DNA of 64,000 nt from Hypomesus transpacificus (Eukaryota > Chordata > Actinopteri > Osmeriformes > Osmeridae): contig NC_061064.1 in assembly GCF_021917145.1 (NCBI RefSeq), positions 5,108,098 through 5,172,097 on the forward strand, written 5' to 3'. The position numbers were made by a program, and so were the translations under genes. Positions 1 to 64,000 of this stretch are shown one piece after another; positions within the stretch are counted from its first letter, which is position 1; every line of letters starts with the position of its first letter. The notes below the pieces were generated by a model. It made no database searches. It saw only the letters and a program-made list of their open reading frames with translations, and was not told the DNA's origin.

Positions 1-118
1 ACAGGGAAGAAGATAAGGACATGGATGTATCTTCATACAGAGACACTACCAATGACTTTCCTGGAGTATGCTCACTGGTCGACATGTTATAACACACAAG
101 CTAACATGAGGAGTTTAC

Positions 119-2175
119 AGGCTCCACGTTCTCCTTACCCCCCTTGCCCCCCTTCTTGACAGCAGCCTCGATACTGGGCAGACCCACATCTTTGGGCTCG
201 TTCTTAACAAACACCAAGCAGATGAATGAGAAGGCAGCACAGAAGGTGCCAGACATGGCCAAGATGGCCCTCCAGTCATAGTACTGCAGCAGGACTGTTG
301 CAAGGAGAGGCCCCAGGCATCCCGCCAGGTTCATGCTGCAGGACAACACCGCCCACCACGTCCCAAACTGGGAAGGCTCAGACCACTGAGAACAAACAGA
401 AACACAGCGAGAGGACACATGTTACCATTTAATGAACTTGAATTGTATTACTCAGCCTAGCTGATCATGTTAGGATGCAGAGTACGTGTGAGATGGGTTG
501 TGATTCTGCCATAATGAGTGAGATGAAATTAAACAGAGTACTCTTGCCAGAAGATACGACTGAAGAGGATTTAAAGATCGGAACACACTCTACTTTTCAT
601 CATCATGATCAATAAAAAAGTCTAAAATGCGCTCACTCGATATAATGCCTACATATCATGCATAGATCAGGTTTTCTATACTAATCCCACTTCACTATTC
701 CCCACTCATAATCCTGCATGGAAGTTGATTTAACACATTGATCCTAATTGATGAAAACAAATCACTTTCACTGCATCTCACTAGCATCTCATGTACTGTG
801 TTGAAACAGTCACTCGTCATTGTTCCACTTCTTTCATACAAAATATACACCTTTGTGTGTCAGGGGCCTCTGAAAATACCATTACTTGTAACCCAATCCT
901 ACTCTCTTGCTCCAGGACACACAGTGAATGCCAACGCCTATTTTCTCTCCTATCTTTAAACACTTGCACTTTGACGGTCGTTTCTCAGGGACTGCAGCTG
1001 TCTCAGCTTGATCTGTAGCACAAAAGTTTGCACTGAATAGTTGTTAGTCGGAAGCCATGTATTCAGTCACTTGTTTCATTTTGAGCAATTCACAAGAGTT
1101 ATTTCCTACTCTCTGAGTTATGTATTCTTCAAACCCAGACAACCCCTATATTTCAGTCATTTGGAATATGTTTTTGTGGGAAAGACAAATGGGCAGTATG
1201 ACATGTGGACCTGTGTTCCTAAATATTAAAGTCTTGGAAAAACACCCACCGCTTTATTCCATACCAAAAAACATATAATGTAGGTAGCTAGAGCGGTCTA
1301 GAACTGACCATGGTAAACAGCTCAAGTTCTCTTGCCCAAAAGGTCAGGGACAGGGGTCAAAATTCCTGACCATTCTGGTACGGTCCCAAATGGTAAATGA
1401 CAGGTGCACTCTCCCGTTATTGAAAAAGGCTCAGGCGCATAGCATAAACCTACGGATCGTAGGAGCCTGTTACACAAGGGGCCAATGCTGTGGCCATGCA
1501 TCACCTTAAGAGGTGTCAGTATCTTCTCAGAATGTTTATGTGTATATTTCTAAAGTTACACTGGCACTGAAGGCTTTCTTTATGAGTGCCGGTGGAGGTT
1601 TTCTTTATCACAAAAGTGTAGCCCACACACTCCAGAACCTAGGGTTTCCATTTCTCCAGAGTGCAGCAATGTTACCTTTCGCAGCACCTTCCCACATGGA
1701 GGCCAGCCCAGGCCCTGGCCTAGACCATTGATGAACCACAGCACAGAAAACATGGCCACAGTAGAGGACCAGGAGAAAGCCACGTTGATTACTCCCACCA
1801 CAAAGAGTCCAATGGAGAAGAGCCAGCGGGCACTGATCTGGTCTGACAGCACACCACTGATGAACTTGCTGATGGCATAGGCCATGGTTTGGCTACTTGC
1901 AATCAAGCCTAAAGAAACAGGAGTGAAAGTGTGTGCGGTTCAACAGGACACCAATACTGAAGAGATGGATGTTAACATAAATCCTTGACTTAGGTAAACA
2001 CGTTTGGTAACATGACCGTGCTCTTACCCAGGTCATCCTTGTCCAGTTCGATCTCCTCCATCACAGAGGGCATGACGAAGGAAAAGGTCTTCCTGTTTAA
2101 GTAGTACAATGAGTAGCCAATAAACATAGAGAAGAAGATGACCGTGCGGTAGTATCCATAACCTGTGGCTCCCAT
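119..2175 (-). CDS. slc37a4: Glucose-6-phosphate transporter SLC37A4, 5' three coding exons (partial)
   Basis: Major-facilitator antiporter of the ER membrane that exchanges glucose-6-phosphate for phosphate and feeds glucose-6-phosphatase. Three coding exons read on the minus strand: 2175-2028 (residues 1-49 plus one base), 1908-1676 (to residue 127) and 385-119 (residues 128-216). All have GT-AG borders and agreeing phases. The start has the family's N-terminal [10 protein letters not shown] segment, followed by [11 protein letters not shown], the AISKF-SGVLSDQ-SARWLF loop and [11 protein letters not shown]. The frame continues past a donor at 118, so the C-terminal half (human protein about 429 aa) lies left of the window. 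The 1.29-kb intron 386-1675 holds nothing else I can see. An acceptor at 2199-2200 puts an untranslated exon further upstream. Codon 150 is TGC (Cys), where human has Gly. Identity is sure. Confidence 0.95.
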
Positions 2176-5100
2176 ATTTCCAGATGTAGAGGTAGTATCT
2201 GGGGTAAAAAATATATATATATAAAAAAAAATACTAAACAAAAAGGTTGTAGAAAATGTCCTTTCCTGATTTTGGGCCCAATTCTTCTTCAATGAGCTTC
2301 TGAAATAATTTGGTGCCTGGGGCTGGTTCAAGAAAAGAGTGATGCTCCATTAACATGAGCAATGGCTCAATGCAAACTTTTCTCTGAGTAGAGAAACATA
2401 CATTTTTATAGTAAGATAAGTCTGAGGTTAAGGCATGAGGCTGACAGCTGATTGGAGCTCTTTGACAGCCAAGTCAGTCACACAGAAATGTGTTGGTGTT
2501 TCCGGTTTATTGTTGGTATTCTCCACTGTGGATGTTACTGGGTTTGGTAGAGTGTATTCTCTGCACAGACCAGTTCTTCATAGGCGCAGCAGGTCCAATT
2601 TGTGGAGATTCTCTGAAACAGAGGACAAAAGGTGAACCCTGACACCAAAGCCTAGATAATCAAACAAAACAATAAGAGTGTAATGAGCATTTTATTAGGC
2701 CTGCCTCATTTCTAATTGAAAGTAAAATACTTACTGGTCTTCTATTAGATTTTAGTTTAAAAACTATATATAGCTAACAGCTAATACCATTGATTTGATC
2801 TTCTGTATTATATCAATGGATTTGTCACCCTTCATAGAATATAAAGGAGCAGATCAACTGTGTGGCTCTTTAATTGCCCAGTCTATCTGTTGGTATGCTT
2901 CCCAGACGACCTTTTAAAATTGGAAACCCATCGAGAAACTTTAACCTTCATCACCAAGGCAAACGGCAAATCCCTGAAAGAATTTCTACAGCTACAATCC
3001 AATAAACGGAAACTTTACGTAATCCATGTTTAATCAACTGCAGCCCATTTCGCGATAATGTGGAATATTTGGCATCACATGTTATAAATACGATAAACAT
3101 GAATACAATATGAATATAGTATTCCAAAACACTATGTATTTTCTCTTAAAACCAAGTATTAACAACAATTCTGGTTGATATTAACCTGACACTTAAAATC
3201 ACGCATCTCCATCTGTTACAGCTGCTAAAGTCACTGCAGGCCTATGGAAGTACAATTTCGCATCTTCAATCAGGAAGCAACATCGTTCACTGCATCCTAC
3301 ATCATTTCTCCAATCACAATAGGAATAGATTACATTAGGTACATTTTTGGTAAATTGTTAAATTATCGTTAAAGTGTATCAAAACATTGGATATGTGGCT
3401 GATACCTTGTGAGTCGGACCCCAAATCCCCCTCAGCGTCCAGACAAAACCGCAACAGGAACTCCTGCTTTCTTCTGCACCTGGATTGGTCCGTTGAGATG
3501 CCATTCGCGTAGTCCGTGGCAAGAAGGCGTTCCTCACGCAGCTTTGATTTGGAAATGTGAGCTACGTCATGTAGAGAGCGTACATTCCCCATCTGTGCTC
3601 AGTGTCCAGCTACTGTTTCGAATAACTGAAGCCTACCCACAGGCCATTTGAGTGTATGAAGGACGAGGTTACATAGCCTACGTAAACACATTTAATGAGT
3701 ACATTTTCGGGATGGAGGTTGTCCAGGTTGCATTGACATGGACACGTTCCAACATTTTGGCCGACTGAAACATTTGTGATTCAGTCTGCTGCCATTGTAG
3801 CAATTGATGCATAGTTTGAATATTTGCCAGCAGATGGCGTTAGAGGAACACAACTCGAACTTTAAGTAGGCCCAGTTACACACATGCAAATTGCTGAATT
3901 CCCAGGCTGTAGTTTTGTTAATTAACTTGATGTTGCTAGCATGAGCTATTCAAAGTAAATTAAGTAGGAAATATATCTCTTATAACAAATAGCATTCAGT
4001 TCCATCAAAACACGAACATGATAATAATAGAGGCAAGGACGCTGTGATGCTGTGAGACAGGCGTCCTGCAGCTGGCTCACCTCTGTCTCTTCACTGCACT
4101 GCAGATGGGAAGCCCAGAGCACAGACCAGATGGCAATGGGGCGGCTGGGACATGCTCAACATGAGTGGAACTCTCCACATCCCTACTTGTAAAACAGAGC
4201 AATTAAACCGTACGTGAGAGGGCGTTAGATTACAAAATCATGTTATGAATATTATGAAGTGTTGTGCAAAAGGATCTATTATTCTTATCTTCAGGAAAGA
4301 CGCGAGAGCGACAACATTCTGATAGTGGCACGGTGTTCTTGTTCTGTTTCTTTCAACAATTTTACACTTGTTTGATCTCGCAGTGAATGTTATTATTTTC
4401 AAGTCTACATTTGTGTGGTTGGGCTCACAACAGTGTATGTTTTTCAACCCATATATGTACTAAAGTTCAGACTATAAAAACGACCTTGTCAACTCCTCTC
4501 CATCAAGAAACACAGAAACGACATTGAACTCTGAGGTTTGGGCTCAGTCGGTTACTTACTGTCCTGTCAAGCATGAATTCCATAGACATTTCTGTGGTCA
4601 GTAGTCTTCTTGTTCTTCACGACAAAAGAAGAATATGTACCGGGCAGTGCTGCCGAAAGCAGCCAGACAAGCCTTGGCAGGAGCAGCAGAGAGAGAGGCC
4701 AGGCCTGCCAGTCAGCACCCCGTGAGAGAGCACATCCACAGCATCTTTGCCCTCTCTCAGAGAGCACAAGCCCAGTGATGCCAGGCCACTGACGGAGATG
4801 TGGATTCTACCAATACATACGGTTGGCAGTTTGACAGCTTAAGTGCCAAACAGCATTGATTATTAACATAATATGCAGCCAAGTAGATAGTTGCCCATCT
4901 GGATGAATGGCACAAAGCTGCTGTCTTCCATCCAAAAGTGGTGGACTCCAATGTCTGAATATAGTTTTTGATTCCAACTCAATTTAACTTAATTAATTAA
5001 ACCAAAATAGAGGCTTCTATTATTTAAAGTCACACTGTGCTCATACTTCAGTGCATCATGTAATATTCAGTCTTCCGAGGTCTTTTTAAAATTCATAGAC

Positions 5101-5630
5101 AACTGTGATTACCCATTAAATAATCCTCTGACAAGGAATACAAGCAGTATCATGCATGATTGCATACAAACGCATTTCCTTTGTGACACACTATGCGTTG
5201 ATTTGTGGGTTTCCTATTGGGTGTCTTTATTATATGGCATAAGCCTTTTCTTCTTTCTTACCTTCATGTTGGTTTCCTGTGTTTCTCCCACAATAAACAT
5301 GTTGCTCATCTTAGGAACGGTACCCATCTGTGAGTGAATGAACAAGCCCATAATCACACCTTAAGCCTATAAAGAACATTTGTTGTGTGGCCCAAAAGCT
5401 GCTGGGACTCTTTGAATAAATGCAAACAAATTGCTAGGCTAGTACTCCGATTTAGGGAAATCGGAAATAAATTAGAAAACCAATTTGGTTATCAATGGCC
5501 CTCAGCTCTACTGGCAAACATCCTTGTTGAAGACAAAGAAAATCTGAATCAATTTGAATCACTTGAATCAAAATATTCATGCAAGTAAGCAGAATACATC
5601 CATGCTTGGTGTGTGAGTGTGTTTGTATAC

Positions 5631-5690
5631 ATGTGTGTATGTGTGTGTATGTGTGTGTGTGTATGTGTGTGTATGTGTGTGTATGTGTGT
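5631..5690. repeat. GT/TATG microsatellite
   Basis: Imperfect (GT)n tract with interspersed TATG units, ending in a run of six G. It generates spurious Val-Cys-rich open frames. Confidence 0.9.
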
Positions 5691-7714
5691 GGGGGGAGGT
5701 GTCAGGGAAGGTGGGAGGTCAAGTCAAGAACTGTTGGTATAGTGAGAATCAAATATTGAGTTTTTTTAATTTCTCTCATCACTGGCTTCCATCCTTGATA
5801 GCCCTTGAGCCTCTGAGGAGAACCCAATTAAAACAGGGTGACAACAGGGTAAGTAGACAGGCCATGGTGTCCTCTCTGTGTTAGCAAAGCATCTGAAGTG
5901 CTCTCTAATTGCATCTGTTGTGATGCGAAAAGACAAGGTTGAGGGTTACCGCCAGATCTCATTACCACTGTTCAACGCTCTGCAGCAGTCATAATGTACC
6001 ACAGTGGGTTGCGCATGGAAATGTGCGGGGATGCATTCCGTTTCATGGCATCAGCGGAACGCTGATGATGAATCATTGAGGCACTCGGATCATAAGGGTT
6101 TAAGTTGAATAAAGGAATAATAAAAACACTGAGGGGCCTTCGTTTCTCATCGGAAAGCTCCAAGGCAGACATTTTTGCTGATGTTGTTTTCTGTTTTAGC
6201 ATCAGCTTTCATTATGTAAAGTCCATGACAGATTGACATTTTCCTCGTTCTAAAAGCTTTATTCATGACAGAACAGGCTTTATGATGTCTGTTTTAAACA
6301 TCAGAATGACAACATGGATCAGTTTCCATGGATTTGACATGTATATGTCACATGGAATTAGTCAGATGAGCTGATGAGATCCAGGTTTAATCCTTGGATG
6401 GTGAACTCTGTGTTCCATTTCAGGTTGAATCTTCATGTGGAGAAGTAACTGAAGTGTGCACTTCAGACACTTTACATATCCAGAGGACTCAGCTAGATGC
6501 AGGGTACACAAACTGAGCAGGAAACCTTGTTTTTATTCTCGTTTAATATTTCCTCCTTCTTCTGTCAGGCACTGCCTGACTGAGTGTTCAAGTGTTCAGA
6601 CACTTGTGGTAGGCAGCACACAAAAACACCAGTTTGGATGGTTGAAGGGGTGCAAAATCTCCCAGAATCCCACTGCCTTGGCATACACGTACAGCATTCT
6701 TTGTCACACTCCATATCACTAGTCACTGCAGCACCAGCCTGTTATCAAGTCATAGGATGCTTCCTGTCCTTCTTCATTACTGGGTATTATTGGTATTGGT
6801 ATATTATTATGTGGGTTCATTGTGTTCCGTTCATTGTATTCTAACCTAAAGGTTTGACAAATGTGTCAGCCATGCCAAAATAGACAGGAAGCCAATCCAA
6901 TTATTTTTTCAAGCGAGATGTTTTATTTTATCTGCTTTATCTATAGTTCTGTTGCCAGGCAACTCAGTGGCTGCGCTGCTCTGGGGAGTGGTGGGGAAGG
7001 TGGGATTGGTGTGGCAGACAGTGTCAGGTAGATAATTACCTCAGAGAAAGGCTGGAGGAGGTAACGCAGGGGGAGGTCTCAGGAAGCCTTGCTACACCCC
7101 CTTCCCCCTCGACTGCTGTTTCACCCAATACCTCTGTCAACGAAATGACGCCACAACTGAATTAACCTTGTGTTTTAACACAAGCAAAAATACATTTGCA
7201 GTTAATGTCTTTGGTGCCAGTGTGCCAGAAGAGAGAATGTTGCTATCACAAGTATGCCATGAGGAACAGGGTAAATGGGTTTTCTCTGGCAGCTGTTTGT
7301 TTTCCCTTCCTAAGCCATAAAAAGATGCTTAGTTAGTAGGATATTTCATAGTGTAGTGCCAGTGGGATATTAATTGTATATGACTAAAACTAATAAAAGG
7401 TTTACATGACAGTGATATTTTTGGCAATGTGTACAGAATTGAAACATGAAAGTCTATGAAGATGTGTTTTGAGATTACAGCCCAAAAGTGATGTTGGCTC
7501 ACAGCTTACAACAAGGTTGGTATAGGAAAGATTTCTCTGCTGTGGCACAGACTCAGTCCCTCTTCTGAACGTCCAATGGGAGGGCGCCTAAACTGACACA
7601 GCACAGCTAGCCGACAGGACAGTCTATCCATCATGGCCCACACTGCGGCTCCAACGTGTCCAATAACAGATTGGACAGGAAGAGAAAAATGACAACGATA
7701 TAGGGATGAGTCAG

Positions 7715-7960
7715 GGAGCATCATGACGATGGAGATAGGACACTGGGTAATTACCCTCGCTAATTCCCCATCGGCTCACCAGTGGCAACAAAGCTGGGCC
7801 GCCAGGGGAGCCATGGGAGTGGAGGCAGTGTACGGCGGAATGAGCTCCAAATTTCAATTAATGCATCTGATTCAACCCCCTGCTGTTGGAACTTGGCAGG
7901 CTATTACAACTTCCTTTTCCCCTCCAGCGCCTTCTTTCTTTTGAATGAACGAGAGCCCCC
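7715..7960. promoter_or_regulatory. Candidate conserved non-coding element
   Basis: A compact block containing the palindrome GGTAATTACC, a CGCTAATTCC site and TTTCAATTAATGCAT (homeodomain-type ATTA cores), embedded in balanced-composition DNA with no coding signal. This resembles teleost developmental enhancers by composition only; conservation was not tested. Confidence 0.25.
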
Positions 7961-8195
7961 AAGGTTTTGAGACAGATTTCCTGCAGATCCAATTTCACCT
8001 GTGTGGAGCACTGTGTCATTCTGTCAGCAAAATTCCCCCCCCCGTTTTCACCCCTGGACTCGTTTCTCTTGTAATCAACGTCTTGTTTGATGGATGGAAT
8101 GCTGCAGTCCTCAGAAGTTATACATGTTTATGCATAAGACTTGGGTACAAAGTGTAGCCTACATTCAAGAGGGTTTCAGTAGTGAGGAGGGTGTC

Positions 8196-8220
8196 TGTTG
8201 TGTGTGTTTGTGTGTGTCTG

Positions 8221-8283
<63 letters not shown>

Positions 8284-8293
8284 TGTGTGTGTT
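8196..8293. repeat. GT microsatellite
   Basis: Long near-perfect (GT)n tract, pure from about 8222 to 8275 with short GTTT/GTAT interruptions at both ends. Confidence 0.95.
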
Positions 8294-10978
8294 TATATGA
8301 AGGGACACTAGGTCATATGAGCTGTCCTTCCCTCCTTCCTTTATACAAAAGCTTTCTGTCCTCAAATCAAGCTTGCGGCTTCTATTTGAGAACTTTTTGC
8401 TAATACAATTTCTCAATTTACTCTGTATCACAGTCTACCACCAACCAGGAAATCATATAAATATGTAAAGAGTTAAAACAGACAATTAAAAAATGTGTTT
8501 AATGACATTTGCTTTTGTAGGATTGTACAAGCAGTGAGCATCAAGGTTTATTCATTGTTTGTTAAGCAAGGGCAAAGAGCTGTTGGGATTCCAAAGTTAT
8601 TTAACTCCAGTGTGTTTACATATGAATGCCTCCCAATTCTAGTGACACAAAGATGGATACTTACATCCATGCTACACCAATTTCCATTAACAAAGGGTGG
8701 CCAACCATCCAGTGATAAGCTATATAAATATGGCCGCCAGAAAGAGCCAATAGACTGGAGGCTCAGAGTGAGTTGACCATTAAGACTACATATTGGTGTC
8801 CTCTTTTAAACTGATTTGGCATACATGTTATTACAAGTCAGCGACTAGATTTTTGTAATAGGGCACAGGCACAAGCTAAGTTAAACCGTGCTTAGGAATC
8901 GTTGGTCTGCAAGTTTAAGGTTAAAAGAGAACGCGAGAGAGCCAGAATAAAGTGAAAGAGAGAGAAAGAGTGAGTGCTCCTTTCCTAAATAAACCATATA
9001 TATTCCAATTTTTTAAAGTAGTTTCACAGTTGTCTCACGGACTAATGGAAATGCATGAAAGTAGAACCCATTAGTGTAACTGTACTAAATAGTCAGGTCA
9101 ACTCCAAGCCCCTCGACATCCTCTAAACCTCTCAGCTTCCATTCACCAGCACTGAAGTACCACAACTCCCCTTAAATCTCTCGTCCCCTCCCCCTGAAAA
9201 AGAGGTATTATCTATCACACTTATCTATCCTCCATGGCACTACTTGTTACGTGTGTCTTTGTATTAATCTGACCCCCTTTTGTCTCCCTGTCTGGGCTGG
9301 ATTTGAATAAATGAATGAAACTGTTGATAAGAGACAACAATCACACTTTGCTACCTCCTAGCTCAAGAAAGGGAAAATTCCATAACCTCCTTGAGTGAGG
9401 CTCAGTTCAACATCCCAGGCAATCCTGTTGAACGCCTACATTAAGGTTTTCCACCCGTCTTCCCTCTGCTCATTCAGCTAGAACATGAGCGGTACAGAAA
9501 GCAGCCATACAATCATACTTTGGCCTGGTGTCACGAGGAGGTCTGAGGAGCCACAGCAGGTTATGTCACGCATCAGAGAGACTGTTTACCAGGCGTTTTA
9601 CCAGCTAAAACCTTCCGTAAAGATTTTCCTTCAGACCATTCTCTCTTAACCTACGGTTTATCATCAAGAGGTAATGGAGGTGAATGAGTCAAGACAGTTT
9701 TCTGGTTAGAGTAGATAGATAGATAGAGTGACAGGTAAAATTGATGTAAAAGTGGCTGATGTTGCCACATTAGCGTGCCCTAAAGTGTGTGGACTACTCC
9801 ATCACGGATCCATCTGAAATACATTTCATGTGGCTTCGGGGAAATTGCATAATCATGGTATGATTTGAGAAAACAACACAGCCTCAGAACCGGTAACACC
9901 TGATTCAACAGACAGCTACTGCTTTGTACAGCCATCTGCTTATGCCACAGACGGCCATTTGAGCTGTGTTTCCCAAGCCCAAGATGAGGCCAGTGCACAG
10001 TCAATGGGGTCCAGGTGGTGCAATGTGGTGGTGTCTTCCATCACAGATCATGACAGGTCGTACAGTCACCTCTGGCAGGGACTCTGGCTCTCTGAAGATG
10101 GATGGGAGGGCAGATCATGTGTAAAAAAACATGTCCCAACATGACATACGAGTGGGGAATGGAATGCTACCTTTCTCATGGATCTGGACAGTATTCCCCC
10201 AGGGCTGTCACTTTTCTTGGAGACAATATCTAGTAGATCTCCTCCCTCAGTCACCTGACTGTTCTCTCAAAATACATGGAGCAGACCTATGAAAAATACA
10301 CCAGGCTGATGGCAGGTTTAAAAAAAAACATCTAAAATAACATAGAAATGTCCATACTTCGACTGTCTACAAGAATGTAATTTCTTCTCCATCTCTGGTT
10401 ATGTTCCGAGGAAAGTCGTCCTCCACAGTCAAGACAGGTTATCTTTCCAGGTTGATTCTGATGCCAAGCACCACACTGACTGCATATGAATGGGACAGAT
10501 GATAATGAAGCAGTGGATCTAGGGACATACAAATTAACATTGTGATAGATAAGAGCTCAAATTTACATAGCCTCTAGGCAGTCAGTCAAAGAATATCTGT
10601 ATGCATTACTCATTGTATGGAAGGGCATCAAATCCACCGATGGCTACAGTGCCAAGGGCAAAATGTACATGGAGAAGCATTCCTGACGAATTTGACATTG
10701 GCAGGTCGTTTCTGCATTTTGGACTCTTGAGGGAACCTGACATGTTTTCTTGCCCTGGAGCTCACAAGAATGTATAGTATTGAAGTAATTATCATGAGAG
10801 GAAAGATTCCTGTCTCCTGTGTTTCTGAATGAAGACCAGAAGGTGCAGGACTTCTGTGAGACAACGTGTGTGCATGTGTGGGTGTATGTGTGAGTGAATG
10901 TTAATATGATTGCCGACCCTGTCCTATGTACCGCGCTCCACATCTCCAGCGCGTCCTCTTTCTTGACCTTCTGCGCTC

Positions 10979-11280
10979 TTTACATTTACATGTATTCATT
11001 TAGCAGACGCTTTTATCCAAAGCGACTTCCAAGAGAGAGCTTTACAAAGTGCATAAGTCACTGATCATAACAACAAGATAGCCCCAAAGCATTGTGGGTA
11101 GCCAAAACAAGAAGCACACATTGTGAACAACCAAAAAATAAGTGCCAAAGGGAGGAACCATCAGAGCATGTAGTTGGGCAAGTTACAATTAAACAACATG
11201 AATCTCCAAGTGCAAGTGTGCCTGTAGAAAAGCAAGCAACAGTAAACAAAAATATGTATAATAAACTAAAATAGAATATT
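10979..11280. repeat. Dispersed teleost repeat with SINE-type tail motif
   Basis: Begins with a motif (CATTTAGCAGACGCTTTTAT, then CCAAAGCGACTT) that recurs in variant form at 58797-58831 inside the SINE there, so the two share a family or a tail. The DNA to about 11280 looks like the rest of a dispersed element, based on general familiarity with fish repeats. Class and exact ends are unresolved. Confidence 0.55.
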
Positions 11281-12348
11281 TCGCAGAGAATACAACAGTT
11301 TAAATCAGTTACCAACAGGAGCAACAAGACTCTAAGCAAGAGTCATTGTGATCCTTGAGGAAACCAGCATAGGGTCTGTGTCTCTGATGGATCTATCTAA
11401 ACTCTGAATTTAGTGTGGTCAGGGCCCTCCCCATCCTGGATGTATAAAGAAATTACAAATCAAATATGACAAGGGGATGAAACCAACCCACTGCTTTTGA
11501 GAGCTGGTAAAGAAGTTAGGAAGTCAGAAACAGGGCTTTTCCGCGGAGCTGAGGGCTATTCTGTTTTTGCAATTTTCTGGCCTAACTATAAACCTAAATA
11601 CTCATGATCTAAAGCCACTTACACGTCTTCCAACATTCTCTTGAACTGAGATCAGAAAGAAAGGAAAGTGAGGAATCCAGAGCATGTACAGACATGGACC
11701 GATTCATAAAAGCTAAAAGAACAAAAAGGATTGATCCAGTCAACATAAGATAACTGCTATTGTATGACCGTGTGTTTATAAATAGATATGATCAATAAAT
11801 CCTGCTTTGCAAGGCTTCTATGCAATACCATACTCTGACCTGTCCATGGTCCTGAATGTGCTATTGTAGAACTGGCTGTTGTCCATGGTGCTGCTGTAGC
11901 TTTGCTTCCACACAAACTCTTCCAGAACAATCCTTAGTCTTTATAAATTGGATTCATGAATATGTCAAGTTCACTGTTTAATAAACCTTTTTGACATTGA
12001 AATCCTTTTGGCACTGACATCTGTAATGCATAGCTTTTCCCTGTCAGCTGCTCACCAGACATCCGTTGTTGATCACAGTGTAAAGTGAGACGTGTGCTGA
12101 CTAGAGGAGTCAGAGAAGTGCAACAGCGTTGAAGACAGCACCACAATGGGAGAAGCAGAAAGAGCTTGAAAATGTTATTGTGAGGCTGTGACAGGAGATT
12201 CAGAAGGAAAGGGTAACTAAAGTATGATTTCCATCCAGTAGCAAATCAGTCATTGCAGGGTCACCTTTGTGGCTGCTGTGAAAAATAATGGCTTTTTTCC
12301 CTCCACTAGCTTGTGTGAGGAAGCACACCAAATTCAGGGCAGCTTTAG

Positions 12349-12465
12349 GGGCACCCCGGTGGCACACTGGATGAATGTTTGTACCATGTCAACAGAAGCC
12401 TGAGTTTATATCCAGCCTTGGCCCTTTTCTGCATGTGTTTTCTCTCTGCCAGCCTTCCTAGTCAC
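12349..12465 (+). mobile_element. tRNA-derived SINE (degraded)
   Basis: The 5' part resembles a tRNA-type pol III promoter: an A-box-like GGTGGCACACTGG at 12358-12370 and a decayed B box (AGTTTATATCC) at 12403-12413, about 35 bp apart. It is followed by CTTTTCTGCATGTG and a pyrimidine-rich stretch, as in common percomorph SINEs. Flanking target-site duplications were not identified. Confidence 0.55.
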
Positions 12466-12479
12466 ACTTCACTTGAAAA

Positions 12480-15400
12480 ACTGTCCATTAAAGCATGAAA
12501 ATGCCCAAAAATGTAGCTCACATTTCTTTTACAGCAATTCTTTTGAGCTATCGTCTCTGTAGAACAGTGACATTGACTTTCTGAAACATTCTTTATTTTC
12601 TCTTACCTTGGAGATAATTCTGCAATATAAATATAACCATACCATGTGTTCACTTCTCACCTGAGACCCATCTACTACTATGTTTTATTGATATTTGAAC
12701 GGAGAGCTTCATATCCACCTCATTATGCAACTCCCTTCAGACTTCAATACGAGAGAATGATGGACAAAGAGCCCACAATTCAGGCTTTTCTTTTACCTCC
12801 GTTGTACCATAAATGTCCATGTCAGAATAATGCATGGTTAACTAAATAGGTGAGCTGTATAACTTAAGGATTTGTTCAGCCCTTGGAGCTGTGCTCCTTC
12901 TTCAAGGTCAGTGCATTATCATCACAGGGACCTGAGCTTAGGGTAAATCAATCCCAGAGTTCTTCACGTTTTTATTCAACGCTTTCTCACATTTCTCACA
13001 AGGAATTTTTGATATGGTAGATAAATGGACAAAGGGTTTGTTTGATGGCAATAAATGAGCCTTCAAAATGTAACTCTTTTATTCAACATCTTATAACCTT
13101 GTTGAAAATATACTTCACATTTGTGTAATAGGTATTCTTGCAACTGCTTAGAGGAATCTCCTTCATCAACCTTTAAATGAAATCAGCATTTTAACACTAC
13201 ACAAAGGTTAACACCAAATCTGACCGTAGTCATAACTGCATTTAATCACATTCCTTAATTATTCGGTGATGACATGACAGTGTCCTTGAAGAACAGCCGC
13301 CTTACAATTTTCCAAAGCAAGATGTATTTTTATGATTTTCTGTAAGACCATCATTCCCCCATTTGGTACCCTTACCCTCAAAATGAAAGTGTTATTTGTC
13401 ATGTCGACTTGTGCTGACTTAGAGCGATTGGTCTTGCAGGCAGACAGAGAAGAATGGATCTCATATGTGAGAGCTGGAGATAATCGAATTCCCTTTCAGA
13501 GACCCAGATGCTTATATCAGATCACCGACCAAAAATATGAACTGAGCTCGTTTCATCCAGCTCCGTGTGAAGGCACTCCAGGCTACAGGAATCACAACAG
13601 CAGTGAGATTTGTTTTGCAGTGACCTCAGGTGAGCTGTTAAGAAGACAGGCTTCTCATACCAGCTGACATACCAATATACCCACAGACAAACAATACCCC
13701 ACTCGGCATCATTACAATGGGAGGGATTGGTGTTCTGTCAGTGCTCTGTCTTCTTGCTAGCCTAATGAGACGGTGAAAGTGGGCCTCTCAGGGGGGGTTC
13801 AATCTCGACGCAGCAACAGCTGTGCCAGAAGAAGTCCATCCTGTTCTTTTATTAACGTTTGCTCGCATTGGCCCGTTGAACTGGCATTGATCAATACCAA
13901 TGATGGTAGCCCAATATCGGTAATTTGCTCGAAAGACGAGACCGAAGTTCTTTTTCTATGGATCTTTAAGGTGAACAGAGTGGTCGGAGCCCTCAGAGAA
14001 TAGGGAAAACCTTCATACAACCCTGCGCTGGTCTGGACTGCTGGCAGAGCTGATCTCACTCAGTTATCCTCCCTTCTCTGACTTCACACAGAGCAGAGAT
14101 CAATCCAGCAAGTTGCACAATGTTACAGTGTGAGACAGAGTCTCTTATCGACCCTGGCTCACCCAGACTCTCTGGCAGAATTCAAAAAGTTGAGGAAAAC
14201 CATACTGTAGCACTGGAATGTTCTACAAGGGAGGTTAAGGCTATGATGTTTTTCTGATATGCATACTGATGAAAGTAGATAGGGAAATGTTTGGAATATA
14301 AATGTAGCAGAGGAAACATTGACTGCAGTTGGTGTATATACAGTACATTGATTTCCTTCATGAGCAACTGGATTCTGAGGGATCGATTGTAAGTCAAACC
14401 CTTCAAGCAGAACTCAGTAGGACCTCCTATTTTGGTCGTAGAAAAGATACACCAGAGAAATAAATTGCAGGATCTTTTTACATTTGCATTGATAATCCTA
14501 AAGCGTTCCTTGTGCTGGTCAATAGTTACCTTACAGAGCATAATGAGGCTCCTATCTGAGCAGATCCTGTTCTGAGACCCGTTGCATTGAAACAAAAACA
14601 ATATCCCTGATATCCAAAGCCTTGCAGCTGGGTAATTTGTCATGACAAACCATCAGACATAAATGAGGCTGGCCTGCCTTGGTTAATGCATGTGTTGTGA
14701 GAGTTCTCTACATGAGCCCATCAGAGCATAATGATCAGATCTCCCTCGCTGTCATAAATTATCGGGGCATAATGATTTATTGTAACCTGCCAAGGCAGCC
14801 TGATTGCACACTGTGGCTGCATGTGGAACACAGATTTTAACAAGACTCACCGTGCACTAAATGTCATGTCCATATGGAGCCTTAAATTATAAACCTTGAA
14901 CGTCTGAAAGACGTTTCATACATGGAGTGAAAGGTGTTTGTCTTTCATATGAGCAATAACTACCGCATGGGTGCATTGGTGACCCGAAAATAATTAAGCG
15001 TCCCATGTGAATATAACGTGAAAACAAGCGGTTGCAGCGTCTCCGAAGCGCGCCAGGTCAGACAGAAACATTGGTTAAAGCAGAGAGGAAGTGCGGTACA
15101 CAAGCAGGGCAGTAATGACTGCAGGAGCTCTCAAGAGGTCTCGCTGAGAAGAAACGTTCAGTTAATTACTCCCATTATTTCCCCAGTCTCTTCGCAAGAT
15201 AAAGGCCTTCTTGCTTGAGATCTCATTATTAAAGACTAGGCTAGTATCTCCGCCTGTCTGGTGGGAGGACATTGAAAGGATGTTCTCTTTTTTGTTGTTG
15301 CTTTCACTGGAGACCTCCGTGCCTTGAGAGGGTGTACAGCATCAGAGGGCTGAGAGAGTTTTGAGTGACTGGTTCTCTCTGCTGTCTGCAGGGAAGGTCA

Positions 15401-18250
15401 GTTCAGTGAGATGACCTCGGTACCGTGTCCATGTCGCATGTTCTGTATTTCCGTCTCATCAATATTCCTGCCATAACACATGAGGCATTATACCTATCAA
15501 AACAGCAGTGTTGTTCGCAATCAAAACAAAGAATGCCATGTAACAGCTTCAGTATAGAACTAGTCCTTGGAAATGTAATTTCCGACTGTATATGTGAACT
15601 TTAGTAGGTTGAGGAGAACTAATTTAAAACTCCTCTGGAATCCTCTGGAGAGAATTGACAGCTTCTCTTATAAGTATTGTTTCATCATAAGGCATCACCC
15701 ACACAATATAATCCTCTACTGTTCCTTCTTACTGATGCTTCTTAATGTGCACACTTGTTCCATTGATGTTTGTCAACAATTAATGAAAGATTCATACTGC
15801 ACATCAGCATCCATACAATGTAGTGTAATCGATGTTGTGTGATCATGTTCTGTTAGAGGGCATGACTTTAGCACTATAGTACAGTATATCACATATATAC
15901 AGTATACAGTATATCATGATACAAAGTCTATCTTTGCCTTATTCTTCACATTTGTGTCTTAAAGTATATGAAGCCCTTGTAAGGTCTGGGTAATCGACAG
16001 CCCACATGGTCCAAGGTTGACACAAGACAGTGAATACATGACTCTTGATCGTTTTCCTATTTGCCATCATTTTCAGTAATCCTCTGTCCTTTTCATTGTC
16101 TTTTCGTTCCATAATTAGTACATCCTGAGCTTGGAGAAAGGTCAGAATGGACCCACCACCTCATGCTCACACAGATGTAGTCATGTGACACCCCCCTCAC
16201 TGTTGTAATCATGTACTGTAGATCTTGTTTTCTATCAAATATTACTGTAATTGGTCCCAGTAAACACCCCTGCAGGAACTCTCACATTACCAACAATCTG
16301 CAACAACCGTGATGCTTCCCTGCTATTCACAATCTTTGAATAATGAAGAAGGCCATTTGGTTGGTCAATAATTTAAAAGAAGATATGAATTTAGCTTGGA
16401 CTGACAGCTGTTATTCAGAAAAGGAAAAAAAAACACTTTCATATTGTAAAGAAAATTAGAAATTATTTAAATTTAAATGCAAATAATTTATTTAATGATT
16501 AAAAGAAAAATCAAGAATATCCTTTGAAGTGTAATTTGGGTTGGCTCACTATTTCTAAAATGTACCCTATCTTTTCTCCATAATATGGAAAAAATGGATC
16601 TAGCAAGCATCTTAAAGTGTTGCAGGTTCAAATGGGATTTTCTCATCTGCAAAAGTACAGTAGTACGTATTGAAATTTGAGACATTGTCTCAAAACTGCA
16701 GTATTTCATCACCACAGTGGTGTTTTGGGTTAGTTGTTTTGGGTATAATGTGTGGGTCCATGTGAATGCACATTCATAAGCAACAGGAGATGGTTTGTGA
16801 AAACGTCTTTGCGTAACAGACTAGATGCTGCAACCTTGAATCTGTGGTTAGAATTGTTACATCCGGTGTACAAAACATAAAGACCAGAGACTCACCCTCT
16901 GAGCATACCAATTGAGCTTGAAAAGCGATTTGTTGGCTGGTTGGGAAGTGCCTTGCCTCAAGGCCCTTTGTGAAGGGTGAATTAACACACACTGTAGGTT
17001 ACCCCTGAGACAACCAGAGACAAAATACAACAGTATTCAGCTTGGCTGAGTCATTGATTCCTCAATTCAACTTTCATCTCTGTCTCATTCCGTCTCACAA
17101 ACTCACATATGGCACAAACTGTCCTTTAGTCTCCCATGGTAACAGGGAGGTAACCTGGTGCATGATGGGTCTCCTATAAAGCCTTGGGTAGCAGCCAAAT
17201 ACTTTTACAGGCAGTTGAAATAAACATGTGCTCCAGAAGCACCTCCCACAGTGCCTACATCCAAATAATAAGATCTCAAACATTAGGATTGTGAGGTTAT
17301 AAAAGTTAGTAGATCTCAGCCATCATGGCAATAACAGTCTGACCAAGTCTGGAGAAGAAGTGTCCCTGCTCCCAAACACTCCCAAGTGTCAGCTGCTGCT
17401 TGTGGCAGTCTGAAACCCAGACTGTGGAGTACACTCATTGTGTATGGCCTTGCCCTAATTATTCCTATAACCTCTCTGGAGACTCACTTCCAGGGGATCT
17501 GTGAGTATGTTGGCCCAAAACACTTACAAGATCCCTGTGTGCATTGACCTACTTGTGCTGCGAGCAGGCTGTTAAACTATCCACTATACTCAAAACATTC
17601 ATCATCTTAGTAGCATCTGAAAGCATAGATAATATCTTAATTAGGCCAAGAAAAGTTGATTTGCTTGTATTGATAATAAACTGCTGGCCCCCCAAAAGCA
17701 ATTCTCCAAACCAACCTAAAGCTGACACGTCTAAACAAGACAGGCTTGCTATGATATGTAAACTTTAATTAGTTGCTGCTTCTTTCATCAAAGACAATTT
17801 ACATATTGGATGTTTGTCGTTTCACAACCGCGACAATTCTGTGTGCAATGTGAACGCGTTGAAATTATGTCTCACAAAAAATTTTTTTTTTCCATTTTCC
17901 AATTATTTTACTTGACATAGTGGTCTCTCCTCAATAGTATGTAAAGGTTAGGTTAGAATTTATTTTTAACTACAGTGAACTGCCTTTCGCCTTTCCTTCA
18001 AATTCCGTTCTTTCCCTATCTGTTTGTCAATATTTATTACTGTAATGTGGGGCCACCCACCCTGCTCTGCGTGGGAATGGTACATGCCAGTAGCTAACAC
18101 GTGTCTGCCAGGGTTGGGGGGGTCCTTGGTTCAGAGCAGAGACTCCCTCAGTCCCTTCAAAACACACTCACAGATGTCTCGCTCCGAGCTGTGCCTGCCT
18201 CCCTCTCTCTGCCAGGCTCATCACCAGCACCAGCACTGACACAGAGGGAG
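12480..18250. other. Gene-free region
   Basis: The longest open frames (for example 153 aa on the minus strand at 14182-14643) have no recognisable family, no coding-like composition and no splice context. A block near 14.64-14.83 kb has enhancer-like composition and an imperfect inverted repeat and is reported as a finding. I see nothing else. Confidence 0.55.
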
Positions 18251-18364
<114 letters not shown>

Positions 18365-18591
18365 GGGGAGGGATGATCTACTACAGAATACGCTGCCTTC
18401 ACTATTCCCATAGCTACGTGCATGTGCACTGGAGCACGGAGTGAACACCGAGTATTTTCCATGCTCGTCTCCTCTAAGCTTTTTGTGTTTGGGAGGTTTG
18501 AACAGAAATGTCAGCTCTGGTGTGGGCATAGAGGGAAATGAAAGAACGCTTTGAGGCGATCTTGAAGAGAGGAAAGCGCTCAGAAAATGTT
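18365..18591 (+). promoter_or_regulatory. Possible first untranslated exon / promoter of b3gat1
   Basis: The DNA after the GA tract ends in a strong donor (GTAAGT at 18592) without coding potential. B3GAT1 genes have untranslated 5' exons far upstream, and this is a plausible one, but there is no direct evidence linking it to the coding exons 10.5 kb away. The start of the interval is arbitrary. Confidence 0.25.
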
Positions 18592-18852
18592 GTAAGTAAA
18601 GTGGAATTTATGGACGATACAGCACTCCACACACATGTGGCCATGGGAAAGCTGTAAAACAGGGCTCAACATAAAGGTACATTTTTTACTATATCTGTAT
18701 TATGGATGTTTGTTCTGTATTTCTGATGTCTGTTCTAAACCACTTCAACACTTTGTTCTGTTTGTGGAGAGGACTGTACACGTATCAGGTGTTTGAGTTT
18801 CCTCTGTTCGTCTGTGAGGTTTTTCACTTTCTGAGGACACATCTGTGTTCAT

Positions 18853-18912
18853 CGGGGTCATTCACCAGTCACCAGTCATTCACCAGTCGGGGTCATTCAT
18901 CAGTCATTCACA
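18853..18912. repeat. Short minisatellite
   Basis: Imperfect tandem copies of a CATTCACCAGTC-type unit, partly interrupted by a second GGGGTCATTCA copy. Confidence 0.75.
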
Positions 18913-19413
18913 CGTACACAGCGTTTCTGTTCCACACGAGAATCAGTTGAAATCACTGCCATGCACAATGTATTTGCTTCCATAGAGTTATTAGTCTCTT
19001 TGTGTGTCAGTGTCTGAGGTTACAGTCAAATGATAGATTCTGTGTACTGCTGTGTGCAGCTGAAACGCAACACCCTAAGCCATTCATTAGAGGTGATATG
19101 AAAGAAGATTGGTCATTTTTGAACCGAGTACAAGCTTCTGTGATCGATAAACCCTGCAATGATTGATCAGGTGAAAAAAGTAAATGAGAGACCCACATTT
19201 TTTTTCCACTGTACTGGTATGCTGGTGCAGTCTTACTAATCACCCTACTCTGTTCTCCGGACATGTAAGCCTTTAAATTAAAGCTGGGAGTCTTTGAAGG
19301 AAAAGTCTCTTGTACTATTAGCAGTTTCGCTTCTAGTACCACATGGAATTATGGCTGTTAAGGATTGTTTGGGAATGAACAGTTCCAGACTGTGATATGA
19401 TACCCCCCTGCAC

Positions 19414-19543
<130 letters not shown>

Positions 19544-22500
19544 CTGAGTCAGTTGGATGAGATGGTTTCATTCTCAAAGTATTGGGTTAAAATAAAATTA
19601 GGCATTAGGAATGACAAAGTCAAAAGAAACAAAGCAAACTGTAATAATATGAATTGTACTTTGTATACCTATTTGTAAAGATGCCCAGGAAGTCTTTAAA
19701 TCAGGATCCATTTGTGGCAAGCAGCACTGTCACAATATAATGACCCTACATTCCTGAACATAGCATTGTGTTTTGAGCTGCTATTTTATATACTTTGGAA
19801 TTAATGAGAGATAAGTGAGGCAAAGGGAGATTTGACATCAAGTAGCCTAATTTAGTGGCTGCTGAGGATTCAAAAAAAGTGTCTTTGATTCAGATATTCT
19901 TTTGCTGAAGTTGAAAGTCCAGAGATCTGAGGATGATGTCAGAATATCTTGCCACCAGTGATGGAAGCACAGTATGGGCAGATCAATGCTCCAAAACTGT
20001 TCGGTCATTATAATCGTCTCAGGGAAGAGCATTTGAAGAGCATTGCTTACCATCCAGCCTCCTACACACACTAATATATTTAGACTATGTGTCTTTCATA
20101 GAAGGTAGTCTCATCATGCTGCGAATGGCATGGGAAAATACAATCGCTTTAGGTCCTTTAGGCTTCAATATCTCCCACTCCTCATGTTCCATGCGGCTGG
20201 TAGAAATCACACGTACACTCTTCAAAAGCAGAATTCAGATACTCTCCTCAGTGACAACTCTTTCGGTGAATACAGCTGTGCACTGACAGCTGATTTCATT
20301 AGTGTGAAGGTGACGCTACACTAATTGTCGAATCACTTTAACTTATCTTGATAACCAATCGTTGCATGACAGCTTACACAAACCCTCAGCTGTCACGATG
20401 TTAGCTACACACTACCATGGTGGGGGTGTGCTCTACTCAACCTTGGTGTTGTCACCTAGATGCCTAGCGTTGATCCTGATGACATTCAATACAAGCTCAC
20501 ATGCACTTCAGTATTGATTCATAGCCCCAGGCCGGCCCACACTGCCCCCAGCCTCTGGATGTTATTGCTGAGTTCATACAGTATGTTCGCACGTGCGTGC
20601 GTCTGTGTGCGTACATGCATTTGTGCATGCGCATGGAGCCTGCCAGCTCTTGGTGAGGGAAAATAAATGTTTGCTCGGAATGATTGTGTTTGTATGGGAA
20701 TACATGTTCTCTTCAGCATTCACTGTGCTACCAATAGTCTGAGAGAGGACAGGTTGAGATAAAAAAATGTGTTTGTATCTTAATGACCAGTTTTCACACT
20801 TGGATAGGAAATGTTTCATTTCAGAATGGTGCTCTTGCACAAGTGGAATATGTATAATATATAATTGTACACAGAATTGATCTAATATGTAAACAGTTGA
20901 TTCAAATCCAAGTCTTTTAAATTGTCGTATGGTAGCAAATGCTGACTACATAAGTCTTAGTATCCATGTATTTAGCTGTTTCACTGGTGTCAGGGCACAG
21001 TGTGATATCACATCAGCAAGGAATCACAGGTGCAGAAATGGGAGAACATGCCCATGAATGAACAGTATTGTTGATTACAGGAATGCAGAGTCGAAATAGT
21101 TTAGAGCTAAGCGCGTCGTTGCCATAGAGCTACCAGTGTCATTGTTTCCTAGGTCCTTGAAGCACATTTAGCATTTCAATCCCTTGAGGAAAGGATGAGA
21201 AGTTTACTCACTAAGGACATACAATAAGCTGGGGAATTTGGAATCAATTTTGATTAACAATAGCCGGTTATATTTAAGAGTTACACAGTGCAGGGTATCA
21301 GACTACAGCACCATGCATAATCCCCTATCCCAACAATGCTCTGTTGGTGCAATTGAACCAGACGTTAGACGAATTTCCACTCTTTCACACTAATTGACAT
21401 TTTTACAGATTTATTCCTTACACTTTTATTTGCAGTTTTATCAATTTATAGGTACGACGGCAGATTATGAATATTCTGGTTTAGGTCGGACACCGACACC
21501 ACTCCCAAAACAGCACACACATGCCCAGAACCTCGTCTCTCTCCCTATCTCTTTCTCTCTTTCTGTCTACAAGTGTGTTCCCTCTGTTGCCATGGCAACG
21601 GTCGTTAAGCATGGTCGTGGGAGTTCAGAGTCATCGAGCACAAGTCTGTTTCTTTGTCTGTCTGTGGCCTGCTTTGTCACATCTACAAGGGCTGATAATC
21701 AGTCCCAGAGCAACAGAGGAAACAGGCAGATCCCAGTCAAACTACTGTAAAAGTGTCTGACGAAAAGATGTTAACCTAATGAATGATGTTCATGTGGCTT
21801 TTTTTTGGTGCTATTTACTGTTTTCTCATCTCTTTCATCTGACAGAACATGTGGTCATGTGTGCAGTCCGGCCATTCTGCTTCTGTGTAAGAATGCAGTC
21901 ATGTGAATGTAAAGGAATATATCAGTTGAAGATTTAAGATTATATATACAATATTGTTTTGTAGTCAGGAGGCGAGAACTCGCTTGTATTTCTTGGTTTG
22001 GTGCACCTGACATGATTCCTTGTAACCTGTGAGATCAGCCTTTTCGAGGGTGAATGGATGTCTGGAGGTGTGTTCTCTTCACCGACAGATTCCCTTCAAC
22101 AGAAATGGCAGTGCACGACTCGTCAAGAGATTTATGTCAGTTTTAGTCCAATTAAAATAGCTCATGTGATTTCCAGTGTCACATTGTTCATTTGGTTGAC
22201 AGGTTCTGAGTATTTCTGTCTTGTCTTGATCTTTGCTATAGTTATCATCTGGTACAGTGAAGCTGGTATGGTAGTTACTCATCCATAATGTGTTCAGTTG
22301 ACGGCGTTTGTGTTTCATTCCAAATATTCAGTTCCAGAGATGTGTATCTGTAGATTGATTCAGCCTCTCCCATACGGTAATACAGTACCTCTGATCTCCT
22401 CTGTTCTAATCTTTCAAAGGACAGCAAGGTCACACACACACACAGACATCCAAAACACCTTCTGTAAGCACAATTCAAGATTTAGTTTGACCAATGTCAG

Positions 22501-23029
22501 AAGAATTTTCCAATATCAGCAAGTAATATGATCCCATCGATTTAGGAATTATTGATGTGTAAGGAGTCTTACTCTTATAGCCTTTTCCCCCTCTGTGAAT
22601 CTCCTTTGAGTAGCAAGCACATTTTTATCACGTCAAGTATGTGACTGTTCAGGAAGTCCGTTCAGAATGTGGTCCTTTGTCAGGAAATGAAAGAACATGA
22701 AGAAGTGGCACTACTGTCTGACTGACTGGACCATGTGACAGGCTGCTTATGGCGCAGCGAAACGACCCAGGGACATCATGCATCGTTCTCTCCATTTGTC
22801 AAACCCAGATTCATCCCCGAGCTACATTCCACTGGGAGGAGCTGGAACATTTTTGATGTGATTTATTCCATTGTCCCTGGTCCCCCCATCCCTCGTCATC
22901 CCCCCCTTCCCCCCCACCCCCCCACTCCTCCATCTCCTCTCTCTCCGTCAGCTTTGACAATCCCAGCCTTTGTTTTAGCGAATGAGAAGCAGCATTCTTC
23001 CAGAGCGATGACCTCCTCTGTCTCCACAG
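19544..23029. other. Gene-free region
   Basis: Only short open frames without family resemblance. I see nothing I can name here. Confidence 0.5.
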
Positions 23030-23284
23030 GGGCTGACACTGAGGACGTGACCCTGCCCACCCTGCCCGTGGATTGGCCAGTGCCCGGACGCTGTGTCCAG
23101 AGCAGGCAGCAGCCTGTCTAGTCGTCCTCAGTGGGCTGACCACTCTGCACTGTTCACTGGTGAGGAGGATGCAGACCTGATGGACCTCTGTGACCGGACG
23201 CGGTAACACAACAAACATATCATCACAACAACAACAAAAGACTTGGACTTTTGGACTCTGCATGGGAAGAGTGGAGGACCCTGT
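23030..23284 (+). other. Possible untranslated internal exon of b3gat1
   Basis: A 255-bp GC-richer block bounded by a pyrimidine-rich acceptor (TCTCCACAG ending at 23029) and a consensus donor (GTGAGT from 23285). It contains stops in all plus frames, so it would be a 5'-UTR exon. It lies 5.8 kb upstream of the exon that carries the b3gat1 start. Inference only. Confidence 0.35.
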
Positions 23285-25618
23285 GTGAGTACAGTGTGCT
23301 GTGTAGATTCATGGCTGCTCTGAAGTCCAGGTTATCTGACAGGGCCTGAACCTAGTATGTACCCTACCTAGTATCCCAAACCCTCTGTCACGCAAAAGTA
23401 GTGTAAGGCAAAAATTGTTAAATGTAATTTAAGTATACAATTAGACTTCAGAGTGAAGCCAAAGGCATCAGTACAAAGAACAGACCATGCATTCATAACA
23501 CAACACATAGCTAAGTAACTCAACTACAGAGCAATCAAAAACTGTTAAAATTAGCCCCAGGTCAAGGTCTTTCCAAACTTCATGTCTGAACAGAGATCAA
23601 CTCTGTCGTGATCGTGATTCTCTGTGGCCCGATGCAGATTATAATAATAATGACAGCTGTCTATTGTGACTAGACTGACGAGCAGGCATAGGTTTGATGA
23701 AATAATGATAGACATCATTAGGATTTGACTGGCTTTGACGAGGGTTAATCCTGGATGAGAGAAAGCTTTTTTTCTGTCTAAGCAGATTCATCTTTATTAT
23801 AGAGGGGACAAGTGCAGATGTGTTTGGGTATGGCTGTACAGTTCAACAGCACGGTAATCCTGTTGACTACTCTGACACTAGGCCTCCACAGAACCTAGTT
23901 GAGGTGCAGGGAGAGTATGTCTCTGAGTTTTCAACTACTTTCTAACCAATAGAACAGTTATCTCTCCTCCTCCCACTACACTGATAGGTTGATACCTATG
24001 TGGACCCAATGCAACTATGTGACGGTTATTAGAACAGACTACGTTCGGATGGATTTCCCTACAGAGGCGGGATTTAACAGACCCTGACTGAGAGGTCGGC
24101 TATGAGAGGGCTAGCTATTTATAGTTGTGGTGAGCTGTGCGCTTCATGAAATACATGGTAAGGAGCTTTCAATCTTTTTAAGTGCTAAATGTGCCTGGCA
24201 GTCTGCTCTTTTCCCCGCTCTCCTGGCCTTTGATCTAGTCTGGCTGTTTGGGTCGTGACTGGAGGATGGACTGATGCTCACACTCTGCCTCCCGTGATAC
24301 CTGTCACGGAAGCCATACATGCCAGACAGTCAATGACATTAGTCCGATTGGTTTTGTTTACATTCATTGTAACATCCCTGTCGTTGTGGTGATCTATACC
24401 GCTCTTCCTTTCCGATTCAGCGTTTTTCTCAGATGTGTACTTTGATGTTTTCGTGGATGGGGTCTCTCCATGCCTTTGTCATACAGCAGAGAGTTTAGAA
24501 CATGCAGCATCACGAGCATGATGACACTGCTTTCTGTGCTTTATTGCACTCTCATTACAGTTAGCTGTACATTCATCTTATACTGTAAGCTAAAGATTGT
24601 TCTGCCACCAGTGGTGAAGCATGAGAGGCTCTAGTAAATATATGGAAATGGATTTCTTTCTTTATGATTATTTCTTTTGCCCAGGGGTCCCATTTTGCCA
24701 CATCTATTGATGAAAGGAATTTGACTTCATGGCTCAGAGCCTGCATATAGAAACCACATACAGCGCAATTCACAGCTGACCTAATATGCTTGGATGTGCT
24801 GCCTGGATGTGCTGTGTGTGTCCGATGGATCAAAATAAACGGATTCGTATGTGACTTTTGTATGTATGAGTTAAACTGAAATAAATATGCCAAGCCATTC
24901 CCCATCTTAGAAATCTCATCTTATTTTATGTATCTGAGAATCATTCCATTTGGTGAGGCGGGAATATGAGGGCAAGAATCAATCTGGGTGTTTCAATTGG
25001 ATGTCAAGGTTCAGGTGATGGTAAAGCTCTTTGGTAACCTATATCCAGGCTTCCACGCAGAAGTCATTATTCCAAAGAGGTTGCAGTATTTGGGGAGCAC
25101 AACAACAGACTAAGGGTTAGTGAAAACATTGACAGCTGATATGTGACATACAACACTTTATATAAATAACCATGTGAAGTAATTATATTGTAGCTCAGTC
25201 TTCGTAAGTCTAAGGAAAATCTATTGTATAATATAAGCCCCCGACGAGAACAATGGCTAGGTGATAGGAATTAACAGGCAGCAACAAGTGTTAGTCGAGA
25301 CTGATGACTTGGAAAAGAGAAATAGTGTGTCCGTTCCGTGGTAAGGAAAGAATTCTTTTGTGTTGCTTTTCTAGGTCTGTGTAAATCAATGGCATTGTTC
25401 TTGATTTATGAGTCTCTTGTCTGTGTTTGTGCATTCTCAGCTGATGCAGTTTGATTAAAAGGCCCGCAAATGTTTAGACAACCCACTCAGCCCACCGAAG
25501 TTTATGGCTGGGCTGCTTAATTGGAACCATTTCCACATGTAATGCTGCATCCCCAGTGGTACCCATTAGTTGGTCGTCCTGCTTCCTCAGTGCGGTTAAT
25601 GGTTTGGTTCCTGTCCAG

Positions 25619-25623
<5 letters not shown>

Positions 25624-25654
<31 letters not shown>

Positions 25655-25692
25655 TTCTGTGTGTGTTTGTGTGGGTGTGTGTGTGTATGCGT
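25624..25692. repeat. GT microsatellite
   Basis: (GT)n tract interrupted by TATTTCT and GGGT. Confidence 0.9.
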
Positions 25693-27499
25693 GCCCTAGT
25701 ATTGGGTCTTTCTGAGACGCCTCAGTCACCACAGAGCTTGAATCTGTCAGTCCCCTAAATAAATGGCCCTAACAGAGCAAAAACTCCAGCGCTGCCAAGT
25801 CCAAACAAGAGCTACAGCTGCCAAGCTTTCGATCAAGTTTGAATGATCTTCATCATATAAATCATCCAATGAGAAATCAGGGAAGATGATCTGTCACATA
25901 CGATCCAATTTACCAACCCAAGTGAGTAGCATCATACAGTACTATATTGGAAGACGTCTAACCTTCAAACACCCAGGAAGTGAGCACATGGTAACACTTC
26001 ATGATGCAACCCAGAACTCATCTGCATTAACATACTGATACCTTCTCTGGCCAGTTGCCATGGAGGAGAGGAGAAATGCTTGAATTTCAAAGGCATGTGA
26101 CACTTTGAAGTCAAACGGGAGATGATCTCTCTGTGCTTGCTGTTGAGTAGGGAAAGCCAACTTTCCAGTATATAATTGAATTCATGCTCATTAATCCATG
26201 GCTCCAACCACCCGAGATGCAGTATGTAGACAGAGTATTTATACAGAAGGATTGTGTGAGAATCAACCCACATCTTTGCCAGAAATACCAGACATCTTAG
26301 TGATCATGGATAAGAGCACATTTTTCCTGATGGACAGCACAGAAAATATACATTTGACACATTATTCATTAAGCAGAAGCTTTTCTCCGAAAGGGATACA
26401 AAACAAAAACTGTGCATGTGGTCAGAACAGCAAATAATCAAGTGTCACAAGTCCATATTTCTAACAGTATTTCAGTGGTTAATGCCAAAGAAAGGTCTAT
26501 ATTAAAATGTTTGGAAATGTTGAGTGTTTTTTCATTTCGATGCTCTCTACTATCTTTGGCCATTTTCATTGAAAATCTTGCCTTCAAAAAGCAACAACCC
26601 TTTGAAAGATTGGTTAAAGAAATACTGAATATATTAGTCCCGGTTGCGCTTTTGATTGTGTTATCTCCACACACAGCCAGTCTGCGGAGTGTGTGTGCAT
26701 CCTTCTGGGAGGCTTATGGATTGAATAATACACAGCTACTGGCTGATTTGTGGGCTATTGTGTTGCAGTGGCATTTACTGCAGAGGTATTGTCCCTAGAG
26801 TCCCATTCTGCTGTTGACAGTTTTCAGTCTCCAAGGATAAACATAGGCAGCTGAAAAAGCCGTCGTTCAACATTTCGGTTCACTTCGGGATGTGTCTGTT
26901 CACATTCTTGGCGGCTACGAGCAGAGGAAGAAACACTGGATCAAAGAATGACATTTTATTACACCACCACTAAGACCACGGTACGATTACACAAGATTCC
27001 ATAGAATATCAGGCTGGGGGAACCGTGGTTTCCAATAAACACTGATTTACCTGCATGGTAATCGTGTTCTGCATAATGTAGGCTGTAATAATTATTTGCA
27101 TGAGGGAGCTGTATTTTTTTGGCATAATAATGTGCTTTGACAGTGTTATGAGCTGTCCTATACAGTGGATCGGTACCCCACACTGGGTTACACTGATGGA
27201 CACTTATATATGAGTCTCACAGCAATCAGTAGACTGCTGGGAGGCTGAGGGTCTGTGATTGGAACAGCTTTCCTCTCCATTGTAGAGTAACTGCTGGTAG
27301 CCTGAAGCTTCCTATGGCTTTCTTTTGTCTGCATGCCAGGTAAAGAAAGTACTCTCCTTGTACTGACCAGATGGATCCGTCTACAACGCAGGTCATGCAG
27401 CGTTCCGTTTATTACAGCACTGGCCTGCAGGTGCAGCCGTCTTGTGAAATAAGTCATATGGACTGGGGGTTCTAAACTGCTGATTGCTACCATATTCTG

Positions 27500-27730
27500 C
27501 ATTGTCATTACCTTGCCAATATTAATGACACCTCATTAACACAGCAACCCCATTAAGACCGGCATGATGGGATAATTACCCACCATGCCAATGGATCTTT
27601 TACACTGGGGTTTGTCTCCTCTAATCAAGGATTAATTATATCTTAGTGGCTGTGATTAATGAGAAGACAATTGATCTTGATCACATGCTAAAGGTGAAGT
27701 AGGTGATTAGCTGTGCTCTGAATTACTTCT
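27500..27730. promoter_or_regulatory. Candidate enhancer / conserved non-coding element
   Basis: Dense cluster of ATTA-core sites on both strands (CATTAAC, CATTAAG, GATAATTACC, GGATTAATTATA, GATTAATGAG, CAATTGATC), together with GGATTA, the preferred site of Otx/bicoid-type homeodomains. It sits 1.4-1.6 kb upstream of the b3gat1 start-codon exon. No ORF explains it. The call rests on composition alone. Confidence 0.35.
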
Positions 27731-29100
27731 TTCCACTGCTGGTCAGAGACATGTACTGAATGTGGCGTGGAAGGCAAAATCAATGTCATGTTGTGGTTCC
27801 AGCAATCAACCAGCTCTGAGATCATTAGATGAGTTTGATTGTTGAGTTTGTTTATCGCTTGTGTTTCACTCCGGGGAGCCCAGCAATCTCGTGCAGTGGT
27901 TCAGGCACCCTTTTGTGGTGTCACAAAAGCCTTTACTCACAGGAAATCAGCTCAAGTCAAACCTACACTTGATATAATTCAACAATACTCTAACAACGTC
28001 AACAGCAAAGAAATAATCACAGGTTTAGATACATTAATATTTACCACCATAGCCCTAACTCTTATGAAGGTACATCAGAAAACATACCACATCTTCTGGC
28101 TGGTTGCACCTGTGGAGTCCACTAGCAGGTCATGTGTTGTGCCTCAGCGGATTTGAAAGCTTCGTGTCATCACCTCTCGTCTGCAGTGAACCTTTAGATA
28201 GCCTTTGCCTTCATGATATCTGCTTCAGGCCGGGGGATTTTGTGACAGATGTAGTCCACATTCACAGTTTGCAAATCAACCCAACATTATGGACTCCAAA
28301 CACTCCTTTTCAGCCTGCTGTCACAGACCCATCGCCTTAGATCATATGCAAACAGAGGAATTTTGTTGTGTTTCAGATTGCTTTTTCATGAGGCGATGAA
28401 AGGACCGCTTGCAGCCTTTCCTGACCTATTTTTCTGGTGTGTAGTGGCTCCACTGGGGGCAGAGGGATCCTTTGCAAATGTTTTTTCTGCAGAGCTGACC
28501 CTGTGAGCCAGATCCTCGTATGGTGAATCGAACTGACTTTTCATGGTGGCACAAAGATGGTTCATTAGAAGGCAGCTTTTCTACTCCCTGGGCCAGCTCG
28601 TCAAGGCTCTGGCTGTGAGGGGGGGATGCACTGTCTTGTATTGTATGAAGCATTTTAGGAAGTCAGTGATCACCCTCACTCCCTTGAGTGTTGACTCTCT
28701 GGAGACGTCTTTCAGCAAGTGTGAAGGTTGCAACTTGTTGTCTTTGAACTGTTAATAAACTGCTAATAACATCCATGAATAAATAAAAATGTCCTCCATC
28801 CTTGATCATACCATAGACTCAGTTCAACTCAACAGCTGAGTGTTTCGATTAATCTCTATGTTCTGACAAATGACTTTACTGTTGGGTACACGGTGAACTT
28901 AACCTCCTTCGTACCAAGCGTTACAATACAGCGGCAGGGAGAAATTAGCACAAACCCACTTCCTGTATTTTAGCAAAGGGTTTTCAAGTTAACGTCTTAA
29001 TTTGAGCTTTTGCATTTAGTGGCGTTCAGTCTGACTTTGAAGCACCCTCTGTGATGTGTGCCACCGCAGGTAATGACGTGGCTCAGGTCCGACCCCGGAG

Positions 29101-30948
29101 ATGCCGAAGAGACGGGACATATTGGCCATCGTGTTGATTGTGTTGCCTTGGACTCTACTGATCACCGTCTGGCACCAGAGTACCATCGCCCCCCTTCTGG
29201 CTGCTCGAAAGGGTAATGGTCCTTGTTGGCAGCTTCTTGTGAGAATTCATGGTTTCACAAAATAGTGCTTCCCAGATCCAGACTATTTTATGAAAATAAT
29301 TTTTGGGAACATTCTCACCAATTGCATCTTGCCAACCGTGCAATTCTTTCAGATACCGAAAATGTAGAACTGCAGTTTTGAATATCTCAAATTCCAACAA
29401 ACCAATAGCTGAGCCATGATGGGTGGAGAACTTAATATCAAATCTATTTGGGGGCAAGCCTTCAGTCAATGATGGATTTCTTATATTTACATTTGATATA
29501 GCAGCTAAACTCATTTGACCCGTCTATAAGAGAAACATGATGAAGAATAGGTGGGTTTTGCAGCAATTACATCATGTTCTTCCTTGCCTTAGACGACAGA
29601 CATGAGAGTCGGCGAGACTCCAGGAACACCTTCGGCCTTAAGGAGCCCTGCTCCATGGAGAACCGAGACATCGTGGAAGTTGTACGCACAGAGTACGTCT
29701 ACAGCCGGCCTCCGCCCTGGTCCGACGTGCTGCCCACCATCCACATCATCACCCCCACCTACAGCCGACCCGTCCAGAAAGCGGAGCTCACCCGGCTGGC
29801 CAACACCTTCCTCCACGTCCCCAACCTGCACTGGATCCTGGTGGAGGACTCCCAGAGGAGGACGCCCCTGGTCACCCGGCTGCTCCGGGACACGGGGCTC
29901 AACTACACCCACCTCAACGTGGAGACCCCCAGGAACTATAAGTTGCGCGGGGACATGAGGGACCCGCGGATCCCCCGGGGAACCATGCAGAGGAACCTGG
30001 CGCTGCGGTGGCTCCGGGAGACGTTCAGCGTAAATAGCAGTCAACCTGGCATTGTTTACTTTGCGGACGACGACAACACCTACAGCCTGGAGCTGTTTGA
30101 GGAGGTGAGGTGTCGCGCTCATTCCCGCTCATTATCACCAACCACTAGATAGGCGCTATTTGTACTTTCCATTGAAGTGCTAAATGAAGAAAATGGAAAC
30201 ATGGAAATGTCGTTCTCAGTGACGTAGCTCATGCTCTCTGTCTCCATTCTAGATGCGTTCGACCAAAAAGGTGTCGGTGTGGCCTGTGGCCTTCGTGGGA
30301 GGCCTGCGCTACGAGTCCCCTAAAGTCAACACCCTGGGGAAAGTGTATGGTTGGAAAACTGTATTTGATCCACACCGGCCCTTTGCCATCGACATGGCTG
30401 GCTTTGCGGTCAACCTGCAGCTTATTCTGTATAAGCCTCAGGCCTACTTCAAGTTGCGAGGAGTTAAGGGAGGCTACCAGGAGAGCAGCTTACTGAAGGA
30501 ACTGGTCACACTCAATGACCTGGAGCCCAAGGCTGCTAATTGCACTAAGGTGAGGATTGTTTTTTTGGGGTGTTAATTTTGAGAAGCAACAATATACAGG
30601 CATTTCACAATCTTTCTTGATTAGTTTAGTATAGAGACTGGGAGCTTATGACTCTGGGCACATGCAGTACACTTGTAACGTACTATATGCAGCCTTAAAA
30701 TAACCTTTCCTGAAACTTAACAGCTGTAGTGTTCAGAATGGAGTGCAAATTCAATTTAAGCCTAACACATCTCTAACTTGCTCTCAGAGTGCGAGTGTAA
30801 TAGTAACTGAGAAATCGATTTAAGCAGAACAATCCTCTAATGTCCTCTCTGTTTTGAGCAGGTACTTGTATGGCACACGAGGACAGAGAAGCCTGTTCTG
30901 GTGAATGAAGGCAAGAAAGGATTCACTGACTCTAACGTAGAGATATGA
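29101..30948 (+). CDS. b3gat1: Galactosylgalactosylxylosylprotein 3-beta-glucuronosyltransferase 1 (GlcAT-P)
   Basis: Golgi type II enzyme that transfers glucuronic acid from UDP-GlcA to terminal N-acetyllactosamine, the key step of the HNK-1 epitope on neural glycoproteins. Coding exons: 29101-29212, 29593-30104, 30253-30549, 30862-30948; phases agree and give 335 aa (human 334). Residues 1-6 (MPKRRD) are cytosolic and about 7-25 form the signal anchor. The variable stem runs to about 60; the GT43 domain starts at DIVEVVRTEYVY. The metal-binding DDD is at 196-198 and the catalytic-base Glu in GGYQES at 285. It ends in the family's TEKPVLVNEGKKGFTD tail. The ATG lies in an exon whose acceptor is at about 29070, so untranslated exons exist upstream. 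It converges with glb1l2 2 kb downstream, as in human. Duplicate (a/b) status is undetermined. Confidence 0.97.
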
Positions 30949-32921
30949 TACTTGGTCTGATACCAGCTGATGAAAGAGATATGTAAATGACTGACCCCTG
31001 GAGGGCTGGCAGGGGGGCCGACACGCTCTCCTAGGCCCCCCAGGGACTTGACATGAACCTGGAAACCTACTGTAGAATCCAAGCTTGTCCTGCTGAATAT
31101 GTATTGCACATTTGTTATTCAAAATGTAAGAATACTGGATAGAAAATGTGTTCGCTACCCACTTAGCACATTGGCTTTTCAGGTACCTCATCTGGCTGGG
31201 ACAGTGGACTATTCTGGCTGAGTGAGGGAGTCAGTGGTATTGTACAGTTCTTTAGGTCCACCCCTGGCTGCTATGCTAACAGTTCAAAGAGGGGAGCCAA
31301 CCTGTCCACAAATACAGTACTGTAGCACACAGCCTCAAACACGGGCATCACATATCAAAGCACAAACTCACAGAGGAGAGCAATATTCAGCTGAGCGCTT
31401 TGGCACCCTGATGATAGGAAGGCTGCCAAGATGAGCTGGCCAGAGAGCAAGGAATGCAGTCAGGCAATGCAGAGCGCAGGACTCATAGATGCTGGATCCA
31501 ATTGGAAGCATCCTCCAACCAGCCAAAACAAGCCAACCATCCCATCAGTGTTCTCGAACCACACATTGGACCAATCAGTGGCCTGGTGGTCTCTCCTCTC
31601 TGTTGGGGGAGCTGGCCCCGGTTGTCTAGGCCTGGCCTGTTGTGGGGTGTGAAGCAGGAAAGAAGAATGGGGGACTTGTCTGGTGGGAATCAGCAGTGAC
31701 TGACAGACTGGTCAAAGAGGACATGAACCCATCCCGTGTTCACTGTAAAACACTAAGCTATTCAGACAGTGCCCTCAACTTCGTTGCTAATTAGACACAC
31801 GCATGCAGACACTCAAATGCAGACACACACACACATACACACACACATACATCCAAACACAAAGCAGGGAGAAAAATAGCTAGTCTAACACTACGCTACT
31901 GTAATCCCAGCTTCATTTTTTCCCTTCCATTCATATGCACACATTTCCTGATCATGCAACACTACTGATTTTGTTTCAGCACTCTCATGTTCAGATCAGG
32001 GTCTTCTGTACAGATTACATTATATATCACAGAGTTCTCCGACAGAAATGATTGATCTCTAAAGGTATGTGACACTGCTGAATTTAATTGTAGTGTTAGT
32101 TACTAAAGTATTATATCACAATGGACAAAGCATTGTGTAGTCACTGGACATCGGCCAACTGAGATTCTTCTTTGATTTCCATGTTTCTATTTTCTTTCAA
32201 ATGTGGTGCCAAGGGGCCATTATACCCTTTTTGATTGGATATTCAAAGGTTACTGTAAGTTGTCAAAGAATCTGCCTGCAATATAAATGAGCCACTGTAA
32301 TTATGTACATATAAATAAATAAAAATAAAAAACACTCTACTCCATCTGCCAGGTTCTTTCTCTTTGTTGGAAGGGACTGTGATATCTTATTTTTCCTTTG
32401 TTAATAATCACAGCATTGTTTTTTATTGCTAGGCTCTGACAGCTTTCATATAGTATTAGTCTCTAGGGAACCAAGTACTGAAAATCCCCCATACTGTAGC
32501 AACAGACAGAACAGTAGGTATTTTCACCAGCTGTCTAGACAATTTGACACTTTGGGACTGGGATGAAAATAACAATCAGTCCGATTTTACTCACAATTGT
32601 ATTCCAACCATGTTCGATTACAGCCATAATTAATACATTAAAAACTGGGAAAAGGGAAAAATTCAACGAGCACAGTTGTCGGCCAGCCAACATGATCACC
32701 ACAGCTAAAGAGAAATGGCATTTAGGTTTTGGAGTCTGTTCCAATTAATTAAGTCAGAGTGGCATTTTCTTTAAGCACAACTGATATTCACCCAGGGACT
32801 GAGATGAGCTCCAGTAGTCACCCCAGCAAAATGTCAAGCCCTTTTATGTTACAGCAAAACGCACATTCACAGGTTGAATCCATATTCAGCCTGGTCCACC
32901 TGTAGCAGTGCGTGGTTTGAG
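30949..32921. other. Convergent 3' intergenic region of b3gat1 and glb1l2
   Basis: No genes. It holds a CA-rich microsatellite at about 31821-31852. A plus-strand AATAAA cluster at 32311-32330 could end b3gat1 transcripts. A minus-strand AATAAA (TTTATT at 32422-32427) could end glb1l2 transcripts. If both are used, the two mRNAs overlap by roughly 100 bp at their 3' ends. Confidence 0.4.
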
Positions 32922-35900
32922 TCACTGGATGTCCACAGCCATGCCCAGGTCAGGAACATCCTCAAAATGGACCTTATAGTCTGCCTCCTGCTCTTCAAAC
33001 ATGATGACCTGGGAGACAGCCCACAAAGGTCAACACCAGAATATCAAAGTGACAGGAGTAGAAGAATGTGCAGGGTTGAAAGGTTGGAGAAGTGCATATG
33101 ATAGTAGAATGTGTAGTAGTAATACCTCTACACATTTGTTAAAGATTCCACTAGCTTTATATTGTTTCATTAATAACTGTGTTCATGTACATTTGACAAT
33201 AACTTTGAACCTGAACTACCTGGTTGACACCACTGTTGAGGAAAGGCCCAGGGAGGTAGAGAGTTTGCTGGGGGCCGATGGACCAGTACCGACCCAGGTT
33301 CAGTCCATTAACAAATAACACACCCTTTCCCCAGCCCTAAAGACATTAAAATCATTCATAAGATTAAATAACTATCAAACTGCCACTTCACTTATTTATA
33401 ATTGACCTGAATATTCAACTAAATTGGTACACAGGCAGTGTAGTGTAGTCAGCCTAGACAATACATAGTAGAGCTGGTTTGTATTTACTCACCGGAAGCT
33501 TAACAAAGGTGTCGCTAGGATAGCCATATGTAAACAATCTGCCCATGAAAAACCCTGGGAAGCTGGGAATGTGGGGAAGAGATTTCCATGGCGCCAGGTA
33601 GAGGCTGAAATGTATAAAGTAGAAGGTGTTAGGTGTCTGCTGCATGCAGTGCTTTGGAACAGAAAGTGACAGCTGAAAAAGTGCAAACCTGTCAATGAAA
33701 CTTTCTTTCATTTCCAAACTGTAGATTGTAAAATCCCGCAATGGAACATTGTTCAAGAAAATGTCTCCTACTAGACCTACAAAACAAAATAAAAAATGGT
33801 TGAATTCTCAAAATAAACTAATTTATCACAATTTCTATGATTGTGTGATATATAATTGGTTTTCACCTTTGCGTTGATTATCAAGAGCTTTCCCATTTTG
33901 CACTCGTCCACAGTTCTCTACCAGCAGACTTAATATCCTTTTCCCCTGCAGGGTGAACATGACTTTAGTATTGGGCTGAGTTTTTATCAGTTCAACCATT
34001 CATCTCTGCCATTAAATTAGATATTGACTTCGAAAAACTCATATCAGATTTTAAAGCAGATTCCACAGCCCACCTTGTTGTCGTACCTTACCATCAGGAA
34101 CTGCTAGCTCGAGACTTTGGTGCTTAAAGATGCCAATGTAGTGCCTGTCCACAAACACCTAGACATAAATATCCCACCTGTCAATAACCTGCCCAGGGGA
34201 TTCCTGTTCTTCTCAGTTATCAGAATAGGTTTCTTGACACTTACCAGAGCTCTGTCACGCACATGGTCTTCAGACTTGAGTAGACCTCCACTTGTGATAG
34301 TTGTCTCATACAGGACGTAGCCGTAGGACTGGCCATTCCCATTGTTGAGCGGAAGATTCTCCATGTTTACAGGCGTTGGGGATTTAAAAGGCTTGGGGAC
34401 AAGAAAGGGATGCACCGATCTTTATTGCCCTCCAGAGGAATAATCTGCTAACACGGAGCATGCGTGCCCATCCACGTATGCCCCTACACGCACACATAAA
34501 CATACACACACATACCTCTTCCGTGAAGCTCAATGCGTCCCACAAGGACAGATGGTGGTACATGATGGCTGGCTCGTAGGCCTCCTTCCAGCGCAGGGCT
34601 GGCATGTCTGGGAGCTTTTCAACTCCTGCAGGTAAAGGTGAAAAGAGTCACCAGGCAACAGGGTCTAAACAGGGCCTCCTCTCTCTCCGATTCTCATCCT
34701 AGTCCTTGACACAGGCGGCGTTCCTATTTACCTCTGTTATGGACTTACTGTGGTAGCGGCTGAAGAGTTCCCTTAGGAGGTGATACTTTGGAGTGTATTC
34801 CCCTGCTTCCGACAGGGGAGCATCATAATCTAGAAGAGGACAACGACGAAAGGTTCACTTTGGGTGAGTTAATGAACACTGCCACTTAGTGGTGACTTGA
34901 TGGAATGGAATATTACCGGATGGAAAACAGAGGGACAGGGTGACCCACCGTAGCTTGTGATCAAGGCCTTGTAGGAGGGATTGGCCAGCGCTCCACTCTG
35001 GAAGCCAAAGCTTGTCCCTCCATGGAACATGTACAGGTTGACGGACATGCCTCGTCTCAGCATTTCCCGCACCGACGACACCATGTCTGCACAACAGTGA
35101 CATCGTCAAAGCTAGCTAGATAGACAATTAACTTAGCGTCACACGCTACATACCAGCAGATTTGAATCATGCAAGGTATCTTACCCTCAGGGGCGAGAAC
35201 ATGATGAAGATCTCCCCATACGTCAAACCAACCGGTCCAGTACTCCATCACCATCACGGGGCTGTTAGGCTGTCATCAATGACAACATAAACAACCAAAG
35301 GCATTCTCTTTGACTCCAGGGAGCTGTCAATCATAAATGCTTATTGATTGCATATGCGACTAGTGTTGGAAATCCCCAACATGATTTGTGCATACCTGAA
35401 CAGCATTCAGATATTCTATGTTTCCCTGATTTAATTTCCGAAGATTTACAGCTCGAAGAGCTGGAAACATAATAAAACATGATGATGTGTCTTTGATCAT
35501 GATATACAGTGTGCCAAAATGATACTTAAAATATGAGTAAACCTCACACATTGTTATGATGATCTGTGAATATATTAACGTTATTTATACAATACCTCCC
35601 GTTACACCCCCTGCCTGTAAGCCCTGGGGGGTGTCTGATGTAAGAAGGAGCTCACTGATCCCTCTTGACAGAATTGCCTTTTTTAAAGGAATGCAGACTT
35701 TAGGCACTAAAGACTTCACCAACAAATCATAACCATAACGTGTGTGGGTTTGAATGTGCTTGTATACAGTATGTCTGCGTTTACCTCCTTGATGAAAGGC
35801 ATGTAACTGTCATCGCCTTTGAAGGATCCATATTTACTCTCTAATTGAACTGCAATGATGGGACCTCCCTTTTTGAACTTTGAACAAAATAAGTGATTTA

Positions 35901-38073
35901 CAGGGCTAAGTTTACAATTCGGCCATGACAACAACTGCAAAGGAGATCTGTGGTTAGCGAAATATACCTGTAGGGGAACCATCTTTGGAATGAGCTTGTC
36001 AAAGAATGTGTTGACTGCGTCAATGAATCCTGGGTAAGTAGTCCTCAACCTCATGTTACCATCCCGGAGAAGCCAACTAGAGAGAAGGAGACATAGTGTA
36101 AGGGTACAAGGATAAAGTAAGTACTGTGTATGTATTGAAAACTATTTGTTCAAAAAATACCAAATGTAAGTAGTTCACACACACAGAGATGGGTTTTGTT
36201 GCGTAATGTGAATCATAACCCCCACCAGTCCCACCTCTTGTCTCTATCCCGCTTTCCTTCCCTAGAGCATCCAACTTGTTTATAATGGTTCCCATGGACA
36301 CACATTACAATTAAAATAGAACGTTGTGCAGCGAGTTCAAGTGGCCTTTGTGTGAACAGATTCACAAACCCCCTAATTGTGTTAACTAAGGAATGCTGCA
36401 AGGATAAGATACTCCACTCTAAAGCACAGAACATTTGGGATTTTATCCCATACACAATACACACCATATTCTCTGTAAAGAGTTACAGATTATTGATTGT
36501 TTTATAAGACACATTACCTTGGCAGCCCTCCTAGGTCTAACTCTGAGGAACTGTAAGGGCCTGGACATAGAATCACCCACAGTCCCAGATCTGCAGCCAG
36601 GTTTATATAGGCTCTGGGAACACAAGAAAGTGACATGCAAACGTACAACAAAACATACACTGTATTACACAGTCAGTGAGGCCAACTATTTACAGATGCA
36701 CAGTAAAGCAGAGATTGTCTCCAAATGGGAAATGCCCTTGATGCATAAGCCACTCTTGAAATATTGTTAATTACAAACTACATACACATCATATTTCCAA
36801 CTGTTTGTGGTGCGCAACCTTTACTTAGCAACTACTCCTGTCTCCTGAGGATCCTCACAGTTATTGCATCTCAAACTGTTGTTGTGAAAATGTTGCGGTC
36901 GTCAGGTGAGGGGCATCTGCTACCTCCTCCCCACAGTATTGTAGCCCAATAAATGAAAATGCCTGATACCTAGTCTCAGAAGGGGCTGCTCTAACTGCAC
37001 TTTGTACCAGGTATTCACATCAGGGGACTGAGGAGAGAGCAGCAGGTGTTTGCCTTTGCACCCAACAGATACAGCTGCAGCAAATTTGCATTCAGTGTTG
37101 TTTCATTTGCCTGATTCATTTGTGGTGGTGGAGAGGGTGGGGGGGGAGGTGGGGGGGGGGGGGTTATCAGAGTGTGACAAAAGCAGAAAGCTTTCCTTAC
37201 TCTATGTCCAAATCTGTTTGAAACTGGAAAACGCCTCTCGCCGGCTCATGTAAACTCCAGGGTACATATCTATAGAGGAGAGACGGGTCGCTTTTAACGT
37301 TCAACAAGTGGAATGATGATTGAGACATTAGTGAGGGTTTGAAAATATGTGTAGACAGAATACGTACGTGGTGAGTGTGTTGATGCCACACGCCCTCATC
37401 TTCATCATCCGGTCCCTCCAATAGGCTCTGGGCACCCGGAAATAGTGAATGGACCCCCCCAGGATGCGGAAGGGTTCGCCCTCCAGAGTGAACTGGGATG
37501 AGTTGGCACGCAAGCCAACCTTCCTACTCATTGTCCTTCCCCCAGACAGGAGACTGGAAAATGGGTTGTAATAATGATTTGCTTCATACACATTCAAGTA
37601 AAGAACTCACATACATTCAAGTCAAATGGAATTGACAGTAAAGGATTGGAATTCCTGACGGAGCATGTTCAGTATAGGCTATTGTGAATGGGTGACACAG
37701 GCTGTTTGTATATTTGGGATGAAAATACTGGTATGAGGATAGGCTATGCGTCACATCACACTTAACTTTTTTCACGTGGACCGCATTTACAACCAGTTCT
37801 TATTCAATATAAAGCTCACAGATTTTTCCCGCGAGATCAATACGGTTATAAAAACAGACAATTGATTTGCATGTTTCACCCATTTAACGCTGCCAACTTC
37901 ACAATTACAACATTACAACATAAACACTGTTTACGAGAATTCAGATGAAAGAAGTTTTAGAAAACTATGGGATCGACTTACCCGATGCACCGGTACATGA
38001 GAAAAGCAAAGATGCTCAAACAGAGAAGTGCATAACGTCTTTTATGGGTATTCCTTATTCTTAGAACAAACAT
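32922..38073 (-). CDS. glb1l2: Beta-galactosidase-1-like protein 2, active site substituted
   Basis: GH35 protein with 19 minus-strand coding exons: 38073-37982, 37553-37368, 37269-37201, 36613-36518, 36076-35968, 35877-35785, 35677-35596, 35460-35396, 35269-35185, 35086-34949, 34829-34749, 34625-34516, 34391-34245, 34158-34087, 33945-33867, 33776-33689, 33604-33493, 33336-33220, 33008-32922. All phases agree, giving 635 aa (human 636). Residues about 14-28 form a signal/anchor helix; the GH35 barrel starts near [17 protein letters not shown], followed by C-terminal beta domains (LGRYW-IGPQ). The nucleophile Glu in [10 protein letters not shown] (273) is present. The acid/base Asn-Glu pair of the family's VENEYGSY is Ser198-Lys199 here (QLESKYGSF); RPGPYICSE is CPGPYSSSE, and HGGTNFGF is HGGTSFGF. 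Normal galactosidase activity is therefore unlikely, yet no exon is broken. A glb1l3-type name is the alternative. Confidence 0.95.
37137..37163. repeat. Poly-G tract in glb1l2 intron
   Basis: Runs of 7 to 13 G interrupted by single A/T bases, within the intron between coding exons 3 and 4 of glb1l2. It lies on the strand opposite to the transcript, so the pre-mRNA carries C runs. Confidence 0.85.
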
Positions 38074-38497
38074 TTATCTGCTCAGGTTTGATTTAACAAA
38101 ACCAAAATCAACTCACAGATTGGATGTGAGAAAGGCACTTATTTCGCGTTGCAATTTCAGGGTTTATTCCACAAAGTGAGAGGACCACACAGAATTGCCG
38201 CCAACATACAATGAACCGATAGTCCCAACGATCATCGGACCGCCCAATGGGTAGCTCTTATTAGATCGTTTGCATAATAAAGAAAACACTGACAAAATGT
38301 TGAGGAAGTTTTGTGGTTTGTGGGTGCAGTCTAGCTTTGTGAGCTTCTGCAAACAGTATTAGCCTATGCTTCTTATGATTACTGAGGATTAGAAGTGTTA
38401 TGTGGAAGTTAACTAGACGTACATTTTGTTTGTGTTTGTGAGATACAAAAAAGTGACCTTGACATACTAGGCCCCGTTTCTTGATATAGCTTAGGTG

Positions 38498-38860
38498 TTA
38501 TGAACCCGGCTGCCTGGGAAGTGACAGGTGAACCCAAATGCAACACTCAGATGCTGATGTCATATGAACCAGGTTTATGGTAGCCACACATGCAGAGGGT
38601 GATGATGGTGAGGTCCGTGTAAGCCAGACAGGAGGGAATGAGGAGGGAGCCGTAGGTTGTAGGTGATGGAATAGGTAGCCGATGATGGTTGGGAGGTGAA
38701 CTGGAAGATGTGGACCGGAGTATTGGTGTATGTGACCTGGAACACAGACTGGACAGACACACACAAAACCAGGACTGGACTACACAGAAACATTGACAAC
38801 AAAACAGAGACACTGTCTGAAGAGTTAGTTTAGTTTGGCCATTCTTGCATGAACCCAAAA
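38498..38860. mobile_element. Possible LTR-retrotransposon remnant
   Basis: The block starts TTATGAACCCGGCTGCCTGG and contains ACAGGTGAACCCAAATGCAA and AACCAGGTTTATGGTAG. These motifs are reminiscent of dispersed gypsy-type LTR ends in fish, but this is recalled, not searched. No retroelement protein is encoded, and ends and target duplications are unresolved. Confidence 0.35.
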
Positions 38861-38997
38861 GTGAAAGAATAACTTCTCTAAATGCATCTTTATTAGTCTG
38901 CTTTCAATTTAAACAATCTACAGTGGTGTGAATCAATGCCGTTGGGGTTAAAAAGGTAACACTACCTCATTTTAAACAATAAATAACAGTCAAGGGG

Positions 38998-39183
38998 GTA
39001 GAAATAGGCCAGACATTATTAGAATAATTTGGTGTATATTTTAGATTTTTCAGTGCAATTTTGAAAAAGTTATTGAGCTTTGCGAGGATCAGAGATTAGC
39101 GATTTTCTAAAGTTTTGTTTGAAATGTAATTGCAAAAGTAAAGGTTGTGGAAGTAGGCCAGACATTATTAGAATAATCTGGTG
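38998..39183. repeat. Direct repeat of ~36 bp spaced by ~150 bp
   Basis: Two copies (38998-39034 and 39147-39183) share TAGGCCAGACATTATTAG plus AATAAT and differ at only three or four positions. The DNA between them is unique and AT-rich. Confidence 0.8.
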
Positions 39184-39586
39184 ACATTTTTTGTTTTATA
39201 TCCAAAAAATATATAATTTAAAAAAAATACAAAAAAATTGTAGGCCTACAGTTAGTTTTCACCCAGTCCCCAAAACGCAACGCTGCAAAGTAGCGTCTTC
39301 CGAATGTGAGACGAATGTCGAATATGAAACTAAATTCACCTCAACATTAATTTTTTATGGCCCTATAGGCTACAGGTGCCCTCCCAGCCAAGACACATAG
39401 GTGGGCCTTACCATGCATCTGTGGCAGTATTTTGAATGTAAAATTACATGAGCAGACCTAAGGAAATACACCCTATTAGTCCTAATGCTTCACCACTAGA
39501 CGTAGACATTTTGTGAATTATTGAACTTTTATTTAATGTAGCCTAATATTATCAACAGTAGGTGGTCATCAGCCCAACATTGTAGT

Positions 39587-39882
39587 CAGGGGCGAATCTA
39601 GGTTCCCACTTTTGGGGTGGCTAAGCCCCTAGATAAAACCTATTATTTATCCTGTGACCCAGCAAAACTAGGGGGATCTGGGAGCATGTTCCCTTAGAAG
39701 AATTTTTTGAAAATATCCTTTTAAATTGTGGGATTTAGGAAGAGAAATTAACAATTTTCAATTTAAAATATGAAAGAAAAAAATCAAAAAGTTATTTTAG
39801 ATTTGTTTTTATAAAAAGCATTGGGGGGGGCTAATGAAACTTGAGGGGGGGGAGGGGGGGGCTCCAGCTAGATACGCCCATG
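39587..39882. mobile_element. hAT-type MITE with 8-bp target-site duplication
   Basis: Terminal inverted repeats: CAGGGGCGAATCTAG at the left end and the complement of CATGGGCGTATCTAG at the right. Eight-base flanks ATTGTAGT (39579-39586) and ATTGGAGT (39883-39890) match at 7 of 8 positions, as expected for an aged hAT target duplication. At about 296 bp it has no coding capacity; the right half holds G runs. It sits upstream of ei24. Confidence 0.75.
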
Positions 39883-40019
39883 ATTGGAGTAAAATAAAAT
39901 ATCATAGGCAACTTAGTCTGGAAAGAAACAGCGCGTTTCCCATTTGTTACACAAACGCCGTTTGAAACGACTACACCTCCGTCCCATCACTACATATCCC
40001 ACAATTATTTTACTGAGGC

Positions 40020-40107
40020 TGAGCTTGCGCAATACACAAGTTACGGCCCTGCGTTAGCTGGTTTAGGTTTTGTTGTTGTTCCTAAAAAGGTGAAACCGTA
40101 AGAAGAG
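40020..40107 (+). promoter_or_regulatory. Likely first untranslated exon of ei24
   Basis: GC-richer sequence ending in a good donor (AAGAAGAG then GTAAGG from 40108), about 0.9 kb upstream of the coding start. The left end, which would be the transcription start, is approximate. A second possible untranslated exon with consensus borders lies at 40865-40917. Confidence 0.4.
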
Positions 40108-40639
40108 GTAAGGAGAACATTTTTGTTTAGTTGTTGCATGAGGTAAGAGTAGTTGAATATGTGTTTAACTATCTGACTTGCCTACGATCTTACTTATTAA
40201 ATCAGCATATACTGTTGATGGTCAGCAAGGGACGGGTACTGTAGCTAAGTTAGCTAGTCTAGCTAGCTCTGTCTAGCTAATGAAAAACATTTGTGGCCAG
40301 CTAGCTAGCCCTACTGCTAGTCGTAAGTTCCTTGTCTTTTTATATGGATATTTAATTACCCTGTTGTATAATAAGGCAACTTTCAACTGATACTGTATAA
40401 TTTAGTAACGATTCATCGAAGTTTGTGGTGGAATTAATAATATTGTCTTGTGTAGCTGGCTATTTTCTGTCGAACTGAAAGCTTTCTTTAGACTACATTA
40501 CAGCTGTACTGGGATATGTTGTCAGACATCAGAATAACTCGTTAACGTTGGATATTAATGCACGCTATCTAGTATCAGTCTAGTGCATTTATATAAGACA
40601 AAGGTCCATCTGCATCTTCTAGGACCTAGAAGAGGGAAA

Positions 40640-40755
40640 CAAAACCCTGGTGCTCGGGACCCACTGTCCTGCATGGTTTTTGTTTCCCTGCTCCAACACA
40701 CCTGATTCAATTGATGTTGGTTATCAGGCTTCTAATGAGCTTCATAACGACCTAT
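40640..40755. repeat. Dispersed teleost repeat
   Basis: Contains CACTGTCCTGCATGGTTTTT followed by TTTCCCTGCTCCAACACACC and TTATCAGGCTTCTAATGAGC, a combination I recognise as a very common dispersed fish element, probably a non-autonomous DNA transposon. Ends are approximate. It lies in the 5' region of ei24. Confidence 0.6.
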
Positions 40756-41043
40756 TCATTAAAGTAGTCTGAACTATTACACCATGGCTATAACCAGCAA
40801 GTATTTAACTATCAAATGTTACCACACTAGTCTTAATAACATGTTTCTTCTTGAAAATCAGCAGGTTGTTAGAACTTCATTTGAACAGTAATTTACGGCA
40901 TGCGACCAAGTCGAATGGTAAGTTGTTCAACTTTCTTCTGTGTTCAAACAGGTTGCAGGGTGAGCCCCTCCGTGCCATGATAGTTGAAAAGGTCCCCAGC
41001 CCCCCCTCCTTCTGCAGTTGATGGATCTGCAGCTGGCTTGGAG

Positions 41044-43286
<2,243 letters not shown>

Positions 43287-44820
43287 TGATCCCTAGAGGG
43301 CGACAGAGAGCCGCCTATCAGTTCTAGTCAGTAAAAAAAAGTGTGCGATTCTGGGAGAAGAATCACTCATCAGAAGGAGAAATTACGTTTGTGTGGTTCA
43401 AGGGAGAGTTTTTAGTGTTTTTATTGAGTCTGTGGCCCTTTCATATTCTTTAGGTGCACCTATCAGGTGTGTTTTTAATGTGAATAACTTTTTGGGGATT
43501 TGACTGCCCTGTGCCTCACCCTTAAACAACACTAATGTGATAATTTTTCATTTCCTTTATGTTTAATTGCTTTTTTTATGTATGATGTGCCATTTGAGTG
43601 CTTTGGGCTTTTTCAAATACAGCACAGAGTTGCATAAATCTTTCTCAACTTTTTTGCCCCAATGCTTACAATTGCAATGTTTACCATGTTTATTGCAGTT
43701 GATCAACCAATAGGTGATATGGAGGAGTACAAGGAATAGGTTACATTTTTACCAAACCCCAAGCTACATTAATTAAAGTTAGAGCCAGCTTTTTACACTG
43801 GTCAGGTGATTCTTGGTGTTCTTTATACAAAAGAATGAACGGACACATGAATCATCCCAAGTGTGGGACAAAAAGAAAACGCAGGGTCTCCATGTTCTCC
43901 ATGTTCTCCATGTTCTCCATCCCCATTGAAGGAGAATATGTTCATTGATACGAGAAGCACATGGTGTTGTCTTGTGACGTTCTTCTGGGTTGCAAGTGAC
44001 CTTCTCTCCCAGACTGGTTGTATTCTTGCACGTGGATTGCTTTTTGTCTGTGTAGTCAAGTTTTCACAGCCAGGTCTTTGGTCTAACAGCCAGAAATAAT
44101 ATTGTGCAGTAAAAACAAAGGGAGACTTTTCTTTTAACTATAAGTGCTTTTTTTTGTTGAGGAATCATATTTTACATTTCAGCAGGGGAGTTGGTCTAAA
44201 TATCCCATCAAAAGGAAAGAGCATCCTTACTAACCAAATTCAAAAACGAGAGTTTTTCAGTTGTAGAGTGTTAATAGGTGACGCAAACTGTTTTGAACAA
44301 GTGGTTTTCTATGGGTGTGTAGATGGTTGACAAAGCTACATGGCCCTGCTGCTGGGTCAGAAGACACTGCCAAACTGCTTGATCTTCTCTGTTTGGATTC
44401 ATTTTTACTTTTATCAATGCGACACAAAGCACTGCAGTACACTGTAGGAAGGCATCACAGATCACCGATCTAACAGGGTTTTGTATGAAGGATGGTGCAC
44501 ACCTTATGATAGAGAATCCCTCCACTGATTGTTATATGTTCTCCACTGGTAAATCCATACAGACTGTGGGCTTCTTGTCACTTGTACTGTACATGATGTC
44601 ACTAGGCTCCGAATGTTTAACCAAAACTACCGTGGGGGTATCATCCCCATCAAGCTTTCTTACTGTCATATTATGGGTTGGTGGGAGGGGAAGTGTTTTT
44701 GAAACGGTATGTAATTATTGTAAGAAGTGCATAGTGTTTATGTATGCAGATTGATATTTGTGAGTGAAGTTTTGTAAAAGTATTATGCCTAATTTCAATA
44801 AAATTGGTCCGTATACATTA
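43287..44820 (+). other. 3' UTR of ei24
   Basis: About 1.5 kb with no family-like ORF, ending at AATAAA (about 44798). It includes a short tandem repeat of TTCTCCATG near 43889-43920. Confidence 0.65.
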
Positions 44821-46135
44821 CATTGTTGACTCCTTCACTTGTTTTTCATTGGAGTTCTAGTGGTGCAGTCCATTAACCATTTTTCATATTTACTGCAAGT
44901 GATTTTGTAGATCTTTGACTTTATAAACCGTGAGACCTATGTGATGGGAACTTAGTGTCAGATCTTATGTAATTAGACACTAACTGTAGGTCCAACAGTA
45001 ACTAAATGCATAGCACATTTCTAGTGTCATTTGCAGTCTAATTATGGATACACCCACTAAAATATACATAAAAATTGTTTTATATCATAAATGTATTCTC
45101 AGAGCCTCCGCACTCACTAGGTAGCAAGGACACGTCACTATTCAGGCCCAAGAAGAGAAAATAATGACAACGTATTGGCGAATCAGAAAAGAGCAAGGCT
45201 ACTGAGGACCGATGTTAAGCCAATAATCATGTCGTATGGGCTTATTGGGCGGGATTGACATACAAAGCAGGGTTGTATGTGAAAAGTGTTTGTGATACAG
45301 GAACGGAGTGGGTAAGTGCAGGTCTAAGATTTGCAAAGGAATTTGTTACTACACTTATAACGTTATTGTTGTACTGTCCTCCTGTATGTACTGAAATCAA
45401 CTTAAGGGGAATAAGAAAAAAAGAAGGGTTCCCTTTCCTTGCTATACACCGTAGTTCACTAGCTAGCTGCATAGCATTAGCATGTCGGCTTGAATTGAAT
45501 GAAATCATCAGCAGTACTGCACTGGTTTTCGGCCACGTACCCGAGAAAACCCGAACAGACGTATAATCCATAATTCGCAAGCCCACAACTGTTTCACGAA
45601 AGTTATTGCATGCGTGTCTCGTTAACATTTTGTAACACTGTTACTACTGTCAGAGTAAGTTTACTTTACCGCTTTCTTTAAGACAGTTGGAAGCGTTTGC
45701 TAGCCCCATTATTTTGGCTAAAGCTAACTAATCAGATTGACATGTTGCTCAGTGAATTAATCAGACAACTAGTTGTGTTTTGACTAAAGGGTCAGTGTCA
45801 TGTCGTTAATGCAATGAAAGCAGCGCGAAAATGACAGCTCATGTTAGCTAACTAGCTAGCTCATATAGCTGTAGTTTCTCAAATACAAAGGCGTTGCAGC
45901 TAGCCAAGTATTTCCTGGTGTTGGTCCACGCCACACAAACCCTGCGTGTCCTTATCTGGTTGGTACAGGAGTCAGTTACCATGTCTGTGACCTCAATGAT
46001 TTATTTTTGTTTGGGACATTTCTATCAGTTCAGGTTTTCGTGAGTGTTCATTGCATTCTTATATTTCTTATAGTATATCTTATATACATGCATGACTAAC
46101 CTTAACTCATGCATTGTTTTTTAAACTTGATTTAG
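44821..46135. other. Intergenic / 5' region of stt3a
   Basis: No ORF of interest. A donor-like GTAAGT at 45655 suggests an untranslated first exon of stt3a ending at 45654, and an acceptor at 46134-46135 opens the exon containing the ATG. Clusters of GCTAGCTAGC-like words near 45.84 kb are simple repeats. Confidence 0.4.
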
Positions 46136-46143
46136 GATACTAA

Positions 46144-51354
<5,211 letters not shown>

Positions 51355-51764
51355 CACTATAATTACAGTGAAGAAGAAAATGATTTGTGACTAGGCCATC
51401 ATACGTTTATAAAGTACCACATACATCCGTACACGATAGAGAAAAACATTTAGAGATCACTTTAGTGGATCTCATCACAGCATAGCTAAATAAAATAATA
51501 AAATTACCAGTATAATGGCATCTACACACATCTGTATCTAGATATTATTATGTTGATGATCAAATTAAGTATGTTTTTTTACTAAAGAACAGTAGGATCT
51601 GTCTAATCATTTAGAGACCTATTGCACTATTTCTGCAGCTTTAGGGGTACCTACGTTGTGGGTTTTGTGGCCACATTTCCAGTGACAACTTAAAAAAAGT
51701 AGTTTCTTCAAGTAGGTCACCGCATGGAAAGTTTGCAATTTCAAAAGCCATTATAATGGACTTT
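51355..51764. other. Unique spacer between the two stt3a 3' copies
   Basis: About 410 bp of AT-rich DNA with no ORF and no recognisable repeat, so the duplication is not strictly head-to-tail. Just before copy 2 there is GGACTTT, also found 10 bp before the copy-1 border. Confidence 0.6.
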
Positions 51765-52364
51765 GTGCTGGAGGAGGCCTATACAACAGAGCATTGGCTG
51801 GTCAGAATATACAAGGTACACAAGTTCCTGTTTTTATCAACTGGATCTTTCCAAAAATCAAATAAGGGTGCGGTGCACCAACTAAACGGTCTGTCACACC
51901 ACTGTACGTGTCATATGTGCTGCTCTACTTGCTTATCGTGAGAACATTAGCTTGCAATAGCTTCAGTGTGGTTATGGCACGGAATGTGTAAACCACGTCC
52001 CGTGAATTTTACTGTGTGACTTAAAAAAAGCCTTGTGTTTAAACCTTTCACCTTTTCAGGTGAAAGATCTGGACAACCGAGGACTGTCACGGACGTAGAG
52101 CCTCCCTACCTGTCCACGTTCACACACCTGTTAGCACACAGCACTGAAGCCTTCCCCTGTGGTCAGCAGACAAGTGTGAAATTCAAACTTTTTATACTTT
52201 TTGTTGGGAATTCCAGAATGAGATTTGTTTTGATTTTGTTTTACCTACCAGTGTGGTGTTTTGTCTGGATAACAGAGGGATGTGGTGTCATAACGTCCAA
52301 TTCAATGTCAAGAGGTGATTTCTGCAATCAGTGGCCAAAAGATACATTTGTCAGTGAGCTTTGA
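51756..52364 (+). pseudogene. Duplicated 3' end of stt3a (partial gene copy)
   Basis: The region 51765-52534 repeats 50585-51354 with about five substitutions in 770 bp (roughly 99% identity), so it is recent. It holds a 5'-truncated exon 16 (coding to the AAG before the donor at about 51816), the intact last intron, exon 17 with its stop, and the 3' UTR. Exon 16 lacks its acceptor. However, the joined flank supplies an in-frame ATG at 51756, so [20 protein letters not shown] could be spliced to the 12 C-terminal residues to make a 32-aa peptide. Copy-2 exon 17 could also serve as an alternative last exon encoding the same tail. Most likely a non-functional fragment. Confidence 0.85.
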
Positions 52365-52534
52365 ATTTTTACAATGTGGTCAATTAAAGAGGGATAAACA
52401 AGTTGTTGTTAAATGTTTCTTGTTTTTAATATGCTTTGCCAACGGTTAAAGGACAACTTAAGTTGCGATGCTTTTCAGTAAAAAAATAAATACTTGCATA
52501 ACACAATTGTTAAGATGTCAGACATCTAACATCT

Positions 52535-53028
52535 AACAACTGTATACAGTTTCTCAAGAATTGGATGCAAGACATCTTGCCATAAAAGTAATTAAAGTTC
52601 AAGAGTTACTTATTATATCAAATGTTACAAGACATGGAGAAACAATTTACCTTTACATTTAATTTTTTGTTATTTCTTTATTACCATGTTCTTTTCAGAG
52701 AGGATCTACATATTTTACAGAATTGTGCCTTTCTTACTGACAGGATAATGAATACAACTAGATTAATACTCTTTCTATGAACATCTCAAGTTTTAGTCAA
52801 CCCTTTAAATGAAGTCAAAATATGATTCTTGTTTTGACAGGTCTAGTCAGTCAAATTTGTGTATTTCATTGGGAGAATCAAATTAATTCAGTATTGATTT
52901 TTTTTTATGTGGAAAACATTCTGTTAAGCCTTGTTCATTTACTGCTCCCAAAATACTTTGATTTAGCTATCTGTTTACTGCATGTCATATAGAAACTGGT
53001 ACGTTTGGGGGTGGTCCTTTTTCCAACA
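52535..53028. other. Upstream region of the CD225-type gene
   Basis: AT-rich, with no ORF. It contains one GAAACT word at about 52990, an IRF/ISRE half site, but no full ISRE that I can see. Confidence 0.5.
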
Positions 53029-53029
53029 G

Positions 53030-53036
53030 GTATAAA
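53030..53036 (+). promoter_or_regulatory. TATA box of the CD225-type gene
   Basis: GGTATAAATG lies 60-70 bp upstream of the ATG at 53098, a suitable spacing for a short 5' UTR with transcription start near 53060. Confidence 0.55.
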
Positions 53037-53097
53037 TGATTGTGCTGAAGTTCATTTTTGACCTTCCTGCATCAAACAATCTCATCAGGCTGCTGAT

Positions 53098-53577
53098 ATG
53101 CCATCCCAAGATGTTGAGTTGCAGATGCAAAGACGAGTGTTGGAACATGTCCTGTTGGAACATGTCCTGTTGGAACATGTCCTGTTGGAACATGTCCTGT
53201 TGGAACATGTCCTGTTGGAACATGTCCAACACTCTGTGCCCGACTACTGGTGCTGGTCTGTGCTCAATATGATCTTCTGCTGCCTCCCATTTGGTGTTGT
53301 GGCTCTCAGATTCTCCAGAAGGGTGAGTCTTGTTGTCTTTGTGTGATATGAGCAGTCTACTTTAAAAAGCCTGAAGTCTATCTCAAATCTAAATCTGTTG
53401 GCATTTTAGGTGTCCAAAAAAATGGTCCAGAGAGATGTGGAGTTTGCTGGAGCAAAGACTGCATCAGAATGGGCCCTTGCATGCAACGTGCTGTCACTAA
53501 TTACAGGAATTGGCTGTTGGATTTATATTGTTAATACCTATAGTAATACATTTAATCAACAAGAAATGGTCCTATAA
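53098..53577 (+). CDS. CD225/dispanin (IFITM-like) small membrane protein with LLEHV repeats
   Basis: Two exons (53098-53322 and 53410-53577, phase 0, GT-AG) encode 130 aa. Residues 1-13 are polar. Residues 14-43 are six consecutive (V/L)LEHV units encoded by 15-bp copies identical except the first base. Residues 48-119 form the CD225 domain: PDYWCWSVLNMIFCCLPFGVVALRF (intramembrane helix with Cys61-Cys62, likely palmitoylated), a basic loop with the K-M--RD---GA--AS pattern, then a second helix (LACNVLSLITGIGCWIYIV). The family includes the interferon-induced IFITM restriction factors and neuronal and metabolic relatives, so antiviral function is possible but not shown. IFITM genes likewise have two exons with an intron in the loop. 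An AATAAA near 53678 could end the transcript. The exact subfamily is unresolved. Confidence 0.88.
53137..53226 (+). repeat. Coding 15-bp minisatellite (6 units)
   Basis: Six units of (G/C)TGTTGGAACATGTC lie in frame inside exon 1 of the CD225-type gene. Near-identity of the units indicates very recent expansion. The complementary strand is also open and reads a (FQQDM)n repeat, which is a shadow. Confidence 0.95.
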
Positions 53578-53699
53578 ACTTAATTTGTAACTGCAATTTG
53601 CTATGACCATTTGCTAATTTGAACAAGAAACGGTGTTCACAAAAGATGTTATTGTAATTTGACTTCCAAACATTTATAATAAACACCATTTCAGCATTT

Positions 53700-54180
53700 G
53701 ATTAAAAAGAATAAGTAAATATTGTCATTTGTCTTTTTAAACTATAGGATATTATCATGACTATGATCACATGAAGAGAAAAATGCGATTTCTCCACAAT
53801 TACCTAATACCGTCCACAAAATCGTGGTCGGAAACACAGGCAATGGATACAAAAATAAGAAGGTTGGGGGGTACTTAAGTGTTTGGGATTGGCTAATAAA
53901 CAATTTTTAAGGAGAAAATATTCCAACATAGTTTTCATTTGTTGTAGTTAGGGTTTCCCGCAGAACATTTGTTAGTTAATGGGAGATAGCTGTTACAGGT
54001 GAATAGGAACTTAAAGGTGGATGAGCGGTTATAGGGAATCGGGCTAGTAAACAGAAGTTGTCCACTACAGGGGCCATACATTACATGGGTCAGTAGATAA
54101 ATTACATTTTTGTAATATGTCAGTGGTAAGACAAACATTAGGCCCTACTCCTTCAAATCAGTATACTGAAACATTGACAT
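53700..54180. other. Intergenic region
   Basis: No ORF or repeat that I can identify between the CD225-type gene and the inverted-repeat element. Confidence 0.5.
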
Positions 54181-54181
54181 A

Positions 54182-54965
54182 GGGTGACCAGACGGGGGGG
54201 AGCCTCCCGTGTCATGCCCTCCCGTGTCATGCCCTCCCGTCTCATGCCCTCCCGTCTCATGCCCTCCCGTCTCGTCTCATGCCCTCCCGTCTCATCTCAT
54301 GCCCTCCCGTCTCATGCCCTCCCGTCTTATCTCATGCCCTCCCGTCGGTCTCATCTCATGCCCTCCCCGAGCTTCTACTTTTCAAAGTAAAAGGAAAGAG
54401 TGTAACATGTTTATTTTTGTATTCTTGTGTGTTCAGATCCTCGTTATACCTCCTCAGGATTATTTTTTTGTAAAGACACTGATGTGTACCTTAAGGAAAA
54501 TCACAGAAAGAAACCATCAAAGTCTGCAAACTTAAATTGCTCTGGGAAACGTTGGCTAATATTCGAATATTTGCTAACAAATGTCAAAATAAAACGCTGA
54601 TGCAGTTTTAAATGGAAGTCATCACAGGTTTCATCAAATATAGGCTACGTTAACTTCAGGGACACAACAATAACATAAAAAAATCAGCAAACTATATGTA
54701 TGGATAAAATTGTTAATTTAACAGTTTAAACTTTTTCAATTAAATGCAACAAACGTGCACAAACTTACCCGTGACTCCATCTGGAAAATAATTCGCGATT
54801 TCGTATTTTTGACCTTCTGAATTTACAGTTGGACACGCCTGAGCATGAGACGGGAAGCTCATCTCTCTTTTTGAGATAGGGTGACCTTCTTGCGCGAGCT
54901 CTGACTGTAGAGAGAACTGTCATTTTGATCATTTTGACCGGGTAAAAGAGGACGTCTGGTCACCC
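54182..54965. mobile_element. TA-flanked inverted-repeat element (MITE-like)
   Basis: The ends are perfect 13-bp inverted repeats: GGGTGACCAGACG at 54182-54194 and its complement at 54953-54965. Each is bordered by TA (54180-54181 and 54966-54967), consistent with a TA target duplication as in Tc1/mariner-like elements. About 784 bp, with no transposase. The left half is a minisatellite (54204-54367). An extra TAGGGTGACC lies inside the right half at 54877, which may mark a nested or rearranged end. Confidence 0.7.
54204..54367. repeat. Minisatellite CCCTCCCGTCTCATG
   Basis: About eleven copies of a CCCTCCCGTCTCATG unit with length variants (some carry an extra CTCAT or CGGTCT), immediately inside the left inverted repeat of the element at 54182-54965. 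Confidence 0.9.
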
Positions 54966-54967
54966 TA

Positions 54968-55395
54968 ATTAATTAACACACCTGGGATCAGTCTGTGTCC
55001 TACGTAGACTGGGACATTCGAGACAGAACGTTTTTGTTTTCATCCCTTGGGTGTGTACATTATGTTTAGAGATTTCGTGATTTGTAGGGGTTCCGGTCAA
55101 TGATGCAACCAACTGACAGCTACATTCCAGAAACATTCCCTCACTTTTTTTATATTGCTGGAATCATGTAACTAGGTGAGATATAGGACAACATGAAAGA
55201 CATTTGTGAATCAGTGGGATGCACATCAAGCTGTCAGTCAGCTCGATGTCTATTTGGGTGTAGGCAACTTGAACGATGAATTATCTTGCATGTTTCAAAC
55301 ATTCAAACACACAGTAGTCCTTATTCAGAAACAGAGCCCGCCTCCCAGATATCTAATGCCCAATACATTCAGTCAGTTGCTTTAAGAAAAGGCAT
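54968..55395. other. Intergenic region upstream of the CKAP2-type gene
   Basis: No coding signal or recognised repeat. Confidence 0.5.
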
Positions 55396-55398
55396 TCA

Positions 55399-55568
55399 AT
55401 TGGCTAAACGAACCGTCTACCAACATCGTGTTGACCAATGCGAAAGAAGCATTTCGTATCTAATGCAGCGCCAATCTTAAATGCGAATAAGACCGTACGA
55501 AGACGTTGTTGCGACCTGGACCTAGGATATCTGACAAATCCTCAGTTTTTGAAAGTGAAGTTGCACAG
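55399..55568 (+). promoter_or_regulatory. Cell-cycle-type promoter and first untranslated exon of the CKAP2-type gene
   Basis: Two CCAAT boxes in opposite orientation (ATTGG at 55399-55403 and CCAAT at 55435-55439) lie about 36 bp apart, a typical NF-Y arrangement. TTTGAA at 55548-55553 matches the CHR element used by DREAM/MuvB for G2/M genes. A donor (GTAAGT from 55569) closes a non-coding exon 1; the ATG exon opens at an acceptor at about 55825. The motif combination fits a mitotic gene. The transcription start itself was not located. Confidence 0.45.
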
Positions 55569-55842
55569 GTAAGTCGTATACATAAATCTGGTGTATTTAT
55601 GAACAAATTACTTAAGTTGTGATGTAATGAATACTCGCTGTTTACGCAAGTCAGTTATTTCAAGTGTTAGCTACAGTAGATAATATGTTCGTGCACATGG
55701 ACTGACATAATTTCTGTAAGCTACTGTATACGAGATATAACTCAGTTAACTGTAGCTGTGGCAAGCTAGTTTCGCTTTGTAGAATTGTTGTTTTAACTAG
55801 CATGCTAATGGATGGCTTTTTATTAGGGACGTCGAAAACGCA

Positions 55843-58800
55843 ATGGAGACCATTTCAAAAGCAAAGGTCAACCTTAAAAAGGTACAGTACGGAAAAAGGC
55901 GAAACTACAGAGATTCTTGAGTTACATTGGCACCGTATTGCTCGTTGGTTTTTTAAAAATGTATCCTAACCTGTAGCTTTGTCCATTTTGTCTACATTAG
56001 CGTAACAAAGAGAACACGAGACCAGCAAGTGGTCTCACTAAGACCTTAAATAAAAGGGAGGTCTCCAAAACAGTGACAACTTCATCTGCTCCTTTGCATT
56101 CAAAGCTTGATGAAAAGGAAATTATTCTGGGACAGGAAGCAGATGTGGTGAAAAAGGTCAAGACAGGGCAGGGGGCAGCAAGTGACGCTAAATCACGCCA
56201 CACACTCAGCCAGGCTTTCCTGACCAAACAGGCTGTCAGACAGAGAAAGATTGTCACAGAGGCTCCAAAGCTACAGGCTTCCATACCCCTTAAGCCTGCA
56301 CCAGGCACCTACAAAGGCAGAGTTGTCCAGTCCAAAATTGGGGCTATCTGGAAGTCTAGTTGTAGCTTGGATGGAGGAGCAGAAAACAAAGCATCCACAA
56401 AACCATCAGTGCCCAAGGTTGAAACACAGAAGACGAGAAATTTGACCAAATCCTTCTCTGACTTGCATGGGCGTGGCACACAGAAGCCTCCTCAAGGTCA
56501 ACCCTCCAAATCCAAGTCTGTTACGGACGGGCCAAATCTGGTCCCCAAACGCCCTGCTGCCAGCGGGCCTGCAGCCTCTCGCGATGCAGGTCCCCCTGCC
56601 CGACATGCTCCATGTGGATACCCGCCTCGTGCCAGCTCCACTAAGCCTGCCATGGCATCCAAGGGAACAGAGTCACGGAGCACCAAGCCTAAGATGCCTG
56701 TTCAAAATCCGAAGGTCAACAAGCCTGCTGTATCAAGCACCCTCAGTCAGTACCGAGTACACACTGACACTGCTGAAGAGAGGAAGTGGGTGCCCTTTTC
56801 ATTACCACAATTCAAAAACATTTGTCAGTGAAAACGTCTTAATTGTGTAAATTCCTTTTGTAAGTGATCTGTTCTGAGTTAACAACTATCTTTTATATTC
56901 TTGACCACCAGAGTAAAGCTGGCAGAGTGGTTAGCATCCAAAGGGAAGACTTTGAAAAGACCCCCGATGACATCGCGGGCAGCCCCAATAACCAGACTGG
57001 TTGAGGTGATTGAAGTCCAGGCCCCATCCCAAATAATCCCTGAGCCAAAGTCCAGTGGTGAGCCTCAACCTCCTGCCCAGACTGAGACTAAACCACAGCC
57101 TGGTCTGCAAGCTCCAGATCCCAACATCGCTCCTCCACCTGATAACAACCAGGGACCAGAGCTGCTGACTGCATGTTCCTCAAGTCCACTGATCATGAAC
57201 ACAACTTTAGACCTGCTTGACAACTCTGATATGGACCTCCCGGTTGACCCAGAGGTCAGAATTGATGATGTAAGAACTTTGTTTTTATATATATATATTA
57301 ATAATTAAAAAAATGTTGGGGGTGGGGCTACAGTTTAAGGTTCCTGTTTCATAGTTTGTCACACGGTAATGTAGAATGTGTGCTGCTAGGGGGCAGTCTG
57401 GTCACTGACTGACCCAAGGCAGAAATTACATCCCTGGCGTGGGACCACATGTTTACTACTTGCTCTTTTTATTGATGATGGTGCCAGATGGTATCCTAAC
57501 TTTCTCTTGTCCATTTTTACCTTAGGTTGTAGTAAACCTTTGTAGTGTTTTGGAGGCCATGGAGGCGCCCTCTCAGTGTGTAGATGGTAAGAGTTGGGGT
57601 TGTTTGTTTCTTGAAGTAATACATTCATGTTATTAAATTGACTATAATCAGGTGGTTGACATTTCATCTATAACTTTTTTGCCCCTCCATATTAGAACCA
57701 GAAGAGACCCAGGATGAATTTGTGGAGGAGAATGTGGTACATGATGAGCCAAATAACAAGGAGAACGAATTGCCTGAGACTGTTTTAGACGTCGTCAAGT
57801 CAGAGGATGATGTAAAGAGTGTGGCTGAAGAGAGGGCCTCAAAGAAGATAAACGAGTCCTGTAGCGAGGAAGGGGAATCTGATTGTGAGGACCTGACGGG
57901 GACCACGCCAGAGACTCAAGGAGCATCTCTGGTGAAATACAGCGTGAGGACGACTCCGTACCTGCAAAGGTGAGTCTTGTCTCCTCTGAAAACGAAAACC
58001 ATCGACTGGGTAGATTCCCATGCAAGTGTTACTAGCCCTCAATCCATTTGTTATGCACGCCTCCCGAAAGAGGGAACGCAATGCCCCGCTGCACACAAGA
58101 ACCCTGGGACTGGACGAATTGAGATATGGAGTCGTGGTGCGAAACAAGGCCAACAGTATTTAGTGAAATAAACGTGCAGGGGAAAAGGGGCTAGGCACGA
58201 CCAAAACAAAGAAAGCAAAATAATAATCTCTATCCCTACCTTATCACAGTAATCCCCTAACTAGCACCGTAATTCTGGCACTCTACCCAAAATACAGGGG
58301 TTGGTCGGCCCAGGTCTTACCTAGTGTATATAGACAATAAGGTTATCCTGCGGGTGGTGTAAGCCCTGGGGCCTCTTGCCTAAAGCACGTGGCTTTCCCC
58401 TTCCCCCTGGGAACAAAAGCAGAAGGGTGTTATCCCAAATAATAATGAACAATGTTACCACAGATACAAATGACCGATACAGACCCCCAAATGTCAGAAA
58501 GCAGCACACAGAACAATAGAGTCAGCAGTCAGCCAAGCTTCCTAGCTGGTCAAACACTGGGGCTTATATGAGGCATAGCACAGGTGCAGCCACCGATGAG
58601 GGGGGGGGCGGAGCGGAGTCCTGATCAGGGACTTCGACCTATCAGCCGCTGCATCTAAAGCTATCCTGCCCAGGATGACAAACCTGAAGGAAAAAGAGCC
58701 CCCCCACACACACACACACAAACCACAAACAAACAGACATACGGACAGAGAACCACATTGGAACACTGGGGACGTAACATTTTACATTTACATTTAGTCA

Positions 58801-59294
58801 TTTAGCAGACGCTCTTATCCAGAGCGACTTACAGTAAGTACAGGGACATTCCCCCCGAAGCAAGTAGGGTGAAGTGCCTTGCCCAAGGACACAACGTCAG
58901 TTGGCACGGCAGGGAATCGATCCGGCAACCTTCTGATTACTAGCCAGACTCCCTCACCGCTCAGCCATCTGACTCCCGCTAACACATTTCTCATACTTAT
59001 TTAATATTTGTTCTTAGTGTCAAGAAAACCATGGAGGGTGAAGCAAGTGCTACTGGCTCGAGTAGGAAGAACACCATAAAGGACCTCAAGTTCCTGACAC
59101 CAGTGCGCCGTTCCTGTCGCATCCAACGCAAGTCGTCTCGTCTGCCTGGCATGCTGACCGACCACGACCCCTGTGTGTCGTCGCTGGCTGAACTGGTTCA
59201 ACTGGATGATGATGCCAATGCCTACATTTACAGGAAGAACCCAGCTCTCCTGGAGGAGCTTCCAGACCATGCAAAAGACCTTGGGAAGATCTGA
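55843..59294 (+). CDS. Cytoskeleton-associated protein 2 family (CKAP2/CKAP2L), spindle protein
   Basis: Microtubule-associated protein of mitotic spindle and poles. Coding exons: 55843-55881, 56001-56785, 56912-57269, 57526-57586, 57696-57969, 59018-59294. Phases agree and give 597 aa (human CKAP2 683, CKAP2L 745). KEN boxes at 16-18 and 436-438 predict APC/C-dependent destruction. Residues 30-265 are basic, Lys/Pro/Ser-rich and disordered, as in microtubule-binding regions of the family. A signature ERK-LAEWLASKGKTLKRPPM lies at about 272-294. The conserved C-terminus (about 530-590) reads FLTPVRRS-RI, LPGMLTDHDPCVSSL, then AYIYRKNPAL. The helical block that lies between these two signatures in the human proteins is largely missing; only VVNLCSVLEAM and an acidic stretch remain. 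The last intron (57970-59017) carries LTR-like and SINE insertions. I cannot separate CKAP2 from CKAP2L. Confidence 0.88.
58050..58779 (-). mobile_element. LTR-like insertion in last intron of the CKAP2-type gene
   Basis: Read on the minus strand it starts with TGTTACGTCCCCAGTG, a TG start typical of LTRs. Further in is a TATA-like word (CATATAAGCC at about 58565) with GC-rich DNA upstream, as in an LTR promoter. No gag-pol frame is present, so a solo LTR is the best guess. The far end and target duplication are not resolved, and the left boundary is approximate. Confidence 0.4.
58780..58976 (-). mobile_element. tRNA-derived SINE
   Basis: On the minus strand it starts with a tRNA-like head: the A box TGGCTGAGCGG (about 58958-58968) and the B box GGATCGATTCC (58913-58923) are about 40 bp apart. 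It continues through CTTGGGCAAGGCACTTCACC and ends in a tail containing AAGTCGCTCTGGATAAGAGC and GTCTGCTAAATGACTAAATG. A variant of this tail occurs at 10979. It abuts the LTR-like insertion directly. Confidence 0.8.
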
Positions 59295-60170
59295 GTGCTG
59301 TGCTGCTTAGGTTTGGGAATGCTCTGTAATGCATGAGATGGGTACCAATGAAAGCTCATGGTAACTTAAGGGCACCTTACATCATTGATTTTGGTTAATT
59401 GATGGAAAAAAGCTAACTGCAGTAATTACATACACATACGCTAAGAGGAGCAAAAGTCACTACATATGTAGCCTACTAATCCCTATATGACTCATGGATG
59501 TTGTCAAGGAAGTCAGACTATCTAGACCTTTCACTTTTTCTAAAGTTTCTAATCTTATATTATTATGTTTTGTATTCTACCTTTTTTGTTTTAGTAAATC
59601 TGTTTTATGAATGTTTGTAATTGGTGTTCGGTGTTGACAACTTTCATTAATAAAGATGGAAGAGGCTTTGTAAAGAATTGTGTTGCAGTTCAAATAAGAC
59701 AATATAATCTCAGTTTTGCATTGTCCGTATTTAACCGCTGGCCTTATACTCCTAAACAGTAGGTGGCGGCAATGCCCATCTCAATGTTGACTTAAGTCTG
59801 CCATTAAAACCAAAGAGTTTTTTGTTGTTGTTTAAAACAAAAGTGACTCATCTGGTAGGAGGCTCATTAGAAAACAGCACAAAATGTAACTTTAATTATA
59901 ACGTAAGGCAAAACAATATTGAACAAAATAAAATTGCCAAGGGGGCCTTTCAAGCTGTTTGCTTTATCATACAGTGATTTGCAGGACAATGCACTTTCTC
60001 ATGAAAACCACCAATAACGGTTTTGTCTTACACATTAACATTTGTGAATTAAACCTTTACCTAAAATAAATGCATTTTTCAACAGAAATGTTCCTAGGGT
60101 TAGGGTTTCCTATTTTCCTCCTTAATGATTCTGGCATTTGGTGACAGAATGCGACGTGACTTTTGAGACA
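59295..60170. other. 3' UTR of the CKAP2-type gene and intergenic DNA
   Basis: An AATAAA at about 59650 probably ends the CKAP2-type transcript (3' UTR about 360 bp). At 59757-59815, CAGTAGGTGGCGGCAATGC followed by CCATTAAAACC resembles a short dispersed vertebrate repeat end. Nothing else is seen. Confidence 0.45.
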
Positions 60171-60173
60171 TCG

Positions 60174-60183
60174 GCATGCGCGC
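60174..60183 (+). promoter_or_regulatory. NRF1-like site upstream of thap12
   Basis: GCATGCGCGC matches one and a half turns of the NRF1 palindrome (TGCGCATGCGCA) and lies about 150 bp upstream of the thap12 ATG in a TATA-less region, as in many housekeeping promoters. Confidence 0.35.
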
Positions 60184-60332
60184 TTTTTCCATGTTATGCA
60201 TGCAAAGGCTCATGGGATACTACGGCAGTTGTCGCTTCCTGCACACTGGCTTGCACCGAATTGTGGTAGTTTGATTATATAGTTAGCTAAAGCAAATGTT
60301 GTACGTATGAAGTTGCGATACATTTGACAGCA

Positions 60333-63043
60333 ATGGCGAACAACTGTGCTTTTTCCAGTTGCACAAGTAACAACTGCAGTCTGCCCAGCCTTCCCCCCCT
60401 CTTCAGGTTCCCAAGAAACAGCGAAAGGTAACAACAAGTTAGCTATATATCTAGCTAGTTAGCCTAATACTAATAATAATTGTCTAGCCTTTTAGCTAGT
60501 TAGCTGGTAGTAATACTAGATACTACATCTTAGGTAACTAACTACATGGACATAATAATAGGTAAGCCGGCAAGGGCTTTATGTTATTTCCGGGGCCTTA
60601 CACCACTTATGTAGTGAGCCTACCCAGCTCTGACTATTGCATTATCTGTCTAATGTCCAATGCTGTTGTTTCTCCCCTTCTCAGATGCAAGAAGTGGATT
60701 GAAAACTGCAATCGTATTGATCTTGATGACAAAACCCCAGACGAGTTGTACAGACAGCACAGACTTTGTGCAAAACACTTCGAAGATTCAGTGATGGAAA
60801 CAACTGTAAGTGAAATCATTCTCAATATAAATATTAAACTATTATAATATTATTAAACTATTAAACTGCTATCTTTATTCAGACTGCTGGAGTAGTCAAA
60901 ATACTATGATTAACTTAGCTGCTTACTTGTTTTTCAGCTTCACAACACCGCATTGAAGGAGGATGCTATACCAACCATATTTGATTCATCAAGCCAGCCC
61001 ACTAACCCCACAAGTGGACAGTGCAAGCGGAAGGGAGAAGTAAGGATTTGCTGCATTAAACTTCTAAATTCATACACTTATACTTCAAACACTTTGTCTG
61101 TTTAATATTTTAAATGTTTTATTTTCCAGATTCAAGATGGTCCACAGGACAGTAAAGTGAAGAAAGGTGAGTTTTAGATGTGTAATTTACCTGATTGTCA
61201 ACTTCACTGTAAATACCAAAAGGCACTGTATTTTGTTCTGCCTTGTCTTCCAGAGGACTTAACAGAGAAAACCAAAGATGACTCCCAAATAACTATGGAA
61301 GAGACAGACCCGAGAGATATCCTAAAATCAATTTTTGAAGTTCTTCTGGTGCTAAGCAAACAAAATATTCCCTTGAACAGGCATGCTGTAGATGTACAGG
61401 AAAGCCTCACTCTGAGTAATGTCCAGGCATTGTTAGAATATAGAATGAGTGTTGGGAATCAAGTGTTGACTCCTGGAAAAGAGCTCTGCTCCTCCACACA
61501 ACTGAGTCAAATGTTGGAGGTGTGTGAGAATGGCGTTCGTGATGAGTTCCTGCAGGAGGTCAGAGAAAGTCGCTTCTTCTCACTTGTCACAGATGATTTG
61601 GTGGACATAGAAGAGCAATGCCACCTCCCTGTTTTTTTGCGATTTGTGGACCAGTCTAACTGCTTGCGGGAGGAGTTTGCCGGACTGCTTCCTTTTCAGG
61701 GAGATGAGGAGACCCTAACAGAGCAACTGCTGTCTATGGTAACTGACAAGTGGGGCTTGAATATGGAAAACTGCAGAGGGCAAGCCCACTTGTGCTCTGG
61801 TGTGCATGCCAGCAAAATGAAAGCCATCTCTACCAGGTTAACAGAGAAGTATCCTCTGATACTGCATTCGACATTGTCCACATTTGCTTTGAACACCTTT
61901 CTGGTAAATAGTATGTCACTGTCAGGGCCACAGATTGTCATGTCTACTTTTAAGAAGATTGAGTCCTTTTTCAAGGACGCCCCTTCACTGAAATTAGAGT
62001 TAGAAAATGCCATCTCGATATTCTATCAAGGCAGGGAAGAGAAAACCAATGAGTTGAAAGAGGCTTGTCGCACCAGCTGGACATTAAGGCACGATGCGTT
62101 TGAGGTGGCGGTTGATATCATAGAATCTCTTTTGCTCTGTGTGGATAGTGTTCATGACAATGAAGACATGAGGTGGAGTGATGAAGTCACTCACAACGCA
62201 TTAGAAATATCTACAGCACTGGCTGATTTTGAGTTCATTATAGCTTTGGTTGTGCTGAAAAACACCCTGTCATTCACCCGTGCCTTTGGTAAGAACTTGC
62301 AAGGGCAAGCAACAGACACCTACTTTGCTGCAAATAATTTGACAGCGGTGTTTCACTCGCTGAATGAGGTCTCTGACAACATTGATGTGTATCACGAGTT
62401 CTGGTTTGAGGAAGCCATCAACCTAGCATCTGCAATGGAGATCCAGGTTAAGGTTCCCAGGCTGTACCTGAGAAAGCATCGCTCTGAGTCTGGAACCGAG
62501 GTGCAGCCAGAGAATTACTACAAGGAACACCTGTCTGTCCCCGTCGTGACCCATGTCCTCAACGAAATGAAGGATCTGTTTACTGAAAGTCACGTCAAGG
62601 CCATGAAATGTCTGTTGCTGGTCCCTGCCGTCATGGGTCAACTGAAGTTCAACGCGTCCGAGGAAAACATGGATGTGTTTAAAAATGACCTTCAGAATGC
62701 AGAGACGCTCCCTGCAGAGCTACACTGCTGGTGGGTGAAGTGGAAGCACAGGGTCAAGGATGTCACCACGCTGCCCTCCAGTGTCCCTGAAACCCTGCTG
62801 CTGGCTGAAGTGAAATTCTTCCCCAATGTGCTTGCCTTCCTGAAGGTGCTTGCCACCTTGCCGTTTTTGACGGCTGAGAGCAGTTGTGATGCCGCCCGCA
62901 AACGGCTTAAACTGTACGTGGAAAATACACCTGGCCACCACAGATCCAAGAGTATTATCTTTTTGAACATGCATTATAATGCTACACACAACTTAGACTT
63001 CATTGTAGATACCTACGTGGAGAAGTACCCTGAGAAAGAATGA
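60333..63043 (+). CDS. thap12: THAP domain-containing protein 12 (PRKRIR / p52rIPK)
   Basis: Transposase-derived nuclear protein, known in human as a repressor of the PKR inhibitor p58IPK and so linked to PKR/eIF2alpha stress control. Coding exons: 60333-60427, 60685-60805, 60938-61039, 61130-61166, 61254-63043. Phases agree and give 714 aa (human 761). The THAP zinc finger (residues 1-86) shows Cys5 and Cys10, FRFP, CKKW, DLDDKTPDEL, LCAKHFE and the closing AIPTIFD. A short charged linker follows. Exon 5 carries the DUF4371 and hAT-transposase-like body (VTDDLVDIEEQCHLPVFLRF; FTRAFGKNLQGQATDTYF; YHEFWFEEA; SVMGQLKFN-type segment; KFFPNV). The last 100 residues correspond to the hAT dimerisation region. 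The ATG is the first in frame and gives the family's M-N-CA start. Polyadenylation is likely at AATAAA near 63327. Confidence 0.96.
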
Positions 63044-63893
63044 TATGACTTGAGAAAGTTGCATCTTTTATTAAAGTCAATGTAAATATTGTTTGACTAC
63101 AATGTGTGCAGTATACATAGATGAGTCTGTTTTACGTTGTAAACATTTTTTTTCAAAATAGATTGAATGGATGATGATTAAATGTTTTAGGCCAACATGG
63201 TGCTGTAAAATGTAACAAATACTGTTTAATAGTCTTACAATCATACAAAATCATTTGATTGATGCATTTATCATTTTCTAACCCAAGCTGTTAAAGTGAT
63301 TACAGTATTTTTACACATTTTTGTTCAATAAATAAGTATATATAGCTTCTGTTTATCTGTTTTTTTGCATTTATCAATTGTTGATTTAAGAAAAGACAAT
63401 GAAACCTTACTTCGTTTGATTAAATAATGAAAGGGTACGATAAGTAAAGATTAGCGTTATTAATGGATTAGTAAACTATAGAATTATGATTCTGGCACTT
63501 ATTCATTATTTACCACAAACATTTTAAGTGAACAGATGAGAATGACAATTCAGATTCAAAACACATCTCGTGTACAAAAAAGAAAAGGAAAAACTTCCAT
63601 CTGAAGTGAATGCCGATCAGACGGCCTATTTTCAGCACAAAGACTCGTTCTATCTAGTCCACAGATGGAACCACGTCTCATAGCATACGATAGAGCTCTG
63701 AATGTCACGTGATAAATGCACCGTTCGGCGATAGAGGCCTCGTGGTGGGATTATAATATATATTCTGTAAACTCCACCTGTAATTCACGTACAGTCTTAA
63801 TATGAAATAAGCAGAATTGTAATGTGTATACATTGTACTTATAGATGAGTAAATGCACGATAATTACATTATTCTAGAGCAGAACACATGGTA
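63044..63893. other. 3' UTR of thap12 and intergenic DNA
   Basis: AT-rich and without ORF. The thap12 polyadenylation signal lies near 63327. A CACGTGA E-box occurs at about 63706. Confidence 0.5.
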
Positions 63894-64000
63894 CTAAGAT
63901 CGGAGATCAGTGCGCCATTCAAGCTCTGCATAGAACCATTTCCGTCCCTCGGTAGACTTCTTCCTGGTTGAAACACTCGAGAGAGCCCCACGCATCTCAT
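63894..64000 (-). other. Possible terminal exon of a gene continuing off the right edge
   Basis: A minus-strand frame is open from the window edge to a TAG at 63896-63894, giving about 34 residues that include RKKSTEGRKWFYAELEWRTD. The Trp/Tyr/Glu-rich, charged composition is more protein-like than chance ORFs nearby, but I do not recognise it and no splice site is visible inside the window. May be spurious. Confidence 0.25.

Follow-up and report, generated by a model that had tools for sequence, protein, structure and literature searches.

Mammalian GLB1L2 and GLB1L3 combine the GH35 barrel with two beta domains, and to our knowledge their functions are hardly known. GLB1L2 presumably lies beside b3gat1 in human and other mammals. 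The PROSITE pattern PS01182, quoted as G-G-P-[LIVM](2)-x(2)-Q-x-E-N-E-[FY], is reported for mouse Glb1, Glb1l2, and Glb1l3 (PMC3103743). A triple deletion of Glb1l2, Glb1l3, and Gm1110 in mice is reported to leave male fecundity normal (PMC6688925). The galactose contacts of human lysosomal GLB1, as described from its crystal structure, are seven (PMC6631223). The Asn next to the acid/base residue is described as holding the 2-OH of the sugar, and Glu129 as tethering the 4-OH and 6-OH (PMC7504770).

The known non-enzyme in GH35 is the elastin-binding protein, a GLB1 splice form described as lacking exons 3, 4, and 6 through skipping and as reading exon 5 in another frame (PMC2631023). GLB1 intron 5 is reported to end just before Asn187-Glu188 (PMC9325892), so that skipping of exon 6 removes the acid/base pair. 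Among other glycosidase families, Klotho (GH1) and YKL-39 (GH18) are described as pseudoglycosidases acting as part of a receptor or as a glycan binder (PMC7828330). Among the matches listed in the open-licence literature, no full-length GH35 gene whose acid/base residue has been substituted was found, and searches for thioglycoligase acid/base mutants and for GLB1 R121S gave no paper with all terms. Judged by its sequence, the gene described here (W) is a real and well-supported candidate pseudoenzyme.

The window gene and its altered pocket

The window is the whole stretch of 64,000 nucleotides of Hypomesus transpacificus that was analysed (NC_061064.1, positions 5,108,098 to 5,172,097). The features of W and its neighbour are as follows, in window positions.

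32922..38073, minus strand: coding span of the glb1l2-like gene W from start to stop codon, 19 exons, 635 aa (exon-by-exon model)
37982..38073, minus strand: exon 1, basic N-terminus and a hydrophobic stretch at about aa 14-33, hydropathy maximum at aa 17
37201..37269, minus strand: exon 3, YVPWS, with Tyr94 (GLB1 Y83) kept and N98S (GLB1 N87) at 37256-37254
36518..36613, minus strand: exon 4, pocket loop, with R132C (36567-36565), Ser137 (36552-36550), C138S (36549-36547), A139S, E140 kept (36543-36541), and W141L (36540-36538)
35785..35877, minus strand: exon 6, the acid/base exon, with N198S and E199K, 93 nt, phase 0 at both ends
35185..35269, minus strand: exon 9, MEYWTGWFD, with the nucleophile Glu273 kept (GAG, 35245-35243)
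34749..34829, minus strand: exon 11, with Tyr340 kept (34827-34825; GLB1 Y333)
29077..30945, plus strand: exon pieces (open-frame spans) of the presumed b3gat1, tail-to-tail neighbour of W, four pieces matching contig C15

The 19 exons, intact splice sites, and 635 aa of the earlier sequence-only reading were reproduced by our exon-by-exon model, in which all introns have GT donors and AG acceptors (18/18) and the only stop codon is the terminal one. By inspection, the hydrophobic stretch in exon 1 is likely a signal anchor or signal peptide. W scored 340.2 bits against Pfam Glyco_hydro_35 (PF01301, cut-off 27) over profile positions 1-318 of 319. It also has both downstream beta domains of GLB1-type members (BetaGal_ABD_1, 75.5 bits; BetaGal_gal-bd, 72.4 bits), a layout common to mammalian GLB1L2 and GLB1L3. 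The neighbouring gene, which we take to be b3gat1, matched Pfam Glyco_transf_43 (124.8 bits for 29574-30149). Its exon pieces end about 2 kb from W, tail-to-tail, which is a GLB1L2-like position.

Exon 6 had been read as QLESKYGSF with Ser198-Lys199 at the Asn-Glu position of GH35, and both statements hold: the exact minus-strand exon of W retranslates to this peptide, and S-K faces N-E in 5/5 printed PDB alignments (4mad, 8fa5, and, for human GLB1, three chains of the 3wez/3thc/3wf3 type). The codons are GAG for E197, AGT for S198 (35838-35836), and AAA for K199 (35835-35833). Their proposed origin by single-base changes from AAT GAA is sound, as two related sequences of the same genome, described below, read GAA AAT GAA TAT (copy A) and GAG AAT GAG TAT (gene B). 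The PS01182 pattern is broken in W only at the N and the E, whereas mouse Glb1l2 and Glb1l3 are reported with the consensus intact (PMC3103743). Human lysosomal GLB1 (3thc, 386.7 bits) belongs to the same family, and the equivalents of its nucleophile, Tyr83, Glu129, and Tyr333 are kept in W, but its acid/base Glu188 and Asn187 are replaced by Lys and Ser. Retention of the nucleophile Glu273 (GLB1 E268 equivalent), also claimed before, was seen in both the W model and the alignment.

In the window, no alternative exon coding ENEYG was found at up to one mismatch (0 matches), and at two mismatches, where chance predicts 4.0 matches, there were 3, including the exon 6 site itself. Within the 437-Mb assembly, the only full-length match of W is W itself, the 11 other matches listed are all short, and the exon 6 peptide has hits at W, B, and A, three in all; thus no second allele, haplotig, or near-identical copy of W was seen there.

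The changes in the pocket go beyond the pair first noticed. W also carries N98S, R132C, C138S, A139S, and W141L at near-invariant GH35 columns, and its Ser137 is Ile in B and human GLB1. Of the seven galactose contacts of GLB1, W retains four (Y94, E140, E273, and Y340) and changes three, namely A128 (A139S, a main-chain contact), N187 (N198S), and E188 (E199K). In mammalian GLB1L2 and GLB1L3, positions 139 and 141 are presumably Ser and Met, and the two changes of W there may therefore not be losses.

We compared W and B with 20 outgroups: 16 plasmid-encoded GH35 proteins, one protein from GTDB, and three PDB chains. The 16 were chosen by hand to form a diverse set, out of the 60 records listed among 72 matching plasmid records. 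Across the 17 bacterial proteins, 92 columns are at least 94% conserved. W keeps 82 of these and departs at N98S, R132C, C138S, A139S, W141L, N198S, E199K, P333A, N491Q, and W517F. Among the 48 columns invariant in all 20 outgroups, W loses six (R132C, C138S, A139S, W141L, N198S, and E199K, all in segments 132-141 and 198-199) and B loses none. When one exception is allowed, 84 columns remain, with nine lost by W versus one by B. Each outgroup, when left out in turn, lost 0-7 strict columns, and a galactose contact was lost only in L007 (Y333). A scan of GTDB gave one relative, and six peptide patterns had no match in the viral contigs scanned.

Paralogues and evolutionary rates

The control genome was the window's own 437-Mb assembly, a single assembly, in which GH35 exons occur at at least five loci: W, two genes on contig C15, and one each on C22 and C29. 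The exon 6 segment reads VENEYGSY at the four other loci and LESKYGSF in W alone among the five found. The C22 and C29 genes resemble GLB1 more than W, and one of them is presumed to be GLB1L. Contig C15 carries a duplicated block, consisting of a copy of b3gat1 (protein identity 87-89% over the two main exon pieces), then copy A on the minus strand, then gene B on the plus strand, with A and B head-to-head. Copy A has the same place and orientation relative to b3gat1 as W has in the window.

Gene B is open over 17 exons; its first (5') exon was not found. It is identical to W in 382 of 603 aligned residues and resembles it in exon lengths, which are equal from exon 4 on except for exons 12 and 19. 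B differs from W in that all seven pocket residues are intact (N98, R132, C138, A139, W141, N198, and E199, with the loop reading RPGPYICAEW) and in the fusion of exons 2 and 3. The fused exon (L027 1898-2152) has 255 nt = 186 + 69, equal to exons 2 and 3 of W; either B has lost an intron or W has gained one.

Copy A is a local example of decay: at least five of its exons carry in-frame stops, and 10 residues are deleted over the RPGPYICAEW loop, although ENEYG is kept. The frame of W is open. It spans C15:10577847-10588250 (L036, L026), and its matched exons fall into patches 88-97% identical to B and others at 71-81%. The near-identical patches reach 97% over 255 nt (exons 2-3) and 97% over 116 nt (exon 17). 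Exon 18 is 93% identical to B in its first 74 nt, exon 14 is 92% identical over 74 nt, exon 4 is 91% identical in its first 45 nt, and exons 12 and 13 align with gaps at 88%. This pattern suggests gene conversion between the inverted pair. For the kinship of A, a tree was built on 283 columns with exons 2-3, 12-14, and 17 left out and exon 18 kept though its start is B-like. The tree groups A with W (support 89.5/89). The AU test gave p values of 0.156 and 0.055 for two alternatives and rejected neither, so we call A only the positional counterpart of W. We do not take A as a sure ohnologue of W, since it is a mosaic and the other groupings stand unrejected.

Between W and B, dN is 0.26-0.27 and dS 1.19-2.31 by three methods; the resulting dN/dS of 0.11-0.22 is pairwise, saturated, and not branch-specific, and the LWL85 omega bootstrap of 0.17-0.27 is likewise pairwise. 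The dS of the b3gat1 pair (0.69-1.37 over 357 codons, with exon ends trimmed inexactly) points to a split between W and B no later than the block duplication.

For a polarised comparison of unique changes, we separated pocket segments of 33 residues, set after the losses were known, from the roughly 570 aligned residues outside; with its distant outgroups, this comparison is blind to constraint change in the last few million years. With human GLB1 as the outgroup, each of the two genes has 29 unique changes outside the pocket, whereas inside it W has 9 and B 0. Over the 20 outgroups the median outside is 30.5:26.5 for W:B, none giving a chi-square above 3.84, and W has more changes than B with 15, fewer with three, and the same number with two. 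Inside the pocket, W has 7-9 versus 0-1 in B. Among the eight outgroups printed, two give a whole-protein chi-square above 3.84 (L001, 6.37; L015, 4.25), and W is therefore somewhat faster than B overall, chiefly through the pocket. A segment-free comparison gave eight near-invariant columns lost by W alone and none by B alone (binomial p = 0.008).

Neutral evolution was simulated with substitutions and without indels, which would lower the stop-free chances further. Conditioned on 8-10 pocket changes, the frame stayed stop-free in 0.13-0.15% of cases, with a median of 170-171 changes outside the pocket. The stop-free chance is 14.5% for two pocket changes and 3.75%, 1.85%, and 0.9% for four, five, and six.

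Explanations for the altered pocket

Our main reading, to which we give a probability of about 0.7, is that W is a teleost GLB1L2-type GH35 gene turned into a retained pseudo-beta-galactosidase, its body kept for a structural or partner-binding role. Like a pseudoglycosidase, W has a missing catalytic residue and an intact reading frame. Because the catalytic residue is lost and the rest is preserved about as well as in the intact sister B, W was most likely kept for a job needing the shape of the protein and not its chemistry. The sequence-only reading had proposed a retained pseudoenzyme, perhaps a lectin-like galactoside binder. Its first part is supported by the intact 19-exon frame, a rate outside the pocket not significantly different from that of B, and the neutral simulations. 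This rate and the simulations also favour purifying selection on W after catalysis was lost, although two of the eight printed outgroups make W significantly faster over the whole protein. The second part is not supported, as N198S, E199K, and A139S are joined by loop changes (R132C, Ser137, C138S, and W141L).

The proton donor and its Asn partner have been replaced by Lys and Ser, and the loop behind the pocket is altered too. In the mechanism that we propose, Lys199, unlike Glu, would be unable to protonate the leaving group; it probably pairs with Glu273, and W would have lost normal hydrolysis of natural galactosides. Cleavage of beta-galactosides would then be left to the intact paralogue B and the two GLB1-like genes, and the TIM-barrel and beta-domain body of W would persist as a structural or partner-binding protein.

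A galactoside lectin, in which the pocket of W binds a galactose-type sugar uncut as YKL-39 binds chitooligosaccharides, seems unlikely to us. Glycan-binding pseudoglycosidases are reported (PMC7828330), the galactose-binding C-terminal domain of W scores above its cut-off, and the four contacts kept include the carboxylate that tethers the 4-OH and 6-OH; A128, a main-chain contact, could survive as Ser. However, the Asn that holds the 2-OH is now Ser, and changes have also occurred at R132, C138, A139, and W141, four columns from which neither B nor any of the 20 outgroups departs. The loop supporting the pocket is altered, whereas in a lectin that binds galactose one would expect it to be conserved. 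Since the sugar-holding and supporting residues are changing together, a scaffold role independent of the pocket is favoured over the lectin. An equally doubtful idea is that W is on its way to loss, catalysis having gone recently and a stop codon yet to appear. The decay of copy A beside B means that one copy of the family was dispensable in this lineage, and given the normal male fecundity of the triple-deletion mice (PMC6688925), weak constraint on W would not surprise. Unique changes are also somewhat more frequent in W than in B with most outgroups, and if only 2-4 of the pocket changes postdate the loss, a stop-free frame has a chance of 3.75-14.5%. If all 8-10 were neutral, though, the simulations predict a stop-free frame in only 0.13-0.15% and about 170 changes outside the pocket, where the observed rate of W does not differ significantly from that of B.

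That W remains catalytic, through a relocated acid/base or by another reaction (for example on activated substrates, or as a transglycosidase), we consider quite improbable. Glu273 and much of the barrel are kept, and USP53 and USP54, labelled pseudoenzymes by their sequence, are reported to have proved active; but ESKYG offers no new carboxylate beside the acid/base position, and several conserved neighbours are gone. Least probable, with only a very slight chance, is a sequencing or assembly error at codons 198-199. These codons come from one assembly, but the losses are spread over exons 3, 4, and 6, both codons differ from copy A by single transitions, and the frame is otherwise open.

As for the older duty that a retained pseudoenzyme might serve, knock-down of the Foxj1-induced zebrafish transcript Dr.81747 (GLB1L2) is reported to shorten the motile cilia of kidney tubules (PMC4199137). 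This morpholino result, a weak kind of evidence, is an outside hint that fish GLB1L2, in one paralogue or another, may have a role in cells with motile cilia. After duplication of the b3gat1-glb1l2 block, W might have dropped sugar cleavage altogether while retaining an earlier role that needs no catalysis, such as one in motile cilia; we regard this as a long shot. If it were true, the enzymatic and structural roles of GLB1L2 would be split into two genes of one fish. A motile-cilium promoter motif beside W found no support, none being above chance. The exact TGTTTRTTT nearest to the start codon (38073) lies 3.7 kb off at 41733, and the nearest X-box match, at 38947, has two mismatches, with 62 such matches in the window versus 72 expected, which is the chance level.

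The retained pseudoenzyme reading sets W beside the elastin-binding protein, which is likewise a GH35-derived product without the acid/base residue; that form arises by exon skipping, whereas W keeps whole exons with substituted codons. Klotho and YKL-39 are alike in keeping a glycosidase fold after catalysis was lost, as predicted for W, but they belong to other GH families and have known partners and ligands. If the reading is right, W would be a full-length, codon-level GH35 pseudoenzyme next to those of GH1 (Klotho) and GH18 (chitinase-like), and would show that a GLB1L2-type protein does something needing no hydrolysis. Being full-length, seemingly constrained, and without the acid/base residue, beside an intact B and a dying A, W would offer a ready-made separation of function.

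Three other features of the window were observed. At 21586-21599 lies a perfect palindromic X-box-like sequence, GTTGCCATGGCAAC, the sole zero-mismatch match in the window. A dispersed repeat occupies 58801-59001, its peptides matching many places in the approximately 127 kb of C15 examined. A single open frame of 621 aa at 61178-63043, with a weak, below-cut-off match to DUF4371, perhaps derives from a transposon-type protein.
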